From NCBI RefSeq assembly GCF_000378345.1, contig NZ_KB899545.1, positions 310,001 through 374,000 on the forward strand: DNA of 64,000 nt, given 5' to 3'. How positions within the stretch are numbered: position 1 is the stretch's first letter; each line of letters begins with the position of its first letter. Origin of the DNA: Hirschia maritima DSM 19733 (GTDB taxonomy: Bacteria; Pseudomonadota; Alphaproteobacteria; Caulobacterales; Hyphomonadaceae). This document shows positions 1-64,000 of the stretch, piece after piece. Below the pieces are notes generated by a model that was not told where the DNA came from, did no database searches, and saw nothing but the letters and a program-made list of their open reading frames with translations. The position numbers were made by a program, and so were the translations under genes.

Positions 1-1
1 G

Positions 2-580
2 GCTATTATTCCTAATATTGAGCGTGTCCTGACTCACAATGGAATAGGTATGGATGAAGCAGTGGGGCTTGCCACTCTAACAGGACTTGCGGTTCTAAGT
101 GGAAGAATTATCGGTGGTTACCTTATCGATCGGTTCTGGGCACCAGGCGTAGCTTTTGCTTTCTTGGCGTCTCCTGCTTTTGCTCTATGGTTGTTGGCGC
201 AGCCAGGTGTTGATGCAAACACTGCAACCATTGCCATCTTGATGATTGGTTTTGGTGCTGGTGTTGAATATGATTTCATGGCTTTCATGATTTCAAAGTA
301 TTTTGGGATGAAAAGTTATTCTGCAATTTACGGTGCGATCTATGGTTTCTTCGCACTTGGCGCGGGATTAGGCCCATCAATCATGACCGATATCGCTGAT
401 GGTCGCGGTGTTCATTTCCTTGGGCTGGACCTCGGTATTTTACCGGGTAAAGATTGGGCTTATACCCTAACATCAGCTGCGATCATTTTGTTTGTTGCAA
501 CGGTACCATTGCTCTTCCTAGGAAAATACCAGTTTGATCATGAGAAGAAGGACAAAACGGATTCTGAATCGGCTGATTAG
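2..580 (+). CDS. MFS transporter, oxalate/formate-antiporter-like, C-terminal part
   Basis: The frame is open from the first bases, so the N-terminal half lies outside the window; 192 residues are visible. They contain the inter-helix loop GRIIGGYLIDRF (the MFS motif-A copy of the second half), then Gly-rich helices with YFGMKSYSAIYG and FFALGAGLGP, a pattern common in the oxalate/formate antiporter group of MFS carriers. A short charged tail (HEKKDKTDSE) ends the protein in the cytoplasm. It is followed by a good hairpin terminator and faces the hydrolase operon convergently. An inner-membrane carrier for an organic anion used by the neighbouring catabolic genes is plausible; the substrate is unknown. 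Confidence 0.8.
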   Translation, partial: AIIPNIERVLTHNGIGMDEAVGLATLTGLAVLSGRIIGGYLIDRFWAPGVAFAFLASPAFALWLLAQPGVDANTATIAILMIGFGAGVEYDFMAFMISKYFGMKSYSAIYGAIYGFFALGAGLGPSIMTDIADGRGVHFLGLDLGILPGKDWAYTLTSAAIILFVATVPLLFLGKYQFDHEKKDKTDSESAD

Positions 581-589
581 TCCTAGTCG

Positions 590-624
590 TTTGTAGTCGC
601 AGCATGAGCGACTACAAAACTTTT
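590..624 (+). terminator. Rho-independent terminator after the MFS gene
   Basis: An 11-bp stem (TTTGTAGTCGC, 590-600, pairing with 608-618) with a 7-nt loop is followed by TTTT at 621-624. It lies just downstream of the MFS stop codon and between convergent genes. Confidence 0.75.
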
Positions 625-645
625 GAATTGTTGGATTTTTTCGGG

Positions 646-1461
646 CTAAGCGTCAAGCTTGGCCCGTATAAGTGAGGCAACACCTGTAGGGTCTGACATT
701 AGAAAATTATGAGACCATTGCGGAGTTTCTACTACTTCTCCATTTTTGAGAAGTTTTGCGACTCTCGGTGTGCAGAAATGTAGGTCGTCATTGGGATTTA
801 GAACTGTAATTCTCTGTTGAATTTGAGAGACGCGTTCATTGAATTCTTTATCATAGGCAAAGGCTATAGTGTGACCCCACTCATATGCTTCACCTGCCAT
901 CATTGTCATGTAGAAAGAGCGTTCCATCATTTCGAGGGTTAAACCTTCTGAATCTGCTTTTCGTTCCACAATTCGTGCCCAATTTGTGTGAAACCTTGTG
1001 CCTTTTTCATCCAGTGGAATTGGAGTAAACAAATTCTCAAATGATGCACGCTCTTCTGCTGTCAATATTGCAGCTGATACCATTGCGATAGCGTGTACTT
1101 TTTCTGGGCGCATGGTGGTCATTTCTACAGCCACTTTGCCCCCAGTATGATTGCCGAACAAATCGATTGTTTTGTGGCCTAATTCATCTACTACTTGCCA
1201 CCCAGCTTGGGCATACGCTTCAATGCTTATGTCTTCTTCTCGGTCAGGACCATCCGACATTCCGTATTTTGGGTAATCGAACGCAATCACTTCACGATCA
1301 GTTGAAGCTGCTTCCATAAAGCCTTCAAACTCAAGAGAAGACTTGGGGCTTTGATGTAAACAATAGAGAGGAGGGGCGCTAGTCGGTTGCTTGGGTCTGG
1401 CAATGCGAACGTGTATTTGTCCAAATGACCCATCTACATATTCGCGTCGAATGCGCCCCAT
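646..1461 (-). CDS. Alpha/beta-fold hydrolase with His at the nucleophile position
   Basis: A 271-residue protein with an alpha/beta-hydrolase layout: an oxyanion-region HQSP at 36-39, a strand and elbow LFGNHTGGKVA at 101-111, an acidic loop (NPNDDLHF) and a late His (about 251). The canonical G-x-S-x-G elbow reads G-N-H-T-G, so the nucleophile position is His105 instead of Ser, Cys or Asp. I recall related family members with GHHTG elbows, so this is probably an inherited subfamily trait. It is the last gene of a minus-strand operon (VOC protein, MDR reductase, hydrolase) that starts at the palindrome near 3427. AGAGGA precedes the ATG. Either a non-hydrolytic alpha/beta protein or an unusual lyase/hydrolase; the substrate is unknown. 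Confidence 0.75.
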   Translation of the reverse strand: MGRIRREYVDGSFGQIHVRIARPKQPTSAPPLYCLHQSPKSSLEFEGFMEAASTDREVIAFDYPKYGMSDGPDREEDISIEAYAQAGWQVVDELGHKTIDLFGNHTGGKVAVEMTTMRPEKVHAIAMVSAAILTAEERASFENLFTPIPLDEKGTRFHTNWARIVERKADSEGLTLEMMERSFYMTMMAGEAYEWGHTIAFAYDKEFNERVSQIQQRITVLNPNDDLHFCTPRVAKLLKNGEVVETPQWSHNFLMSDPTGVASLIRAKLDA

Positions 1462-1478
1462 GATTATATCCTCTTATT

Positions 1479-2486
1479 TTATTCTGCGGCCACTGTTATG
1501 ACTGCTTTTCCTTTGTTTTGACCGTTCATAAGACGCTCAAAAAGGATAGGTGCGTTTTCCAACCCATCCATGCGATCTTCTACGATTTTCAGTTTGCCCT
1601 CGCGGATCCATGGAGCAGCTTCCGCTATGTATTCATTCCATCTTTCGTAGAAATCATACACAACCAATCCATGTAATTTGGCTCTCTTGCCGATCACCAT
1701 TCCAATATTCATAGCGTGCTGGCTTTGAGTTTTGGTTTGGTAGGCATCCACCAATCCGCACAAAACACCGCGTGCGTATAGGTTGGCATGTCCAAGAGCT
1801 ATCATCGCCATTTCAGCTGATACATTTTCAAAAAACACTGATAGTCCTTCAGGCAAAGCTTCACCTAAATCGTCTCGCCAACCATCTTTTTTGTAATCAA
1901 CACATTTATCAAAACCGTATTCGTTCTCGACGAGGGCACATTTCTCAGGGCCTCCTGCGATTCCGACAACGCGTTTGGCACCTTTGATTCTTGCGATCTG
2001 GCCAACTGTCCCGCCTACGGGGCCAGCAGCGGCATCAACGAGTACGGTGTCACCGTCGCCAACATTAGCGAGTTGTGTAATACCTGCCCAGCCAGTTAGG
2101 CCAGGCATGCCTAGAACACCGGCATGTGCCGAAAGTGGCGCGATTGAGGGATCAATTTTTCTGATGTGCTGTGCGTCGATGGCGGCGTATTCTAACCATC
2201 CACCTTCCATGGAATGCACCCAATCGCCTTCACCAACATCTGGCATTGTTGATTGAACAACTTGCCCGACAATCCCCCCTGTAATTGGATCTTTCATAGG
2301 AGTTGGGGCGTTGTGGCCCATGTGTCTGTCTCTAAGTGTTGAGCCAACATAAGGGTCCAGCGATAAGTGCACGACTCGAACAACAACTCCATTAGAGGGA
2401 CATTGTGGCATCGGCACTTCAATGACGGCAAAGTCATTGGCGCATGGTTTGTGATCTATGGCAGACTTTAAAGTAACAAGTTTCAT
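1479..2486 (-). CDS. NADP-dependent MDR oxidoreductase (zinc-independent, leukotriene-B4-dehydrogenase/CurA type)
   Basis: 335 residues, the usual length for the medium-chain reductases of the prostaglandin/alkenal reductase branch. The N-terminal GroES-like half contains LSLDPYVGSTLRD, and the Rossmann motif AAAGPVGGTVG lies at 152-162. No catalytic or structural zinc ligands are evident. Family members reduce the C=C bond of alpha,beta-unsaturated ketones or aldehydes with NADPH. It starts 6 nt after the VOC gene and is followed by the hydrolase, so the three are probably co-transcribed. An alpha,beta-unsaturated carbonyl intermediate in the pathway is inferred. Confidence 0.85.
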   Translation of the reverse strand: MKLVTLKSAIDHKPCANDFAVIEVPMPQCPSNGVVVRVVHLSLDPYVGSTLRDRHMGHNAPTPMKDPITGGIVGQVVQSTMPDVGEGDWVHSMEGGWLEYAAIDAQHIRKIDPSIAPLSAHAGVLGMPGLTGWAGITQLANVGDGDTVLVDAAAGPVGGTVGQIARIKGAKRVVGIAGGPEKCALVENEYGFDKCVDYKKDGWRDDLGEALPEGLSVFFENVSAEMAMIALGHANLYARGVLCGLVDAYQTKTQSQHAMNIGMVIGKRAKLHGLVVYDFYERWNEYIAEAAPWIREGKLKIVEDRMDGLENAPILFERLMNGQNKGKAVITVAAE

Positions 2487-2491
2487 TTTGA

Positions 2492-3373
2492 TTAGCCTTC
2501 GATCATTTCCACTAATGTGCCATCAGGACCGATCATAGTTCCTGCTCTTTTTCCTTTATAGATAGGACCATCGCGCACAACTGGTTCTGTAATCCATGGA
2601 CCAGGAAGTGAGTCGAATTCCGGGTGCCACATTGAACCGATGGCAACTCCAGGAGGCAGCATGCCTTCGTGGTTTTCTCTTTGTGTAGCTGCTTCAGGGT
2701 ATTGATCTATTTCAAGGAATACATCACGGCCGTGGATCATTGTTGAGATACGGTGCAATTCATCCATATCGGTGCCATATGCACCCGCCAGCATGGTGTA
2801 CACGATTTCCATGTCACGGCCCATTTCCACACCAGCGTGTTTGGCGAGCCAAGCATTTCCTTCATCCATATCGCTACAACCCATCACAAGAATGAAAAGT
2901 TTATCGATCAAAGTTGAAGCGCGAGGAAGGTCGAAAGCCGGCAGGTCTGATCTAATCTGCGTAAGATATACAATTTCTTCGTCAGGGCCGCGTACTTGCA
3001 TCGGGTAAATAGCTGGTAGGCCATCGATTTCACGAGGTGGGCCGATGATTTCAAATGGACTGTTCTCCATTCTTTCATTAGCGGCCAGAACATCAGTCAC
3101 GCAAATTTCGATTGCATTCCAACCATAAGTGCGTAGCGCTTTAAAGCTATCAACAGCCGGTTGTTCGATAAAACGAATATAAATTTCAGCCCCGGAACTC
3201 GGCTGCATGATTGCATACGGTTGACCAGCTGAATTAGGCGCAGACCAGCTGGCTGCAAGATTTGAATCCACTAAACCTTCTTCAACGATAGAGTAATCAA
3301 AAAATTCAGCATAAAGTGATGTTGATCTTTTGATATCTGCAACGGTTAGTGTCGCGGCACGTAATAGTTTCAT
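2492..3373 (-). CDS. VOC-fold (glyoxalase/dioxygenase superfamily) protein, cytoplasmic
   Basis: 293 residues starting MKLLRAATLTVADIKRS; the start at 3373 was chosen because AAAGGA lies upstream and the open frame beyond it runs through the operator into the divergent gene. Two betaalphabetabetabeta-like halves are visible: the first begins with the typical 'xxxTVxDxxxSxxFY' pattern, and the second begins near 'KLFILVMGCSDMDEGNAWLAKHAGVEMG'. The metal ligands cannot be assigned by eye. First gene of the minus-strand operon controlled from 3419-3434. VOC proteins include glyoxalases, epimerases and extradiol dioxygenases, and this cluster holds several, so the family may act on a pathway-specific compound. 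Confidence 0.75.
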   Translation of the reverse strand: MKLLRAATLTVADIKRSTSLYAEFFDYSIVEEGLVDSNLAASWSAPNSAGQPYAIMQPSSGAEIYIRFIEQPAVDSFKALRTYGWNAIEICVTDVLAANERMENSPFEIIGPPREIDGLPAIYPMQVRGPDEEIVYLTQIRSDLPAFDLPRASTLIDKLFILVMGCSDMDEGNAWLAKHAGVEMGRDMEIVYTMLAGAYGTDMDELHRISTMIHGRDVFLEIDQYPEAATQRENHEGMLPPGVAIGSMWHPEFDSLPGPWITEPVVRDGPIYKGKRAGTMIGPDGTLVEMIEG

Positions 3374-3418
3374 TGCAATAATATCCTTTTCAAATCTTTC
3401 GAAATAGCGTTTCCTATT

Positions 3419-3434
3419 AAAAGATATACCATTT
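3419..3434. promoter_or_regulatory. Regulon palindrome A (AAAAGATATACCATTT)
   Basis: One of eight copies of a 16-bp palindromic element in this window. It lies between the divergent VOC operon (minus) and DUF1330 operon (plus), where a single repressor dimer could control both. It differs from the perfect AAATGATATATCATTT by two bases. Confidence 0.75.
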
Positions 3435-3469
3435 AGTGTGTGGTGTGCTAGCCCAAAAGGAAAGTTTTT

Positions 3470-3769
3470 ATGTCTGCATATATGATAGTGTTTGCTAAGG
3501 TATTGGATAGGGAGCCTTTTTTGCAAAAATACGCAATTCCAACAGCCAAACTAATTCAAGAATATGGAGGGGAATATGTAGTGCGAGCCCCCGGTGTCGA
3601 ATCTAAAGAAGGTGGGATGTTCGAGGGTGATAGTGTTGTTATTTCGAAATGGCCCGATAAAGCTGCAATAGAGAAATTTTGGAATAGTGATGAATATCAG
3701 AATCTAAAAGAGATTCGGCAACCCTATTGCCAAGCACATGTGATGGTGGTGGAGGAGCCGGGCAAATGA
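3470..3769 (+). CDS. DUF1330 family protein
   Basis: 99 residues, a typical length for the DUF1330 dimeric alpha/beta-barrel (ferredoxin-like) family. Recognisable features are the opening 'AYMIVFAKVLD', the central YGGEYVVRAPGVESKEG, and the closing 'SKWPDKAAIEKFWNSDEYQNLKEIRQ', which matches the family pattern FPSxEAAxAWYxSPEYQ. The ATG follows AAAAGGAA. It overlaps the next gene by 4 nt (ATGA), which suggests translational coupling. A second, membrane-anchored member lies at 36361. Family function is unknown; some relatives act beside ring- or ketone-degrading genes. Confidence 0.85.
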   Translation: MSAYMIVFAKVLDREPFLQKYAIPTAKLIQEYGGEYVVRAPGVESKEGGMFEGDSVVISKWPDKAAIEKFWNSDEYQNLKEIRQPYCQAHVMVVEEPGK

Positions 3770-4584
3770 AATATATTGTCGCCTGCTTAATGCTCTCAGC
3801 GTGTTCAGTGCATGTTGATCCGTTGAATGGAAAGCCTCCAAACTTGAACAATCGTGCTGGTCTGGATGCGGCGGTGCAGACCAATATAGATTTGTCTCCA
3901 GCTGAGATTGTTTCGCGCGCTTATCTTGCCGCGGGAGGTGAGCTCTTTCAAAAGCCTCAATCACTTTTTCTCTCTGGGTATAATTTGATCCGAAAAGGAG
4001 AAGAAGAAACCGTTTGGGATAAATACGCAATGTGGCGGGTCTATGCATCTGAAAAAGAAGATGCACATGTCGCGAATGGCAAGGTGCGAATTGAAGGATG
4101 GACCGGAGATGAGGTTCAGTTGCTTTTATCCTTCGATGGAAAAGACACATACAATAAAGACGGAAAAATGGAGAGCCAATCTGCGAATCAAATGTGGTCG
4201 AATAGTTTTGGTTTCGGGGCAATCCGCCACGCTCTTGATGCAGGGTGGAAACGAAATCGGATGGCTGATCGCCTAATCGATGGAAATTCAACTTTCATGA
4301 TCGAACTAACTGATCCATCTGCAAAGAAAACACTATTTGGGATACGGCAAACTGATTTTGCTATTGTGTATGTAGGTTTTCAAACACCTCGAGGTTGGCA
4401 TGAGAGGCGTTATTCCAATTTCTTTTCAAATGAAAAGGGCAATTGGAAACAAGCAGGCAGAGTTCGTTTGTTTTATGATGGCGTAAAATCTAATGAAGCC
4501 ATTTGGACTAATTTCGAAGTGAATAAAGAGTATCAAGATGAATTGTTCCAAATCAATTCAGCTCCTTTAGCGCCCGACTTCTAA
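3766..4584 (+). CDS. Hypothetical lipoprotein with LolA-like character
   Basis: 272 residues. The start at 3766 overlaps the preceding stop by 4 nt and gives a very short signal with lipobox LSAC (Cys13). The mature part begins with 'SRAYLAAGGE', then alternating strands, and ends with 'LFYDGVKSNEAIWTNFEVNKEYQDELF', a pattern I associate with outer-membrane lipoprotein-sorting-protein-like (LolA fold) proteins. No catalytic motif is visible. Its pairing with the DUF1330 gene and the shared operator-controlled promoter place it in the regulon. It may bind a hydrophobic compound in the periplasm; this is inference. Confidence 0.6.
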   Translation: MKYIVACLMLSACSVHVDPLNGKPPNLNNRAGLDAAVQTNIDLSPAEIVSRAYLAAGGELFQKPQSLFLSGYNLIRKGEEETVWDKYAMWRVYASEKEDAHVANGKVRIEGWTGDEVQLLLSFDGKDTYNKDGKMESQSANQMWSNSFGFGAIRHALDAGWKRNRMADRLIDGNSTFMIELTDPSAKKTLFGIRQTDFAIVYVGFQTPRGWHERRYSNFFSNEKGNWKQAGRVRLFYDGVKSNEAIWTNFEVNKEYQDELFQINSAPLAPDF

Positions 4585-4591
4585 ACGCCAC

Positions 4592-4627
4592 AAAAAAAGA
4601 GGCCGACACAAATGAATGTGTCGGCCT
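4592..4627 (-). terminator. Terminator for the minus-strand membrane-protein gene
   Basis: The 10-bp stem AGGCCGACAC (4600-4609) pairs with 4618-4627. On the minus strand it is followed, after one purine-pyrimidine pair, by a run of seven T (4592-4598 as A on the plus strand). The same hairpin may also stop transcription from the plus-strand lipoprotein gene, but with no T tract on that side. Confidence 0.75.
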
Positions 4628-4634
4628 AGGGAAG

Positions 4635-4659
4635 AAAAGAGTACACAGCTCAGTACTCT
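4635..4659 (-). terminator. Second hairpin with T tract, minus strand
   Basis: A 7-bp stem (AGAGTAC with GTACTCT) followed on the minus strand by TTTT lies 15 nt after the stop codon of the gene ending at 4674. With the stronger hairpin downstream it forms a tandem terminator. Confidence 0.5.
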
Positions 4660-4673
4660 CAATGCGCCTCATA

Positions 4674-5366
4674 TTAGAATGGTTTTACTGCTCCAAAGAA
4701 TGCAGTCATCAAAATCAAAACCCAGTAGAGATAGGCAACGTTGCGGCCTAATTGGATAGATTTATCTAGTTTTGCTTCCAGCTCTTCATTTGGACCTTGA
4801 GCCAAAACCGGGAAGATTTTGCGCCATTCGTGCATGATAATACGAAGGATGACACCAATGATGAGCGCTAAACCGTATGTCAGGATTTTTGCACTGAACC
4901 ATTTTTGACCCTCTTCTGCGATAAATGGGCCATTGCCCATCAACGAAGTTAGACCTGTAATGATTAGGGCAGGAATTAGTGGGTAACGTGTCCAGTCTTC
5001 GATCAGAGCAAGTTTGTTTCCTAGTTCATTGGTGCGATTTGCAAATGCACCCCAAGTGATTGCCATCCACACGATCCATAGGAGCCACATGGCGACCAGC
5101 CAGCCACCGCCAAGTGGTTGAACGCCCCATAAATATCCCATGTGGAGACCAAGAGGTAGTAGGGATATGATTCCTGTGCGCGCCATAATATCAATGCGAT
5201 ATGCAGTTGCCATGTGGCGGCTGCGCTCTTCCAGTGAAAGTTTGTGGTTCACAACTTTATAGGATGTTTGAAAAACGCCCCATTCACCACCAAGCCAATA
5301 TACCATGGCGACAATGTGTAGCCACCTTAGAATATGCAATTCATTCGTTGCAAAAAACTCTCCCAT
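4674..5366 (-). CDS. HemJ/CopD-like integral membrane protein
   Basis: 230 residues with about five to six hydrophobic helices. The first helix reads LRWLHIVAMVYWLGGEWG, matching the 'HIxxxxxWxGG' pattern of the HemJ/CopD superfamily, where the helix-1 His can bind heme. A conserved 'ARTGIISLLPLGLHMGYLWG' follows. The start was placed at 5366 because GGAGG sits 5 nt before that ATG; an in-frame ATG at 5378 has no ribosome-binding site and overlaps the GGAGG. It is a single-gene unit behind palindrome B and ends in tandem terminators. A paralogue lies at 30531. Heme or quinone redox partner is possible; function unknown. Confidence 0.6.
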   Translation of the reverse strand: MGEFFATNELHILRWLHIVAMVYWLGGEWGVFQTSYKVVNHKLSLEERSRHMATAYRIDIMARTGIISLLPLGLHMGYLWGVQPLGGGWLVAMWLLWIVWMAITWGAFANRTNELGNKLALIEDWTRYPLIPALIITGLTSLMGNGPFIAEEGQKWFSAKILTYGLALIIGVILRIIMHEWRKIFPVLAQGPNEELEAKLDKSIQLGRNVAYLYWVLILMTAFFGAVKPF

Positions 5367-5396
5367 GGAGCCCTCCATTAAATCATTCTATTTTTT

Positions 5397-5412
5397 AAAT
5401 GATATATCTTTT
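5397..5412. promoter_or_regulatory. Regulon palindrome B (AAATGATATATCTTTT)
   Basis: A copy of the 16-bp element 31 nt upstream of the membrane-protein start codon, downstream of the cupin gene. Read on the minus strand it is AAAAGATATATCATTT, identical to sites C and G. Confidence 0.75.
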
Positions 5413-5470
5413 AATCGTTATGGCAAGTCTCACTACGTTATATCTGGTAGATTTATTATTCTGCCGGAGA

Positions 5471-6310
5471 TTAATATCGTGGTGGTGGCTGCCATGGAGC
5501 ATATGCAAATGCGCTTAAATCGTCCGGCAACACTGGATCATACGGGGCATTGAACGAAAAAGGAGCTTCTGTAGGCGTCCAAATGTTTTCGTGTTTTCCG
5601 CCTAGAAAGCGAATTAAAGCAACACAGCCCCACCGCGTTCCAAAAGGACCGTGGGCAATTCCTGGCGGTCTCCAAAAATATGCACCGGGCGTCATTGTAC
5701 CATGAGGTCCGGTGAGTGAACCCGACACCACATAGGCTTCTTCGACGGTAGGATGTAACTCTTGTGGGCCTTTGAGGTTGGGCGGTTCAGAGTGAGGCAA
5801 TATCATAGAAAGAAAAGTGCGCTCGCCAGTCTCTGGATTCGCATATAAATCTTTCCTTGATATACCGAGGTGAGCTAATTTTGGATCATTCAGCGTCATG
5901 TCCCAAGGCATATGCAAGGCATCAATATGCGTTATGTGATCTCCGTCACCTTCTCCAGCGATCAGTGAAGGTTCTGCGCTAAAGAAAGTTAGGACAACTG
6001 CTCCATGTTCAGATGACATGGTTTGCCGAGTTGCACCAGCTGGAGCATAACCATATGTGTCGTGACTGTATGTCTGACCATTTATCTCGATCTCACCATC
6101 TAGAATATAAAATTCTTCAGTGACATCAACATGTTCTACTGCTTCACGTCTCCATCCAGCAGGATAACGGATGATTGCTGAGCAGCCACCAGTTTCATCG
6201 TCACGGCTCAAGAATTTGAATTCAGCATCTGGACGCGCATTTCCAGGCCCAATACGCCTCCAAGGTAGCAATTGGGCCTGAATGAATTCGGTTTGCGGCC
6301 GATTTAGCAT
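5471..6310 (-). CDS. Two-domain cupin protein (DUF4437/ChrR-like)
   Basis: 279 residues with two cupin barrels. The first contains 'EHVDVTEEFYILDGEIEINGQTYSHDTYGYAPAG', and the second 'ELHPTVEEAYVVSGSLTGPHGTMTPGAYFWRPPGIAHGPFG'. Each has the EEFYILDGE or EEAYVVSG turn and His residues suited to metal binding, as in cupin motifs 1 and 2. Third gene of the operon led by the methyltransferase; its start overlaps the preceding gene by 7 nt. Bicupins include dioxygenases, isomerases and small-molecule sensors. An enzymatic role in the pathway is likely, but the reaction cannot be named. Confidence 0.75.
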   Translation of the reverse strand: MLNRPQTEFIQAQLLPWRRIGPGNARPDAEFKFLSRDDETGGCSAIIRYPAGWRREAVEHVDVTEEFYILDGEIEINGQTYSHDTYGYAPAGATRQTMSSEHGAVVLTFFSAEPSLIAGEGDGDHITHIDALHMPWDMTLNDPKLAHLGISRKDLYANPETGERTFLSMILPHSEPPNLKGPQELHPTVEEAYVVSGSLTGPHGTMTPGAYFWRPPGIAHGPFGTRWGCVALIRFLGGKHENIWTPTEAPFSFNAPYDPVLPDDLSAFAYAPWQPPPRY

Positions 6311-6684
6311 GACTTTTCTTCAGTCGTAGCAAATTCTTCGGCAACGTCTTCGCTAGAGGCTTCATCGCCGAGTTCAGTAGCTTCGACGTCTTGTTGAAGA
6401 ATACGGAACACTCGCGAAATGTACTCTTGCATAAGCATACCGCGTTCATCGGCTTCGAAGCGGGCAGGTTTATAGGCCTCGATGGCATCTTTGGTGACTT
6501 TACCATCGCGTTCTAGCAAGCGTTCAATCGTGTCCATTCGTTCACGCATAACGGCGACTTCTTGCACGAGGGCAAGCGTTATGTTGAGGACGCGTTCAGA
6601 ATCTGTGTTTTCAAGAAACCAAGGACGCTTACCTTTAGATTTGGCACCAGCTAGTTTTAATGGATCTAGATTCGGATTGCTCAT
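6304..6684 (-). CDS. Small hypothetical helical protein in a methyltransferase operon
   Basis: 126 residues, start at 6684 where the ATG overlaps the methyltransferase stop by 4 nt. The sequence is hydrophilic and helix-rich; residues about 30-60 (TDSERVLNITLALVQEVAVMRERMDTIERLL) look like a short coiled coil or helical hairpin, and the C-terminus is strongly acidic with a final Cys. I do not recognise a family. Overlaps on both sides suggest that it is made in fixed ratio with the methyltransferase and the bicupin, possibly as a subunit or adaptor. This is inference. Confidence 0.65.
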   Translation of the reverse strand: MSNPNLDPLKLAGAKSKGKRPWFLENTDSERVLNITLALVQEVAVMRERMDTIERLLERDGKVTKDAIEAYKPARFEADERGMLMQEYISRVFRILQQDVEATELGDEASSEDVAEEFATTEEKSC

Positions 6685-7922
6685 TTTGTAGCCTTTCTTG
6701 CGCCAATAACGTGCCAAGCAGCTTTACGCCCATAATCTTCTTGCTCGTTATCTTCTGCAGCTTCAGGGAATATGTCTGCATCGACGACTGCTGCGACACC
6801 GCCATGAATAATATCATCGCGATTAAAACCGGCATCTTCCATCCACTGGTCTAGATCAATTTCATGCATTTTGGTCCAGAATGGTTCGTTATTATAGAAT
6901 GCGTCCCAATCTCTCATTGCCTGCTCATACAGCGGCATGTCTTTGTCGTATTGGGGTTGCTCTACGTGAAGAACTATGCCGCCCGGTTTAAGGAGGCGAT
7001 GTGTTTCTTTGAATATTTTCGGCATTGATTTGAAAGTTGTTTCGTGAAGGAACATTGTTGATTGAACCCAATCAAAGCTTTCATTCTCAAAACGACTTAA
7101 ATCCGCGACATCTCCCTGAACAAACTCGACATTTTCGATTCCAAGTGATTTAGCGCGTGCTAAGCCGTATCGCAGCATGGGAGCACCTGCATCAACGGCA
7201 ACAACTTCTGCATCTGGAAATGCCGCCGCAATAGGTAGAACATTGTGTCCGAGACCGGCTCCGATATCGAGAATGCGTTTAGGTTTGAAATCTGGTAGGT
7301 TTTTGGCAACCCACTGCGCAACAGCAACACCGCCGCCATCATTAAAGCGTCCCAGCATTCCTCCAGTTGTGGCGAAGATTCCAGAGTCATAGTTAGCTGG
7401 CCCGGTAACATCACCAGGTACGAGTTCTGTGTGATAGCTTCCCGGCATACAGTGGTGATCGATTGCTTCGGTAGAGCGTGGTTGCTTGAATTCAGGATCA
7501 AGTTTTAGTCGGTCATCCCCTTCAGTCAGCATTCGCGCTTTTTCATTTAGGGCTTCTGCCTGACGAAGTGTAACCCAGCGGCCGGCTTGTTGTCTGTTTT
7601 CCATGGTGGCGCGACGTAGGGCTGACCACCACTGAAACATTGGATCTTCTTTCAGGGCTTTGCGGACTTCGTGTCTATCTTCAAAGTCGCGTCCGTTCTC
7701 TTCTTTGAATTTTGGCTCCACTCTATCTTCAAAAGCGTGTGCTATTCCGCCCATTACTTTAGTAGAAAGGTGACGGTTCATTTGGGCTAAGAAGTTGAAC
7801 CGGGCTGTTTCATCATGAGTTGTCTCTGGATAAACATCATGTTGCCCAACAACGCGGTAGTCAGGTGGGCCATCATATTCATTTGAGGGGCTATTGTTAC
7901 CTTTATTGGTTGTGTCAGCCAT
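6681..7922 (-). CDS. Class I SAM-dependent methyltransferase with a long N-terminal extension
   Basis: 413 residues. The Rossmann motif I ILDIGAGLGHNVLPIA begins at about 217, followed by the acidic motif VVAVDAG, motif 'FVQGDVADLSRFENESFDWV', and 'RLLKPGGIVLHVE'. The roughly 210-residue N-terminal part is unusual and has no family I can recognise; it holds a Trp/His-rich segment (HHCMPGSYHTELVPGDVTGP). First gene of a three-gene operon (methyltransferase, small protein, bicupin) with 4-7 nt overlaps, read from palindrome C. The substrate is unknown; methyl transfer to a pathway intermediate or a demethylation-like role are both possible. Confidence 0.8.
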   Translation of the reverse strand: MADTTNKGNNSPSNEYDGPPDYRVVGQHDVYPETTHDETARFNFLAQMNRHLSTKVMGGIAHAFEDRVEPKFKEENGRDFEDRHEVRKALKEDPMFQWWSALRRATMENRQQAGRWVTLRQAEALNEKARMLTEGDDRLKLDPEFKQPRSTEAIDHHCMPGSYHTELVPGDVTGPANYDSGIFATTGGMLGRFNDGGGVAVAQWVAKNLPDFKPKRILDIGAGLGHNVLPIAAAFPDAEVVAVDAGAPMLRYGLARAKSLGIENVEFVQGDVADLSRFENESFDWVQSTMFLHETTFKSMPKIFKETHRLLKPGGIVLHVEQPQYDKDMPLYEQAMRDWDAFYNNEPFWTKMHEIDLDQWMEDAGFNRDDIIHGGVAAVVDADIFPEAAEDNEQEDYGRKAAWHVIGARKATK

Positions 7923-8004
7923 TCATCGTCTCCCTTTTTATTTCCTGTCCGCGAAGCTTTCTTCGAAACTCGTATTGCAGAGTTGATGAAGAAGAGTATA
8001 GTAT

Positions 8005-8020
8005 AAAAGATATATCATTT
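8005..8020. promoter_or_regulatory. Regulon palindrome C (AAAAGATATATCATTT)
   Basis: A copy of the 16-bp element in the divergent region between the methyltransferase operon (minus) and the HapK-like/SDR operon (plus). One mismatch from the perfect palindrome at 21266. Confidence 0.8.
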
Positions 8021-8051
8021 ATAACCATATTTACAATAAGGGGAATAGGAA

Positions 8052-8366
8052 ATGAGTACTAAAATTGTCGCACTCTTTAATTTGAAGCCTGAAGTTAGCG
8101 TAGAGGACTACGAAAATTGGGCTAAGACAACAGATATTCCTACGGTAAATGGATTGAAGTCCATAGATGACTTTAAGGTTTATAAATCTGTTGCTTTGCT
8201 CGGCACAGATGACAAGCCACCTTATTCCTATGTCGAAATCATAGATGTTAATGACATGGATGGCTTTGGAGCCGATGTTTCAACAGAGGCAATGCAGGCT
8301 ATCGCTGCTGAATTCCAAGGCATGACAAGTGATTTATTCTTCATTCTAACAGAGACTTTGGGGTAG
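8052..8366 (+). CDS. REDY-like / HapK-like small protein
   Basis: 104 residues beginning MSTKIVALFNLKPEVSVEDYENWAKTTDIPTVNGLKSIDDFKVYK. The 'FNLKPxVSxExYExWAxxxDxPxVxxLxSIxxFxVY' pattern resembles the REDY/HapK family, a dimeric alpha/beta-barrel fold. GGGGAATAGGAA precedes the ATG. It opens the operon HapK-like, SDR, deacetylase, VOC lipoprotein and stands directly behind palindrome C. HapK relatives occur in prodigiosin-type and catabolic clusters with no settled reaction. Family call is moderate. Confidence 0.65.
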   Translation: MSTKIVALFNLKPEVSVEDYENWAKTTDIPTVNGLKSIDDFKVYKSVALLGTDDKPPYSYVEIIDVNDMDGFGADVSTEAMQAIAAEFQGMTSDLFFILTETLG

Positions 8367-8370
8367 TCAT

Positions 8371-9207
8371 ATGGAGAGTTTGAAAGGGAAAACTGCCGTT
8401 ATAACTGGATCTGGTCGTCGGGCTGGATTGGGTGAGGCGATTGCCCAACGCCTTGCAAAAGCTGGTGTGAATATCGTTATTTCCGATATTGGAGCTCCTA
8501 AGGATGCTGCAACCGGCGCGGAGCATATTGGTTCAACGGACGAAATGGAATCAATTGCGTCTGATCTTCGCGAAATGGGTGTGAAGGTATCCACGCAAGT
8601 TTGTGATGTGCGGTCGCTTGAAAGTGTACGTGGCCTCGCAAATCATGCTGTGAGTGAACATGGTAGTCTGGATATCTGGGTGAACAATGCCGGTATTGGA
8701 TACATTATGAAGCCATTGCTGGATGTTACTGAAGAAGATTGGCGTGCCGTCATTGATGTGAATCTGACCGGCGCATTCTTCGGAGTTAAAGCTGCAGCAG
8801 AAATCATGACCAAGCAGGGAAAAGGTGGAAGGATTATCAATATTGCTAGTCAGGCCGCTAAATCTGGATTCCCGCACGCGCAGGCATACACGAGTTCAAA
8901 GCACGGATTAGTTGGGCTAGTTCGTTCTGCTGCGGTTGAGCTTGGTGGCGATGATATCACCGTAAACAATGTTTGCCCAAATCACGTAACGACTGGGCTG
9001 GGTGCTTGGCAAAACGAGTATTTCGCAAAAGTTGTCGGCGCTGATTCCGTAGAGGATTACATGAAAGCTATGGCGGCTCGAATTCCGATGGGGCGTCCGG
9101 GTTTGCCGGAAGATACTGCCAATGCTGTTGCATGGCTCTGCTCTGATGAGGCGAAATACATAACTGCCGAAAGTATGAATGTGTCTGGTGGAGAGGAACC
9201 GCATTGA
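8371..9207 (+). CDS. Short-chain dehydrogenase/reductase (SDR)
   Basis: 278 residues, a classical SDR. It has a glycine-rich cofactor loop TGSGRRAGLG (12-21), NNAG at 105-108, and the catalytic Ser160, Tyr173 and Lys177 (YTSSK). The acidic residue after strand 2 (ISDIGAP, Asp39) favours NAD over NADP. A C-terminal 'VSGGEEPH' ends the protein. It starts 5 nt after the HapK-like gene; the following gene begins within its stop codon (TGATG). Oxidation of a hydroxy intermediate to a ketone, or the reverse, is likely; substrate unknown. Confidence 0.88.
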   Translation: MESLKGKTAVITGSGRRAGLGEAIAQRLAKAGVNIVISDIGAPKDAATGAEHIGSTDEMESIASDLREMGVKVSTQVCDVRSLESVRGLANHAVSEHGSLDIWVNNAGIGYIMKPLLDVTEEDWRAVIDVNLTGAFFGVKAAAEIMTKQGKGGRIINIASQAAKSGFPHAQAYTSSKHGLVGLVRSAAVELGGDDITVNNVCPNHVTTGLGAWQNEYFAKVVGADSVEDYMKAMAARIPMGRPGLPEDTANAVAWLCSDEAKYITAESMNVSGGEEPH

Positions 9208-10106
9208 TGAATCACTCGATGGAACCCGCTCCGAAAGACTTTAAATGGCCCAACGGAGGAAAGCTTGCGCTTTCAATCGTTGTAAACGTTGAAGAGGGTG
9301 CAGAAAAGCGAATTGATGAAGGTGATCGTGGTCCCGAGCCTGTGGACGAGCTAAAAGCGGTTCCCAGAAAGCCAATTCGTGTCTACTGCAATGAAAGTAA
9401 TTACCAGTATGGTATAAAACGTGGTGCACCGCGCATTCTGAAAATTCTCGATAAGGCTGGTGTGAATGCGACTTGGACTGTGTGTGGTCAGGCCTTAGAG
9501 AAGGCACCATGGATAGCAGACGCTTTAATGAAGCGTGGTGATGAGCCTGCTGACCACGGTCATAAATGGGCTTTCACTGCATTCATGGAAAAAGAAGATG
9601 AGATCGCTTTCATTGAGCAAAGTGCGAAAAGCATAGAGAAAACATGTGGTCGTCGTCCTGCGGGTTGGTTGTCCCGATATCTCTATTCTGAGAATACCAG
9701 ACAAATCCTGAAGGATCAGGGATATACATATCACATGGATGATTTCTCAGATGATTTTCCATATTGGGATGATGTCGAGATGGCGGATGGCAATAAAGAG
9801 CCGATGGTGATCTTGCCCTATGCCATTGATAGCAATGATATGAAATTCTGGATTGATCCGGCTTTCACGCCTGACATGTGGTTGGATTACGCGAAACGGA
9901 CTTTCAATTGGTTATATAATGAAGCCAATGAGGAGGGCGCGCGCATGATGAGCCTTGGTCTGCATTTGCGAATTATCGGGAGACCAGGACGCATTGAGGC
10001 TTTTCAGCAGTTTCTCGATCATGTGAGCAATCACTCAGATGTGTGGATTGCTACTCGCGAACAGATCGCCCAACATTTTGCCGAACAAATTCCTGCTGGA
10101 GCCTAG
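9207..10106 (+). CDS. Polysaccharide-deacetylase-fold hydrolase (PuuE/imidase type), copy 1
   Basis: 299 residues. The protein opens with 'KLALSIVVNVEEGAE', a PuuE/cyclic-imidase-like beginning, then 'YGIKRGAPRILKILDKAGVNATWTVCGQALE' and 'GDEPADHGHKWAFTAFMEKEDEIAFI', the NodB metal-site region with His residues. The later 'AGWLSRYLYSENTRQILKDQGYTYHMDD' is also typical. This branch contains ureidic or imidic ring-opening enzymes (allantoinase PuuE, cyclic imidase) rather than true sugar deacetylases. ATG at 9207 overlaps the SDR stop by 1 nt with GAGG upstream; an in-frame TTG lies 3 nt earlier. Two more members occur at 33719 and 34617. Cleavage of a cyclic C-N bond is inferred. Confidence 0.78.
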   Translation: MNHSMEPAPKDFKWPNGGKLALSIVVNVEEGAEKRIDEGDRGPEPVDELKAVPRKPIRVYCNESNYQYGIKRGAPRILKILDKAGVNATWTVCGQALEKAPWIADALMKRGDEPADHGHKWAFTAFMEKEDEIAFIEQSAKSIEKTCGRRPAGWLSRYLYSENTRQILKDQGYTYHMDDFSDDFPYWDDVEMADGNKEPMVILPYAIDSNDMKFWIDPAFTPDMWLDYAKRTFNWLYNEANEEGARMMSLGLHLRIIGRPGRIEAFQQFLDHVSNHSDVWIATREQIAQHFAEQIPAGA

Positions 10107-10109
10107 AAA

Positions 10110-10736
10110 ATGATTAATAAAACTCTCGCTATTATCGCCGCTTTGTCTCTAGCTGCTTGTGCAACTATGGATGATCAGCCAGCAAAACATGCTGAATTGA
10201 CTGGCGCTGAAATAGTAAAGATGCGCGATAAAAACCCTTATCCGTTATATCCGATTAATCTACGTCGTACGACCATGGTCGTGAAGGATATGGATGCAGC
10301 TTTAAAGTTGTATAGCGATGCTTTGGGTATGAATGTTGTTTATGATCAGGAATTATCATCTCCTGGATTAACGACTCGCCACAAGGCTGATGGAAAAAAT
10401 AGGTCACGCCTTGTTTTGCTACAATCAAACTCAGGTCAGATGGGAATGGTTGGATTGTGGCAATTCCTCGATCAGACCGAAAAAGATCTAGCAGAACCTG
10501 ACGCGGCTGACTTTACTCCTGGTGAAATCGTGATGCTATTTCATGCGGAGAATTTGGAGGAGGCATTTGCGAAAGCTTCAAAAGTTGAAGGCGTGAAGGT
10601 GTTAGGTGCTCCAAAAGAGCGTCGTTACCCATCGCCTGCAGGTGATATTGTTGTGATGGTGTCCATGTTGATCGACATGAATGGACACACGATTGAGCTA
10701 AATCAGAAGGTATTTGATCCTAGAGAGCAGGATTAA
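10110..10736 (+). CDS. VOC-fold lipoprotein, single domain
   Basis: 208 residues. The signal peptide ends in the lipobox LAAC (Cys17). The mature part has one VOC unit: 'INLRRTTMVVKDMDAALKLYSDALGMNVVYDQELS' and a second half with 'GEIVMLFHAENLEEAFAKASKVEGVKVLGAPKERRYPSPAGDIVVMVSMLIDMNGHTIELNQK', which ends with the usual D-x-x-G-x-x-I/L-E-L motif (a probable metal Glu). Last gene of the palindrome-C operon, followed by a strong terminator. A glyoxalase-family protein with a lipid anchor is unusual; it is presumably periplasmic and anchored to a membrane. Lipobox without Asp at +2 fits outer-membrane sorting. Confidence 0.82.
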   Translation: MINKTLAIIAALSLAACATMDDQPAKHAELTGAEIVKMRDKNPYPLYPINLRRTTMVVKDMDAALKLYSDALGMNVVYDQELSSPGLTTRHKADGKNRSRLVLLQSNSGQMGMVGLWQFLDQTEKDLAEPDAADFTPGEIVMLFHAENLEEAFAKASKVEGVKVLGAPKERRYPSPAGDIVVMVSMLIDMNGHTIELNQKVFDPREQD

Positions 10737-10762
10737 CAAAACTATTATTTGGAAACTTTTGC

Positions 10763-10794
10763 GCCGCAAAACTTAGGTTTTGCGGCTTTTTTTT
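10763..10794 (+). terminator. Rho-independent terminator
   Basis: Stem GCCGCAAAAC (10763-10772), loop TTAG, stem GTTTTGCGGC (10777-10786), then eight T. It ends the palindrome-C operon. Confidence 0.92.
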
Positions 10795-10819
10795 ACCGAA
10801 ATCGACGTGTGAATCTATA

Positions 10820-10835
10820 AGTTGATATATCTTTT
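10820..10835. promoter_or_regulatory. Regulon palindrome D (AGTTGATATATCTTTT)
   Basis: The most diverged of the eight copies; the core TGATATATC is intact. It lies about 55 nt before the lyase start codon, after the terminator, and is the only promoter region for the lyase to CoA-transferase operon. Confidence 0.65.
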
Positions 10836-10861
10836 GTTGACGAAAAAGGCAGTTCGATTTA

Positions 10862-10877
10862 ATTTGTCCGGACAAAT
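10862..10877. promoter_or_regulatory. Perfect 16-bp palindrome ATTTGTCCGGACAAAT
   Basis: It lies between palindrome D and the lyase start codon, where a bound protein would block transcription start or elongation. A related copy with core TGTCCGGACA overlaps the start codon at 21344. The TTGTC-GACAA shape suits GntR/FadR-type regulators, but the binding protein is unknown. Confidence 0.45.
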
Positions 10878-10889
10878 AGGATTTAATTG

Positions 10890-11711
10890 ATGACACAAAC
10901 ATTCAGATCATTGCTTTTTGTACCCGGCGCGCGTTCGGATAGATTCGATAAAGCGGCGGCAAGTTCTGCGGATACGATCATTATTGATTTAGAAGATGCG
11001 GTTTTGCCAGATGATAAAGCCGAAGCGCGTGAGGCAACATTGGAATGGTTGTCGAAACGTGGAGACAAAGTTGTTGCGGGTATCCGTATCAACAGTCCCA
11101 GAACAGCAACTGGATGTGCAGATATTGCTGCACTGGTAGAAACATCAGCCGCGCCAGACTTTGTAATGATACCGAAGGCTGAAACAGGCATTGATGTAGA
11201 AATAGTGGCTGAAGCGCTTGGCGGACAAATTCCCGTAATCTCAGTTATCGAAAGTGGAAGAGCTTTTAGGAACGCTTCTGATATAGCGAATTCATCTAGC
11301 GGCGGTGTTTTATTTGGTGGGGCAGATTTTAGTGCCAGCTTAGGTGCGGATTTATCAAATTGGGATGCAATGCTGACAGCACGCGGCACCATTGCAGCAG
11401 CTTGTGGTGAGGCGGGAGTGCCCGCTTATGATGTGCCATATCTCGATGTAAATGATGAAGCAGGATTGATCGAATATACACAAAAAGTAAAAGCCTTTGG
11501 TTTTGCCGGTCGAACCTGCATCCATCCTAAACAAGTAGAAGCCGTTAATTCGGTGTTTTCACCTTCAGACAGTGAAATTGAAGATGCAAAAGCAATCATC
11601 GCTGCTTTGGAAGAAGCTGAAGGCGGAGCTGTGCTTTTCAAAGGAAAGTTGATCGATCGCCCCATAATTTTGGCGGCGCAAAGAATTTTGGCGAAAGCCT
11701 CACAGGAATAA
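10890..11711 (+). CDS. HpcH/HpaI-family CoA ester lyase (CitE/malyl-CoA lyase type)
   Basis: 273 residues. Family hallmarks include 'RSLLFVPGARSDRFDKA', 'IIIDLEDAVLPDDKAEAR', 'PKAETGID', 'VISVIESGRA', 'VLFGGADFSASLG' and 'GFAGRTCIHPKQVEAVN'. These enzymes cleave citramalyl-CoA, malyl-CoA or citryl-CoA into an alpha-keto or acyl product plus acetyl-CoA. The ATG at 10890 follows AGGA at 10878; an in-frame TTG is at 10887. It leads an operon with a MaoC hydratase, an acyl-CoA dehydrogenase and two CaiB transferases, which makes the lyase step the end of a CoA-dependent route to central metabolites. Confidence 0.88.
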   Translation: MTQTFRSLLFVPGARSDRFDKAAASSADTIIIDLEDAVLPDDKAEAREATLEWLSKRGDKVVAGIRINSPRTATGCADIAALVETSAAPDFVMIPKAETGIDVEIVAEALGGQIPVISVIESGRAFRNASDIANSSSGGVLFGGADFSASLGADLSNWDAMLTARGTIAAACGEAGVPAYDVPYLDVNDEAGLIEYTQKVKAFGFAGRTCIHPKQVEAVNSVFSPSDSEIEDAKAIIAALEEAEGGAVLFKGKLIDRPIILAAQRILAKASQE

Positions 11712-11723
11712 GGAAAACAAGAC

Positions 11724-12245
11724 ATGGTTCAGAACTGGAAAGAAGTTGCGCCAAACCGTTATCGCGAAACATTTGGTCGCTATTTTGAAGACTTTCACGA
11801 AGGCGATATCTACGAACACCGTCCTGGAAAGACTGTGACTGAATATGACAATCACATGTTTACCTTGATGACGATGAATACGCACCCAATGCATTTTGAT
11901 GCAGAGTTTGCCAAAGCCTCTGAATTTAAAAAGAACCTTGTTGTGTCGCCTTACACACTTGCGCTTTTGATCGGTATGAGTGTGACTGATTGTTCGCAAA
12001 AAGCGATTGCCAATCTTGGAATGGATGAAGTGAAATTCACTGCACCAGTCTTTGCTGGCGACACTATTGTTGGTGAAAGTGAAGTTCTTGGAAAACGAGA
12101 AAGTAAGTCTCGCCCTGGACAAGGTATCGTGACGATTGTGACACGTGGATACAATCAAGATGGAACAATGGTGTGTACGTTTAAACGCAACATGTTGATT
12201 CCAGCGCGTGGGCACGCGGTGGAAGATAAAGTTGGAAATTACTAG
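11724..12245 (+). CDS. MaoC-like hydratase/dehydratase
   Basis: 173 residues, a hot-dog-fold MaoC protein similar to mesaconyl-CoA or itaconyl-CoA hydratases. 'GRYFEDFHEGDIYEHRPGKTVTEYDNHMFTLMTMNTHPMHFDAEFAK' contains the D-N-H-x-F-T and H-P-x-H-x-D motifs where the hydratase Asp and His act. 'GMDEVKFTAPVFAGDTI' follows. It sits 12 nt after the lyase. Hydration of an unsaturated acyl-CoA followed by lyase cleavage is the classical partnership, seen in known itaconate and mesaconate routes. Confidence 0.85.
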   Translation: MVQNWKEVAPNRYRETFGRYFEDFHEGDIYEHRPGKTVTEYDNHMFTLMTMNTHPMHFDAEFAKASEFKKNLVVSPYTLALLIGMSVTDCSQKAIANLGMDEVKFTAPVFAGDTIVGESEVLGKRESKSRPGQGIVTIVTRGYNQDGTMVCTFKRNMLIPARGHAVEDKVGNY

Positions 12246-12254
12246 GAGATTATG

Positions 12255-13442
12255 ATGTCTAACGAAGCAATGACTGCTGAAGAAGAGGTCATGATCCTCG
12301 ATTCTATCGAGAAATGGCTAAATCAAAAAGTGAAGCCCGTTGCGGCTAAACTTGAACATGACGACGAGTACCCACGTGAGCTTGTAGAAGACATGAAAGA
12401 GCTTGGTCTCTTTGGGGCTCTCATAGAACCGGAGTTTGGTGGGCTTGGAATGTCTGCTACTCTTTATTCAAAGATTGTAACATTGATTTCTTCTGAATGG
12501 ATGAGCCTGTCTGGTGTGTTTAATTCTCACCTAATGATGGCTATGATTGTTCAAAAATTTGGTACACAAGAGCAAAAAGAACATTGGTTGCCGCGATTTG
12601 CGACAGGTGAAATTCGGGGTGCGCTCGGATTAACAGAACCAGATGCCGGAACAGACCTTCAGGCCATTAAAACAAAAGCTACACGTGTTGGTGATAAATA
12701 CGTTGTTGAGGGCGCAAAAACTTGGATCACAAACTGTATTGAAGGGTCGTGTATTGCGCTGTTTGTGAAAACAGACCCAGACGCTGATCCTCGCTATAAG
12801 GGAATGTCCATCCTTATCACCCAGACTAAAGACCCAGCAACGGGCGAGTCTTTGCCGGGCGTAACTAACGGGAAAAAGTTAGAGAAGCTTGGCTATAAAG
12901 GTATCGATTCAGGTGAGTTGATCTATAAAGATTACGAATGTGATGCTGAACTTTGCCTCGTCGGTGGTGAAGAAGGAAAAGGCTTCTATATGGCAACTGG
13001 CGGCTTAGAGATTGGCCGCATCAATGTTGCTGCTCGGTCCGTTGGTATAGCAAAACGCGCTTTGGATGAATCAGTCGCTTATGCACAAGCGCGTAAGACT
13101 ATGGGCAAGCCGATCTGTGAACACCAAGCAATTCAGTTAAAGCTGGGGGAAATGGCTGCAAAAGTACGTGCTTCGGAGCTTCTCGTTGAGGATGCTGCTC
13201 GTCTGTACGATGCGGGTGAGCGTGTAGATATGGAAGCTGGAATGGCAAAGTATTTCGCTTCTGAAACTGCTGTGTATTGTGCCACAGAAGCAATGCGTAT
13301 CCATGGCGGATATGGATATTCAAAAGAATATCCTATCGAGCGTCTTTATCGTGATGCACCGCTTATGTGTATCGGTGAGGGCACTAATGAGATGCAGCGC
13401 ATCATCATTTCAAAACAGCTCGTCAAACGTAACCCTATCTAA
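12255..13442 (+). CDS. Acyl-CoA dehydrogenase
   Basis: 395 residues, standard ACAD length. The FAD/substrate segment LTEPDAGTDLQAIKT and 'WITNC' in the middle domain, 'GRINVAARSVGIAKRALDE' and the closing 'HGGYGYSKEYPIERLYRDAPLMCIGEGTNEMQRIIISK' are typical. The Glu of GEGTNE sits where short-chain family members carry the catalytic base. The second of two adjacent ATG codons (12255) has the better spacing to AGGAG at 12244-12248. It follows the MaoC gene by 9 nt and should introduce a double bond into a dicarboxylic or branched acyl-CoA before hydration. Confidence 0.9.
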   Translation: MSNEAMTAEEEVMILDSIEKWLNQKVKPVAAKLEHDDEYPRELVEDMKELGLFGALIEPEFGGLGMSATLYSKIVTLISSEWMSLSGVFNSHLMMAMIVQKFGTQEQKEHWLPRFATGEIRGALGLTEPDAGTDLQAIKTKATRVGDKYVVEGAKTWITNCIEGSCIALFVKTDPDADPRYKGMSILITQTKDPATGESLPGVTNGKKLEKLGYKGIDSGELIYKDYECDAELCLVGGEEGKGFYMATGGLEIGRINVAARSVGIAKRALDESVAYAQARKTMGKPICEHQAIQLKLGEMAAKVRASELLVEDAARLYDAGERVDMEAGMAKYFASETAVYCATEAMRIHGGYGYSKEYPIERLYRDAPLMCIGEGTNEMQRIIISKQLVKRNPI

Positions 13443-13470
13443 TCCACAACTTTACCCGGAACGTCCTGCT

Positions 13471-14613
13471 ATGACCACGAAACTACTTGAAGGCATTCGC
13501 ATTCTATCCGTCGAGCAATATGGTGCTGGTCCATATGGAACAATGCTGCTTGCTGACCTTGGCGCAGAAGTCATCAAGATTGAAGATGCGGGTCGTGGTG
13601 GGGATGTTTCACGTTCGGTTGGCCCATATATGCTGGGCGATAAGGATAGCGAATTCTATCAGACTTTTTCCTTCGGAAAAAAATCAGTGACGCTAGACTT
13701 AAAGTCTGAGCAAGGACGAGCTGACTTTGAAGAATTAGTTAGAACTGCAGATGCTGTTGCGAATAATCTTCGGGGAGATCAACCGAAAAAATTAGGGCTC
13801 ACTTATGAAGCATTAAAAGCGGTGAACCCTGAGATTGTTTGTGCGCATTTATCAGCATACGGGCGTAAGTCCGAACGCGCTGCTTGGCCTGGTTATGATT
13901 ATCTCATGCAGGCCGAGGCTGGCTTTATGTCAATGACTGGTGAGCCTGATGGTCCTCCCGTCCGCTTTGGTCTTTCCATGGTGGATTTCCATACAGGCAG
14001 CCATATGGCGACTTCGCTCCTAGCCGGAATAATAGGAGCGAGTCGTTCTGGTGAAGGGTGTGATGTCGACGTCTGCCTCTTTGATACGGCTCTTCACCAA
14101 CTTTCTTACCCCGCAACGTGGTATCTTAATCAAAAACATAAAACGGGACGGCTACCACGTGGCGCACACCCATCCATCGCGCCGAGTCAATCTGTGAAGA
14201 CGGCCGATGGATGGGGCCTTCTAATGTGTCAAACCCCTAAGTTTTGGACACTCTGGTGTAATCTTGCTGATGCTAAGCATCTCGAGACTGATGATCGTTT
14301 TGCAACTATCCCAGCAAGGCGAGAAAACCTTGAGGCGCTTACTTCGGAAGTGGACGCTGTGATGACGCAGCGTTCCACATCTGAGTGGATGGAGGTGCTA
14401 GGCGGCCATGTTCCATTTGCACCGGTGATGGATATCGCTGAAGCTTTGGATAGCCCTTATGTTCAACACGTAGAAATGACATCTGACATTGCGCATCCCG
14501 ATGCACCGAATGGCTTACGTTCATTGTCTTCACCTTTTAGAGTTAATGGGGAAAGACCAGCCCTTACGCGTGCCCCAAAAATGGGCGAACATTCAGACGA
14601 GTTAATTGAATAA
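13471..14613 (+). CDS. CaiB/BaiF family CoA-transferase, copy 1
   Basis: 380 residues, a Class III CoA-transferase. 'LLADLGAEVIKIEDAGRGGDVSRSVGPYM' and 'NLRGDQPKKLGLTYEALKAVNPEIVCAHLSAYG' are family hallmarks; the Asp of 'MVDFHTGSHMA' stands at the catalytic Asp position. Start placed at 13471 (MTTKLLEGIRILSVEQYG); the frame is open further upstream but overlaps the dehydrogenase. It is followed by a second transferase with a 1-nt overlap. Two paralogous partners could form a heterodimer or act on two different acids. Confidence 0.88.
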   Translation: MTTKLLEGIRILSVEQYGAGPYGTMLLADLGAEVIKIEDAGRGGDVSRSVGPYMLGDKDSEFYQTFSFGKKSVTLDLKSEQGRADFEELVRTADAVANNLRGDQPKKLGLTYEALKAVNPEIVCAHLSAYGRKSERAAWPGYDYLMQAEAGFMSMTGEPDGPPVRFGLSMVDFHTGSHMATSLLAGIIGASRSGEGCDVDVCLFDTALHQLSYPATWYLNQKHKTGRLPRGAHPSIAPSQSVKTADGWGLLMCQTPKFWTLWCNLADAKHLETDDRFATIPARRENLEALTSEVDAVMTQRSTSEWMEVLGGHVPFAPVMDIAEALDSPYVQHVEMTSDIAHPDAPNGLRSLSSPFRVNGERPALTRAPKMGEHSDELIE

Positions 14614-15782
14614 TGAAACTAGCTGGCCTCAAAGTTCTAGATCTATCTGCGTTCTTACCCGGACCTCACATGACAATGATGATGGCTGATCATGGTGCGG
14701 ATGTAATCATGATTGAACCTGCGAATGGATTGGGTGAACCTACGCGAGCTATCGGTCAGAAAACCGAAGACGGTGTGTCGGTTTGGTTTCGCAATATTGC
14801 GCGTGGTAAGCGTAGCCTGAAACTGAATCTCAAAGATGATGATGGTCGAGAGCTTTTCTATGCATTGGCTAAGGAAGCGGACGTCGTCGTTGAAGCCTTC
14901 AGGCCCGGTGTCGTGAAACGCTTGGGTGTTGATTTTGACACGCTTAAAGCAATGAATGAAAAGCTTGTTTATTGTTCGATTTCTGCGTTTGGGCAGGATA
15001 GTTCGCTAGCGTTAAAGCCTGCTCATGACATGACTGTGCAAGGAATGGCTGGAATTGCAGACCTAAATCGGGGCTTGGAAGACAATAAACCCGCTATGCC
15101 CAATATGCCGGTAGCAGACCTTACTGCATCCCTGATGGCAATGTCTGGTATAATGATGGCGCTTTACCGCATGAAGGAGACGGGCAAGGGCGATTATGTA
15201 GATATTGCTATGTATGATGCTTGTTTGGCTTGGACACCTAATGTGCTCGGTCCAACATGGGGTGAAGGCAAAGCACCCATCGCAAAAGAAATGCGAAGTT
15301 TCGGCGGTAGCGCCATGTATAATCTTTATGAAACGTCAGATGGCGAATTTATTATACTCGGCGGATCAGAAGTTAAGTTTGCTTCAAACTTTCTTTCGGC
15401 TCTCGGTAAATCTGAACTATTGGAATACGCCAAGCTCGAGCCGGGCCCAGCGCAGGCACCGTTGAGAGATTTTTTCTCAGAAACTTTCAAAGCTAAAACG
15501 TTGAATCAGTGGAAAGAGTTTCTTTCAAACGTGGATTGTTGTTGGTCTTGGGTCCGAAATTTGTCTGAAGCAATGGATGATCCATTCACGCAAGAGCGCC
15601 AAATGGTGATTACTGATGCGGATGGGTTCAAACATATTGGTCCACCGATCAAATTTAGGCGCGAGCCGGCTCAGCCGAATCTTTCAGTGCCGTCTTTTGG
15701 TGAAGATAGTGAGGAAATTGCCAAAGAAATCGGGCTAGATGCTCAAGAAATATCCAATTTGAAAAACAAGAAAACTATTTAG
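14613..15782 (+). CDS. CaiB/BaiF family CoA-transferase, copy 2
   Basis: 389 residues. It begins 'LKVLDLSAFLPGPHMTMMMADHGADVIMIEPANGLGEPTRAIG', and includes 'EAFRPGVVKRLGVDFDTLKAMNEKLVYCSISAFGQD' and 'NMPVADLTASLMAMSGIMMALYRM', where the Asp of VADL is the likely catalytic residue. It overlaps copy 1 by 1 nt (TAATG). Last gene of the five-gene operon, 24 nt before palindrome E. The two copies are clearly related but far from identical, so an old duplication is likely. Confidence 0.88.
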   Translation: MKLAGLKVLDLSAFLPGPHMTMMMADHGADVIMIEPANGLGEPTRAIGQKTEDGVSVWFRNIARGKRSLKLNLKDDDGRELFYALAKEADVVVEAFRPGVVKRLGVDFDTLKAMNEKLVYCSISAFGQDSSLALKPAHDMTVQGMAGIADLNRGLEDNKPAMPNMPVADLTASLMAMSGIMMALYRMKETGKGDYVDIAMYDACLAWTPNVLGPTWGEGKAPIAKEMRSFGGSAMYNLYETSDGEFIILGGSEVKFASNFLSALGKSELLEYAKLEPGPAQAPLRDFFSETFKAKTLNQWKEFLSNVDCCWSWVRNLSEAMDDPFTQERQMVITDADGFKHIGPPIKFRREPAQPNLSVPSFGEDSEEIAKEIGLDAQEISNLKNKKTI

Positions 15783-15806
15783 TTAAAAGACCTTTTCATT
15801 TTCATT

Positions 15807-15822
15807 AAAAGATATACCATTT
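15807..15822. promoter_or_regulatory. Regulon palindrome E (AAAAGATATACCATTT)
   Basis: Identical to site A. It lies 29 nt upstream of the first gene of the VOC operon. Confidence 0.78.
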
Positions 15823-15850
15823 CGTAAGTTCCAATGAAGGAGAATGGTAT

Positions 15851-16969
15851 ATGGCCAGTATTCGCTTAGTTTGCAGCATGATTATGGTGTTGATCTTAAC
15901 ACCATTGGGAGTTGCGGAAGATCGTCCTGATACTGGAATTTCTGGTGTTTATGAGGTCGTAGTTGGTGTTGCGGACGCTCAAAAGTCTCTTAAGTATTTC
16001 AGGGAATTTGGCTTTGAGCAGGTCGCAACAGTTGATTTGTCCTCCAAGCAAGCGAAATCTCTTTATGGAGTTGAAAGTGCCGCCAAAGTCTATCGGCTCC
16101 AAAATGGCAATGTCGAAACTCACGGTTTGTTGCGCTTAATTGAGTGGGAAACCCCATTGGGGAATGGTGTTGGTTATTCTCCGCCGGAAACTATCGGACA
16201 ACGTATAGCGGTGATGCGGACCAAAGATATCTTTCGCCTTCACGACGTATTTGAAGATATGAGAAACGAAAGTGAAATTCCTGTTTTCTCAACACAGCCT
16301 GTTTATGATGATCTCTATGACATGGACGAAGGAGCATATTCCATCTCTACGCGCCGCGTGGGTGTGCGTGAAATGGCTGTCCACGGTGAAGAGTTTAATC
16401 ACATCTTTTTTCAAAGATATGGCTATGTCATTCCTGGATATGGAACAATTGAAAATGCCGATTTGCAAACGAGTGAAATCACACACAACGACTTCATAAT
16501 CAAAGGTGATATCGGCGAGGTCACACAGTATTATGAAGATGTATTGGGCTTTGTATCTGAAAACGACCCTGTGCTTGATGGAGATTGGCAAAAGGGGCCT
16601 CAAGAAGTCTTCCAAATGACCAAAGGTACAGCGCACTGGTATCGCGGGTTTGTTTCTCCAAACAATATATGCGGAAAATTGAAGTTTTTCACGGCTCGTG
16701 ATCCTGAATTTGTCAGAGATAGATCTGATGAACAACGTGTCGGTGAGCTGGGAATTACTATGCACACACTCTACACTCCAAAGCTAGAAATGGTGCACTC
16801 GTTAGCATCTGATCATGATTTAAAACCAACGAAACTCATGAAAAATGAATTTGGGGAAGAGAGTTTCTTCTTTGTCGGTCCGGATGGATCAAGCTGGCAG
16901 ATTTTAGAAGAGCCAAAGCTTGAATCTCAACCGACAACTGAATTCAAATTAGAAAAAGTAGACAATTAG
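15851..16969 (+). CDS. Secreted two-domain VOC-fold protein
   Basis: 372 residues with an N-terminal signal (RLVCSMIMVLILTPLGVAED, cleavage probably after Ala22). Two VOC units follow: 'GVYEVVVGVADAQKSLKYFREFGFEQVATVDL' and, after 'ITHNDFIIKGDIGEVTQYYEDVLGFVSEND', a second. The close is 'FFVGPDGSSWQILEEPK', matching the VOC terminal D-x-x-G-x-x-x-x-I-L-E motif. AAGGAG precedes the ATG. It is the first of three consecutive exported VOC genes in this operon. No lipobox is seen, so it should be soluble in the periplasm. Confidence 0.8.
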   Translation: MASIRLVCSMIMVLILTPLGVAEDRPDTGISGVYEVVVGVADAQKSLKYFREFGFEQVATVDLSSKQAKSLYGVESAAKVYRLQNGNVETHGLLRLIEWETPLGNGVGYSPPETIGQRIAVMRTKDIFRLHDVFEDMRNESEIPVFSTQPVYDDLYDMDEGAYSISTRRVGVREMAVHGEEFNHIFFQRYGYVIPGYGTIENADLQTSEITHNDFIIKGDIGEVTQYYEDVLGFVSENDPVLDGDWQKGPQEVFQMTKGTAHWYRGFVSPNNICGKLKFFTARDPEFVRDRSDEQRVGELGITMHTLYTPKLEMVHSLASDHDLKPTKLMKNEFGEESFFFVGPDGSSWQILEEPKLESQPTTEFKLEKVDN

Positions 16970-17009
16970 AAATACGCCTCAAAATGGGCTTTCGGGGAAG
17001 GACGATCAA

Positions 17010-18185
17010 ATGAAAAATATTATCAAAGGATTGGTAGCGTCAGTTGCTCTTGTGGGGCTGGTTGCATGTGAGAAAGAACAGGCGGTTGAGCCAGAGGTTA
17101 GCGGGTTTGTAGGTGATCCTAATGCATCGAAGCCAGCGGCAGAGGTTGCCGAAGGTTTTCACAAATTGGATTCAATGTCGCCACAGAGTGATAAATCAGA
17201 TGCACTTGCTTTACCTCTGCAAACAGTAACTCTTTCAACTACTGATCTTGAGGGAACAAAACGCTTTTACGTCGATGGTATGGGGATGACGCTTACGGGG
17301 CCATTTGAAGTATCAGAGGAAACGAAATCTCAACAACGTTCCTTGTGGGCAGTGCCTGAAGACGTTAGCTGGCAAGAATACAGTCTGACGCGACCCAATT
17401 CGAATGTGAATGGACGCCCGGCAATGAGCATTCGTGTTTTGCTATTAAACAAAGAAACACCTCATGTGCATGCGTCATGGGACTCACGCTCGTATGGTGG
17501 TTTCTCGATGGGTTTTCCCAATATGGATAATACGCAGCTTGATGCGAAAATTCGGGAACTAGGTTTTGGTGCTAGAAACGCGCATGAAATATATGAAGTG
17601 CCTCGCTTGGATGGTTCAATGTATGAAATCCAAGAGACAATTTTCGATGCACCTGATTTCGTTCATGCTGTAGGTATAACGCGCGTTGACATGCCAGCGC
17701 TTGGTGCGATTGAAGCTGATAGCTATTTAGGTGGACCGGGGTATTCAGCGCAAGTTGTCGATAATTCCGAAGAACTTTTTGTGTTCTACACAGATGTGCT
17801 TGGGCTGGAAATTCGTCGAGACAGTTTGTTTAAAAGTGCAGGGCAAGATGGAGCCATGGCTCTACCAAACGGCTCGGAATTCCGCTTCGCTATTTTAGCT
17901 GCCAAAGGGTATGGGCCCGGTGGTCACATGCTATTTGTTGATTTCAAAAACATTGAAGGTATCGAAGGAAACGCTCCTCCACGTGTACCAAACCGTGGAA
18001 TTGGGATGTGGTCATTCCCTGTGACAAACCTTGATCAGGTCATGGAGAATGCTGGGCAATTTGGTACGACAATTGTGCACGAACCAACTGTTATCAATGA
18101 CCCATTACATGGGGAAATTCGCGCCGCCACATTTTTGACCGGCAACGACTTTTTGATAGAGGTTTTTGAAGAGGTTTCAAACTAA
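17010..18185 (+). CDS. VOC-fold lipoprotein, two domains
   Basis: 391 residues. The signal ends in the lipobox LVAC (Cys20), followed by a linker of about 40 residues. The first VOC unit begins 'LPLQTVTLSTTDLEGTKRFYVDGMGMTLTGPFEVSE', and the second contains 'AQVVDNSEELFVFYTDVLGLEIRRDSLFK' and ends 'FLTGNDFLIEVFEEVSN'. Sequence 'PFEVSEETKSQQRSLWAVPEDVSWQEYSL' shows a Trp-rich strand typical of pocket-lining regions. It shares its stop codon with the next gene (TAATG). Periplasm-facing location and paralogy with its neighbours suggest a multi-protein system acting on one extracytoplasmic compound. Confidence 0.8.
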   Translation: MKNIIKGLVASVALVGLVACEKEQAVEPEVSGFVGDPNASKPAAEVAEGFHKLDSMSPQSDKSDALALPLQTVTLSTTDLEGTKRFYVDGMGMTLTGPFEVSEETKSQQRSLWAVPEDVSWQEYSLTRPNSNVNGRPAMSIRVLLLNKETPHVHASWDSRSYGGFSMGFPNMDNTQLDAKIRELGFGARNAHEIYEVPRLDGSMYEIQETIFDAPDFVHAVGITRVDMPALGAIEADSYLGGPGYSAQVVDNSEELFVFYTDVLGLEIRRDSLFKSAGQDGAMALPNGSEFRFAILAAKGYGPGGHMLFVDFKNIEGIEGNAPPRVPNRGIGMWSFPVTNLDQVMENAGQFGTTIVHEPTVINDPLHGEIRAATFLTGNDFLIEVFEEVSN

Positions 18186-19294
18186 TGCGATTGTTGATTG
18201 CTTCTTTATTGAGCCTTGGAATAGCCGCATGTTCTGCTGACAAAGCTTCTGTCAGCAGTGATGTGAAGGAAGCCGAGCAGGCAAGCAACGAGCATCAGGT
18301 GAAAGAAAAAAAAGATTTTTCGATTCCTGATGGTCCAGAAACAGGGCTATCCGGCTGGAATGAACTTGTTGTCACGACAAGGAATTTGGATGATTGGAGG
18401 TCGTTTCTAACCCTTGATGCTGGGTGGGAGGAGCGTGAGAACGGTCCTATTGATCCTGCACTCTCAATCCTCTGGAACATGCCGGAGGACGTAGTGGGAA
18501 CCGAGACTGTATTTGCAAATATAGGTGCTGACAAAGGAACGATACGATTCGTTGAGTTAGAGGGTATCGAACAAGATTATATCCGCGTTGATGATCGACC
18601 TTGGGATACAGGCGGGTACTTTGATTTTAACGTTCGGGTTGCCGGATTAAATGCTCTTCGGGAGAAAATGATCGACAGAGGATGGCAGGGCGATTCTCAA
18701 CCGATCCAGTACACTTTTGGTCCTTTTGAAGTTATTGAATGGATTGCGCGTGGTCCGGATGGGGTTCGTGTTGCGTTCATCGAGCGTTTAAAGCCAACTC
18801 TTGAGGGGTGGCCAAATTTAAAAGTGATGAGCCGTGTTTTCAATTGTACTCAAATGGTCACAGACATGGATGCTGCTCGAGCGTTTTTTGAAGGCGTTTT
18901 GGGAATGCAGACCTACCTTGAGCACAATGGAGCAAGTAAGGTTGCTGGTCCAAATGTGTTGGGACTACCGTTTGAAACAGCCACGCAAGTCCCTCGCGAT
19001 GTTTACATATTGCACCCACAAGGCGTGAATGATGGTTCCATAGAATTGGTAAAATTCGAGGGTGCCAGCGGGGTGGATCTTTCATCTAAAGCTAAGGCAT
19101 ACAATTACGGACTATCTGTAGCGAGGTGGCCAGTTGAAGATCTGGAACAAACTATTGCGGCAATTAAAGAAAGAGGCGGCGAATTTACGTCTGATGTCGT
19201 TGAGCTGTCATTAATTGGTGTTGGAAAGATCAAGGCAATTTCTATGGCTGCCCCAGATGGTGCGCTCATAGAAATTTATCAGGTAATCGATTAG
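18185..19294 (+). CDS. VOC-fold lipoprotein, two domains, second copy
   Basis: 369 residues with lipobox IAAC (Cys16). A Ser/Glu/Lys-rich linker is followed by 'GLSGWNELVVTTRNLDDWRSFLTLDAGWEERENGPIDPALSILWNMPEDVVG' and a second unit with 'RVFNCTQMVTDMDAARAFFEGVLGMQTYLEHNG'. It ends 'AAPDGALIEIYQVID'. The segment WNMPEDV aligns with LWAVPEDVSW in the preceding gene, so the two are recent paralogues. It ends 4 nt inside the convergent GntR gene. Its transcription terminator lies inside that gene (19344-19378). Confidence 0.8.
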   Translation: MRLLIASLLSLGIAACSADKASVSSDVKEAEQASNEHQVKEKKDFSIPDGPETGLSGWNELVVTTRNLDDWRSFLTLDAGWEERENGPIDPALSILWNMPEDVVGTETVFANIGADKGTIRFVELEGIEQDYIRVDDRPWDTGGYFDFNVRVAGLNALREKMIDRGWQGDSQPIQYTFGPFEVIEWIARGPDGVRVAFIERLKPTLEGWPNLKVMSRVFNCTQMVTDMDAARAFFEGVLGMQTYLEHNGASKVAGPNVLGLPFETATQVPRDVYILHPQGVNDGSIELVKFEGASGVDLSSKAKAYNYGLSVARWPVEDLEQTIAAIKERGGEFTSDVVELSLIGVGKIKAISMAAPDGALIEIYQVID

Positions 19295-20010
19295 CCATTT
19301 GTACGATTTAAATTGATTTCGTAGGCAAACCGGCCTGCCGGATGGAGACTTTCTGAAACAAGGAAAGTCTCCTTTTTTGTATCAGAATACCGTCTTATTG
19401 TACGAAGCGCTGGGCTTTGTGGTTTCACTTCTAATAGCTTTGCTTGTTCTGTCGTAAGGGCCACAGCTTCCATGGTTTGGCTGACATTCTGAACTGATAA
19501 ACCTTTAGACTGTTCTATCCATTCAGATATCGGACCAGACAATTGATTGATAGTGTTCCGATCCGGCGGGGCAACATCTGCTCTGATTACAACATTAGTG
19601 ATTGCTTGAGGTGGTTCATCACCAATTGCTCTTATTCCCTGAAACCAGATATAGTCGCCGTGAAGCTTTAGGCGTTCAAGTCCATATTCATCGCATAGTC
19701 CATCATCGAAAATGATAAGTTTGGCTTCACGCGCATATTGCAGAACGGAATCGAAGTCTCCTATGGGTTGGGCAAAAGCAGGAGCACTAATATCGGCTAC
19801 AACTGTACCTGCGCGGCGGCGGCGAAGGATCAGGCGTTCCTCTGACAAGATTCGAAGAGCATCCCGAGCAGTATGCCGTGAGACAGAGTAAGTTTCGCAG
19901 ATTTCCATTTCCGTTGGAAAAGCATCACCGGCGTTAAGTTCACCTGATGTGATTTTTGAACGAAGAGAATCGGCCAATTGTTTGTAACGGGGTAGCGTGT
20001 CTTTGGTCAT
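19291..20010 (-). CDS. GntR/HutC-family transcriptional regulator, candidate master regulator
   Basis: 239 residues. N-terminal winged helix-turn-helix: 'RYKQLADSLRSKITSGELNAGDAFPTEMEICETYSVSRHTARDALRILSEERLILRRRRAGTVV', then a UTRA effector domain (about 85-235) with 'RTIRRYSDTKKETFLVSESLHPAGRFAYEI'. It lies 3 nt after the CoA-transferase gene, and the pair is read from the perfect palindrome F. This gives an autoregulated repressor arrangement for the eight-site regulon. HutC-type regulators usually bind a pathway intermediate. That it binds these sites is inference; the second GntR gene at 31255 is the alternative. Confidence 0.85.
   Translation of the reverse strand: MTKDTLPRYKQLADSLRSKITSGELNAGDAFPTEMEICETYSVSRHTARDALRILSEERLILRRRRAGTVVADISAPAFAQPIGDFDSVLQYAREAKLIIFDDGLCDEYGLERLKLHGDYIWFQGIRAIGDEPPQAITNVVIRADVAPPDRNTINQLSGPISEWIEQSKGLSVQNVSQTMEAVALTTEQAKLLEVKPQSPALRTIRRYSDTKKETFLVSESLHPAGRFAYEINLNRTNG
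19344..19378 (+). terminator. Plus-strand terminator inside the GntR coding sequence
   Basis: Stem GGAGACTTTC (19344-19353), 9-nt loop, GAAAGTCTCC (19363-19372), then six T. It lies about 50 nt past the end of the VOC operon, antisense to and within the GntR gene. The hairpin is strong and positioned to stop VOC-operon transcripts; in the GntR frame it encodes part of the C-terminal UTRA region. Confidence 0.85.
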
Positions 20011-20013
20011 GTT

Positions 20014-21279
20014 TTAGAGTTGGTTCCGAATATTTTGCCAAGCCAATTGTAACTCATCGCGAAATGCGGGATCTGCAATACCAATGAGTGCTTGAGCGCG
20101 TTCTTCTAGCGTTTTGTTTTTTAGCGTTGCCACACCATGCTCAGTTACAACTGTATCCATGTCTGCTCGAGCAATTGATGTTGCATCTGCTGGGAGACGA
20201 GGGACGATCCGCGATATTGTTTCTTTTTTGGCTGTAGATGCCAAAGCAATAATGCCGCGACCATTTGGTGCAATGGCTGCTCCTCTTAAAAAATCGACAA
20301 GTCCACCTGTTCCGGAAACCTGCTTCCCCCCAATAAACTCCGCATTTGCTTGACCGAATAGATCTATTTCAATGGCAGAATTGATTGCTTTTAAATTGGG
20401 GAGTTTAGCCAAAGTGCGAATGTCATGGGTGTAGGATACTGGCTTGAAAGACACTATTTCAGAGGATTTTAGGTAATCGTATAATTGGTCTGTTCCAATT
20501 GCGACCCCCGTTGTAACCGCATCTTCATCTGAAGAAAGTGAATCTGATTTGACCAATTCTAGTAGTGGGTCAGATATCATGCCTGCATGGATTTTGAGAT
20601 TTTTATGTTTAGTTAAATTCGATAGAACAGCTTGTTGAACATTGCCCAACCCAAATTGAAGAGTGTCTCCATCTTTGATCAACCCAGCGATATGTTGCCC
20701 AATACGGTCAAAAGTTTCGGGAAGAGTAATCGACGGAATCTGGTTTAGCGGAGTATTTGTTTCTGTGACGGTGTGAAACCGTGAAAGAGGATATTTTGGG
20801 GAAGATTTCGACGTTGGCATTGCGTGGTTTATAAGCGCCAATGTTGGAACACCTTCTCTCTCAAGAATGACTTGAGAAAAGTCTGCTGAAACTCCTAAGC
20901 TAACATTTCCATCTTTATCGGGTGGGCTTACCATCACAATAGCCCCATCCAGAGGTGTGGTTTCTAGCCATTTCCAACTTTGTACGTATGTCAAAGGCAA
21001 GAAACTTGTCTTTTTTTCATTGAATGAAGCCCTAAGGTCCGGACTGAGAAAGATTGTTTCGGCTTTGTAAGTTGCGTGTAAGCTGGCCCAGTCTGTTTTG
21101 TTTACCCCAGGTATCCATATTCCCAAAAACGTAACGTCTTCACCAAAATTAGAGTTTTCTTTCAGCGAATTAGCAATTTCGATTGGCTCTCCAGTGCATC
21201 CAGCGACGTAAAGCCGTGGGGCTTTAGGGAGGCTGCCTCTAAAATTTTTTAGTGCATCAGAAATTAAATGATATATCAT
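20014..21279 (-). CDS. Acetyl-CoA hydrolase/transferase family protein
   Basis: 421 residues. Recognisable are 'LQFGLGNVQQAVLSNLTKHKNLKIHAGMISDPLLELV', 'INSAIEIDLFGQANAEFIGGKQVSGTGGLVDFLRGA' (the Glu in SAIEIDLFGQ is the likely catalytic residue) and 'DADMDTVVTEHGVATLK'. The family comprises acetate/succinate/4-hydroxybutyrate CoA-transferases and acetyl-CoA hydrolases. The ATG lies in the middle of palindrome F; no other start codon is near and AGGT lies 9-12 nt upstream. It heads a two-gene operon with GntR and presumably activates the acid substrate or recycles CoA. Confidence 0.88.
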   Translation of the reverse strand: MIYHLISDALKNFRGSLPKAPRLYVAGCTGEPIEIANSLKENSNFGEDVTFLGIWIPGVNKTDWASLHATYKAETIFLSPDLRASFNEKKTSFLPLTYVQSWKWLETTPLDGAIVMVSPPDKDGNVSLGVSADFSQVILEREGVPTLALINHAMPTSKSSPKYPLSRFHTVTETNTPLNQIPSITLPETFDRIGQHIAGLIKDGDTLQFGLGNVQQAVLSNLTKHKNLKIHAGMISDPLLELVKSDSLSSDEDAVTTGVAIGTDQLYDYLKSSEIVSFKPVSYTHDIRTLAKLPNLKAINSAIEIDLFGQANAEFIGGKQVSGTGGLVDFLRGAAIAPNGRGIIALASTAKKETISRIVPRLPADATSIARADMDTVVTEHGVATLKNKTLEERAQALIGIADPAFRDELQLAWQNIRNQL

Positions 21280-21281
21280 TT
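21266..21281. promoter_or_regulatory. Regulon palindrome F, the only perfect copy (AAATGATATATCATTT)
   Basis: Extended by one base each side it is an 18-bp perfect palindrome, TAAATGATATATCATTTA (21265-21282). It overlaps the start codon of the minus-strand CoA-transferase and lies in the divergent region to the MmgE/PrpD operon. A bound dimer would be a roadblock to both transcripts. Confidence 0.85.
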
Positions 21282-21340
21282 ATTTTACCTGTGATATGGT
21301 TTTGGGGTTCACTTGTAGTCTATTTATATGTTAGCACGTT

Positions 21341-21356
21341 AATATGTCCGGACAAT
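21341..21356. promoter_or_regulatory. TGTCCGGACA palindrome overlapping a start codon
   Basis: The 10-bp core (21345-21354) overlaps the ATG of the first MmgE/PrpD gene and resembles the longer palindrome at 10862-10877. A chance occurrence is possible; it is listed because both copies lie at operon starts in the same regulon. Confidence 0.35.
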
Positions 21357-22654
21357 TAAAAAATACGTCTATGTTAGAAAGTTTGGTTCAGATCACTGAA
21401 AGATCAGTGGAAGATGCAGCCTTGGATCGTGCTCGATTGCATGTTTTGGATTGGATGGGGTGTTGTATTGCAGGAAGCCAGACAGCAACAGGACGCGCTT
21501 TTGCAGCGGTCTTCGATAACGGTGCAGTCGGCGAAGCTTTCTATTGGGGAAGCTTGGGAAACATTCTGGAAATGGACGATGTCGATAAAAGAGCGTTGCT
21601 ACATCCTGGGCCCAGTATCATTCCTGCAGTTTTATCGTTAGCTGCTAAACGAAATTGTACGTTACGAGAAATGTTGCAAGCAGTTGTGCGTGGATATGAG
21701 GCGACAATTCGTCTGGGAAGAGCCGTTGGATCGCACCATTACTCTATTTGGCATAACACCGGAACATGCGGACCAATCGGAGCTGCGGCAGCTTGTTCGT
21801 CAATATTGAAATTGAACAGTGGGCAATCAGCACATGCGTTGGCGCATGCCATCAGTTTATCTGCAGGTTTATGGCAGACAAGGCACGAGCCCCAAAGCAT
21901 GGGAAAACAATTACATACCGCAAATGCAGCTAGAATTGGTGTGGAAGCAGCACAGCTAGCTAAAGCAGGTGTTGTTGGGCCTTTGAGCATTATTGAAGGT
22001 GAGCAGGGCTTTTTTAAAGCGATGTGTAAGGATGGTAACCCTGAAGAGGTACTTGCCGAATATGACGCAAATTGGTTGATCAACGAGGTAAGTTTCAAGC
22101 CATGGCCAGCATGTCGGCATGCGCACGCAACCATAGATGCTGCTCTGGAATTGAATAAAACTATAGATACGGACAAGCTTTCAGATGAGATTATTGTCCG
22201 GTCCTATTCTGACGCTTTGAAATTTTGTGACAAACCAAATCCAAAGACGGTGATAGAGGCTAAGTTTTCTTTACAGCACGCTGTTGCAGTTTGTTGGGTA
22301 AAAGAAAAACCAGAATTAGCTGATTTTGAATTGGATGCATTGGAACGCCAAGAATTTAAGGTCGTTCGAGATAGAGTTCGGGTCGAGGATTCAGACAAGT
22401 ATAATAGCGTTTTTCCTGCGCATTTTGGTGCAGAGATTGAAACTGCAGGACAGAAAGTTGTTATCAACGATGCGTTGGGAGACCCAGAAAACCCTGTTTC
22501 AAATGAGCAATTGTCTGAAAAAGCTAAATCTTTGATCGAATATAGTGGTGTAGATCGATCTCAAGCATCCCAATTTGTATCTTATTTTCTTCAGTGTGAT
22601 GAAAGTCTTAGTTGTCAAAATATTGTGTCACATATGAATGAGGTGATGCCATGA
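21344..22654 (+). CDS. MmgE/PrpD family protein, copy 1
   Basis: 436 residues, MmgE/PrpD fold (2-methylcitrate dehydratase/cis-aconitate decarboxylase family). Hallmarks are 'FDNGAVGEAFYWGSLGNILEMDDVDKRALLHPGPSIIPAVLSLA', 'HHYSIWHNTGTCGPIGAAAACSSILKL' and 'SMGKQLHTANAARIGVEAAQLA', then 'NEVSFKPWPACRHAHATIDA'. It starts an operon of MmgE, MmgE, PaaK-type ligase and amidase, and overlaps the second copy by 4 nt. Family members dehydrate or decarboxylate tricarboxylic acids; here the substrate should be a hydroxy- or unsaturated polycarboxylate. Confidence 0.85.
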   Translation: MSGQLKNTSMLESLVQITERSVEDAALDRARLHVLDWMGCCIAGSQTATGRAFAAVFDNGAVGEAFYWGSLGNILEMDDVDKRALLHPGPSIIPAVLSLAAKRNCTLREMLQAVVRGYEATIRLGRAVGSHHYSIWHNTGTCGPIGAAAACSSILKLNSGQSAHALAHAISLSAGLWQTRHEPQSMGKQLHTANAARIGVEAAQLAKAGVVGPLSIIEGEQGFFKAMCKDGNPEEVLAEYDANWLINEVSFKPWPACRHAHATIDAALELNKTIDTDKLSDEIIVRSYSDALKFCDKPNPKTVIEAKFSLQHAVAVCWVKEKPELADFELDALERQEFKVVRDRVRVEDSDKYNSVFPAHFGAEIETAGQKVVINDALGDPENPVSNEQLSEKAKSLIEYSGVDRSQASQFVSYFLQCDESLSCQNIVSHMNEVMP

Positions 22655-24024
22655 CTCAATTTATCGACGCTGTTGTAGATCATGGTATCTCATCGACGTT
22701 TGAGGATTTACCAGCCGAAGCCCTCAGTGCTGTGAAGACATTCTTGTTAGATTCAATTGGTGTTGGAATTGCAGGTTCAAGCGCTCCGCTGAGTGAGAAA
22801 ATTCGATCGGCTGCGAGCAAATGGGCTGGGTCTGGACGTTCAAATATCTGGGGCAATAACAGCATAAAAACCAGTGCTGCAAATGCTGCTTTTGTGAATG
22901 GGTTCCAAATTCATTGCCAAGAATATGATTGCGTACATGAACCTGCTGTTGTGCACCCTCTGGCAACCATTCTTGCTGCCTTGATGGCGGAAATTGATAG
23001 CCAAAGAGAAAAGGTTTCCGGCAGGGAATTGGCTATTGCTTTGGCCGTAGCCGTGGATTTAGCGGCTAGTATAGGTGTGGCAGTTTCTAGCCCTATAAAG
23101 TTTTTTCGCCCTGCAAATGCTGGAGTTTTCGGAGCAACACTGGGAATATCAAAACTCAGAGGTTTTACGACTGAGCAAACAAAAAATGCTTTAGGTTACG
23201 CTTTGGCTTTTTGTTCGGGAACGATGCAATCGCATGTGGAAGGAAAACCAGCTTTACCTGTACAGATAGGTGCGGGTGCCCGCGGTTCTATAATGGCGTG
23301 CGACCTCGCAGAGGTCGGCATGGAAGGTCCACACAATAGCTTTGAAGGTCCGTTTGGGTATTTCAAACTATTTGAAGATGAATACGACCTTTCGCAAGTT
23401 ACGCAAGAGCTTGGAAAGATTTGGCGTATTGCTCAAGTAAGTCACAAACCTTTTCCAACTGGACGGGCAGCACAAGGTGGAATTGAGTTAGTTCAAGGAC
23501 TTAGAGAACAGGGTGTCACTGCTGATAATCTTGATAGTCTCGTCCTCAACGCGCCTCCAATAATCGAAAGGCTTGTCGGGCGTCCGATTATTGAAGAAAT
23601 GCCAGCTAATTATGCGCGTCTATGTTTTCAATATTCTGGTGCCGTAGCGCTGCAAACTGGCAATGTAACACTTCAAGACTTTACTGAAGAAGCATTGAAT
23701 GACCATCAGACTTTTCAGTTGGGACAAAAAATATGTGTTAGGGATGATGGGCATCCTGATCCAGCTGCATTCGCTCCACAAACAGCAATAGCCACGCTGA
23801 AAAATGGCAGCCAAAAGACTGCTAGCATTGATGCACTATTTGGTTCTCCAGCTTCTCCGCTGACAAGAGAACAACATTTTCAAAAATTTCGTTCTTGTTG
23901 CGCGTTTGGTTGGGGAACACCCAATCAAAAACTCGAAGACATTCTTATTCAACTGACAGACAATCTGGAAACGCTCGAAGACAGTTCGCGCTTGTCCAGA
24001 CTTGCGACCGGACAGGAGGCCTAA
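22651..24024 (+). CDS. MmgE/PrpD family protein, copy 2
   Basis: 457 residues. 'GSGRSNIWGNNSIKTSAANAAFVNGFQIHCQEYDCVHEPAVVHPLATILAALMAE' and 'ATLGISKLRGFTTEQTKNALGYALAFCSGTMQSHVEGKPALPVQIGAGARGSIMACDLA' are family features. In copy 1 the metal- or substrate-binding segment is DDVDKRALLHPG; in copy 2 it is EYDCVHEPAVVHPLA. ATGA overlap with copy 1. The two proteins are far diverged, so each probably has its own reaction or they form a heteromer. Confidence 0.82.
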   Translation: MTQFIDAVVDHGISSTFEDLPAEALSAVKTFLLDSIGVGIAGSSAPLSEKIRSAASKWAGSGRSNIWGNNSIKTSAANAAFVNGFQIHCQEYDCVHEPAVVHPLATILAALMAEIDSQREKVSGRELAIALAVAVDLAASIGVAVSSPIKFFRPANAGVFGATLGISKLRGFTTEQTKNALGYALAFCSGTMQSHVEGKPALPVQIGAGARGSIMACDLAEVGMEGPHNSFEGPFGYFKLFEDEYDLSQVTQELGKIWRIAQVSHKPFPTGRAAQGGIELVQGLREQGVTADNLDSLVLNAPPIIERLVGRPIIEEMPANYARLCFQYSGAVALQTGNVTLQDFTEEALNDHQTFQLGQKICVRDDGHPDPAAFAPQTAIATLKNGSQKTASIDALFGSPASPLTREQHFQKFRSCCAFGWGTPNQKLEDILIQLTDNLETLEDSSRLSRLATGQEA

Positions 24025-25416
24025 ATGGCTGATACACACAATACTTATTTTAATTCTGTTGATTGGGATCAGCTGCAAAAGGATCACCCTATTGGTGATG
24101 ATTTTGTCGAATTTGCAAAGAAGTCAAAAGACGAAATTCGTGCGCATCAGGAAAAGCTATTTGCTAGATGTGTAGACCGTGCATGGAAAACGCCATTTTA
24201 TCAAAAGCTATGGGGTGATGCTGGAATTGAAGCGGGTGACATAAAAGGTTTGGAATCCTTAAATTCACTTCCCGTGTTTGATAAAAAAGACATTATGGAT
24301 TCCATTGCCCGCACGCCACCTATTGGTGATTTTGCCGGATTCGAAGGTTACCCTGAGGGGCGTCCGCCGGTGATTTTTCATACTACATCAGGAACAACAG
24401 GTACGCCTCAAGTGCTTTTATTTGGGGCTAAAAGCCGCGAAGCACAAAATCTATTGTTGGGGCGCCTATATCGCTTTCAAGGGCTGCGTCCGGATGATGT
24501 TGTTCATTCGGTGTATGGTCACGGAATGATCAATGGTGGACACTATGTTCGTGAGTCGGTCATTCACTGGACGAATGCGATTTTTATGTCTGCTGGTACT
24601 GGTGTTGAGACGCGTTCAATCAAACAAGTCGAATTGATGAGAGACTTTCGTGCGACTGTGATTGTTGGTTTTGCTGATTATATCAAGAAGCTGGCGCGCG
24701 TTGCTGTGGAGCAGGGAATAGACCCGTTAAAAGACCTAAACATTCGTATGGTGTCAGGACACCTTGGCCGAGAAGACAAAGACAGCCTGTCTGAATCATG
24801 GGGCGGGGTTGAATGTTATGATTGGTATGGTGTTGGTGACACTGGTTGTATCGCGGGTGAAGGTCCAGATCGTAATGGCCTGTATGTGATGGAAGATGCT
24901 CAGTATCTGGAAGTTTGCAACATTGATACAGGTGCGCCAGTCGCTGATGGCGAAGAAGGTGATATGGTTTGTACATGCTTGTATAAAGACGATATCTATC
25001 CAATCATTCGTTTTAATACGCATGATGTAACACGTGTCAAAACAGATAGTTCATCATTGGGGTTAAACTTTAAGCGGATTGAAGGTTTCCTTGGACGGTC
25101 AGACAACATGGTGAAAATCCGTGGTATCAATATTTTCCCTCAGGCTATGGGGCCTTTACTTGAAGAAATAGATAGTTTTGCGGGTGAATTCATTTGTCGT
25201 GCTGAACGTGATTCTGCCGGACGCGATGAGTTTATTGTTTGTGCTGAAGTAAGCGGTCAGCGAGATGAAAATGAAGTCTCTAAGTATAAGGCTTTCCTAA
25301 AACAAAAAATCGGGATTGATTGCGGCGTCGAATTGTCTGGTCCAGGTGATTTAGCGAAGTTGACCCAGACAGAAGTGCGTCAAAAACCGATACGTCTGAT
25401 TGATGAGCGTTTCTAA
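24025..25416 (+). CDS. PaaK-type aryl/acyl-CoA ligase (ANL superfamily)
   Basis: 463 residues, the length of phenylacetate-CoA ligases. P-loop motif HTTSGTTGTPQVLLFG, 'DWYGVGDTGCIAGEGP', the adenylate-binding 'IRFNTHDVTRV' and hinge 'FLGRSDNMVKIRGINIFPQAMGPLLEE' are all present; the C-terminal catalytic Lys lies in the last 20 residues (TQTEVRQKPIRLIDERF). GGAGG precedes the ATG. It activates an aromatic or heterocyclic acid as its CoA thioester. Following it is an amidase with a TAATG overlap, so acid release and activation may be coupled. Confidence 0.85.
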   Translation: MADTHNTYFNSVDWDQLQKDHPIGDDFVEFAKKSKDEIRAHQEKLFARCVDRAWKTPFYQKLWGDAGIEAGDIKGLESLNSLPVFDKKDIMDSIARTPPIGDFAGFEGYPEGRPPVIFHTTSGTTGTPQVLLFGAKSREAQNLLLGRLYRFQGLRPDDVVHSVYGHGMINGGHYVRESVIHWTNAIFMSAGTGVETRSIKQVELMRDFRATVIVGFADYIKKLARVAVEQGIDPLKDLNIRMVSGHLGREDKDSLSESWGGVECYDWYGVGDTGCIAGEGPDRNGLYVMEDAQYLEVCNIDTGAPVADGEEGDMVCTCLYKDDIYPIIRFNTHDVTRVKTDSSSLGLNFKRIEGFLGRSDNMVKIRGINIFPQAMGPLLEEIDSFAGEFICRAERDSAGRDEFIVCAEVSGQRDENEVSKYKAFLKQKIGIDCGVELSGPGDLAKLTQTEVRQKPIRLIDERF

Positions 25417-26693
25417 TGACCCCATTGGAACGGTTTGAATTCTATAAAAAGCGGATTGAAACGCTCAATCCCGAACTCAATGTCTATATCCACTTGTGTT
25501 TGGAGCAAGCAGAAGAGGATGCTCGGGCATCTGAGCAACGGGTTCGAAATGGTCGAGTGTTGTCCGATATCGATGGTTGGTGTGTCGCGGTTAAAGCCAA
25601 TATCGCCGTAAAAGGATTGCCACATCACGCAGGTATTGCTGCTTACAAAGATGATATCGCGATAGAAGATGCAGTCGCTGTAGCTCGGTTAAGAAAAGCC
25701 GGAGCAGTTGTTCTAGGTGTCGTAAATATGCATGAAGGTGCATTGGGTGCGACAACAGATAATGAAACATTTGGTCGGACCCAAAACCCTTGGAAACACG
25801 GATTTACGCCGGGTGGATCTTCAGGAGGATCAGGTTGTGTTGTAGCAGCAGGACTTAGTGATTTTGCTTTAGGGTCTGACACTATGGGGAGTGTTCGAAT
25901 TCCATCTGCTTATTGCGGCGTTCAAGGACACAAACCTACGACTGGACTGGTTCCAGATAAAGGCGTTTTAGCTTTGTCCCACACGCTCGATCATGTAGGG
26001 CCGCATGCACGAAGCGTAGATGAATTGCTCCCAATCTTACGAGTCCTAGGTGCGAGTTCTTTAGATCAGACGAAAGTTGATCTTCGGTCTATCAAGATTG
26101 GAATTTGGTCAGGAGAAGGCGATGTTGTTCTTACACCTTCAGTTCAAAAAGGGTTTGACGGGCTTCAAAGCAAATTAAGTGCATCGGCAATTTCACTGAA
26201 GAAAGTTAGTCCACCAGTATATGGTTACGGTAAGTCTCGACGAGCGGGCCTTTTGGTTTCTGAAGTGGAGGCTGCAAAAATTCATGAAGAGAAATTGAAA
26301 ACCAATCCAGATGGATTTTCTGATTTATTCAAAAAATTAATGGCTTGGGGTGCTGCGCGACCACAAGAAGAAATTGATAAAGCTTATGAGCATATATTTG
26401 CTGTTAAGGATGCATCGATGGCTACGTTTAATGATGTGGATGTCGTCATTGCACCAACGGCTCCCCAACAAGCGTTTTCATTTGAAGATGATGTTCCTGC
26501 TAACCAAGCTGATTTCACTGCATGGGCCAATTTTGCAGCTCTGCCAGCTACGGCTGTGTGTATTGGTTTGTCCGAAGATAAGCTCCCTTTATCTTGTCAA
26601 ATCATCGGAAAAGAAAACGAAGATGCATTCGTTTTAGCTGTAGCCCAGCAAATTGAAGAATTGTGTGGGCGTCCACCTAGTCCATACAAATAA
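25416..26693 (+). CDS. Amidase signature family enzyme
   Basis: 425 residues. Catalytic elements are the Lys in 'VAVKANIAVKG', the Gly/Ser-rich signature 'GFTPGGSSGGSGCVVAAGLSDFALGSDTMGSVRIPSAYCGVQGHKPTTG', which supplies the cis-Ser and nucleophile Ser (in DTMGSVR). A late 'VIAPTAPQQA' and 'LPATAVCIGLSEDKLPLSCQIIGKENEDAFVLAVA' fit the family. It shares the ligase stop codon and is followed at once by a bidirectional terminator. Hydrolysis of a carboxamide or N-acyl bond to the acid for the neighbouring ligase is the obvious reading, though the amide is unknown. Confidence 0.85.
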   Translation: MTPLERFEFYKKRIETLNPELNVYIHLCLEQAEEDARASEQRVRNGRVLSDIDGWCVAVKANIAVKGLPHHAGIAAYKDDIAIEDAVAVARLRKAGAVVLGVVNMHEGALGATTDNETFGRTQNPWKHGFTPGGSSGGSGCVVAAGLSDFALGSDTMGSVRIPSAYCGVQGHKPTTGLVPDKGVLALSHTLDHVGPHARSVDELLPILRVLGASSLDQTKVDLRSIKIGIWSGEGDVVLTPSVQKGFDGLQSKLSASAISLKKVSPPVYGYGKSRRAGLLVSEVEAAKIHEEKLKTNPDGFSDLFKKLMAWGAARPQEEIDKAYEHIFAVKDASMATFNDVDVVIAPTAPQQAFSFEDDVPANQADFTAWANFAALPATAVCIGLSEDKLPLSCQIIGKENEDAFVLAVAQQIEELCGRPPSPYK

Positions 26694-26724
26694 AAAAAAA
26701 GGCTCTGAAAATTCAGAGCCTTTT
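26692..26724. terminator. Bidirectional terminator between convergent operons
   Basis: Stem GGCTCTGA (26701-26708), loop AAAT, TCAGAGCC (26713-26720), with TTTT on the plus strand and nine T on the minus strand (A run 26692-26700). It serves both the amidase operon and the minus-strand enoyl-CoA hydratase operon. Confidence 0.9.
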
Positions 26725-26728
26725 GTAT

Positions 26729-27514
26729 CTATGAGAAAGTGAAGTTGGGCGGGCGCTTTTCTAAAAACGCCTTGAAACCGTCCTTAAAATCTTCGTTGGC
26801 AAAACCTGCAAGAAACAATTCTTGCGCTTCTTTTGAAGATGGCGTCCAGCCTTCATATTGAAGGCCTTTAATCATTTTTTTTGTTGCACGCGTGGACCAT
26901 TGCGAGAGGCTGCAGATTTGATCAGCTAACTCGCGTCCAGCTTCTAGGCCAGTTTTCTCGGTCTCTAAACGGTCTATCAGTTTCATTTGAAAAGCTTCAG
27001 TTGCCGCGAAAATACGTCCTGTAAACAGGATGTCTTTTGTTGTTCCAGGTCCGACAGCAGCCAGTAAACGTCGCGTATCACCAGCTGGATAAACGAGACC
27101 AAGTTTACCTGGTGTTACTCCGAATTTTGCTTTCTCATGAGCAATGCGTAAGTCAGTTGTCATGGCTAAACTCACACCGCCACCGACACATGCGCCATCA
27201 ATTGCAGCGATTGTGGGCTTTGAGCAATTCTCGATGGCATTTAATGCATTGGAAATGGCATCAGCTGATTCTTTTGCGGATTCTTCTGTTTTATATATTT
27301 CTTCAAATTCTGAAATATCTGCCCCAGCCGCAAATGCACCAGCATCTCCTCCGTGAATAATCAGAACTTTCACAGATTTGTTCGCGTCAACCTCAGAAAC
27401 AAGGTGCGGAATTGCTTGCCACATATCCAGTGATAACGCATTTCGTTTATCAGGTTTATTGAGGACTAGCTCGGCAAGTGGGCCATCAATGTCTAGTCTA
27501 ATTGTTTTGGTCAT
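26729..27514 (-). CDS. Enoyl-CoA hydratase/isomerase family protein
   Basis: 261 residues. Crotonase hallmarks: 'LNKPDKRNALSL', 'FAAGADISEFEEIYKTEES', 'AIDGACVGGGVSLAMTTDLRIAHEKAKFGVTPGKLGLVYPAGDTRRL' and 'ATRATKKMIKGLQYEG'. The start at 27514 was chosen because the longer frame overlaps the aldehyde dehydrogenase by 50 nt. Last gene of the operon membrane protein, flavoenzyme, aldehyde dehydrogenase, hydratase. Hydration, isomerisation or ring-opening of an acyl-CoA are all within the family. Confidence 0.85.
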   Translation of the reverse strand: MTKTIRLDIDGPLAELVLNKPDKRNALSLDMWQAIPHLVSEVDANKSVKVLIIHGGDAGAFAAGADISEFEEIYKTEESAKESADAISNALNAIENCSKPTIAAIDGACVGGGVSLAMTTDLRIAHEKAKFGVTPGKLGLVYPAGDTRRLLAAVGPGTTKDILFTGRIFAATEAFQMKLIDRLETEKTGLEAGRELADQICSLSQWSTRATKKMIKGLQYEGWTPSSKEAQELFLAGFANEDFKDGFKAFLEKRPPNFTFS

Positions 27515-27515
27515 C

Positions 27516-28934
27516 TTAGTCCTCGGAAAAAGCGCTGATAGGTGCAGGCGCACCAGTATTAGCAATAAGCGCTTTACGTCTCAAGAAGCGTTGGAAGCCA
27601 ACTGTTCCCATTCGTGAACCACCCATTCCAGATAGCTTAAAGCTGTGCTTCTCTGCTTCATGAAATAAAGACGTTAGAGCTGCATCATTCAGGCTGATAG
27701 CACCAGCTTCAATATGGACACCAACACGTTGAGCTTCTTTCAGGTCGCTGGCAAAGACAGCTCCAGATAAGCCGTATTCTGTATCATTCGCGAATTTGAT
27801 TGCATCCTGAGCTGTTTCAAATCCCATTACTGGAATGATTGGGCCAAAGGTTTCATCAGTCATGACCTTCATCGAATGGTCGACATTTGAGATGACAGTT
27901 GGCTCTAACCATAAACCTCCACCATGATTTTCAATCTTTCCACCTGCAAGAATCTCAGCGCCTTTGGCAACTGCGTCGTCAATATGGTCTTGAAGAATGG
28001 TTGCTTGTTTATCAAAAATGATTGGTCCGATTTCACCTTGAGTGATTTCAGGCCAATTTAAGCGAGTCTGTTTCGCCTTTTGAGTAAGAAGGTTAGTAAA
28101 CTCTGCAAGGATATCGTTTTGTACGTATACGCGCTCAATGGATTGGCATGCTTGGCCAGTTGATAATGTTGCGCCACGAAGCGCGGCATCTGTCGCATGC
28201 TCAAGATTTGAACCAGACAGAACGATGAGGGGGTCTTTTCCGCCTAACTCGAGGAAGGCAGGGATCATCTGCTCCGCCGCGGCCATCGCCACCTTGCGAC
28301 CTGTCGCAACTGATCCAGTAAAACAAACTGCGTCCACATTCTTGATTAGACTTGCGCCCGTCATTCCATTACCTTGAACAAATGAAAGAACGTTTTTAAG
28401 GGGGCTGTCATCGATGACTTTACTCAAAACGTCTGCAAAACGCGGTGTCACTTCAGAAGGTTTGATCATGACCGAGCAACCAGCAAGAAGTGCGGGAACG
28501 GTATCAATCATTGAAAGGACCATTGGAAAATTCCAAGGCGAGATTACCCCAACAAGCTGATATGGAATAAACTGCGGAGCATGCTGTAGGGCTGGATTAG
28601 AAATGCCCTTTGTCCACCCTTTAGGTAATAGGCTTTCAACTTGTCCCAACCAAGCCATAATTGAGCCGGCTACCGCATCTACTTCGAGTGCTGCAATTTT
28701 TCGTCGCCCAGTATCTTTCTCTAAAGCTGCAGCAATATCGACTTTATTTGCGATCAACAATTCAGCGAATATTTTCAATGCATCTGCTCGTTCGGAAAGG
28801 GCTAGCTGAGCCCAATTCGATTGGCTTTGGCGTAATTTGCTCGCGACTGATGCAATAACTTCTTCGGAAGCAGATTGGATTGAATAATCATATTCGCCAG
28901 TTCTAGGGTTTCTGACTTGAAGTGTGTTTGACAT
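27516..28934 (-). CDS. Aldehyde dehydrogenase
   Basis: 472 residues of the class that includes coniferyl and other aromatic aldehyde dehydrogenases. Asn135 (PWNFP), Glu229 (LELGGK) and Cys263 (GQACQS) are the expected catalytic residues; 'FTGSVATGRKVA' (205-216) is the cofactor motif. It sits 1 nt from the hydratase and 1 nt from the flavoenzyme gene, so it is co-transcribed with both. It likely oxidises the aldehyde made by the flavoenzyme or by a ring- or side-chain cleavage. Confidence 0.88.
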   Translation of the reverse strand: MSNTLQVRNPRTGEYDYSIQSASEEVIASVASKLRQSQSNWAQLALSERADALKIFAELLIANKVDIAAALEKDTGRRKIAALEVDAVAGSIMAWLGQVESLLPKGWTKGISNPALQHAPQFIPYQLVGVISPWNFPMVLSMIDTVPALLAGCSVMIKPSEVTPRFADVLSKVIDDSPLKNVLSFVQGNGMTGASLIKNVDAVCFTGSVATGRKVAMAAAEQMIPAFLELGGKDPLIVLSGSNLEHATDAALRGATLSTGQACQSIERVYVQNDILAEFTNLLTQKAKQTRLNWPEITQGEIGPIIFDKQATILQDHIDDAVAKGAEILAGGKIENHGGGLWLEPTVISNVDHSMKVMTDETFGPIIPVMGFETAQDAIKFANDTEYGLSGAVFASDLKEAQRVGVHIEAGAISLNDAALTSLFHEAEKHSFKLSGMGGSRMGTVGFQRFLRRKALIANTGAPAPISAFSED

Positions 28935-28935
28935 G

Positions 28936-30519
28936 TTATCCTAGTCCTAGTGAGCCTGGATTGATGTTGTTTTTTGGATCAACAATAGCTTTGATCTGCT
29001 TCAACAACGTCTGTGAATCTGCATCGCGGTTTTCGCTGTAAGGGTATGTGCGTCCGATTTGGAAGTGGGCTGCACCGTGTTTCTGGAAAATATCGATCAC
29101 TGCGGCACGCGTGTCGGCGACCAGTTTATTGCCTTCTTCGCGCACGCCATATGGCTTGGCGTGCTTCAGTGTGCTCGCTTCTACTGTCGCCTCGTGAATT
29201 GGGAATAACTCGTCAGGCCAGATGAAAACAGGTTCGATGAGAAATCCATTTGTAGATAGAGTTGTGATCAAATATCCGGTTTCAATTTCGTGCTTTTTAA
29301 AGTCGGCGGCCTTAGACTCAAATAATTGCGCAATCTCTTTCCAAATGGCTTCAGCTTTAGACATTGGAACAATACCGTGCACCGGAACCCATCTTTCACC
29401 TTCAGGGCCAAGAATGTTGTTTAACGGTGTAAAGGGATTGGATCGAATGATTTTTGGAATAGAGTTTTCTGTTTCAGATCCACCTTCGTCTGAAATGATT
29501 TTCTTTAACCGGTCGATGTCGGCCTTTACGCCTTCAGCAGAGCGTCCTTCACAAACTATATGCAGAGACCAGGCATTGTCCTCAACAAAGCCACGGCCCG
29601 CCATTGCAATCTTAGCACCTTCTTTCAATCCTTTAAGAAGAGATCCTTGTCCTTTAATGACATTCCCGAGTGTTTTGACATCTGCTACCAAAGAGGCACG
29701 TTTCAATCGGATTTTGGTCAAATTAGGATCAAACCCAAATACTTCACAAGCAATGTTTTGGCGGGACACTGCGGCAGTAGCGCGTGCACACTCATCTTGT
29801 GAAGAAAACTCAAAGCTTGCCCAATCTTCAAATTCAGGTCTTGGAATGAGTCGTAATGTGACTTCGGCTTTGTGTGCGAGTGCTCCTGCGTCTCCAAGAA
29901 ATAGACCTGTGAGATCAGGACCATAATGTCTCCAAAATGGAGACCCGTTTTCGGTTCCAGAAGTTGCTGTTTTAACTAGAGTTCCATCTGCAAGGATGAC
30001 TGTTAGTGCTGTAACGCTTTCCGTAGAAGGACCATGAGTACCTGCACCAAAGAAGGCATTGTTTTGTGAAAGTCCGCCACCAAGTGTCGAAGTAATGCCT
30101 GAGAGTGGCCCCCAAAAAGGTGTGCGTAGCCCAAGTGGTTTCAAAGCTTCATCAAGTTGAAGCCAAGTTGTACCTGATTGAGCGGTAACATACATATCAT
30201 CGGCATTGATTTCGGTGATTTTGTTCAGTTTGGAATAATCTAAAATCCCTACATTTTCACGGTCCGGGATGTAGCCTTTTGTATAAGACATACCTGCACC
30301 GCGTGGGTTTAAGGCAATATCGTTTTCAAAAGCTATTTTGATAATTTGTTGTAATTGTTCGATCGTTTCAGGAGTGGCGACAAAAGATGCAGTTGCACCT
30401 TTTGTCCAAATGTCCTGACTCATGAATTCGCAAGTCTTAGGATCGGTTGCGCATCCAAGTGATTTGAGTTGGCCCAAAACAGACTCTGGAATAGAAGAAT
30501 TTTGAATGTTTGTTTGCAT
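28936..30519 (-). CDS. VAO/PCMH-type FAD-linked oxidoreductase
   Basis: 527 residues. The PCMH FAD-binding domain is visible as 'NPRGAGMSYTKGYIPDRENVGILDYSKLNKITEI' and 'AKGATASFVATPETIEQLQQIIKIAFENDIAL', and the closing 'YPYSENRDADSQTLLKQIKAIVDPKNNINPGSLGLG' matches the p-cresol methylhydroxylase/vanillyl-alcohol oxidase branch, where 'DPxxxxNPGxLG' is typical. The start at 30519 is preceded by AGGAG. Family reactions include oxidation of 4-hydroxybenzyl or alkylphenol carbons to alcohols or aldehydes, which fits the downstream aldehyde dehydrogenase. The electron acceptor could involve the upstream HemJ/CopD-like membrane protein; this is inference. Confidence 0.85.
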   Translation of the reverse strand: MQTNIQNSSIPESVLGQLKSLGCATDPKTCEFMSQDIWTKGATASFVATPETIEQLQQIIKIAFENDIALNPRGAGMSYTKGYIPDRENVGILDYSKLNKITEINADDMYVTAQSGTTWLQLDEALKPLGLRTPFWGPLSGITSTLGGGLSQNNAFFGAGTHGPSTESVTALTVILADGTLVKTATSGTENGSPFWRHYGPDLTGLFLGDAGALAHKAEVTLRLIPRPEFEDWASFEFSSQDECARATAAVSRQNIACEVFGFDPNLTKIRLKRASLVADVKTLGNVIKGQGSLLKGLKEGAKIAMAGRGFVEDNAWSLHIVCEGRSAEGVKADIDRLKKIISDEGGSETENSIPKIIRSNPFTPLNNILGPEGERWVPVHGIVPMSKAEAIWKEIAQLFESKAADFKKHEIETGYLITTLSTNGFLIEPVFIWPDELFPIHEATVEASTLKHAKPYGVREEGNKLVADTRAAVIDIFQKHGAAHFQIGRTYPYSENRDADSQTLLKQIKAIVDPKNNINPGSLGLG

Positions 30520-30530
30520 AGTCTGTACTC

Positions 30531-31193
30531 CTAGAAATTGGTAGGCAGCCAAAGGCCCAATATGGCGGCAGATAGAAGTAAAGCCCATATGCCAAGTACA
30601 AGAGGGCGAGCTTTATTGAGAGTATCTGCGATAGCTGATTTAGCGGAAGAATTGTTTGGGCCATTGAGTTGAGCAATTGCAGACCCAAGAGGCTTTAAAA
30701 CAACTCGAATATATAAGCCGAGGGAAATACACCCAGCTAAAATAAGCATTTTTAGGTTCAAAAACAGGGGTGTTTCGGTTTTTCCTACCAAACCTAAAAT
30801 TGATATGATGGTGAGCAAAGTGATAGCTCCATACCGTATAGCAAAATCCAAGTTTTTCAGGTTATTGGAAGCTTTCCCGTGACTTAAATGAAGCTTCCAC
30901 GCAATTACCAGCCAAACCAATGAAAACGCGATGATTGCAATAAGCAATACGAAGGGAATTTGAATCCATGATTTTATGAAGGCAAGTGATAAACCTGTAG
31001 GCAATGCGAGTATAAGTGCGGTACGAGGAGCCATATCTACATCATTGACGACTTTTAAAGCCATCATTTGATGTGAGGTTTCCGTCTCAGTATTGATTAG
31101 GAATCTGCTTGTGTAAAAAGCGCCTAAGTCTCCGCCTAGCCAATAGACGAAAATCAGAACATGTATAAGCGTTATTAGAGCTTCAATAAACAA
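30531..31193 (-). CDS. HemJ/CopD-like integral membrane protein, second copy
   Basis: 220 residues with hydrophobic helices throughout. Helix 1 reads TLIHVLIFVYWLGGDLGAFYTSRFL with His11, the same signature as the protein at 4674-5366; the following 'VDMAPRTALILALPTGLSLAF' matches 'IDMARTGIISLLPLGLHMGY' there. The TTG start at 31193 is backed by GGAGG 6 nt upstream. It is the first gene of the operon with the FAD oxidase, directly behind palindrome G. It may pass electrons from the flavoenzyme to the respiratory chain; no direct evidence. Confidence 0.6.
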   Translation of the reverse strand: MFIEALITLIHVLIFVYWLGGDLGAFYTSRFLINTETETSHQMMALKVVNDVDMAPRTALILALPTGLSLAFIKSWIQIPFVLLIAIIAFSLVWLVIAWKLHLSHGKASNNLKNLDFAIRYGAITLLTIISILGLVGKTETPLFLNLKMLILAGCISLGLYIRVVLKPLGSAIAQLNGPNNSSAKSAIADTLNKARPLVLGIWALLLSAAILGLWLPTNF

Positions 31194-31211
31194 GCTTCAC
31201 CTCCATTTCTC

Positions 31212-31227
31212 AAAAGATATATCATTT
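31212..31227. promoter_or_regulatory. Regulon palindrome G (AAAAGATATATCATTT)
   Basis: Identical to site C. It lies 19 nt upstream of the TTG start of the minus-strand membrane-protein operon and 28 nt from the 3' end of the second GntR gene. Confidence 0.8.
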
Positions 31228-31254
31228 AAGAAATAGAAAGGCGAGACCTAAATA

Positions 31255-32052
31255 TTATTTATCTGTTTGCCAATTTTCTTGAGCGGCGTTTCCGCGTGAT
31301 AATCTCATGTGATATTCAAATTTATCAGCCCGATAATTGGCTGTAATGTTTTGAACAGGACGGCCTTTGGCATCCCGCATGATTCGATGTATCCGCAAGA
31401 GTGGAGAGCCGGGCGCAATTCCCAATACAGCAGCGATAGCAGGTTCTGCAGAGACTGCAGAGATAGTTTGCTCCGCGTCTATTGGCGCGTGACCAGCTCG
31501 TTCCAACAATTTTAGTAATGATCGATTGGTGAGTTCGCTATCATCATAAGCTTCTGCAACATCATCAGGAATGTATGTGATCAGGTATGAAAACGGTTCA
31601 TCATTTAATTTTCTTAGACGAACAATTCTTTGAACACTCGAGCCTTGGGGAAGTTCAAGCGATTCTGCTATCGCTGGGCTGGCTGTCCCCATTGTGCAAT
31701 CTAGCAATTGAACCTCAGTTTCCAGACCCATTCTCGTCAACCCATCGATCATGGTGTCGAAACTACCTTTAACTGCAGGGGCTGTGGCATCATAGATGAC
31801 CACGGTACCGTTACCCCGTTGACGACGGACTAAACCTGCAACGGCTAGTTCGTTCATCGAACGCTTTACGGTGATACGGGAAATACCAAGCATTTTGGTA
31901 ATGTCTTGTTCCGCAGGTAATTTTGTATTTAGTGGGATAGAGCCGTCTAGTATTTTTCCACGCAAAATATCATAGAGCTGCTGATACAGGGGAGTACCGG
32001 AATTTTCATCAATTTCAGACTGCGATATGACAAGAGGGGCTGCTTCGGCCAT
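31255..32052 (-). CDS. GntR/HutC-family transcriptional regulator, second copy
   Basis: 265 residues. DNA-binding part: 'GTPLYQQLYDILRGKILDGSIPLNTKLPAEQDITKMLGISRITVKRSMNELAVAGLVRRQRGNGTVV', then a UTRA effector domain with 'RIVRLRKLNDEPFSYLITYIPDDVAEAYDDSELTNRSLLKLLERAGHAPIDAEQTISAVSAEPAIAAVLGIAPGSPLLRIHRIMRDAKGRPVQNITANYRADKFEYHMRLSR'. Unlike the gene at 19291 it is preceded by two copies of TAGGAWTCCWA (32058 and 32140) and is not under the common palindrome. It may therefore recognise a different site and effector and act as a second input to the region. Confidence 0.85.
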   Translation of the reverse strand: MAEAAPLVISQSEIDENSGTPLYQQLYDILRGKILDGSIPLNTKLPAEQDITKMLGISRITVKRSMNELAVAGLVRRQRGNGTVVIYDATAPAVKGSFDTMIDGLTRMGLETEVQLLDCTMGTASPAIAESLELPQGSSVQRIVRLRKLNDEPFSYLITYIPDDVAEAYDDSELTNRSLLKLLERAGHAPIDAEQTISAVSAEPAIAAVLGIAPGSPLLRIHRIMRDAKGRPVQNITANYRADKFEYHMRLSRGNAAQENWQTDK

Positions 32053-32057
32053 TGATT

Positions 32058-32068
32058 TTGGAATCCTA
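32058..32068. promoter_or_regulatory. TAGGAATCCTA-like element next to the second GntR gene, proximal copy
   Basis: TTGGAATCCTA, one mismatch from a palindrome. It ends 6 nt before the GntR ATG and overlaps the only plausible Shine-Dalgarno (AGGA on the minus strand). Autoregulation is inferred. Confidence 0.4.
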
Positions 32069-32139
32069 GATAATCTTCGTTATCCCATTTGTAGCTTGAT
32101 TTGACGGCATGTCCAAATAGGAGAGAAGGAATAATATAC

Positions 32140-32150
32140 TAGGATTCCTA
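32140..32150. promoter_or_regulatory. TAGGATTCCTA element, distal copy
   Basis: An 11-bp palindrome with one central mismatch, 72 nt downstream (on the plus strand) of the proximal copy and about 24 nt from the end of the YciI-like gene. Confidence 0.4.
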
Positions 32151-32173
32151 AATTTGTCGCTTGGTTTTAGTGA

Positions 32174-32596
32174 TTATTTGCTAACACCTTTGCTTAGATC
32201 ATCTGTTGGACCACCAGCGGCGCGATGACTGATTGCCTCAATGCTTTCCCAGATTTTACCGCCGATGTATTGGCCAATAGAGTTAGAAAAAACTTGATAT
32301 TTAATAGTCTCATACATACCGCAAGTAATGTACGGGTCGCCATTCATCAGAGCTTTTGCTTCTTCTAGGGTGTCTGCAAGCACTAGAAATATTGAGCCGA
32401 CTAAGGCTTCTCCGCCTGGTTCTCTTACCGGGCCGGCTGTAATGTAGCGTGTCCAGTTTTTTTCAACATGTTCTAAATGTCCCGCCAAGTGGACTTTGCG
32501 AGGCTCGGCGCTATTGGGGCCGTCGGTACACACAACAAGAAAACAATTTTGCTCTAAGCGTCCAACATATGGGGGAGATTCTGGAAATGCGGTCAT
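32174..32596 (-). CDS. YciI-like protein
   Basis: 140 residues, a YCII-domain alpha/beta-barrel. 'NCFLVVCTDGPNSAEPRKVHLAGHLEHVEKNWTRYITAGPVREPGGEALVGSIFLVLADTLEEAKALMNGDPYITCGMYETIKYQVFSNSIGQYIGG' carries the usual R-x-x-H-L-x-H and 'GPxxxxxGxxxGSIxxxxxxxxEEAxxxxxxDPY' patterns; the His and Asp of this family are the proposed active residues. Last gene of the five-gene minus-strand operon read from palindrome H. Function of the family is only partly known; relatives appear beside chloro-aromatic degradation enzymes. Confidence 0.82.
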   Translation of the reverse strand: MTAFPESPPYVGRLEQNCFLVVCTDGPNSAEPRKVHLAGHLEHVEKNWTRYITAGPVREPGGEALVGSIFLVLADTLEEAKALMNGDPYITCGMYETIKYQVFSNSIGQYIGGKIWESIEAISHRAAGGPTDDLSKGVSK

Positions 32597-32606
32597 GGAT
32601 TTGGTC

Positions 32607-33722
32607 CTATTTCAAAACGTTTTGGGCAACGAGGCTGTCAATAACCTTTTGTTGCTGGGATATTGCTTCCATGCGTCCTATCATCTGACCGTGCGGTGTA
32701 CGGTTGGGTGGGGCATGTTTGGCGGCTGTATATGGGGTGCTGAAGGCTTGGTTTGGTAGACGAGACAATGTATTCGTCATACCCGTTTTACGACGCGTTT
32801 CACGTAAAGCACCGATATCCAAAACGCTATTTGCATTTAGAGTTTCGCCAGTTCCAGCTTCAGCAAGTGTGCGACCATACCAGTCTAATACTGTAGACAT
32901 GGCATCAGTAGACGCCGCTGGTACAGGTGTCCCGATGATGCTAGCTGAATTAGCAGATACGACATAAGCAATGTTTTCAATTGCACGCGCTTTTTTACAA
33001 ATATGCTTCGGCGTAAGAGTTGGTGCGCCAACTTCGGATGTTGGATGGAGAAGTATCTCGGCTCCATTGAAAGCATGCATTCGTGCAATCTCTGGGTATA
33101 AGATTTCCTCACTCGCGATTGTTCCCAAACGCCCAATTTCAGTGTCGGCTACAGGGAATATTGCATCTTCCCCATACACTTCCAGATATTTGTCCCATAC
33201 GTCGTAGGGGCTAGGCGTGTATAAAGAAATCATCCGGCGATAGCGCAAAACTGTCTCACCGGATGGGCTGTATACAACATTTGACTGGAAATAGAGATCG
33301 GGAAAATTTGGATCGTTTTCATAGTGGTTTGAACACAAGAAAACACCAAGCTTTTGAGCTGTCTGTGCGAGTTTTTCCGTAAACTTACCGTCCATATCAA
33401 TAGCGGCTTTGTCTTGCCATTCTTCTCTTGTTTCTTTCAAAGGAAAACCGGTCATCCAGTATTCGGGAAGAACCACTAATTTCAGGTCGTAACCGTTAAA
33501 ACCTTTTAGAAAACCTTTGGCCGAACCAATTTGTTGCTGGACTCTGGTGATCGCCCGATCCATTCGCGCGTGCGCATCTTCAAAACTATTGTCTTGGTTT
33601 ACGGCATCACACACGGTTTGTAATGCTAAAGCAGTATATCGCATAGATTGATTTCCTTGCGCGAAAGCGGGGGAGGATGCAGCAAACGCTCCTACGCCCG
33701 CGAGTAATTGGCGGCGGGTCAT
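32607..33722 (-). CDS. Tat-exported nitrilase-fold protein with altered catalytic residues
   Basis: 371 residues. N-terminus MTRRQLLAGVGAFAASSPAFAQGN is a twin-arginine-type signal. The nitrilase fold is clear: Glu87 in VVLPEYW, 'YRRM' at 161-164, and 'GTIASEEILYPEIAR' from 200. In active family members these positions are Glu, Lys and Cys; here the Lys site reads Arg163 and the Cys site reads Ser204. The rest of the fold (PExxR, 'AYVVSANSA') is intact. It overlaps the downstream deacetylase gene by 4 nt, so it is part of the ring- and amide-cleaving operon. Either a non-catalytic binding protein or an enzyme using another mechanism. Confidence 0.75.
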   Translation of the reverse strand: MTRRQLLAGVGAFAASSPAFAQGNQSMRYTALALQTVCDAVNQDNSFEDAHARMDRAITRVQQQIGSAKGFLKGFNGYDLKLVVLPEYWMTGFPLKETREEWQDKAAIDMDGKFTEKLAQTAQKLGVFLCSNHYENDPNFPDLYFQSNVVYSPSGETVLRYRRMISLYTPSPYDVWDKYLEVYGEDAIFPVADTEIGRLGTIASEEILYPEIARMHAFNGAEILLHPTSEVGAPTLTPKHICKKARAIENIAYVVSANSASIIGTPVPAASTDAMSTVLDWYGRTLAEAGTGETLNANSVLDIGALRETRRKTGMTNTLSRLPNQAFSTPYTAAKHAPPNRTPHGQMIGRMEAISQQQKVIDSLVAQNVLK

Positions 33723-34582
33723 CGGGTGATAGCGTTAAAAGCGGCAAATGTTTCTTGAGCCGTTTTAAATTCCACGCCGTTGATTGTTTTTATGGAGTTT
33801 ATAGCATCAGCTATTGCTTGAACTCTAAACGGTAGTCCGAGCACATATGGAGTTACTGTGAATGCAAACGAGCTTGCTCCTTCTTTTTCGTAGAGATTCG
33901 CTTGATAATTCGCTGCTTCAACTATTTGATAAATCCACTCTTTTTCCGATTGACTGCGATCTACGAGTAGCTTGAAATCACTTAATTCATTGTAGTGAGG
34001 TATGGCGCATACCGAGCCTGCTTCCGTGTTCATTTTAAGGGGGCGAGAATCTGCTTCCCAATCGAGACAAATGTCAAAACCGGCTTGTTTGATCAATTCG
34101 AGCGTGCGTGTGCTTTCATTGCGTGCTGGAGACATCCATGTCTTGGCATCAGGAAAGATGCTTCTACTTTCAGAGATATAAGCTTGTTCTTCTTCTATAC
34201 TCAGATCTTCATAGTGAATGTGCGCAGTCGATACGCCATGGGCGGCAATTTCATGTCCTGCTTCCTTCACAGCTTTGATAAGTGGAGGATAGCGCTTTGC
34301 AATTTCTGCGTTGATAGCAAAAGTGGCTTTTACATCATTTCTGGCCAACACTTCCAGTATACGAAATACACCAACTCGATTGCCATAATCTCGTGTTGTG
34401 AAATGGCGTAAATCTGGATAGGGCGTTTTCATTGCACCCGGGTGTTTGAACGGAGATGCTGGTGGATTTAATGGAAAAAATTCCAGTGGCACGATAATAT
34501 TGGCGTGTACTTTTTCTCCTGAGCTAAGCTCAATTCGATCACGTCGGTCTGCAGGATTCCATCCATAGTGGTGTTGGTCCAT
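33719..34582 (-). CDS. Polysaccharide-deacetylase-fold hydrolase, copy 2
   Basis: 287 residues from MDQHHYGWNPADRRDRIELSSG. 'GVFRILEVLARNDVKATFAINAEIAKRYPPLIKAVKEAGHEIAAHGVSTAHIHYEDLSIEEEQAYI' is a NodB-homology segment; the His of AAHG and the neighbouring H-x-H supply metal ligands. Start at 34582 avoids a long overlap with the upstream gene; no clear Shine-Dalgarno is visible there. It overlaps the nitrilase-like gene by 4 nt. The wider family includes sugar deacetylases as well as imide and ureide hydrolases; the context favours the latter. Confidence 0.75.
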   Translation of the reverse strand: MDQHHYGWNPADRRDRIELSSGEKVHANIIVPLEFFPLNPPASPFKHPGAMKTPYPDLRHFTTRDYGNRVGVFRILEVLARNDVKATFAINAEIAKRYPPLIKAVKEAGHEIAAHGVSTAHIHYEDLSIEEEQAYISESRSIFPDAKTWMSPARNESTRTLELIKQAGFDICLDWEADSRPLKMNTEAGSVCAIPHYNELSDFKLLVDRSQSEKEWIYQIVEAANYQANLYEKEGASSFAFTVTPYVLGLPFRVQAIADAINSIKTINGVEFKTAQETFAAFNAITR

Positions 34583-34616
34583 GCCGTGTTTACGGTGTTT
34601 GTACTCTAAATAGCTG

Positions 34617-35558
34617 TTAGGCAGGGGCAAAACCTGTTCCTCCTGTAGCAACACCGCGTGATTTGATATCGGCGATAGATTGGTCCCAATAGTTTTCACG
34701 GAAGTAGTCTGCGATTTCAGCCCCTGTAGTGAACCACACATCATCTTGATGAGCGCAAATATGCTTTAAAGCGTCTTCAAAACAGCGTAATCTGTGTGGC
34801 TGACTGACAAGATAAGCGTGTAGGGGAATACACATTACCGTGCCTGATTTTTCACCTTCTTTGAGAAGTTGATCGAAGTGTTTGATCAAAAGGTCGGTAT
34901 ACCTTTCAGGGCTCCAACCTTGTACTGAATATGTGATGACATCATTCACTTCGAGTGAATAAGGCATGGAAACAAGCTTACCAGTTTTGGTTTTTATTGG
35001 TTGGGGTTGATCATCCTGAAACAAATCGCAGGTGTACCAAAAATCATGATCAGCGATGAGGTCCAGAGTTTTCTCTGTGTGCGTCAGGGCTGGAGCTAAA
35101 TAGCCGCGAATACGTTCGCCAGTTGCGTCTTGAACAGTTTTGATCGAGTCTTTTAGCACTGCAATTTCTTGTGCTTCATCCATCTCATAGCTGAAACGTG
35201 TATTATAGATTCCGTGAGAAAAGAATTCCCATTTTCGAGCAGCGACCGCTTCTATGATCTCAGGATGGTGATCTACAAGACCAATCGATAGAGAGATGGA
35301 GCCTCTCAGATTATATTTGTCAAAGAGATCCATCAGGCGCCAATGACCTACTGTGTTTCCCCAAGTGCGTTGCGAGTAACCTACAACATCCGGATTACCT
35401 CTTGGCCATGGCTGGCGCAGTGGATTTGATGGAGGCATGTACTCATAATATTCAATGTTGGGGGCTATCCAGAAGGCAAGCTTTTTACCGTCAGGCCACA
35501 CAATTTTGGGGCGCCCATGATAAGGCCAGTAATCATATAAATTTGGGTCTGAATGCAT
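34617..35558 (-). CDS. Polysaccharide-deacetylase-fold hydrolase (PuuE-like), copy 3
   Basis: 313 residues, the length of PuuE-type allantoinases. 'WPDGKKLAFWIAPNIEYYEYMPP', 'GHWRLMDLFDKYNLRGSISLSIGLVDHHPEIIEAVAARKWEFFSHGIYNTRFSYEMDEAQEIAVLKDSI' and 'FWYTCDLFQDDQPQPIKTKTGKLVSMPYSLEVNDV' are matched in the family. The family active site uses residues near 'FSHG' and the HPEIIEA region. It overlaps the isochorismatase-like gene by 1 nt (TAATG). Together with the adjacent amidohydrolase it could open a cyclic ureide or imide and hydrolyse the amide. Confidence 0.82.
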   Translation of the reverse strand: MHSDPNLYDYWPYHGRPKIVWPDGKKLAFWIAPNIEYYEYMPPSNPLRQPWPRGNPDVVGYSQRTWGNTVGHWRLMDLFDKYNLRGSISLSIGLVDHHPEIIEAVAARKWEFFSHGIYNTRFSYEMDEAQEIAVLKDSIKTVQDATGERIRGYLAPALTHTEKTLDLIADHDFWYTCDLFQDDQPQPIKTKTGKLVSMPYSLEVNDVITYSVQGWSPERYTDLLIKHFDQLLKEGEKSGTVMCIPLHAYLVSQPHRLRCFEDALKHICAHQDDVWFTTGAEIADYFRENYWDQSIADIKSRGVATGGTGFAPA

Positions 35559-36256
35559 TAGGCCTGATACTCCTCAATAGCTTTGAAGACTTCGGCGATA
35601 TCAACCACATCTGCGTATTTGATCAGAAGGTCTGTTAAATTCGCGAAATGAAAGCTCTCATGCTTGTCTGCAGTTGTTTCAATAGGGACTATCGTTCGAT
35701 AGCCGTGGCTTAATGCATCAACTGCCGTTGCACGAATACATCCTGATGTGGAGCCACCAGTAACCACGACCGTATCAACTTTGTGCCAGTTAAGAAAACT
35801 ATTGAGCGGCGTTTCAAAAAAGGCGCTCGGCATGCGCTTTGTGTAAACAGCATCGACCTTTTCATCAATTTCCAACCGATCATCAAACTCGTGTCGTTCA
35901 GAGCCATATTTGATGTTTTGGAGACTATCTGGCGTGTCTGTTCGCGTACCCCAAACACCTGCATCAGCAGCGTTTTCCATATAGGCTACATGAGTCCAGA
36001 TGACTGGGAGGCCTTTATCTCGCGCTGCTTTCGAGACGTCGTTAATGTGGTTCATTTGGTTGGGGTCGGTAATGTATCCAGTTTTGGGGAATAGGTCGGG
36101 GCGTGTATACCCTTTTTGCGGGTCAACATTAATTACGGCGAGTTTCGAACCAAAACCAAATTTAGCGCGAGATGGATTAGAACGAGTCTCTTCAAAAATC
36201 TGACGTGCTGATTTGTCGGAAATTACCATTGTTGGTTTGGAAATGTCGTGTGTCAA
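35558..36256 (-). CDS. Isochorismatase-family amidohydrolase
   Basis: 232 residues similar to N-carbamoylsarcosine amidohydrolase and maleamate amidase. Catalytic triad visible: Asp45 (INVDPQ), Lys140 (VYTKRMPSAF) and Cys173 (STSGCIRATAVDAL). First gene of the palindrome-H minus-strand operon (amidohydrolase, deacetylase 3, deacetylase 2, nitrilase-like, YciI-like). Family members hydrolyse carbamoyl or primary-amide groups, which fits ring-opened imides. Confidence 0.88.
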   Translation of the reverse strand: MTHDISKPTMVISDKSARQIFEETRSNPSRAKFGFGSKLAVINVDPQKGYTRPDLFPKTGYITDPNQMNHINDVSKAARDKGLPVIWTHVAYMENAADAGVWGTRTDTPDSLQNIKYGSERHEFDDRLEIDEKVDAVYTKRMPSAFFETPLNSFLNWHKVDTVVVTGGSTSGCIRATAVDALSHGYRTIVPIETTADKHESFHFANLTDLLIKYADVVDIAEVFKAIEEYQA

Positions 36257-36303
36257 AATATTCTCCGAATGAAAATGTCAGCAATGCTTTGCATAACCAT
36301 CTC

Positions 36304-36319
36304 AAATGATATACCATTT
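36304..36319. promoter_or_regulatory. Regulon palindrome H (AAATGATATACCATTT)
   Basis: One base from the perfect palindrome. It lies between the divergent amidohydrolase operon (minus) and DUF1330 copy 2 (plus). Confidence 0.78.
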
Positions 36320-36360
36320 GAAAAGGGTGTTATTAAAATATTTTGTAGGAATTTGGTATA

Positions 36361-36828
36361 ATGATCAAATATGTCGCGGTTGCGCTTATAGGTGCTTTAG
36401 CTGGTTTCGGGGCTTCTAAGGTCTTCACTCAGCCTGTTGAAACAGTGGAAACACAGGATGTTTCTATAGCATCAGAGGTTATTGTGCAAAAGCAAGCACC
36501 TGCTTACATGTTGGTTCTTGGAGAAGTTAAAGATAGGGCAGCATTTGGAGCAGGCTATGCTGCGAAACTACCTCCGCTTTATGAAAAATTTGGTGGTCAT
36601 TACATCGCCATAGGTGGTGGCACAGAAGTTTTGGAGGGTGATTATGCTCCTCCTAGCTATGTGATCGGAAAATGGCCTTCGAAAGAAGCCGCTCATGCTT
36701 TTTGGAACAGTCCAGAATATGAAGAACTAAAGCGCGCACGCATTGACAATGGTTGGGGTGATTTCGATGTGTTGCTAGTCCAAGGTGTTGAAGAAGCGAT
36801 CACTGTTTCGCCGATGGTGAATGAATAA
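36361..36828 (+). CDS. DUF1330 family protein with an N-terminal membrane anchor
   Basis: 155 residues. The first 20 residues (MIKYVAVALIGALAGFGASKV) form a single hydrophobic segment, a signal anchor or cleavable signal, followed by a linker. The DUF1330 core is 'AYMLVLGEVKDRAAFGAGYAAKLPPLYEKFGGHYIAIGGGTEVLEGDYAPPSYVIGKWPSKEAAHAFWNSPEYEELKRAR', clearly homologous to the protein at 3470. A copy facing the periplasm parallels the VOC lipoproteins. AGGA precedes the ATG. Confidence 0.82.
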   Translation: MIKYVAVALIGALAGFGASKVFTQPVETVETQDVSIASEVIVQKQAPAYMLVLGEVKDRAAFGAGYAAKLPPLYEKFGGHYIAIGGGTEVLEGDYAPPSYVIGKWPSKEAAHAFWNSPEYEELKRARIDNGWGDFDVLLVQGVEEAITVSPMVNE

Positions 36829-36843
36829 ACTTACCGCAACGTT

Positions 36844-37434
36844 TTAATTGTTGAGTTTGTGCAGATCTTCAATTGTGTCGATGTCTAATACTTGATGATT
36901 TTCAAGCTCGATAAATTGAATATGAGTTTCTGGAGGGAGTGTTTTGCGTGCTCCCTCATCTCCGGAAAGGTTCCCAAGAAAAGACAATGAACTTTCTGGA
37001 AAAAGGGCTGGGGGACCTACATAGTTCTCTGACTTAGTGAAAGTAACTGTTGAAGCCGCAACAGGGCTAGCAAGTAATTTTTGATAGTGCTCAACCGGAA
37101 TAAAAGGCATATCGGCAAGGCATACCAATACTTTTAGTGGATTATCCTGATTCAGGTGATTGATAGCTAGCGCGACTGAGCTTCCTTGTCCTAGCTCGGG
37201 AAGGGTGTTTTTTAAAACTTCCCAGTCTGTGTTTTCAAACAGGTATTGTCTGTCATTTTGTTCCACACCAATAACCACCAACTTTCGCGCATTTACTCTA
37301 CTGAAGGTCTCTATGACATGCTCTAATACTAGTTTGCCATTTAAGTTAGCTAGTAGTTTGTCGCCGTTTTCAAACCGGGTAGAGAGACCGCTCGCTAATA
37401 AGATAACAACTGCGTCTTCAGAACTTTTACTCAA
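36844..37434 (-). CDS. MobA/MocA-like nucleotidyltransferase
   Basis: 196 residues. The NTP-transferase motif is present as LLASGLSTRFENGDKLLANLNGKLV, followed by 'VCLADMPFIPVEHY' (metal-binding Asp) and 'NYVGPPALF' near the C-terminus, as in molybdenum-cofactor cytidylyl/guanylyl transferases. It overlaps the XdhC-like gene by 4 nt. Together these two should make and insert the molybdopterin dinucleotide of the hydroxylase encoded by the plus-strand genes 38649-41500, which lie across the divergent promoter region. Confidence 0.85.
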   Translation of the reverse strand: MSKSSEDAVVILLASGLSTRFENGDKLLANLNGKLVLEHVIETFSRVNARKLVVIGVEQNDRQYLFENTDWEVLKNTLPELGQGSSVALAINHLNQDNPLKVLVCLADMPFIPVEHYQKLLASPVAASTVTFTKSENYVGPPALFPESSLSFLGNLSGDEGARKTLPPETHIQFIELENHQVLDIDTIEDLHKLNN

Positions 37435-38402
37435 TTTTTATGTGCCTTTTGAAATTCTGCAATAATTTGAGCAAGTGTAGAGATGGCTAGTGTGGAGGCG
37501 TCTCTTAATGATGGAACTAAACCGATTGGCCCGTGGATTTTTTGAATGTCTTGCTCGGATATTCCGGAGTTCCTCAATGTTTCACATCTCTTAGCATGGG
37601 TTTTCTTGCTTCCCACAGCGCCAACATAGAATGCGTCACCTGCAAGGGCTTGCCGCATTAGGGCAGTTTCCCATTGGGAATCGTGGAACATCAATACAAA
37701 CGCTGTCCAATTATCATCTTTATTTTGTGGAAGGTTAGCCTGATTTTTTAAGTGTAATACTTCATCATTTTTCCGCTGTGATACCGACAATATAGTATCT
37801 TCATCAGGCGACCAAAGCTCGACAAGCATCCCAGCAGATTTGGCCATCTCAAAAAGCGCAATGGGGTCGGCACCGCGCCCAGCGATTCTAAGCTTCATTT
37901 TAGGATTGTAAGTTATTGAAAATTGGATATCTGAGGATTGTGCATCCGATGATTGATCAGTGGATTTAAACTGCCCGTTAGTATCGATAGAGATACTTGC
38001 TGGCTGTCTCGAAGCCAAAGTTTTCAGTGTTTTGGCAATTTCTGAGGAATCAGGATTTGGACAAATGCTAACTTCAATAGCGCCACCGCATGGCAGTTTT
38101 AGATCATAGAAGGGCGAACCTTCTCCATACCTGAGTGTTTTAGGAGAATTGGCTTTTATGCTCTGCATGGCTTGTAGTTTAACATCGGCGTCGATGCAGC
38201 CTCCAGATACATACCCCCAATGTTGACCGTTTTCTTCAACTAACATCTGGGCACCGCGTGCCCGAACAGCGCCCCCGAGAATGCCAGTGACCAATACTAA
38301 TGCGCACTTTTTTCCATCATCAATTAATTGTGAGGCTATGGTTAAAACATCTTGGGGATGTTCTGTTGACGAAACTAAACGTGTGTGTGACGGTTGTAAC
38401 AT
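37431..38402 (-). CDS. XdhC/CoxI-family molybdenum hydroxylase maturation protein
   Basis: 323 residues. 'GKKCALVLVTGILGGAVRARGAQMLVEENGQHWGYVSGGCIDADVKLQAM' contains the N-terminal XdhC domain Cys, and the NAD-like domain 'MKLRIAGRGADPIALFEMAKSAGMLVELWSPDE' lies at about residue 175. 'GSKKTHAKRCETLRNSGISEQDIQKIHGPIGL' ends the protein as in the family. XdhC relatives insert the sulfurated cofactor into molybdenum hydroxylases. It is the first gene of a minus-strand pair divergent to the hydroxylase operon. Confidence 0.85.
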   Translation of the reverse strand: MLQPSHTRLVSSTEHPQDVLTIASQLIDDGKKCALVLVTGILGGAVRARGAQMLVEENGQHWGYVSGGCIDADVKLQAMQSIKANSPKTLRYGEGSPFYDLKLPCGGAIEVSICPNPDSSEIAKTLKTLASRQPASISIDTNGQFKSTDQSSDAQSSDIQFSITYNPKMKLRIAGRGADPIALFEMAKSAGMLVELWSPDEDTILSVSQRKNDEVLHLKNQANLPQNKDDNWTAFVLMFHDSQWETALMRQALAGDAFYVGAVGSKKTHAKRCETLRNSGISEQDIQKIHGPIGLVPSLRDASTLAISTLAQIIAEFQKAHKN

Positions 38403-38529
38403 AATATGAATGTCTAGTGCTGTTTTAGGGAAAGTAAAGGTCGGTAGTTCAATCGTTTTTGTTGTGAATCTTCCGCTATGGCGAGATTAAAGAAAAATGC
38501 TGTAGCCGTTTGTACTAATCTGAAATAGG

Positions 38530-38541
38530 ATTGTATACAAT
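38530..38541. promoter_or_regulatory. Palindrome ATTGTATACAAT, copy 1
   Basis: A perfect 12-bp palindrome in the region between XdhC (minus) and the molybdenum hydroxylase large subunit (plus). It recurs at 49334 (perfect) and 43636 (one mismatch). The element resembles operators of GntR/FadR-type or similar sugar-acid regulators; the binding protein is not in this window as far as I can see. The rest of the 38403-38648 gap holds no gene that I can see. Confidence 0.65.
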
Positions 38542-38648
38542 TTGTATTGATTCAAATGGCTGCGGAAAAATTGCTTGTTCAGTGACCTAGAAGGTGGTGG
38601 TTGGACCGGGCGGTGTGAAAGAACTCCGTAAAACTTAGGGTGGAAGAA

Positions 38649-41030
38649 ATGTTTTTTGAAAATTTTATTCCCAAAGGTGATGAGGAAATCACTGAAGTGG
38701 TGTCAGGGAGTAGCGGTTCGAGTATACCTGTCAATTTAAGTAGACGTGGTTTTTTGACGACCACTTCGGCGTTTGTTGTCGGTGTTACTTTAGCAGGATG
38801 TTCGCAGGCTGAGGAAGTCGTCATTGATCCGACGCCACCGACGCCAGCGGGACCGAGTCCGCTAACTGAGGTAAAGGGAGGCGATGCAACACCTTCACTT
38901 TGGATTGAGATTGAAGCTGACGGTAAAGTAAAGATTACGTGCCACCGTTCGGAGATGGGGCAGCAAGCTTGGACGTCCATGACGCAAATTGTGGCGGATG
39001 AGCTTGAGGCTGATTGGGCTAAAGTTGAAGTTGTTCAGGCTCTCGGAAACCCTAAATATGGCGATCAAAATACAGATGGATCGAGATCGGTTCGTTACAA
39101 TTTTCATCGTTTGAGAGTTGCTGGTGCTGCGATGCGTCAGATGTTGTGTCAGGCAGCTGCTAATCATTGGGGAATAGAGCTAGCCGATTGTCGTGCAGAA
39201 CAAGGTGTAGTGTCCAATTCTGTAAACAAGAAAACACTAACATATGGCCAGTTAGCAGAAGCAGCTGGAAACCTGCAAGTTCCTGCTGAAGATCAGATCG
39301 TACTAAAATCAAGAGATGAGTGGCGTTTCATTGGTAAAGAGATTTCTTCTTTGACCGTTGAAAAAATCGTTCGTGGTGAGGGAACATTTGGTCAAGATGT
39401 TCAACGCGAGGGAATGGTTTATGCAGTCATTGCGCATCCACCTCGTGTTTTTGCAGAGGTGCAGTCATTTGATGATAGCCAAACAAAGCAGGTTCAAGGT
39501 GTCGTACGCACTGTGAAACTGCCCGATGCTACAGCACCGGCGCTTTTCAAGCCATTGGGCGGTGTAGCCGTCATAGCAAAAGATACTTGGTCGGCCATTC
39601 AGGGCCGTGAAGCATTGGTTGTTGAATGGTCAGATGGGCCAAACAAAGAATTTAACTCTGAACCTTACTTTGATGAGTTGAGTGCGGCTGCCAAAAATCC
39701 AGGGAATCCTCAGAGAAGTAAAGGTGATGCTGCTCAAGCTATAAAAGATGCCAGCACAAAGGTTTCAGCAGAGTATAGATCAGCATTTATCGTTCACTCT
39801 CCTATGGAGCCACCTAGTGCGACAGCTGAGTGGAATGGTGACGAGCTGGAATGTTGGGCTTGTGTGCAGGATCCGCAAACAACGCGTAGAACATTGTCTG
39901 AGTTACTGCAGCACGATATTGAAAAAATCAAAGTGAATGCAACTTGGCTTGGTGGAGCTTTTGGACGGAAATCCAAGTGTGATTTCGTAGTCGAAGCTGC
40001 TATTCTTGCAAAAGAAGTCGGAACCCCAGTTAAAGTAGTTTGGACCAGGGAAGATGAAATTCAAGGCGGTTATTATCATGCAATGGCCGTTCAAAACTTT
40101 GAAGGCGGGCTGGATGCAGATGGTAAAGCTTTAGCTTACCAACATCGAACAGCGTTTCCATCGATCGGATCCACGTTCAATCCCGCGGCTGATGAGCCGG
40201 GACCATTTGAATGTGATTTAGGGGCAACAGATGCTCCTTTTGATATTCCAAATATACAAGTCGAAGCAGTTAAAGCTAAAGCTGGTGTTAGAATTGGGTG
40301 GTTGCGTTCCGTAGCAAACATACACCATGTGTTTGGTGTTCAGAGTTTTGCAGCGGAAATGGCGGCGGCTGCAGGAAAAGACCAAAAAGATTATCTCCTC
40401 GAGTTAATCGGAGCGCCTCGGATTGTGGATCTCAGCGCGGAGAATTCAAAATACGGTAATTACGGTGCAGATATAGAAGAATATCCACTTGATGCCGATC
40501 GTTTGGCAAATGTTATTCGTAAAGCAGCAGATATGGCCAAATGGGGACGTGATCTTCCAGCGGGACATGGATTAGGAATTGCTGTCCATCGTTCTTTCTT
40601 GAGCTATGTTGCATTGGTTGTTGAGGTGGCAGTTGATGCAGAAGGTAATTTAACGATTGTCGGTTGTTGGTCTGCGGTTGATGCCGGAACTGTCGTCAAT
40701 CCTAAGCACGTTAAACACCAAATTGAGGGTGGTGTTATCTTTGGCTTTTCCAATGCATTGTATGGAAAAATTTCAGTCACTGAAGGTCAAGTAGATCAGG
40801 CGAACTTCCCAGACTGGCGTTTGATGCGCATGGACGAAGCTCCAAAAGCTTTTGAAGTTGAGGTTATAGAATCTAATGCTCCACCAGCAGGAGTTGGGGA
40901 GCCTGGCACACCTCCGGCAGCGCCTGCGCTGGCAAATGCGATTTTCGCAGCGACTGGCAAGCGGTATAGAACTTTACCGATAATTGGACCTGATGATTAC
41001 ACTTTGCCACTTAATTCAGACAACGCTTAA
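38649..41030 (+). CDS. Isoquinoline 1-oxidoreductase-type molybdenum hydroxylase, large subunit
   Basis: 793 residues from ATG at 38649 (an in-frame GTG is at 38640; AGGGTGGAAG lies before the ATG). A Tat-type motif SRRGFLT is followed by 'TTSAFVVGVTLAGCSQ', a possible lipobox, so the protein is likely exported to the periplasm. Xanthine-dehydrogenase-type segments include 'LGGAFGRKSKCDFVVEAAILAKEVGTPVKVVWTREDEIQ' and 'ANIHHVFGVQSFAAEMAAAAGKD', and 'GVGEPGTPPAAPALANAIFAATG' ends with the catalytic Glu. It lacks a separate FAD subunit, as in the isoquinoline oxidoreductase group. Hydroxylation of a carbon next to N in an N-heterocycle, or oxidation of an aldehyde, is expected. Confidence 0.85.
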   Translation: MFFENFIPKGDEEITEVVSGSSGSSIPVNLSRRGFLTTTSAFVVGVTLAGCSQAEEVVIDPTPPTPAGPSPLTEVKGGDATPSLWIEIEADGKVKITCHRSEMGQQAWTSMTQIVADELEADWAKVEVVQALGNPKYGDQNTDGSRSVRYNFHRLRVAGAAMRQMLCQAAANHWGIELADCRAEQGVVSNSVNKKTLTYGQLAEAAGNLQVPAEDQIVLKSRDEWRFIGKEISSLTVEKIVRGEGTFGQDVQREGMVYAVIAHPPRVFAEVQSFDDSQTKQVQGVVRTVKLPDATAPALFKPLGGVAVIAKDTWSAIQGREALVVEWSDGPNKEFNSEPYFDELSAAAKNPGNPQRSKGDAAQAIKDASTKVSAEYRSAFIVHSPMEPPSATAEWNGDELECWACVQDPQTTRRTLSELLQHDIEKIKVNATWLGGAFGRKSKCDFVVEAAILAKEVGTPVKVVWTREDEIQGGYYHAMAVQNFEGGLDADGKALAYQHRTAFPSIGSTFNPAADEPGPFECDLGATDAPFDIPNIQVEAVKAKAGVRIGWLRSVANIHHVFGVQSFAAEMAAAAGKDQKDYLLELIGAPRIVDLSAENSKYGNYGADIEEYPLDADRLANVIRKAADMAKWGRDLPAGHGLGIAVHRSFLSYVALVVEVAVDAEGNLTIVGCWSAVDAGTVVNPKHVKHQIEGGVIFGFSNALYGKISVTEGQVDQANFPDWRLMRMDEAPKAFEVEVIESNAPPAGVGEPGTPPAAPALANAIFAATGKRYRTLPIIGPDDYTLPLNSDNA

Positions 41031-41044
41031 TAGGAGGTTAGACA

Positions 41045-41500
41045 ATGGCTGTAACAATCAATATTAACGGCAAAGATGAAACAATCGATGCTGCGCCAGG
41101 AACGCCTCTTTTATGGGTGTTACGTGACCACTTACAAATGACGGGCACAAAGTTTGGGTGTGGTGTTGCTCAGTGTGGTGCCTGTACGGTTCATCTCGAT
41201 GGAGAGCCTGTTAGATCGTGTTCCATCCCACATGACGCACTCGATGGTGGGAAGGTCACCACAATCGAAGGAAAAGAGGGGAAAGCTGCCAAAGCTATCA
41301 GAGATGCTTGGGTGAATTTGAACGTTCCACAATGTGGATATTGTCAGTCTGGGCAAATTATGTCCGCTGTTGCTTTGCTTGAAGCAAATCCCAAACCGTC
41401 TGATCAAGACATTGATGATGCGATGAGCGGTAATTTATGTCGCTGCGCAACGTATATGAGTATTCGTCGCGCGATAAAGCAGGCTGCAGCTAGTCTTTAG
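41045..41500 (+). CDS. Molybdenum hydroxylase small subunit, two [2Fe-2S] clusters
   Basis: 151 residues. The N-terminal plant-type ferredoxin domain carries '[20 protein letters not shown]' and a later Cys; the helical second domain carries '[17 protein letters not shown]' and '[16 protein letters not shown]'. These are the standard eight Cys of small subunits in the xanthine oxidase family. GGAGG lies upstream of the ATG. It follows the large-subunit gene by 14 nt. Electrons from the Mo site pass through these clusters, probably to a c-type cytochrome since no FAD subunit is present. Confidence 0.92.
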
Positions 41501-41549
41501 TGATGTACGCAAAGTGGTACCCGATTAGAAAAGCCACTGTTTGAAAAAA

Positions 41550-41586
41550 AACTTTCAGCAAAATCATCGTTTTTTTGCTGAAGTTT
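41550..41586 (+). terminator. Hairpin downstream of the molybdenum hydroxylase operon
   Basis: About 13 bp of imperfect stem (AACTTTCAGCAAAA with TTTTGCTGAAGTT) followed by TTTTGG. It is a probable terminator of the operon ending at 41500. Confidence 0.6.
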
Positions 41587-41792
41587 TGGTATTTCGACAT
41601 GCGGTTTTAAGGTTTTGATATGTCTAACCATTAATAGCATAGGATTTCTTGTGTTTGTGGTTGTGTATATTGAATTTGGCCAGGTTTTCTGAATTTGACT
41701 GGCTATCTAGAGATCTCAAAACCTTTAATTGATTTATCCCTAACTGTTTTGAGTAACTTGACCGCAGCTTGCTCCCGAGCTGCGGTCTTTTT
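41587..41792 (+). other. Gene-free stretch with a possible small RNA between two terminators
   Basis: The 389-base gap 41501-41889 has no convincing ORF. Between the hairpin at 41550 and a strong terminator at 41760-41792 there are about 170 bases with a plausible promoter TTGATA (about 41616). A strong terminator with no gene in front suggests a small transcript, but there is no sequence conservation that I can check. Confidence 0.3.
41760..41792 (+). terminator. Strong Rho-independent terminator, no gene in front
   Basis: Stem GACCGCAGCT (41760-41769), 8-nt loop, AGCTGCGGTC (41778-41787), then TTTTT. The reverse strand has no T tract. It therefore ends a plus-strand transcript, either read-through from the hydroxylase operon or a small RNA. 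Confidence 0.85.
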
Positions 41793-41889
41793 CTGTGTGC
41801 GAGCACTTCTTTTTAAAATTGTTGTTGTGAAAGGGTGAGGGTTTTTAGAGGTCAACTGTCTAACTAATTGCGCGTATTGCAATCTTGAC

Positions 41890-42528
41890 ATGATATTGTG
41901 TGAGGCCAAAGCTCGGCTTATGAGTTCTTTGTTGAAAGTTTACCTGGAAAATAAAGACAGTCTTCGTAGGTTTTTACGAAGATACTTTAGTCGTATTCAA
42001 GATATCGAAGACATCTCACAAGAAGCTTTTCTTCGAAGTTTTGTCGCCAATACAAAATCCAAAATCACAGCACCTAGGGCCTTCTTGTTTCAGACTGCCA
42101 AAAACCTTGCTTTGAACGAATTGGCTAAGAAAACTAATTCAATCACTCAGAATGTAGATGATTTTAGCAAGCTACCAATGGAGTTGGACCGCAGTCACGT
42201 TGGTGCAGATGAAGAATATGCTTCTAAGCAAAAACTAGTTGCGTTTTCTGAAGCTGTTTCAAATCTTCCCCCTCAATGCCAAAGGGTGTTTGTACTTCGG
42301 AAAATTGAGGGGCTTAGAGTTAAAGAGATTGCCGCAAAGCTGGAGATTTCAGTAAGTGCAGTAGAAAAGCACATCGCGAACGGCTTGATAAAGTGCGATG
42401 AATACCTGAGAGAAAAAGGGTATGAACCTGCGGATTTTGGTCGGTCAGATAAGAAAAAAATTATAAAAATAGATACTATACAAACGGGGAGCAAAATACA
42501 GAATTCCGAAGGAAATAATGATGGCTGA
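41890..42528 (+). CDS. ECF-type RNA polymerase sigma factor (FecI-like)
   Basis: 212 residues from 41890; the ATG at 41920 (MSSLLKVYL) is an equal alternative and neither has a clear Shine-Dalgarno. Sigma region 2 contains 'LRRFLRRYFSRIQDIEDISQEAFLRSF', and region 4 contains 'FSEAVSNLPPQCQRVFVLRKIEGLRVKEIAAKLEISVSAVEKHIANGLIKC'. It overlaps FecR by 8 nt. With FecR and the STN receptor it forms a cell-surface signalling trio, in which occupied receptor frees the sigma factor to transcribe uptake genes. Confidence 0.85.
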   Translation: MILCEAKARLMSSLLKVYLENKDSLRRFLRRYFSRIQDIEDISQEAFLRSFVANTKSKITAPRAFLFQTAKNLALNELAKKTNSITQNVDDFSKLPMELDRSHVGADEEYASKQKLVAFSEAVSNLPPQCQRVFVLRKIEGLRVKEIAAKLEISVSAVEKHIANGLIKCDEYLREKGYEPADFGRSDKKKIIKIDTIQTGSKIQNSEGNNDG

Positions 42529-43591
42529 TAACTCCCGTATATTGTCGTTTCCTGACAAGGATAGAATTAAACAAGAGGCAGCTACTTGGGTAGCTAAGTG
42601 TGAAACTCGTCCATTAAAACCTGAGCAGTATGATGAGTTAGGTGCTTGGTTGTCTTTGAGTCCAACCCATAAGGATGAGTTTGAAAACCTAGCAGCTTTA
42701 TGGGGCCAATTAGATATACTGGATGAATTGAACTATTTTGAGGAATTGCAAGAGAAAACTCCAATTCTTTCAAGGGTTACAAGTATAACAAGATGGGAAG
42801 CTAGAAGTCTTATTGCTGCGGCGGCTGTATTGTTTTGTGTTGGTTTGCTGTTCTCCAGCAGTATTGTACTCGGTTCTGACGGTGTGACGGTTTTGGATAA
42901 AGAAATTTATTCAACGCAATTGGGCGAACAAGAAAGTGTCGTTTTAGCAGATGGAACGAGCGTAACTCTCAATACGGATAGTGAGATTGAGGTTGTTTAT
43001 TCAATAGATAAGCGTGATGTATACTTAAAAAAAGGAGAAGCCCATTTTGATGTAGCCTCAGATGCATCAAAGCCCTTTTCAGTTCGGACCCATGAAGGGA
43101 TTGTGCGGGCTGTTGGAACGGAGTTTTCGGTTCGTCTTGCTGCAGAAGCAGTAGAAGTTATCGTTTCTGAAGGGCGAGTGGAGTTGTTACCTAATCTCAC
43201 TTTCGATGATGTTCCGACGAATAGCGCAATTACTGTTGCTAAAGAAAAATTGGAATTAGCGGCTGGAGATACTGCTCGATTTGTGAACACCCGTGCTGAG
43301 CTTTTGTTGCCGCTCTCCGAAACAGAGCTGAATCGCAAGTTGTCGTGGCGTCGTGGCCTGTTGGCTTTCGCTGGCGATCCATTGCGGGAAGTTGTGGATG
43401 AGGTGAGTAGATATACAGACGTTGAAATCGTGTTTGTTGATAGTGATTTGGAGCAGCTTCCTATCGGTGGGTATTTTAAAGCAGGTGAGGTCGAGGGGTT
43501 GCTAGAAGCCGTAGAGCAGACTTTCGATGTTGAGGTGGAACGGAAAGTTGATGGCTCTATTTATCTTTATTCTACAAAATTCACAGAATAA
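42521..43591 (+). CDS. FecR-family anti-sigma/transmembrane sensor
   Basis: 356 residues. Cytoplasmic part with 'TWVAKCETRPLKPEQYDELGAWLSLSPTHKDEFENLAALWGQL' (DUF4880-like), one membrane segment (LIAAAAVLFCVGLLFSSSIV), and a periplasmic FecR domain with 'LADGTSVTLNTDSEIEVVYSIDKRDVYLKKGEAHFDVASDASKPFSVRTHEGIVRAVGTEFSVR'. A late 'VDEVSRYTDVEIVFVDSDLEQLPIGGYF' fits the C-terminal domain. The second of two adjacent ATG codons has the better spacing from AAGGA. It sits between sigma factor and receptor. Confidence 0.88.
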   Translation: MADNSRILSFPDKDRIKQEAATWVAKCETRPLKPEQYDELGAWLSLSPTHKDEFENLAALWGQLDILDELNYFEELQEKTPILSRVTSITRWEARSLIAAAAVLFCVGLLFSSSIVLGSDGVTVLDKEIYSTQLGEQESVVLADGTSVTLNTDSEIEVVYSIDKRDVYLKKGEAHFDVASDASKPFSVRTHEGIVRAVGTEFSVRLAAEAVEVIVSEGRVELLPNLTFDDVPTNSAITVAKEKLELAAGDTARFVNTRAELLLPLSETELNRKLSWRRGLLAFAGDPLREVVDEVSRYTDVEIVFVDSDLEQLPIGGYFKAGEVEGLLEAVEQTFDVEVERKVDGSIYLYSTKFTE

Positions 43592-43635
43592 AATATCCAT
43601 TTAAAACAAATGCATAACGGAGTTGTTTATTGGAT

Positions 43636-43647
43636 ATAGTATACAAT
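43636..43647. promoter_or_regulatory. ATAGTATACAAT, one-mismatch copy of the ATTGTATACAAT palindrome
   Basis: It lies 102 nt before the TonB receptor ATG, after FecR. It shares 11 of 12 bases with the perfect copies upstream of the molybdenum hydroxylase and agarase. Confidence 0.45.
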
Positions 43648-43748
43648 ATCCTTGTAATTTTATGAAAAAGACTACAAACTGGGGTGGGGATAACGAATAT
43701 CCGACTGTCTAACAACTAGACTGCAAATAAAAGAAGCAGCGGACAAAA

Positions 43749-46700
43749 ATGAAACCAGTTTTAGGATGGGGAAACGCCAATAGAGATCGCTCTGCTTTAG
43801 TATCAATTTTGAGCTGTGCGATTCTTTCTACTAGCAACTTGGCTTACGCTGAGGATGCAAAGTCAGCACGGCATGAGTTTGATATTGAGGCTACCAGTCT
43901 TGCAGCATCAATGGAAAACTTCGTTGCTCAGTCGGGCGTTCAATTAATTTTTCCTTATGAATTGGCGAATTTGACAGGGTTAAATCCCGTCGAAGGGCAT
44001 TACACAGTCCGTGAAGCATTGGAGATTATCTTCGAGGGCACTTCTTTTTCTGCAGGTCTAACATCTAGCGGGATCGTAACGGTCTCGCGGATTAAACAAG
44101 TAGAACGGGAGGAGACCGACATGAAAGATGTTGAGTTGAAAAAACTACTTCTTGCTGGTGTTGCATCAGCGGTAATAGGAACGGGGAATGCGGCGGCGCA
44201 AGAGGTTGAGCCAGCCGAAGTCGTAGCTGAAGAGGATAAACGTTTAGATACCATCGTGGTTACAGGTATTCGTAGCTCACTGAGAAACGCAATGGATATC
44301 AAGCGTTCATCTCAGGGGGTTGTCGATGCGATCTCCGCTGAAGATATAGGTAAGTTTCCAGACACTAACCTTGCTGAATCACTTCAACGGATTACGGGTG
44401 TATCAATTGATCGTTCAAACAATGAAGGTAACCAAGTAACAGTTCGCGGTTTTGGGCCAAGCTTTAACCTGGTGACTTTGAATGGCCGTCAAATGCCTCG
44501 TTCATCTTCATTATTGTCTGATGGTATCCCAAGAAGTTTCAACTTTAGAGAATTGTCTTCAGAGCTCGTATCAGGTGTTGAAGTATATAAAACCGGCCGT
44601 GCGGATGTTGATTCAGGTGGTATTGGTTCCTCGATAAATGTAAAAACCGCTCGTCCATTTGACTATGATGGCTTTACTGCGTTCGGAAGCGTTAAAGGTA
44701 TTATTGATACTAGCGTTGAAAGTGGAGATGACATTACTCCTGAAATTTCTGGTCTTGTTAGTCACACCTTTGCAAATGATAAAGTGGGTGTGTTGTTAGC
44801 GCTGTCTCATTCCGACAGAGATAGCCACAGAGATCGTGCGGGAACACAAGGTTGGGTTCGCAATCGAGGGCAGAATATAGACACTAGCAATATTGATAAT
44901 GGAACTGGATCTTGGTGGGCACCATGGACCGCTGATTTAGATTCATGGAACACCGAACGTACGCGTCAAAATGGTCAACTTGTTCTTCAGTTTGCACCAA
45001 CTGACCGCATTGAGGCGACAGTCGATTATACTGCCACACGTTTTGAACAAACTACTGAGATGAATCGTCAGAGCCTCTGGTTTGACTCTCCAACAGGGAC
45101 GCCAGACGCAAATGGTACATTGGTAAACCCGATTGAGGTTACGGATGAACTGAATTTCTGGGCTTGGCAGTTTTATGAAAAAATAGAAAATGATTCTATC
45201 GGTTTGAACCTTGAGTGGCAGGCCACTGACACGCTGTCATTTGAGTTGGATGTCCACGATTCAACTTCCAAGTCTAATCCTGATGGTGTGACCTCTGAAC
45301 GTTTGGCCAACTTGGCAAACCCAGGAAAAGTTGTTGATTATACTGCAGACTTCTCCGGCGATATTCCTGTTGTTAATGTAGATGATTCTGCATTGGCAGG
45401 TGGTGCGTATAATCCAGCTAACATTATTGCAGACTTGTTCCAGACCCGCGGTTATCAGATCGAAAACAATGTTCAGCAGGTCAAGTTGGCAGGTCAATGG
45501 GAGAATGCAGGAACTGGCGCTCTAACGGCGGTAAACTTTGGTGTTCAATCAACAAAATACCAAGTTGATACAAAACAGTTTGGTACATTTGCCTTTGTAA
45601 CAGACCTTGATATTTCAGGTTTGGGGCTAACATTCAATGAAACAGGCGATGCCCTGGATGAATTTGGCAATGCATCAACACTATTCCCATTCATTCCTCA
45701 GTATTCCGCTAATGGTTTCATCAATTTGACGCAAGACCAGGACTTGTTCTTTCAAAACGCACCAAGTTTGAACGGTGTTGAGGAAAAAACTTTGGCCATG
45801 TATTTCAGCGCGGATTTCGAAACTGAATTCAACGGAATGGGTATTTCTGCAAACGCCGGTGTTCGTTTCGAGGACACTGATGTAACAGCGTATTCGGTTC
45901 AGCCTGCGATTGAGAACTTGCAATATTGGCATGAAGAAGAAATTCAGCTTGTAACCGGTGCAGATGTTGCTCAATCTTTGAGTGGTGGATACAAACGTAT
46001 TTTGCCAAACTTTGATGTAAAAGCAGATATCTTAGACAACCTTGTTGGTCGATTCTCCTATAGCAGAACTATGACGCGTAGTGGTCTGGGGAACATGTTC
46101 CCATCAACGACAATTACACAACGTCGCCCAGGTGATACATTTAGGGCTAGCCAAGGTAACCCTGGATTGTTGCCTTATGAGTCTGACAATTTCGATGTAT
46201 CATTGGAATACTACTATGGTGATGCGAGTTATGTGTCGGCTGGTTACTTCCAGAAATACGTGGATAACTTTATTGGTCAATCGACTGAAATTCGTACGAT
46301 TGCTGATGCAGCAGGTAACCCTCTGACAGATCCAAGTGTTGATCCGGGTGTTGGGTGTCCTAGTGATGTTATTCCAACAGCGGCGTGTTTGAACCGTCCT
46401 GATCAGCCGGTTATCAATTTTGAAACCACGACAACGACAAACCAAGGTTCCGCTGAGGTTGATGGTTGGGAACTTAACGTGCAACACATGTTTGGTGCCA
46501 CTGGTTTTGGTGCTATTGCCAACGTAACCATTGTAAACGCCGATGTCGCTTATGACATTCGTCAAATTGGTGGAAACCGCGCACTCACCGGATTGAGTGA
46601 CTCCGCAAATGTCGTGGCATTCTATGATAAAAATGGTTTGCAAGCTCGTATTGCGTATAACTGGCGTGATGAGTTTTTGTTAAGTGGTGGAAATGAGCCA

Positions 46701-46892
46701 ACATTTACAGAGGCTTACGGGCAAATTGATGCAAACGCCAGCTATGAAATAAATGACCATTTCACAGTGTTTGTTGAGGGATTGAACCTGACCAACGAAA
46801 CTGTTCGTCGTCATGGTCGTTATTCAGAGCAGCTAATTGATGCTGAACAATACGGAGCACGTTTCAATGTTGGTGTGCGTGCCAAGTTCTAG
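43749..46892 (+). CDS. STN-domain TonB-dependent receptor (TonB-Xanth-Caul type)
   Basis: 1047 residues. Signal peptide ending ...SNLAYAED; STN domain at about 40-115 ('HEFDIEATSLAASMENFVAQSGVQLIFPYEL'). Then 'MKDVELKKLLLAGVASAVIGTGNAAAQ' at residue 125 looks like a second signal sequence. The plug begins 'IVVTGIRSSLRNAMDIKRSSQGVVDAISAEDIGKFPDTNLAESLQRITGVSIDRSNNEGNQVTVRGFGP' and a beta-barrel ends in a Phe (RFNVGVRAKF), as needed for outer-membrane assembly. This family imports complex carbohydrates; the STN domain signals to the FecR/sigma pair upstream. ATG 44121 has a strong Shine-Dalgarno (GGAGGAG, 6-nt spacer), so a shorter STN-free form may also be made. Confidence 0.88.
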   Translation: MKPVLGWGNANRDRSALVSILSCAILSTSNLAYAEDAKSARHEFDIEATSLAASMENFVAQSGVQLIFPYELANLTGLNPVEGHYTVREALEIIFEGTSFSAGLTSSGIVTVSRIKQVEREETDMKDVELKKLLLAGVASAVIGTGNAAAQEVEPAEVVAEEDKRLDTIVVTGIRSSLRNAMDIKRSSQGVVDAISAEDIGKFPDTNLAESLQRITGVSIDRSNNEGNQVTVRGFGPSFNLVTLNGRQMPRSSSLLSDGIPRSFNFRELSSELVSGVEVYKTGRADVDSGGIGSSINVKTARPFDYDGFTAFGSVKGIIDTSVESGDDITPEISGLVSHTFANDKVGVLLALSHSDRDSHRDRAGTQGWVRNRGQNIDTSNIDNGTGSWWAPWTADLDSWNTERTRQNGQLVLQFAPTDRIEATVDYTATRFEQTTEMNRQSLWFDSPTGTPDANGTLVNPIEVTDELNFWAWQFYEKIENDSIGLNLEWQATDTLSFELDVHDSTSKSNPDGVTSERLANLANPGKVVDYTADFSGDIPVVNVDDSALAGGAYNPANIIADLFQTRGYQIENNVQQVKLAGQWENAGTGALTAVNFGVQSTKYQVDTKQFGTFAFVTDLDISGLGLTFNETGDALDEFGNASTLFPFIPQYSANGFINLTQDQDLFFQNAPSLNGVEEKTLAMYFSADFETEFNGMGISANAGVRFEDTDVTAYSVQPAIENLQYWHEEEIQLVTGADVAQSLSGGYKRILPNFDVKADILDNLVGRFSYSRTMTRSGLGNMFPSTTITQRRPGDTFRASQGNPGLLPYESDNFDVSLEYYYGDASYVSAGYFQKYVDNFIGQSTEIRTIADAAGNPLTDPSVDPGVGCPSDVIPTAACLNRPDQPVINFETTTTTNQGSAEVDGWELNVQHMFGATGFGAIANVTIVNADVAYDIRQIGGNRALTGLSDSANVVAFYDKNGLQARIAYNWRDEFLLSGGNEPTFTEAYGQIDANASYEINDHFTVFVEGLNLTNETVRRHGRYSEQLIDAEQYGARFNVGVRAKF

Positions 46893-46916
46893 TTAGTTAA
46901 ATACTATCTATATATC

Positions 46917-46950
46917 GAAGGTCACCAATTAATTGGTGACCTTCATTTGT
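46917..46950 (+). terminator. Terminator downstream of the TonB receptor
   Basis: A 12-bp perfect stem (GAAGGTCACCAA, 46917-46928, with TTGGTGACCTTC, 46933-46944), loop TTAA, followed by ATTTGTTTC. The T tract is weak but the hairpin is strong. Confidence 0.7.
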
Positions 46951-46999
46951 TTCTCTATGAATTCTATTGTTTAGTCTGTGGCTTGAAGGAGGGTGTAAA

Positions 47000-48550
47000 A
47001 TGGATCCTGTGACTTCAATTGTTATTGTTGGTGGTGGTTCGGCTGGTTGGATCACTGCAGGTACGCTTGCTGCACGATTAAAAACCGAGCGAGAACGCAA
47101 TTCTTATAAAGTTACTTTGGTGGAGAGCCCCAATACTCCTATAATTGGTGTGGGAGAGGGGACGTGGCCCACTATGCGTTCTACTCTACGAAAAATGGGT
47201 GTCCGCGAGACTGACTTTATCAAGGAGTGCTCAGCTTCTTTTAAGCAAGGTGCGAAGTTCGTAAATTGGCATAAGGGTGACGGTGATGCATATTATCACC
47301 CCCTTATGTTGCCCCAAGCATATTTTGAACAAAACCTTGCTCCGCATTGGCCGGATTTGGCTGGGAATTTAAGTTTTTCAGAAGCTGTGTGTCCGCAAGA
47401 TTTTTTGTGTGAGCAGGGTCTTGCTCCAAAATTGATAACAACTCCCGAATACGGACATGTTGCAAACTACGCGTATCATTTGGATGCCGGAGCGTTTGCG
47501 GAATTTTTGAAAAATCATTGCGTTGAGAAATTAGGCGTAAACCATATTTTAGATGACGTAGTTGCCGTGAAATCGAAAGAAGACGGTGATATTCAGTCAG
47601 TGATATCTCAAAATGCCGGAGAAATTCTGGGTGATCTATTTATAGATTGCACTGGCTTTAGGTCACTTTTGCTGGGCGGTCATTATGATGTGCCGTTCAA
47701 GTCCTGTAAGGAAGTGTTATTCATTGATACCGCCCTGGCCGTACAACTTCCTTATGAAGACAATAATGCTCCTATCGCCTCCCATACAATTTCAACAGCT
47801 CAGAATGCAGGTTGGATTTGGGATATTGGATTGCAAAACAGACGTGGAGTTGGACATGTGTATTCAAGTGACCACTTATCCGAAGACAAGGCCGTATCTA
47901 ATCTAAAGGATTATGTTGGGCAAACCCACCCAGAGGCTGCAGCAGAAGATTATCGGAAAATAGATATAAATCCCGGCCATCGAACACAGTTTTGGAAACG
48001 AAATTGCGTAGCTGTTGGAATGGCTGCAGGGTTTCTAGAACCTTTGGAAGCTTCAGCGCTGTTATTGATCGAAATATCTGCAAACATGATTGCGGAACAA
48101 TTGCCTGCTAATCGTCTTGCAATGGAGGTTGTTTCTAAGAGGTTTAATGAAACTTTCCTTTATCGCTGGGAAAGAATAATCGATTTTCTGAAACTGCATT
48201 ACATAGCCAGTGAACGTACGGATCATTCGTTTTGGAAAGACAATAGGAAAAAAGAAACAATTCCTGATAGTCTTTTGGAATTAATGGATTTTTGGAAATA
48301 CCAACCACCCTGGCATGATGATTTTGATCGGGCGGTAGAGGTTTTCCCAGCCGCAAGTTATCAGTACGTTCTTTATGGCATGGGGTTTAAAACTGAGGTC
48401 AACCCATTGGGATATTCAGACGCTGCTCGAAATGCAGCTATGCAGGCTTTTGAAGAAAATGCGAAAATGGCAAAGGATTTGCTTCGTAAACTCCCAAGCA
48501 ATAGAGAATTGCTAGATAAGATTACAACACACGGACTTCAACGCGTGTAG
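47000..48550 (+). CDS. Tryptophan-halogenase-like flavoprotein
   Basis: 516 residues from 47000, where GGAGG lies 7 nt upstream. FAD motif IVGGGSAGWITAGTLAA, then 'IGVGEGTWPTMRSTLRKMG', the conserved Lys in 'FKQGAKFVNWHKGD' (the position of the catalytic Lys in flavin halogenases), and 'GWIWDIGLQNRRG', a variant of the W-x-W-x-I motif with Gly instead of Pro. Such genes often accompany TonB-Xanth-Caul receptors and SapC-like genes in marine carbohydrate loci, where their chemistry is not settled. Neighbours support that setting. Confidence 0.78.
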   Translation: MDPVTSIVIVGGGSAGWITAGTLAARLKTERERNSYKVTLVESPNTPIIGVGEGTWPTMRSTLRKMGVRETDFIKECSASFKQGAKFVNWHKGDGDAYYHPLMLPQAYFEQNLAPHWPDLAGNLSFSEAVCPQDFLCEQGLAPKLITTPEYGHVANYAYHLDAGAFAEFLKNHCVEKLGVNHILDDVVAVKSKEDGDIQSVISQNAGEILGDLFIDCTGFRSLLLGGHYDVPFKSCKEVLFIDTALAVQLPYEDNNAPIASHTISTAQNAGWIWDIGLQNRRGVGHVYSSDHLSEDKAVSNLKDYVGQTHPEAAAEDYRKIDINPGHRTQFWKRNCVAVGMAAGFLEPLEASALLLIEISANMIAEQLPANRLAMEVVSKRFNETFLYRWERIIDFLKLHYIASERTDHSFWKDNRKKETIPDSLLELMDFWKYQPPWHDDFDRAVEVFPAASYQYVLYGMGFKTEVNPLGYSDAARNAAMQAFEENAKMAKDLLRKLPSNRELLDKITTHGLQRV

Positions 48551-48580
48551 TTGAGATGGAAATTATTCGAGGAAACAGGC

Positions 48581-49303
48581 ATGTCCAAATTGGAAATTCT
48601 TAACAATGAAAAGCACCGTGATGTAAAAATTATTACAGACCGAGGAAGTGCCTTTGGAGAAAACGCAAATGTGATCCCTGCTTTGGTTAATGAAATGGGA
48701 GCGTTGGTTTTAGATTTTCCGGTCTGTTTGTTAAAAGACCCAGAAAATGGAAATTTTGGACTCCACATTTTCCTCGGATTTGAGCCGGATGAAAATTTAT
48801 TCCTAGATGGAAAAAACTGGAAATCATCTCACATTCCAGCACATGTACGTCGCCAGCCATTCAGAGTTGGGTTTTCCCAAGATGAAGAAGGAAAAACGCG
48901 CTCGGCTTTGATCACATTGGATGTTGAAAGTAAGCGGGTGAATAGCCAACTGGGGGAGCGTATATTTGATGAGGATGGCAACAGGACTCCTTTTCTTATG
49001 GGGATGGAGCAATTGTTAAATGATGTATTACGAGGCGAGGAGGCATCTCAGGCTTTTGTTCAGTTGCTGGTAGACAATGATTTGGTCGAACCCGTCCAGT
49101 TAAAGGCTGAGTTTGAAGAGGGACAGTCAAAGACATTTGATGGACTGTACACTGTAAATGATTCTAAATTTGCAGATTTATCAACTAAGAGACTTAATGA
49201 ATTTAACAAGAACGGTGTGCTGAAGGTTTGTCATCAGATGACGACCAGTCTTGGGCATATTCGAAAAATGATTGAATGGAAGAAAAATAAAGTAAGCGGC
49301 TGA
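48581..49303 (+). CDS. SapC-like protein
   Basis: 240 residues, SapC family. 'ALVNEMGALVLDFPVCLLKDPENGNFGLHIFLGFEPDENLFLDGKNWKSSHIPAHVRRQPFRVGF' and 'EDGNRTPFLMGMEQLLNDVLRGEEASQAFVQLLVDNDLVEPVQL' are typical. GAGGA lies 10 nt before the ATG. It follows the halogenase-like gene by 30 nt. In many proteobacteria SapC-like genes are grouped with TonB receptors and halogenase-like genes in carbohydrate loci; reaction unknown. Confidence 0.8.
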   Translation: MSKLEILNNEKHRDVKIITDRGSAFGENANVIPALVNEMGALVLDFPVCLLKDPENGNFGLHIFLGFEPDENLFLDGKNWKSSHIPAHVRRQPFRVGFSQDEEGKTRSALITLDVESKRVNSQLGERIFDEDGNRTPFLMGMEQLLNDVLRGEEASQAFVQLLVDNDLVEPVQLKAEFEEGQSKTFDGLYTVNDSKFADLSTKRLNEFNKNGVLKVCHQMTTSLGHIRKMIEWKKNKVSG

Positions 49304-49333
49304 TATAATTGCGTTTATTTCAATACAATTAAC

Positions 49334-49345
49334 ATTGTATACAAT
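49334..49345. promoter_or_regulatory. Palindrome ATTGTATACAAT, copy 3
   Basis: A perfect 12-bp palindrome 114 nt before the agarase ATG. It is identical to copy 1 upstream of the molybdenum hydroxylase. Confidence 0.65.
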
Positions 49346-49385
49346 TGACATTTTGGCTTGCGTTTAGCATAATTACCTCAAAACA

Positions 49386-49411
49386 GGCGGCCTCTCTCCG
49401 TGAAGGCCGCC
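49386..49411 (+). terminator. Hairpin without T tract, between SapC-like and agarase genes
   Basis: An 8-bp GC-rich stem GGCGGCCT (49386-49393) with AGGCCGCC (49404-49411) and a 10-nt loop. The absence of a T tract makes termination uncertain; it could be a leader structure of the agarase mRNA. Confidence 0.45.
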
Positions 49412-49459
49412 AAATTGTAAGTGAGTTAATATAACTCATTTTCATACGGGGAGTATGTA

Positions 49460-51775
49460 ATGCAATCGTCTATATCTGGACTATTAAAAAGTTCGTGTGC
49501 CGCAATATGTTTAACCTTAGTTGCATGTGAGAGTTCCTATACTCAACATGAACCAGCACGCCAATCTTCCACACAACTTTTGGATTTATCGGATGCTAGC
49601 AGTGCTGGCTTGATAAGCTCTGATCGAGAAGGAGCTTTTAAGATATTAGATAGTGCGGCTTCGGGTGATGTGCTTAAGTTGAAATTATCTTCGGATGTAA
49701 ACACTGATGATGTTGTTATCAAGCCGAACACTCCATGGAATTTATCAGACTTTTCCGATCATAATCTCGCATTTGACGCTGTAAATTATGCGGACATATC
49801 GACACAATTATATGTTGTCATTGAAGATTCTGAAGGCAATCAAGAGAGCCGTTCCGTCAGTTTACCAGCCCATTTTGACGGCACAGTGTTTTTTCCGATC
49901 ACAGGTCCCGAAGCGCGTTTAGAGCAAGGCATGTGGGGAATATCTGATCCGTGGCCAAGTGAAGACCTTAGAATGACTTGGCGCTCAAAGAACAAAGACA
50001 AAGTATCCGCTGATGAGATTGCTTTGATAAACTTTAGATCAGTTGGATTGATTGAAGATCGAGAAGTGGATGTTTCAAACATACGCATTAGAAAAAATCC
50101 TGATCGAAAAGGCGATTGGTTGGTTGGGCTTGTTGATGAGTTTGGTCAAGACGCCAAACGTGATTTTCCATTGAAAATATCTTCGAGTGAACAATTAAAA
50201 TCTATAGCAGACAAAGAGTTAGCTAAACTTGCGGAGCCTCCGGAATTTGATGATCGTTCAAAATTTGGTGGATATAAAAATGGCCCTAAGTTGGAAGCAA
50301 CAGGTTTTTTTAGAACTCAAAAGGTAGATGGTAAATGGTGGATGGTTGATCCAGAGGGATATCTGTTTTTCTCTCATGGACCAGCAAATGTTCGCATGGC
50401 GAACATGACTACCCCGACAGGAATAGATTTTAGAGACGATTCAGTTAGATACGTAGATCCAAATGAGGTAACGCCAGAAGATTCTATGGGCATTATCAAT
50501 GTGTCTGACGAGGTTCGAGCTACGCGTTATGTGACTTCAGAAATGCGCCATAAAATGTTCGAGTGGCTGCCAGATTATGATGATGAATTAGCTGAACACT
50601 ATTCATACCGTAGATCAACACATATTGGACCGGTAAAACACGGAGAAACATTTAGTTTTTATCGCGCAAACTTAGAACGTAGATATGGTCAATCTGAACC
50701 TGAATCTTACATTCGCAAATGGGAAGAGGTAACCCTTGATCGTATGAAACACTGGGGGTTCACTTCCTTTGGAAATTGGGTGGATCCAGCTTTTTATCCA
50801 AATGAACAAGTTCCTTATTTTGCAAATGGTTGGATTATTGGAGATTTCCAAACATTGCAGCCCGGTGTGTCAAGATGGAGCCCAATGCCGGATTTCTATG
50901 ACCCATTGTTTCGTGAACGCGCAGAGGCGACAATCTCAGTTATTGCTGAAGAGGTGCAAGGCTCTCCCTGGTGTGCCGGAATATTTATAGACAATGAAAA
51001 AGCCTGGGGCGAATTAGAGGGAAGTGTAGTTGCTAAATATGGTGTCATTACTGACGCTCTTTCTAAAGATGCATCGCAAAGTTATGCCAAAGCCGCATTC
51101 ACCGAGCATCTGCAAAGTAAATATTCGAGTATTGAAGAGCTAAACAAGGCGTGGGAAACGAACTATTCTGATTGGAAAGCGTTTAAACGACCACTTGAGT
51201 TCGCATCTTATTCCGATCAACACGTGGCCGACCTATCTCAAATGTTAGAAATGTTAGGCGAGCAGTACTTTACAGTTGTGCATGAGACGCTTGAGAAACA
51301 TTTGCCAAATCATCTTTACATGGGCGCACGTATGGCGAATTGGGGGATGCCTCCTGAGATCATTAAGGCGTCTGTAAAATATTCTGATGCGTTGAGCTTC
51401 AACATTTACGAAGAGGGTGTGCAAGAAAACAATTGGGCATTTCTAAAAGATGTCGATCTACCGACGGTTATTGGCGAATTTCATATGGGAACAATCGCTG
51501 ATTCCGGACTTTTCAGCCCTGGTATTGTAAGTGCTTATGATCAGGCAGATCGTGCAAGAATGTATAAGAAATACATGGAAACTGTGTTGAACCATCCGAA
51601 CATGGTTGGGGCACATTGGTTCCAATATATCGATGAGCCTTTGACTGGCCGTTCTTACGATGGTGAAAATGCCAATATTGGGTTGGTCAACGTTGCCGAT
51701 ATTCCATATCCTGAGTTAATCGATGCGGCAAAAGAAGTGAACGCCACTATTTATTCCGGTCGATACGGAAAGTAG
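49460..51775 (+). CDS. GH50-type agarase, lipoprotein
   Basis: 771 residues. Signal with lipobox LVAC (Cys23). The N-terminal half (about 30-250) is a beta-rich carbohydrate-binding-like region; the catalytic barrel begins at about 285 with 'FFRTQKVDGKWWMVDPEGYLFFSHGPANVR'. Motifs typical of GH50 are 'FIDNEKAWGE' (Glu513, acid/base) and 'TVIGEFHMGT' (Glu673, nucleophile), plus 'MKHWGFTSFGNWVDPAFY' and 'GAHWFQYIDEPLTGR'. Known family members cleave agarose or neoagaro-oligosaccharides. The lipid anchor places it on the periplasmic or outer face of the outer membrane. It starts the agarase/TRAP operon behind the ATTGTATACAAT element. Agar is the leading candidate; related galactans are possible. 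Confidence 0.85.
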   Translation: MQSSISGLLKSSCAAICLTLVACESSYTQHEPARQSSTQLLDLSDASSAGLISSDREGAFKILDSAASGDVLKLKLSSDVNTDDVVIKPNTPWNLSDFSDHNLAFDAVNYADISTQLYVVIEDSEGNQESRSVSLPAHFDGTVFFPITGPEARLEQGMWGISDPWPSEDLRMTWRSKNKDKVSADEIALINFRSVGLIEDREVDVSNIRIRKNPDRKGDWLVGLVDEFGQDAKRDFPLKISSSEQLKSIADKELAKLAEPPEFDDRSKFGGYKNGPKLEATGFFRTQKVDGKWWMVDPEGYLFFSHGPANVRMANMTTPTGIDFRDDSVRYVDPNEVTPEDSMGIINVSDEVRATRYVTSEMRHKMFEWLPDYDDELAEHYSYRRSTHIGPVKHGETFSFYRANLERRYGQSEPESYIRKWEEVTLDRMKHWGFTSFGNWVDPAFYPNEQVPYFANGWIIGDFQTLQPGVSRWSPMPDFYDPLFRERAEATISVIAEEVQGSPWCAGIFIDNEKAWGELEGSVVAKYGVITDALSKDASQSYAKAAFTEHLQSKYSSIEELNKAWETNYSDWKAFKRPLEFASYSDQHVADLSQMLEMLGEQYFTVVHETLEKHLPNHLYMGARMANWGMPPEIIKASVKYSDALSFNIYEEGVQENNWAFLKDVDLPTVIGEFHMGTIADSGLFSPGIVSAYDQADRARMYKKYMETVLNHPNMVGAHWFQYIDEPLTGRSYDGENANIGLVNVADIPYPELIDAAKEVNATIYSGRYGK

Positions 51776-51804
51776 GTTGTTTGCGTGGATTAGCGGTAAA
51801 CATC

Positions 51805-52809
51805 ATGTCTTTTATACGCAAATATGCAGTCGTTCTAATCTTGATGATCTTCGTCGTCAGTAGTGTTGCTTATCTCTTTTCGAAAGGGAAGAGTGAGCAA
51901 CGCACGCTGCGTTGGGCGCATGTGTATGAGGTTAACACGCCATACCACAAACAGGCTTTGCAAGCTGCTAGGGCATTTGAAGAAAAAACAAATGGTCGGT
52001 ACCGAATACTCGTTTTTCCTGCATCTACTTTGGGAAAAGAAGCTGGGTTGAATGAGGCTATTCAGCTTGGTGCTGTGGATATGATCTACACAGGTGCCAC
52101 GTTGGCTTCGGCGGATTATCCGCCTCTAGTGATTTCAGATTATCCATATACGATTGAAAGCTACCAGCACTGGAAAGCCTATCGAAACAGCGAGTTGTTT
52201 GATGAGCTTGTTGAAGGATATAAAGCAGAAACCGGAAACACAATAATTGCGCCAGTCTATTACGGTTTTCGTCATGTCACTTCAAATAAACCAATTCTTT
52301 CCCCTGAGGATATGGTTGGATTAAAAATACGTGTCCCAAACTCACCAGCTTTTTTACTTATGCCCAAAGCTGTTGGAGCAAACCCGTCACCAATGCCTTT
52401 TTCAGAAGTGTATCTTGGATTGCAGCAAGGGGTTGTAGACGCACAAGAAAACCCACTACCAACCATAAAATTTAAACGTTTTTACGAAGTGCAGACCAAC
52501 ATTAATTTGACGAGCCATATGTCCAATACTTTGCTGGTTATGGTTTCTAAAGCAACGCGCTCTCGACTTTCACCTGATGATTATGAACTGCTTACTCAAG
52601 AGCTGCGTTTGGCCGCTGAACGCGCTTCTGATGCGATTTTTAATCAAGAAGAAGAGCTGAAAGGGTGGTTTGAAGAACAGGGGCTGACGATAAACAATAC
52701 TGATCGAGAAGCTTTTCAGCGTTTGGTTTTTGAAAAAATGAACGAAACGGACAAACCGTTCTCTGATGAACAATTGAAGCGATTAAAGGCGCTCGTGCCA
52801 CATGATTGA
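51805..52809 (+). CDS. TRAP transporter substrate-binding protein (DctP family)
   Basis: 334 residues from ATG 51805; a longer frame from TTG 51781 exists. Signal segment MSFIRKYAVVLILMIFVVSSVAYL, then 'LRWAHVYEVNTPYHKQALQAARAFEEKTNGRYRILVFPASTLGKEAGLNEAIQLGAVDMIYTGATLA', a clear DctP layout. 'RVPNSPAFLLMPKAVGANPSPMPFSEVYLGLQQGVVDAQENPLPTI' includes the conserved Arg and the 'QxGxxDAxENP' motif, which bind carboxylate ligands. It captures a sugar acid or similar acid from the periplasm. Followed by the DctQ and DctM genes with overlaps. Confidence 0.9.
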   Translation: MSFIRKYAVVLILMIFVVSSVAYLFSKGKSEQRTLRWAHVYEVNTPYHKQALQAARAFEEKTNGRYRILVFPASTLGKEAGLNEAIQLGAVDMIYTGATLASADYPPLVISDYPYTIESYQHWKAYRNSELFDELVEGYKAETGNTIIAPVYYGFRHVTSNKPILSPEDMVGLKIRVPNSPAFLLMPKAVGANPSPMPFSEVYLGLQQGVVDAQENPLPTIKFKRFYEVQTNINLTSHMSNTLLVMVSKATRSRLSPDDYELLTQELRLAAERASDAIFNQEEELKGWFEEQGLTINNTDREAFQRLVFEKMNETDKPFSDEQLKRLKALVPHD

Positions 52810-53326
52810 AGGTCGCAAAGAAAACACTGAAATTATGAGATGGTTTGATTGGCCTGCAGTGGTTATTCTATTCGCCATTATTGGAGTGGTCCTGCTACAA
52901 TTTTTTACGCGTTATTTTCTGAATGATAGTCTGACGTGGACGGAAGAAATCTCTCGATATTTGCTGATTTGTCTTGTGTTCACGGGAGCTGTTTCTGCCA
53001 TGAACCGTGGAGAGTTGATCTTTCTAGAAGTTATTTTCCGCTATGCGCCCTTAAGCAATGCAAAGCCAATGGCAATCATTGGAGAAGCTTGCTGTATTGT
53101 GTTTTATGGCTTGTTTGCAGTTGGAACTTTTTTACTTTCTAGCTCAGTCTCACAATCTCTAATTTCCATAGAGATTCCAAAAGTATATTTTTATATTTTG
53201 GTTGGCGTGTGTCTCATTGTATTGCTTTTCGGAAGTATCCGGAGACTTTTAGGGTTGCTACAACTCTCCTCTGAAGAAATTTTTGCAATATATTCCCCAG
53301 ACAACAAAGGGGGGATAGTCCAGTGA
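52802..53326 (+). CDS. TRAP transporter small membrane subunit (DctQ family)
   Basis: 174 residues with four hydrophobic helices. 'QFFTRYFLNDSLTWTEEISRYLLICLVFTGAVSAMNRGELIFLEVIF' is the classical DctQ pattern (W-T-E-E-x-x-R and G-A). It overlaps DctP by 8 nt and DctM by 4 nt. Confidence 0.88.
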   Translation: MIEGRKENTEIMRWFDWPAVVILFAIIGVVLLQFFTRYFLNDSLTWTEEISRYLLICLVFTGAVSAMNRGELIFLEVIFRYAPLSNAKPMAIIGEACCIVFYGLFAVGTFLLSSSVSQSLISIEIPKVYFYILVGVCLIVLLFGSIRRLLGLLQLSSEEIFAIYSPDNKGGIVQ

Positions 53327-54597
53327 TAGAACTCCTTGTTGTCGTGATATTGTTGTTCGCTCTGATTGTAATGGGAATTCCGGTCCATGTCGCACTTGGG
53401 CTAAGTTCTTTAGCATATTTTTTAGCTGATGGTCTTCCCTTAGCACCTGCAGTTCACACTATGATTGAAGGTGTGAATGGATTTACTCTCATCGCTATTC
53501 CCCTGTTTATTTTTGCTGGTCATTTGATGAATGCGGCAAGTGTAACAGATAGAATTTTCAATTTTGCGCGAGCACTTGTAGGGGCAGCCCCAGGCGGCTT
53601 GGCGCAGGTGAATGTTGCGTCTAGCGTCGTTTTTGCTGGCATGTCAGGCGCTGCTGTGGCCGATGCAGGAGGACTTGGAGCTGTCGAGATCAAAGCAATG
53701 GAGAAGGCTGGATATGAAAAGGGATTTTCAGTCGGCGTTACAGCGGCTTCGTCAACTATAGGGCCCATCATTCCACCTTCATTGCCGTTGATCATCTATG
53801 GTGTAATGGCTGAAGTTTCTATCGGTGATTTGTTTGTAGCTGGGATCATACCAGGTCTACTAATGGCACTGTCATTAAGTATAATGGTGTTCTGGATGTC
53901 AGTGTCTCGTGAATATCCCACAGACACTAAATTGAGCCTGTCCAACATTATCGAAACAGGAAAACAAGCATTTCTGTCCTTATTGTCACCATTGATAATT
54001 GTTGGTGGTATAGTTTCAGGAATTTTTACACCGACCGAAGCGGCAATAGCGGCGGTGGCTTATGTGTCTATTCTAGGGTTGGCGATATATCGGTCATTGT
54101 CGATTGATGATCTGCTCAAAGCAGCGGTCGATACCGTCACAACAACAGCGGCAGTTCTTTTGATAGTCGCATCAGCGTCTTTGTTCGCTTGGGTATTATC
54201 AGCTAATCAAATAGCTGACCAAATGTCAGCTGGATTGCTCAATATCACGCAGAACAAACTGCTTATTCTTTTTATTGTGATGGGGATTGTGTTCTTGGTT
54301 GGTTTCTTCCTTGAAACGATTGCCGCGATCACAATACTTGTGCCGTTACTTCTACCGGTTTCCATCGCAGTAGGAGTTGATCCAATACAATTGGGAATCC
54401 TGTTGGTTCTAAATTTAATGATTGGCTTACTTACACCACCGGTTGGGATGGTTTTGTTTGTCCTTTCTAAAGTGTCAGATACGCCTTTGGAAGAATGTAT
54501 TCGAGCAACAATTCCATTTCTGGTGCCGTTGATATTGGTGTTGTTTGCTTTGGTCTTGTTTCCGCCACTTACACTTTGGCTCCCTTCAATTGTTTAA
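53323..54597 (+). CDS. TRAP transporter large membrane subunit (DctM family)
   Basis: 424 residues, about twelve helices. Family features include 'IPLFIFAGHLMNAASVTDRIFNFARALVGAAPGGLAQVNVASSVVFAGMSGAAVADAGGLGAVEIKAMEKAGYEKGFSVGVTAASSTIGPIIPPSLPLIIYG' and 'FTPTEAAIAAVAYV', then 'LLTPPVGMVLFV'. The GTG start overlaps the DctQ stop, and GGGGGGA lies upstream. It couples sodium or proton flow to acid uptake. The substrate probably is a monomer acid from agar or another polyuronide; this is inference from context. Confidence 0.92.
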   Translation: MIELLVVVILLFALIVMGIPVHVALGLSSLAYFLADGLPLAPAVHTMIEGVNGFTLIAIPLFIFAGHLMNAASVTDRIFNFARALVGAAPGGLAQVNVASSVVFAGMSGAAVADAGGLGAVEIKAMEKAGYEKGFSVGVTAASSTIGPIIPPSLPLIIYGVMAEVSIGDLFVAGIIPGLLMALSLSIMVFWMSVSREYPTDTKLSLSNIIETGKQAFLSLLSPLIIVGGIVSGIFTPTEAAIAAVAYVSILGLAIYRSLSIDDLLKAAVDTVTTTAAVLLIVASASLFAWVLSANQIADQMSAGLLNITQNKLLILFIVMGIVFLVGFFLETIAAITILVPLLLPVSIAVGVDPIQLGILLVLNLMIGLLTPPVGMVLFVLSKVSDTPLEECIRATIPFLVPLILVLFALVLFPPLTLWLPSIV

Positions 54598-54621
54598 CCG
54601 AAATTTTTCGCGGAGTTTGTT

Positions 54622-55686
54622 ATGAAAACTATCACGGGCCTTTTGCTTTTGATTTCGTCATTATCCTTGTCAGCGTGCGCGCAAACACAGAATGATTTTG
54701 TCGTTTTCCGTGAGTTGGGGATGGATGTTCCACCTGCAAATATCGCCGTCAGCCAGGAGGGACGTGTCTTTATGAGCACCCACCAAGCTTATGGCGCTGA
54801 AAATAAAGTCGTGGAGCTTCTTCCTAATGGTGAAGTACGTAAATATCCGGATGCAAAATTTAATCCTGAACTAACTGGTGTCCTTGGAACTATCGTAGAC
54901 AAACACGATATTCTCTGGATGCTGAATACGAACTGGGACTTTCCTTTAGGGCGAGTCATTGGTTGGGATATCAACAAGAATGAGCTGCATAAAGTATTCT
55001 ATATTACCCGTCCGATATTTAAAGATGCTTACATCCTCAATGATATGGCTGTCGATCGAACGAATGACATGATGTACATCACAGATACTTCAGCGGGAGA
55101 AACATCTGCTTTGCTGGTTTTAGATCTGAATACAGGTGATGTGCGGCGGGTATTAGAAGGTTCGGTTTCTACAGTCGCTGAAGACAAGCAAATGGTGGTA
55201 GAAGTTAAAGTGCTACATATGCAGGGGGTAGAGGCACGTGTTGGCGTAAACCCCATCACTATCGATGTTAATGATGAGTGGGTTTACTATGCTCCCATGA
55301 CGAGTGAGGTAATTTATCGGGTTAAGACAAGTGATCTAATAGATGCTTCTCTATCTAGTGTTGAATTGGATGCACGTGTTGAGAAATACGCTGATAAACC
55401 AATGGGTGATGGCATAACTATAGATGCTGCAGGGAATCTTTATGTTTCTGATCTCACCAACAATGCTATTGGCGTAATCAATACGGAAAGAGAATATTCC
55501 ATTTTACATAAAGACGATAAAGTTTTGAGTTGGGTTGAAGGGTTTGCTAATGCCGGTGCCAATAGAATGTTGGCAACTGCCAATAAGCTTCATCAGTCTG
55601 CCGCTTTCAACAATGAGGAAATGAAGTCTAGTGAATTCTATATTGTTGAATTTGAATCTATGGCAGAAGCGACATTGGGTAGGTGA
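54622..55686 (+). CDS. Yellow/major-royal-jelly-like lipoprotein (beta-propeller)
   Basis: 354 residues. Lipobox LSAC (Cys19). The rest is a six-bladed propeller of the SMP-30/Yellow superfamily with repeated 'GVLGTIVDKHDILWMLNT', 'ILNDMAVDRTNDMMYITDTS', 'MGDGITIDAAGNLYVSDLTNNAIGVI' strands. Bacterial relatives are rare and of unknown function; some are lactonase-like. It is last in the agarase/TRAP run, 24 nt after DctM. A lactonase for a sugar acid of agar or a ligand binder are both possible. Confidence 0.75.
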   Translation: MKTITGLLLLISSLSLSACAQTQNDFVVFRELGMDVPPANIAVSQEGRVFMSTHQAYGAENKVVELLPNGEVRKYPDAKFNPELTGVLGTIVDKHDILWMLNTNWDFPLGRVIGWDINKNELHKVFYITRPIFKDAYILNDMAVDRTNDMMYITDTSAGETSALLVLDLNTGDVRRVLEGSVSTVAEDKQMVVEVKVLHMQGVEARVGVNPITIDVNDEWVYYAPMTSEVIYRVKTSDLIDASLSSVELDARVEKYADKPMGDGITIDAAGNLYVSDLTNNAIGVINTEREYSILHKDDKVLSWVEGFANAGANRMLATANKLHQSAAFNNEEMKSSEFYIVEFESMAEATLGR

Positions 55687-55803
55687 GGCAGGGGACCTAG
55701 CAATTGCTTTTGCTGGAGTACTAGAATAAGCACACGATCTTTGATTTGCTAACTACCCGCAAATGATACGTTTGTTTGGGGTGTCCAAGAAGGCTATCTC
55801 TCG

Positions 55804-56811
55804 ATGTACGAACAATCATACAGATTTTCTGTTGCTCCAATGATGGATTGGACAGATAGGCATTGTCGTATGTTCCATCGTGCATTTACAAAACGTGCTC
55901 TTTTGTACTCAGAAATGGTTACAGCCGACGCATTGATCCATGGTGATTTAGAATACCTGATTGGCTTTAACCCTGAGGAGCAGCCTCTTGCGCTGCAATT
56001 GGGAGGATCTGATCCGGAGAAGTTGGCCAAGGCATCGAAAATTGGGGAAGATTTTGGGTATTCTGAGGTCAATTTAAACTGTGGTTGCCCATCAGACCGT
56101 GTTCAATCTGGTGCTTTTGGAGCCTGTTTAATGGCCCGACCTCAGCATGTCGCTGAGTGCATTTCGGCTATGAAAAATGCGGTTGACATCCCTGTTACAG
56201 TTAAATGTCGGATCGGAATCGACGATGATGAACCAAGAGAGCGGTTGTTTGAATTCGTCGAAACGGTCGCAGAAACCGGATGTCATGTTTTCATTGTTCA
56301 TGCGCGTAAGGCTTGGTTAAAAGGGCTCAGTCCAAAAGAGAATAGAGACATTCCGCCCTTAGATTATGATCTCGTGGCGGATTTAAAAAAACAACATCCA
56401 GAATTGACTATTTCTCTAAACGGCGGTTTGGGGAGCCTTGAGGCCGGCGTTGAACAGCTTCCTCGATTTGACGGAATTATGCTCGGAAGAGCTGCTTATC
56501 ATACGCCTGGCCTACTGGGCAGCGTAGATAGAGTGATATTTGGTGAAGACGTAGAAGATACTGATGAGTTCGAGGCTTTAATCAATTATCGGCCATACAT
56601 TTTAGAGCAACTAGAAAACGGTATACATCTACACGCCATGACAAGGCACATGATGGGACTTTTCAATGGGAAACGGGGAGCCAAAAAATGGCGTCGTTTT
56701 TTATCTGAAAATGCACCTGGAGCCAAAGGTGTGGATACGATCAAAATAGTTGATGAAGCTGCTACATTTGTTCATCAGAATGATGAGTTGCCTTCAACTA
56801 TTGATGGATAA
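55804..56811 (+). CDS. dusA: tRNA dihydrouridine synthase A
   Basis: 335 residues. 'FSVAPMMDWTDRHCRMFHR' and 'VNLNCGCPSDRVQSGAFGACLMARP' (catalytic Cys in GCPS) are characteristic of DusA, as are 'VKCRIGIDDDE', 'FIVHARKAWLKGLSPKENRDIPPLDYDLV' and 'RFDGIMLGRAAYHTPGLLG'. It modifies U20/U20a of tRNA in the cytoplasm with FMN and NADPH. Its 3' end overlaps the convergent protease gene by 14 nt. No link with the flanking carbohydrate locus. Confidence 0.95.
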   Translation: MYEQSYRFSVAPMMDWTDRHCRMFHRAFTKRALLYSEMVTADALIHGDLEYLIGFNPEEQPLALQLGGSDPEKLAKASKIGEDFGYSEVNLNCGCPSDRVQSGAFGACLMARPQHVAECISAMKNAVDIPVTVKCRIGIDDDEPRERLFEFVETVAETGCHVFIVHARKAWLKGLSPKENRDIPPLDYDLVADLKKQHPELTISLNGGLGSLEAGVEQLPRFDGIMLGRAAYHTPGLLGSVDRVIFGEDVEDTDEFEALINYRPYILEQLENGIHLHAMTRHMMGLFNGKRGAKKWRRFLSENAPGAKGVDTIKIVDEAATFVHQNDELPSTIDG

Positions 56812-57340
56812 TAATCGCGGACTTTGAAACTTCCCATTTGGTAAGGCGTTCAAGAAAAGACATTCCAAGCAGGGATTGTTCAAGATTGTCGTCAAGGACA
56901 ACCGCATCAATGTTTTTAAGCATGACGCGTCCAATTTCAAATCGATCGATAGTTATTGAAGCGCCATAAGTTGTACCAGACGCGGTTTTGATTTTGATGT
57001 CTTTTTCCATTGTATCAAAATTATAACCCAATCGTTTGGCATCCGCTGGGGTTAAAACACAAATGCTGGCCCCAGTATCAACCATGAAGTTTAATTGATA
57101 TTTGTTGTTGAGTTTTGCTTTTGCCCAATAGTGGCCGTCAGTTTGTTTGCGCAATGATGCAGCCAAGTGGCCGGGGGCCTCAATTTGGAATTGGTTCATT
57201 GGTTTGGGTGAAGTGACTGCAGATTGAACTTGTTCATCACGAGAATTATCTTGGTCGACCGCCAAATGGTCCCGAACACCAATCGCAATTGCAAATGCAG
57301 CGATAAACACAAAGAGAATAGATCCAATTTTGTTACTCAA
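56798..57340 (-). CDS. Retropepsin-like aspartic protease, membrane anchored
   Basis: 180 residues if the TTG at 57340 is used: it is preceded by AGGTGA and its codon overlaps the stop of the upstream gene. An N-terminal hydrophobic segment (KIGSILFVFIAAFAIAIGV) anchors it; then 'NFMVDTGASICVLTP' gives the catalytic D-T-G (Asp88), followed by 'KTASGTTYGASITIDRFEIGRVMLKNIDAVVLDDNLEQSLLGMSFLERL', the G-M-S/x-x-x-R pattern of the TIGR02281 clan. These are small periplasmic-facing proteases of alphaproteobacteria; substrate unknown. Third gene of a minus-strand operon. Confidence 0.82.
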   Translation of the reverse strand: MSNKIGSILFVFIAAFAIAIGVRDHLAVDQDNSRDEQVQSAVTSPKPMNQFQIEAPGHLAASLRKQTDGHYWAKAKLNNKYQLNFMVDTGASICVLTPADAKRLGYNFDTMEKDIKIKTASGTTYGASITIDRFEIGRVMLKNIDAVVLDDNLEQSLLGMSFLERLTKWEVSKSAIIIHQ

Positions 57341-57603
57341 TGTGTCACCTGATAAACTAGAGCGATCAATCCGACGATTCCTGCCCAAACAATTGCATAT
57401 TTAATCATTTGCGTCGCGTTTGATTTTGCCGCACCATAAAATCCACCCGATACTAGAATAAGATATCCAAGAGCAGTCGCAATTCTGGTCATAGATACAT
57501 CTTCACCATCACGGCTTTGGAAGTTGCCATTGGTTAAGAAGGCTATGAGTAGAAGTGTCGCTAATATCAGTGCGATCGCTGTTAGAATGCGGGTTAACAT
57601 CAT
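57337..57603 (-). CDS. Small hypothetical membrane protein
   Basis: 88 residues with three hydrophobic segments (MMLTRILTAIALILATLLLIAFL; MTRIATALGYLILVSGGFYGAA; IKYAIVWAGIVGLIALVYQ). Two adjacent ATG codons at 57603 and 57600 are possible starts. It lies between the DUF1289 gene and the protease gene, with an overlap to the latter. I do not recognise a family; it may be a membrane partner of the protease. Confidence 0.65.
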   Translation of the reverse strand: MMLTRILTAIALILATLLLIAFLTNGNFQSRDGEDVSMTRIATALGYLILVSGGFYGAAKSNATQMIKYAIVWAGIVGLIALVYQVTH

Positions 57604-57625
57604 GATTGCTTAAATAGAATAATAA

Positions 57626-57799
57626 TTATCTGTCTTGTTTCTTTGGTTGTGGTCGATTCGGTAGGTCATCCATAATAACATCTTGCTCAGACGGTGTCAT
57701 TTGCGACCATCTTGCTATTTCGTTTCGCGTCCGCTTACAGCTTACGCAATTTAACAATTCAATATCTAATTCGCATGTTTTTTTACAGGGCGAACGCAT
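57626..57799 (-). CDS. DUF1289 microprotein
   Basis: A 57-residue gene too short for a 60-residue ORF filter. It reads MRSPCKKTCELDIELLNCVS, then CKRTRNEIARWSQMTPSEQD, then a basic tail. The four Cys as C-x3-C-x8-C-x2-C and 'CKRTRNEIARWSxM' match the DUF1289 pattern (CxxCxxD...CxGCxRTxxEIxxWxxM), a probable metal-binding knuckle. AAAGG lies about 10 nt upstream of the ATG. First gene of the operon microprotein, membrane protein, protease; 22 nt to the next gene. Confidence 0.85.
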   Translation of the reverse strand: MRSPCKKTCELDIELLNCVSCKRTRNEIARWSQMTPSEQDVIMDDLPNRPQPKKQDR

Positions 57800-57970
57800 C
57801 AATATCTGCCTTTAAATTTCTAATCAGTCTTGAGTTCAGCAAATTCCAAAAAGATCGTGTTTTGAACTATATAGATTGAATTACTATGTGAATTGGGTGT
57901 TGATTGAAAGCTTTGAAAAGGGCATAAATGAATCTCGCTAAAAATTTAGATCTAGTACTGGTACGGGACA

Positions 57971-58954
57971 ATGTCACCTCTCAATGATATTCGTGCGCTT
58001 GTTGAGAGTGCACCAGATGGGGATATGTCTGCAAAGCAGGCAGCAGAAAACAGACACAATCTGTTAAAACAGGCTCCTGGCGGTTTAGGTCGTATGGGTG
58101 AGATAGTCGCTTGGATGGCTCAATGGCAGGGGCGCCCAATACCAAAAATTGAACGCCCAATGGTCGCTATTTACGCCTCGTCGCACGGAATTGCGAAGCA
58201 CGGTATAAAAGCGCACAATAAAGCTAGTACACAGCAAATGGTAGAAATGCTCCGGACTGGGGCAGCAGCTACTAATCACATCGCTGCAGCTGGCGGTGCA
58301 GGACTTCGTGTTTTTGAGATGGCGATTGAAAAGCCAACAGCTGATTTCACTGAAGGTCCGGCAATGTCTGAAAAAGAGACTGCTGCAACAATCGCTTTTG
58401 GTATGGAAGCTATTGCTGAAAAGCCTGACTTACTGGTGTTAGGAGAAACGGGTATCGGCGGCGGAACGGCCGCAGCTGCAGTAGCCTGCGCCATGTTCGG
58501 CGGAAATGCGACTTACTGGGTTCGCGCTGGTTCATGGGTATCCAAAGAGGTCATTGAAGCGCGGGTAGACGTTGTAAAAAAGGCAATGGAAACTCACCGC
58601 GGACATTTTGCTGATCCCTTGGAGATACTGCAACGCGTGGGTGGACGTGAAATTGCTGCATTGGTTGGTGCAATCATCGCAGCTCGCATGCAGGGTATTC
58701 CAGTCATTCTGGACGTGTTCTCAACATGTGTGGCGGCAGCGTTGGTGCATGCTATGAAACCAGGTGCTGCTGACCACTGTTTAGCGGGGCATCTTTCTTC
58801 TGAACCTGCGCATCAAGCATTATTGGATCGCATTGGTCAAAAACCGTTGCTTGATCTAGGGCTTCGCTGTTCTGAAGGAGCAGGTGCGAGTGCTACTATT
58901 GGGGTACTTAAGGCTGCTTGTGCTGCAAATGAACATGCAGCAATTAGTGACTAA
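57971..58954 (+). CDS. cobT: Nicotinate-nucleotide-dimethylbenzimidazole phosphoribosyltransferase
   Basis: 327 residues. 'LGRMGEIVAWMAQWQGR', 'VAIYASSHGIAKHGIKAHNKASTQQMVEMLRTGAAATNHIAAAGGAGLRVFEMAIE', 'LLVLGETGIGGGTAAAAVACAMFGG' and 'AADHCLAGHLSSEPAHQALLDRIGQKPLLDLGLRCSEGAGA' are CobT motifs; the last Glu-rich segment contains the active Glu. It activates the lower ligand of cobalamin. No other cobalamin gene is beside it. The divergent region 57800-57970 presumably holds its promoter. Confidence 0.95.
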   Translation: MSPLNDIRALVESAPDGDMSAKQAAENRHNLLKQAPGGLGRMGEIVAWMAQWQGRPIPKIERPMVAIYASSHGIAKHGIKAHNKASTQQMVEMLRTGAAATNHIAAAGGAGLRVFEMAIEKPTADFTEGPAMSEKETAATIAFGMEAIAEKPDLLVLGETGIGGGTAAAAVACAMFGGNATYWVRAGSWVSKEVIEARVDVVKKAMETHRGHFADPLEILQRVGGREIAALVGAIIAARMQGIPVILDVFSTCVAAALVHAMKPGAADHCLAGHLSSEPAHQALLDRIGQKPLLDLGLRCSEGAGASATIGVLKAACAANEHAAISD

Positions 58955-59069
58955 ATAGTACATTGAACGCGTTAGCGTCATTGGGGAATACTATTGACGC
59001 ACATGCTGGATTGATGTTTTCCATAGAATTAAATTGGGCTTTGGTCGTTGCTAAAAGCGAGTTAAAATT

Positions 59070-59741
59070 ATGCGTATTCTCTCAGCATCCGTTTTGGGTT
59101 TAGGTTTGTTGGCTGGTTGTGCAACTGGACCCGGAACTCCAGCAGGCCCTTACTCAAACTATGTACCGCCCGTTGTAGGAACATTAGTCACTTACAATGC
59201 TGTATCCGAAGGTGAACCCGATTCTGAAATCAGGCAGTTAGTTGTCGCGACCGGTGAAGATTATGCATTGTATGTGAATCTGCCTGAAGACCGTACAGCA
59301 GTTGAGCAAGAAGATTTCTTTTTAGAGTTTTCCGGTTTGTATTGGCATGTTTGCGGTGATATCGCGCCAAGTGCAACTGAACGACGTAATTTACAGGCAA
59401 TGTGGCCGGTTCAAACTGGCGCTGAAACGACATTGAGCGGCACGGATTTGGCCGGTGGGCAAATGCCAGTCACAGTGCGAATTCTTAATACCCACGAACA
59501 GAACGTCGGAGAATTTGGACCAAAGTCAGTATTTGACGTTCGTACGGATTGGGAAACACCTGAGATTACTACCTTCTTACCTGAAAAATCGGTTGCGGTT
59601 CGCATTGATTGGGGAGAAAAAGATAGCGCTGATTATTCAGGATATGATCAGTTGACCAATGTAGAGCAGGTGGATTTAGCAACCTATGACGCATACGTTG
59701 ATTATGGGGTGTCTCGCTGTTTGCCAGCTAATCTCAACTAG
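59070..59741 (+). CDS. Hypothetical lipoprotein
   Basis: 223 residues. Lipobox LAGC (Cys18) with 'ATGPGTPAGPYSNYVPPVVG' after it. The mature part is a strand-rich region: 'GTLVTYNAVSEGEPDSEIRQLVVATGEDYALYVNLPEDRTAVEQEDFFLEFSGLYWHVC' and a Cys near the C-terminus (SRCLPANLN), so a disulfide with the first Cys is possible. I do not recognise the family. It is monocistronic, between cobT and tyrS. Confidence 0.65.
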   Translation: MRILSASVLGLGLLAGCATGPGTPAGPYSNYVPPVVGTLVTYNAVSEGEPDSEIRQLVVATGEDYALYVNLPEDRTAVEQEDFFLEFSGLYWHVCGDIAPSATERRNLQAMWPVQTGAETTLSGTDLAGGQMPVTVRILNTHEQNVGEFGPKSVFDVRTDWETPEITTFLPEKSVAVRIDWGEKDSADYSGYDQLTNVEQVDLATYDAYVDYGVSRCLPANLN

Positions 59742-59754
59742 TCTCATGTAAATT

Positions 59755-59775
59755 GGGCAAGCCGTTTGCTTGCCC
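59755..59775. terminator. Hairpin between the lipoprotein gene and tyrS
   Basis: An 8-bp stem GGGCAAGC (59755-59762) with GCTTGCCC (59768-59775) and a 5-nt loop. It lies between convergent genes; T tracts are poor on both sides. Confidence 0.5.
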
Positions 59776-59781
59776 GTTCTA

Positions 59782-61047
59782 CTATTTTGCAATCAATCGT
59801 GCATGTCTCTTTTTACCGATGGATAGACGAGCTGTCTTGTCGTCTTCAAGATCTGCCAATGTAATCTTGGCCAACTCGTCGGTGATGGTTTCACCATTGA
59901 GCTTAGCTGCGCCAGCTTTGATGTGACGTTTGACTTCGCCTTTTGATTTTGCAAGTCCAGAGGCTATAAATCCATCAATTGCAATATAGCCTGTTTCAAT
60001 AGCCGAAAATTCAACTTCAAAAGATGGCATGCCTTCAGCTGTTGCGCCTTGAGCAAAGACTTTCGCAGCGGCAGATTTAGCCTCTTTCGCGGCAGCTTCT
60101 CCATGCAGCATTTCTGTTGCTGCATCGGCGAGGGCTATTTTAGCATCATTGATCTTTGCGCCCTTGAGTGCTTCCAATTCAGTGATTTCTTCAAGTGGAA
60201 GATCAGTAAACAATTTGAGGAAACGTCCCACATCGGCATCTTCGGTATTTCTCCAGAATTGCCAGTAGTCATAAGGGCTTTTCATATCAGCATTCAGCCA
60301 GACGGCGCCACCTACGGTCTTGCCCATTTTTACACCCGATGCAGTGGTGATTAGGGGAGTTGTAAAACCAAAAGCTTTGGTGTCTTCGCATCGACGACAA
60401 AGTTCAGTTCCGTTTGTGATGTTTCCCCATTGATCAGATCCACCTAGTTGGAGGCGCACATTTTGACGTCTGTTTAACTCAAGGAAATCATAAGCTTGAA
60501 GCAGTGCATAGTTAAACTCAAGGAATGTGTATGGTTGTTCGTTTTCTAAGCGGCGTTTTACAGTTTCTTGCATGATCATTTTGTTGATCGTGAAGAGTTT
60601 TCCGTATTCACGTAAAAAATCGATGTAGTGGATAGTAGATAGCCAATCGTCATTATTAACCATCACAGCATCAGTCGGTCCATCTCCAAATGTTAGAAAT
60701 TTTTCGAACACAGTTTTGATGGAATCGATGTTTTCCTGAATTGCTTCTTCAGTTAAAATCGGACGCGTTTTTTCCTTATCCGTTGGATCGCCAACTTTGG
60801 TCGTGCCTCCACCCATCAATACAATAGGCTTTCCACCGGCTTGTTGCAGCCGACGAAGCATCATGATTTGCACTAGCGAACCAACATGCAAACTTTTCGC
60901 CGTGGCATCGAATCCTATATAACCGACCGGAATTTCGGTTTTGGCATATTCATCCAAACCCGCTTCATCTGTTATCTGATAAACATATCCGCGATCATAA
61001 AGGGTGCGAAGTAATTCAGATTCAGGCATGAAGGCATCATCGGCCAT
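59782..61047 (-). CDS. tyrS: Tyrosyl-tRNA synthetase
   Basis: 421 residues, TyrRS of the bacterial short type. 'GFDATAKSLHVGSLVQIMMLRRLQQAGGKPIVLMGGGTTKVGDPTDKEKTR' contains the HIGH-equivalent HVGS; 'GVKMGKTVGGAVWLN' is the KMSKS-equivalent; 'QLGGSDQWGNITNG' is also typical; the C-terminal S4 domain 'ASGLAKSKGEVKRHIKAGAAKLNGE' binds tRNA. GGAGACGAATCTT precedes the ATG. Divergent from anmK by 74 nt. Confidence 0.95.
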   Translation of the reverse strand: MADDAFMPESELLRTLYDRGYVYQITDEAGLDEYAKTEIPVGYIGFDATAKSLHVGSLVQIMMLRRLQQAGGKPIVLMGGGTTKVGDPTDKEKTRPILTEEAIQENIDSIKTVFEKFLTFGDGPTDAVMVNNDDWLSTIHYIDFLREYGKLFTINKMIMQETVKRRLENEQPYTFLEFNYALLQAYDFLELNRRQNVRLQLGGSDQWGNITNGTELCRRCEDTKAFGFTTPLITTASGVKMGKTVGGAVWLNADMKSPYDYWQFWRNTEDADVGRFLKLFTDLPLEEITELEALKGAKINDAKIALADAATEMLHGEAAAKEAKSAAAKVFAQGATAEGMPSFEVEFSAIETGYIAIDGFIASGLAKSKGEVKRHIKAGAAKLNGETITDELAKITLADLEDDKTARLSIGKKRHARLIAK

Positions 61048-61121
61048 AAGATTCGTCTCCTAAGTTTGAATGTGGGCGATTAACACAAGAGACGTAAGTT
61101 TTGAAAGAGGGAAGAGACGTT

Positions 61122-62291
61122 ATGTCGAGTGATTTGGCGCATTTGTTTAAATCTGGTCCGCAATGGGTACTTGGTTTTATGAGCGGAACCTCATTGGACG
61201 GCGTGGATGTCGCACTCATAAAAACAGATGGTCAAATCATTGAGGAGTTTGGATCGTGGATAACAATTAGTTATACTGACGATCAACGGAAAGTACTGGC
61301 AGTTGCTACACAGGATGCGCTTAAATGGAACTGGAATGGACCTGAACCAAAAAGTTTCGCCAAAGCCGAACGTATGATGACACTCGCCCATGCGGATGCA
61401 GCTAAGAAATTGTTGCAGTTTGGTAAAGGAGAGACACCAGTCCTCGCAGGATTTCACGGCCAGACGGTCCTTCATTCACCACCAGAAAATGGAAATAAAG
61501 GCCAAACGCTCCAATTGGGGGATGGAGAGCTTCTAGCAAAAGAATTGAAAATGCCTGTCGTGTTTGATTTACGAACAGCGGATATGGAAGCAGGAGGGCA
61601 CGGCGCGCCATTGGCTCCAATTTATCATACTGCATTATTGGCTAAAGAGGCTGCTAATCGAAAACAAAATGAATTCACAGGTGTGGTGCTCAATCTCGGT
61701 GGCGTAGCAAACTTTACATGGCAATCAAATGGTGGTGCACCGATCGCATTTGATACTGGCCCGGGCAATGGCCCAATTGATGAGTGGGTTGAAAAGCATG
61801 GTAAGGGTTCATTTGATGAAAATGCACAATTTGCTAAGGCGGGCCAAGTTGATGAAGGTCTGATCGAGAAATGGATGGCGCATCCTTACTTTTCAACAAG
61901 CCCACCAAAGTCATTGGATCGTTACGACTTTTCGGCTCACAAGCTTGTTTCAAATATGTCGTTAGAAGATGGTGCGGCGACTCTAACGGCATTTTCTGCA
62001 CGAACAATTTTGAGGGCTTTGGAGGAAATGCCGAAAATGCCTGAGATTGTTGTCGCGACGGGTGGTGGCCGTCATAACCCACTCATTATGCAATACCTGC
62101 GGGATGAACTTGGTGATGCGCTAATTGATGCGGGTGAAGTTGGTTGGCGTGGCGATGCGATTGAGGCAGAAGCATTTGCCTATCTAGCCGCGCGTTCAGC
62201 TGTTGGTTTGCCAATAAGCTTTCCAGAAACAACAGGTGTAGCAGAACCAAAAACGGGTGGACGTTTTGCAACACCCACCCGTCGAAAATAG
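61122..62291 (+). CDS. anmK: Anhydro-N-acetylmuramic acid kinase
   Basis: 389 residues from ATG 61122; an upstream TTG at 61101 is in frame. 'LGFMSGTSLDGVDVALIKTDG' holds the AnmK ATP-binding motif; 'HGQTVLHSP', 'LQLGDGELLAKELKMPVVFDLRTADMEAGGHGAPLAPIYH' and 'NLGGVANFTW', 'AFDTGPGNGPIDEW' follow; 'VATGGGRHNPLIMQYL' is near the C-terminus. It phosphorylates anhydroMurNAc in cell-wall recycling, in the cytoplasm. Often found beside tyrS in alphaproteobacteria, as here. Confidence 0.95.
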   Translation: MSSDLAHLFKSGPQWVLGFMSGTSLDGVDVALIKTDGQIIEEFGSWITISYTDDQRKVLAVATQDALKWNWNGPEPKSFAKAERMMTLAHADAAKKLLQFGKGETPVLAGFHGQTVLHSPPENGNKGQTLQLGDGELLAKELKMPVVFDLRTADMEAGGHGAPLAPIYHTALLAKEAANRKQNEFTGVVLNLGGVANFTWQSNGGAPIAFDTGPGNGPIDEWVEKHGKGSFDENAQFAKAGQVDEGLIEKWMAHPYFSTSPPKSLDRYDFSAHKLVSNMSLEDGAATLTAFSARTILRALEEMPKMPEIVVATGGGRHNPLIMQYLRDELGDALIDAGEVGWRGDAIEAEAFAYLAARSAVGLPISFPETTGVAEPKTGGRFATPTRRK

Positions 62292-62311
62292 TCAGACTAA
62301 GTCTATAAAAC

Positions 62312-63034
62312 TTATAGCTCGTCTTCGTCCTCGTCGATATCGTCCAACTCACTTTCCATTTCTTCAATAGATGGAAGCGCAGAATCGGGATTGGCTTCAG
62401 CGAGACGTCGGTCGAGGTATTCAGCGGCAACTTCTTCAAGTTCAGCTAGTTTGTCTTGATAGAAATGGTTTGCACCTGGAACACTTGTGCGCTCGATTTC
62501 TTCACCTTTTTGAACGCGAACCTTAGTTAGTGAACGTTCAATGTCCGAAGGTGCCGCGACACCATCTTTATCACCTGAAATGATGATTCCTGAAGCAGGA
62601 CAAGGTGCAAGGAACGCTAAATCATAGTGGTTTGCAGGTGGAGAGACTGCGATAAAACCGTCAATTTCTGGACGGCGCATCAAAAGTTGAAGGCAAATAT
62701 ATGCACCAAATGAGTATCCTGATACCCAACATGCGCGCGCGCTATCATTGATTGATTCTAGATAGTCTAGAATATAAGCAGCATCCGATAGCTCTGCAGG
62801 ACCAGCATCAAACGATCCTTGAGAGCGGCCTACACCACGGAAGTTGAATCGAAGAGTTGAGAAGCCTCGTTTCACAAACATCTCATAAAGTGTAATAACA
62901 ACAGGGTCTTGCATGCTTCCACCAGCTTTAGGGTGCGGGTGCAAGATTAGTGCGATCGGTGCGCCAGGAACTTCGGATTCTTCATAACGGGCTTCAATGC
63001 GGCCTGCAGGTCCAGGGATGATGACTTCTGGCAT
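62312..63034 (-). CDS. Alpha/beta hydrolase, DLH-like
   Basis: 240 residues from MPEVIIPGPAGRIEARYE at 63034 (AAGGA is 10 nt upstream; an in-frame ATG is at 63058). 'ALILHPHPKAGGSMQDPVV', 'STLRFNFRGVGRSQGSFDAGPAELSD' and 'CWVSGYSFGAYICLQLLMRR' (Ser in GYSFG) show the family. His in 'PGANHFYQDKLAEL' and Asp in 'SGDKDGVA' complete the triad. A very acidic tail ends it (EEMESELDDIDEDEDEL). Such tails occur in alphaproteobacterial members; ligand unknown. Divergent from iscR. Confidence 0.85.
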   Translation of the reverse strand: MPEVIIPGPAGRIEARYEESEVPGAPIALILHPHPKAGGSMQDPVVITLYEMFVKRGFSTLRFNFRGVGRSQGSFDAGPAELSDAAYILDYLESINDSARACWVSGYSFGAYICLQLLMRRPEIDGFIAVSPPANHYDLAFLAPCPASGIIISGDKDGVAAPSDIERSLTKVRVQKGEEIERTSVPGANHFYQDKLAELEEVAAEYLDRRLAEANPDSALPSIEEMESELDDIDEDEDEL

Positions 63035-63136
63035 GAAACGAAATCCTTCTAGTTTCAAATCTAGTGAAAGAAATGGCGATACCCTAAATTGGGGGGCAAT
63101 TTCAAGTTTTTCTCAACAGACATTGTAGAATTGAGA

Positions 63137-63161
63137 GTACTTGACTATTTTCATCGGGTAT
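63137..63161 (+). promoter_or_regulatory. IscR-type box in the iscR promoter
   Basis: GTACTTGACTATTTT, three bases, then TCGGGTAT fits the E. coli type 1 IscR-site consensus that I recall at about 22 of 25 positions. It overlaps the candidate -35 element TTGACT (63141-63146) and lies 39 nt before the iscR ATG. Autorepression by [2Fe-2S]-IscR is expected. Confidence 0.65.
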
Positions 63162-63199
63162 ATATTCAAACTCGAAAAATAGAGTACGGGAGTCGTTTT

Positions 63200-63643
63200 A
63201 TGAAATTAGGTTCTAGGGGACGTTACGCAGTTATGGCTTTGGTTGATCTTGCGTCGAACGATCGAGATGGACCTGTTTCTTTATCTGACATCGCTGAAAG
63301 GCAGAAGATATCACTCTCTTATCTTGAACAATTGTTTGCAAAACTCCGTAAAGCGGAACTCGTGAAAAGTGTACGTGGGCCGGGCGGTGGATACCTTCTT
63401 CAGCGCGGTGCAGACAAGACAATGGTTAGCCAGATAATCGTCGCAGTCGACGAGCCAATTCAAACAACTCGTTGTGGAGAAATGGGCGGAAAGCCTTGCA
63501 CAGGACGGTTAGAGCGTTGTGCGACACATGATCTTTGGCGTGAGTTGCGCCTGCACATCATTCAATTCCTTTCTGAGGTTTCGATCACCGATATTCTCTC
63601 GGGTGAAGTTAAGGGAATGTCTGGCGTATTGGAACAATTATAG
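63200..63643 (+). CDS. iscR: Rrf2-family iron-sulfur regulator IscR
   Basis: 147 residues from ATG 63200. Winged helix: 'MKLGSRGRYAVMALVDLASNDRDGPVSLSDIAERQKISLSYLEQLFAKLRKAELVKSVRGPGGGYLLQRG'. The cluster-binding Cys are in 'RCGEMGGKPCTGRLERCATHDLW', three Cys as in IscR. GGGAG lies upstream. It stands before a cysteine desulfurase gene (4-nt gap), the common alphaproteobacterial order (iscR, desulfurase, then the suf genes). Confidence 0.93.
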   Translation: MKLGSRGRYAVMALVDLASNDRDGPVSLSDIAERQKISLSYLEQLFAKLRKAELVKSVRGPGGGYLLQRGADKTMVSQIIVAVDEPIQTTRCGEMGGKPCTGRLERCATHDLWRELRLHIIQFLSEVSITDILSGEVKGMSGVLEQL

Positions 63644-63647
63644 TATT

Positions 63648-64000
63648 ATGAGTTTGGCGAAAAATAGCGCCGTATATTGCGATTATAATGCAACGGCACC
63701 TTTGCGGCCTTCGGCCAAAGAAGCAATGCTCTCTGCAATGGAAATCGGCGCTAATCCTTCTTCAGTACATAGTTTGGGCCGCTCTGCTAGGGCGTGCCTT
63801 GAGAACGCACGGGAAGTGGTGGCCTCTTCGGTAGGCGCATGCCGTGAGGACGTGACCTTTACGAGTGGTGGTACGGAGGCGAATGCTGCGGTTCTGAATG
63901 GTGCACGCCTGCATGACCCTTTGCTTATGCCGATCGTATGCGGGTTTGAACATGATGCAGTTTTAGCTCAACTACCTGAAGCGATTAAGTTAGACGCAAC
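63648..64000 (+). CDS. Cysteine desulfurase, start of gene, continues past the window
   Basis: The frame begins ATG at 63648 and has no stop in the window; 117 residues are visible. 'AVYCDYNATAPLRPSAKEAML' and 'NPSSVHSLGRSARACLENAREVVASSVGACREDVTFTSGGTEANAAVLNG' are those of NifS/IscS-type PLP enzymes (Class V aminotransferase fold). It follows iscR by 4 nt and should supply sulfur for iron-sulfur cluster assembly. The PLP Lys and the catalytic Cys lie beyond the end of the sequence. Confidence 0.92.
   Translation, partial: MSLAKNSAVYCDYNATAPLRPSAKEAMLSAMEIGANPSSVHSLGRSARACLENAREVVASSVGACREDVTFTSGGTEANAAVLNGARLHDPLLMPIVCGFEHDAVLAQLPEAIKLDA

Follow-up and report, generated by a model that had tools for sequence, protein, structure and literature searches.

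The gene analysed here lies in a window of 64,000 nucleotides from Hirschia maritima DSM 19733 (contig NZ_KB899545.1, positions 310,001 to 374,000), to which all coordinates refer; all features described are on the + strand. Its open reading frame (43749..46892) encodes 1047 residues, of which residues 166-1047 belong to the TonB-Xanth-Caul receptor family TIGR01782 (E 2.2e-189; 631.7 bits against an NCBIfam cut-off of 310). Pfam places a TonB-dependent receptor plug domain at 44301..44624 (Plug, 7.7e-18) and a beta-barrel domain at 45174..46790 (TonB_dep_Rec_b-barrel, 3.4e-23), both above cut-off, as required of a TonB-dependent transducer. Directly upstream are a FecI-like ECF sigma factor gene (41890..42528; Pfam Sigma70_r2 and r4_2, and NCBIfam sigma70-ECF above cut-off) and, overlapping it, a FecR-like anti-sigma factor gene (42518..43591; Pfam FecR, 3.5e-23, and FecR_C; NCBIfam PRK09774 FecR, 1.5e-31, below its cut-off). 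The FecI/FecR neighbourhood of a transducer (41890-43591) is thus present. Downstream, the receptor gene is followed by genes for a tryptophan-halogenase-like flavoprotein (46967..48550; Pfam, 2.8e-119) and a SapC-family protein (48551..49303; Pfam SapC, 1e-58).

Residues 1-34 of the long open reading frame resemble a signal peptide (SP1; 43749..43850). This segment ends in LVSILSCAILSTSNLAYA followed by ED, and the probable cut, between AYA and ED, is our own reading of the sequence and its hydropathy. Behind it, residues 41-112 (43869..44084) were assigned to an STN signalling domain by profile and fold comparison. The Pfam STN model on its own gives the protein only 18 bits, short of its cut-off of 28.4, and the NCBIfam FecA model matches residues 20-119 at 7.2e-11, yet far under its cut-off. 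A profile of the STN family compared with PDB domains retrieved the signalling domains of PupA (best E 1.3e-12), PupB, FpvA, HasR, and FecA. In addition, a structure model of the STN domain together with the second signal-like segment described below (best of five, mean pLDDT 73.4) had PupR-bound PupB and FpvA as its best Foldseek matches. An N-terminal STN domain behind a signal peptide, as expected of a transducer, is therefore supported by the profile, the modeled fold, the sequence, and its hydropathy, with Pfam alone sub-threshold.

A second set of start signals lies in frame between the STN and plug domains. The ATG at 44121 corresponds to residue 125 and is preceded by the Shine-Dalgarno (SD) sequence GGGAGGAG (44107..44114), whose GGAGGAG part occupies 44108-44114 and is separated from the ATG by a spacer of 6 nt (44115-44120). 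The ATG opens a 26-residue signal-peptide-like segment (SP2; 44121..44198) that reads MKDVELKKLLLAGVASAVIGTGNAAA followed by QE, with a probable cut between NAAA and QE, again our own reading; similar segments occur in relatives. The inferred product of this start is a short form of 923 residues without the STN domain (44121..46892). Anti-SD pairing at 44121 reaches -10.3 kcal/mol, the strongest among the 55 in-frame ATG, GTG, and TTG codons within the gene, the next being -5.6, whereas the first start of the gene has a weak SD of -3.2 kcal/mol. RNA folding around the internal SD was no better than in shuffled sequences (z -0.28), with possible partial pairing to an upstream GGUCUC. A preliminary description of the gene had reported an ATG at 44121 with GGAGGAG six bases upstream, encoding a signal-like segment after the STN domain of a protein with its own signal at residue 1, and each of these statements held exactly.

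To place this arrangement among its relatives, we compared receptors with and without an STN domain. Relatives that lack STN, with identities of up to 63%, carry their N-terminal signal peptide at the position where SP2 sits in the H. maritima gene. The STN-bearing relatives found first were L002 and L019, both from the H. maritima genome itself, L064 (Arenicella), L066, L072 (Pseudoalteromonas), L073 (Cellvibrionaceae), and L074 (Rheinheimera). In all of them the region separating STN from plug contains a second signal-like segment together with a start codon, which is ATG except in L073, where it is GTG. L019 and some other SP2-bearing genes resemble other receptor subfamilies, as judged from plug sequences only and without a family search. 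A profile search of the H. maritima genome gave four STN matches (E up to 0.01), the fourth of which (L006/L137) lacks a second signal segment.

A first sample of 175 distinct STN open reading frames (E up to 1e-6 and long enough) was drawn from these early loci, from STN-profile searches of the H. maritima genome, of its class and order, of seven genomes behind earlier loci, and of the family of the L072 genome, and from 80 stretches taken by place. As it covers only part of the listed matches, mostly the top ones, the shares given below are not population rates. Short STN frames were excluded (L302, L305, L321, L322, and L325 here, and L341 in the second sample). SP2 was called by a strict rule blind to start codons, which demands a charge-free 12-residue window with mean hydropathy of at least 1.3, K or R just before it, and an A-x-A-like site after it; its cut-offs were fixed only after the first sample had been seen. 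The rule passed 79 of the 175 frames, and L271 and L316 were then removed by eye as plug-domain matches, leaving 77 SP2 genes; clustering of their receptor parts at 50% identity gave 28 clusters (29 when L316 is included). The second sample comprised 80 new distinct STN frames, drawn from genomes of the L073 order, a phylum-wide spread, and 40 stretches, 30 of them from the L073 order (mostly the STN-rich genomes G1121 and G1047) and 10 from genomes already listed. Here the same rule passed 28 frames, of which L345 and L350 were removed by eye, again as plug-domain matches, leaving 26. All four genes removed by eye carry a start codon, so their removal gives the claim no help.

The strict rule replaced a looser hydrophobicity rule, under which 89 of the 175 frames appeared SP2-like (61 with ATG, 20 with GTG, 2 with TTG, and 6 without a start codon). 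Inspection by eye rejected L147, L149, L187, L276, and L277 (no start codon) and L271 (TTG), in which the window lies in the plug domain or the protein is not a receptor. The sixth start-less gene under the loose rule, L268, carries a true segment without a start; the strict rule omits it too, solely because of charged residues before the cut site.

Every one of the 77 SP2 genes has an in-frame start codon within the 14 codons that precede the hydrophobic window (60 ATG, 16 GTG, and 1 TTG), and counting L268 would make this 77/78. In 2400 control windows of the same size from the receptor parts of the same genes, ATG or GTG occurred in 34%, and 55% contained no start codon. Of the 96 frames lacking SP2, 53 are without a start codon at the matching place, and the SD of the remainder averages -1.5. 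The second sample, scored with the fixed rule, gave a start codon in 26/26 genes (21 ATG, 3 GTG, and 2 TTG), with ATG or GTG in 24/26; among control windows, 35% contained one of the two. The rule chose the wrong start in L326 and probably also in L365, both of which have an ATG further upstream.

Mean SD pairing for the 77 internal starts is -6.4 kcal/mol, compared with -1.9 in control windows under the same picking rule (p 1.1e-31), and -5.4 compared with -2.2 in the second sample (p 8.9e-9). These comparisons show that the hallmarks of a dual-start gene, an in-frame start codon together with an SD stronger than chance, are met; that both proteins are produced is inferred. When the upstream codons were recoded synonymously in 79 genes, mean SD pairing fell from the observed -6.35 to -3.51 (p 7.8e-15). 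Likewise, glutamate in the four codons over the SD is encoded by GAG in 62 of 75 instances, compared with 33% in the same genes (p 4.7e-19), and with one gene per cluster in 22 of 29 against 39% expected (p 5.6e-5). The internal start is thus conserved in homologues beyond what codon usage and protein sequence would impose. Against this stand two observations: in the second sample the preference for GAG did not reach significance (9/15 versus 44%, p 0.16), and, taken singly, only 25% of the 79 genes have an SD stronger than that in 95% of their own synonymous recodings (mean rank 0.18). The p-values ignore shared descent and overstate independence; the per-cluster figures are safer, although they do not fully remove kinship. 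The strength of the internal SD also varies. The largest cluster averages -4.6, many of its members having an SD of just -2.9 kcal/mol, and the ordinary starts of 57 STN-less relatives, with a mean of -8.4, are stronger than the internal starts (p 4.7e-5). Of the 69 SP2 genes in which the first start could be scored, 53 have an internal SD stronger than even the most favourable estimate for that start, and in 2 the two are equal; 8/77 could not be scored. The best-case SD of the first start averages -3.6.

Loss of the internal start gave further insight. Among 36 related receptors, consisting of the largest cluster of 32 and four others, four lack a start codon at the conserved place, where L247 has ATA, L250 CTA, L252 TTA, and L268 GGG. 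On the tree of the 36 these represent four changes, of which at least three are forced by well-supported branches, and the frames remain open throughout (1088 to 1125 residues). In L247, L250, and L252 the hydrophobic core is gone along with the start. L268 is a partial exception, as it keeps a hydrophobic window (2.60, loose rule) without a start codon, with a proline and a glutamate now within that window or before the cut site. The hydrophobic segment therefore seems mostly to be retained only behind a start codon, which suggests a job in the internally started product, subject to the exception of L268 and to the longer branches of L247, L250, and L252 compared with most, on which general relaxation may contribute to the losses.

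The outer part of the gene is retained as well. All 77 SP2 genes keep a recognizable STN domain and an open fusion frame, and all 77 have an SP1-like hydrophobic stretch before the STN domain, as do 95 of 96 frames without SP2. Because the frame is open, any translation of the STN domain yields the fused long form. No pair consisting of an intact STN gene and an intact SP2 receptor gene was found among the short STN frames examined. The candidates rejected as split pairs were L302 (G689:C223), whose STN and receptor occupy different frames owing to a break in the SP2 stretch, by assembly error or decay; L305, where a stop codon separates STN from the receptor and SP2 is missing; L325 and L202, both frame-broken; L409 (the same place as L341), whose STN frame is followed by no visible receptor in the available stretch; and L321 and L322, in which STN is combined with a TonB-C-like part. 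Where the available sequence was long enough, a FecR gene lies upstream on the same strand at 47 of 78 SP2 loci (a set that includes both false positives), versus 64/90 loci without SP2, and a FecI- or FecR-like frame occurs anywhere in the fetched stretch at 70/78 SP2 loci (false positive L316 included), versus 82/96. The FecI/FecR genes are divergent in L072 and downstream in L074.

SP2 is close in hydrophobicity to ordinary receptor signal peptides (2.09 versus 2.05, p 0.43), but both sets were selected by hydropathy and this is no strict test. Membrane-insertion sums are positive for SP2 in 77/77 genes but also for ordinary signal peptides in 61/61; calculated with no length correction, they decide little.

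Taken together, the domains and neighbours identify the H. maritima gene as a TonB-dependent transducer that, as inferred from sequence alone, would work like genes with internal in-frame starts. We consider it likely that it represents a conserved dual-start transducer supplying few STN-bearing sensors and more STN-free transporters, although no proteomics, ribosome profiling, or expression data are available. Sequence comparison establishes that the internal start, SD, and SP2 co-occur far above chance, that the SP1-like stretch and the open fusion are retained, and that the internal SD is usually the stronger. That both proteins are made, that both reside in the outer membrane, and that only the long form signals is inferred. 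In the proposed mechanism, the weak first start would yield a small amount of the long form, comprising SP1, STN, plug, and barrel, whose STN domain would contact the FecR anti-sigma factor encoded next door and thereby control the sigma factor. The stronger internal SD and ATG in the linker would yield more of an STN-free receptor that carries its own SP2 and serves transport only. The resulting ratio would match few sensors to few FecR molecules while providing many transporters. SP2 within the long form may simply be passed through as a linker, or may be cut. Sensor scarcity would have a recorded reason, as signalling in Pseudomonas is reportedly inhibited by additional STN domain (PMC11637429).

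The preliminary description had proposed two readings, a long form with STN signalling beside a short form for transport only, or a recent fusion of an STN gene to a receptor that kept its old start. The first is supported by the comparative evidence, with production of both forms inferred, while the second is disfavoured as a dead remnant, although a fusion may well be the origin. It had also named homologues lacking the internal SD and hydrophobic segment as grounds for refutation. In the first sample, 77 of 175 frames carry the start, the SD signal, and SP2 together, whereas 98 of 175 lack SP2, as do 54 of 80 in the second (the two genes removed by eye in each counted as lacking it), which shows that the device is not general to transducers.

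Three rival explanations were weighed against the dual-start reading. If an STN gene had been fused in front of a receptor, the old start and signal peptide could persist merely as an unused relic. This explanation draws support from the STN-less relatives, which begin with a signal peptide exactly there and make a fusion plausible as the origin, since they start at the same place. The window of L268 that persists without a start codon also fits a relic, as does the distribution of SP2 on a receptor tree (FastTree, 226 receptor parts including STN-less ones, with long-branch warnings), where the label requires 27 changes, at least 21 of them forced by well-supported branches, implying many joinings or losses. 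Relics decay, however, and here the start, SD, and hydrophobicity persist together across 28 clusters, the SD codons are preferred over synonyms, and start and segment were lost jointly in three genes. A dead remnant does not fit this pattern, nor the start codon found in all 26 genes of the second sample, nor L268, in which the start was lost and the segment altered. We therefore regard a mere relic as unlikely.

Alternatively, SP2 could act mainly in the long form as a processing signal, being cut by signal peptidase or another protease to free the STN domain, as has been proposed for FoxA. In favour of this, the FoxA STN domain is reportedly cut off (PMC11637429), and SP2 contains an A-x-A-like cut site, though the SP2 rule itself requires one. 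This possibility leaves the start codon and SD unexplained, and of the four genes without the start, three show a decayed segment despite an open long frame. Within the long form, SP2 would insert into the membrane in the orientation opposite to that required by signal peptidase, which also counts against such processing, the insertion sums being weak evidence. Processing as the main role of SP2 thus appears improbable. Still less probable is that the short form alone is made, with the upstream STN frame untranslated or decaying. The weak SD of the first start (best-case mean -3.6 across SP2 genes and -3.2 in H. maritima) and the 8 of 77 first starts that could not be scored would be consistent with it. 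Against it are the STN domain and the preceding hydrophobic stretch in 77/77 genes, the absence of an intact split pair among the short frames examined, and the FecI- or FecR-like frames at 70 of 78 loci (L316 included).

How the dual-start arrangement arose can be addressed only tentatively. On an STN tree (FastTree, 71 columns, 173 rows, poorly resolved) the SP2 label requires 16 changes, 2 of them forced. The contrast with the receptor tree makes it possible that an STN cassette was repeatedly joined to receptors that kept their own start, which we offer as a reasonable lead and not as a result. A bolder and less likely reading would treat SP1, STN, ribosome-binding site, start, and SP2 as a transferable sensor cassette placed before many unrelated receptors, which would make a plain transporter into a low-dose sensor while the receptor's own start continued to supply the bulk product, with SP2 in the long form also serving as the site at which STN is released to shield FecR. 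As a separate observation, L258 (G657) has an STN domain, linker, and SP2 like those of the largest SP2 cluster and a receptor part falling in another cluster, a possible swap of an STN-SP2 cassette.

The H. maritima gene shares its signal peptide, STN, plug, barrel, and nearby FecI/FecR-type genes with the transducers FecA, FpvA, PupA, PupB, FoxA, and HasR, but it adds a second start, SD, and signal peptide between STN and plug. The model transducers are not known to have a second start and signal peptide at this position. In Pseudomonas aeruginosa, the FoxA STN domain is reportedly removed by proteolysis, probably by CtpA, shielding FoxR, and is said to be dispensable for transport (PMC11637429). 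As with FoxA, the cell would hold the receptor both with and without STN; the separation in FoxA is post-translational, whereas in H. maritima it is predicted to arise from two translation starts. STN signalling is likewise uncoupled from a barrel in another FecI/FecR-type system, that of P. aeruginosa VreA (PA0674; PMC2729926), but VreA is a small stand-alone protein that has no barrel, while the H. maritima STN is in frame with its receptor. Internal in-frame starts are known in other bacterial genes, such as those for ClpB and SsaQ (cited in PMC11005335) and HrcQ (PMC8553256), where two starts of one gene likewise give two N-terminal forms. Unlike these, both predicted H. maritima forms have their own export signal, are predicted outer-membrane receptors, and differ by a signalling domain. 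Within TIGR01782, to which the receptor part belongs, STN-less relatives have a signal peptide at the SP2 place, and the H. maritima gene differs in adding SP1 and STN in front. Two-start TonB receptors with an export signal on each form were not described in the open-licence literature searched; within that scope, the new element is the combination of a transducer with an internal start and an export signal on each form.

These comparisons touch on the question of how one receptor gene can serve as both a scarce sensor and an abundant transporter. If the ratio is indeed set by two starts, the gene would offer a testable alternative to FoxA-type STN cleavage. There would also be consequences for annotation, as calling the inner start alone would drop the STN domain and hide a signalling receptor, and calling the outer start alone would hide the transporter form.

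Several further observations concern the surroundings and the wider STN repertoire. Behind the SP2-bearing receptor, a tryptophan-halogenase-like frame comes next in L066, L072, and L074 and is separated from it by one other frame in L073, as judged from the starts of the frames without a family search. Together with H. maritima (41890-49303), these loci indicate a recurring neighbourhood of FecI/FecR, receptor, and halogenase. Small STN proteins without a barrel, with a VreA-like layout, were seen in L184-L187 (G412), L321, L322, L351, and L353. In L321 and L322 a TonB-C-like tail scores slightly below the Pfam cut-off, and L184-L187, L351, and L353 look alike by eye; in G412, all 10 STN matches fall in frames of 237-395 residues. 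The genomes G1121 and G1047 (L329, L333, L380-L395, and L400-L405) carry an unusual load of signalling receptors, with 23 and 13 STN matches, respectively, at E up to 1e-10. SP2 is absent from 14 of 15 (G1121) and 6 of 9 (G1047) of their fetched STN frames, and many of the frames lacking it have short acidic linkers.
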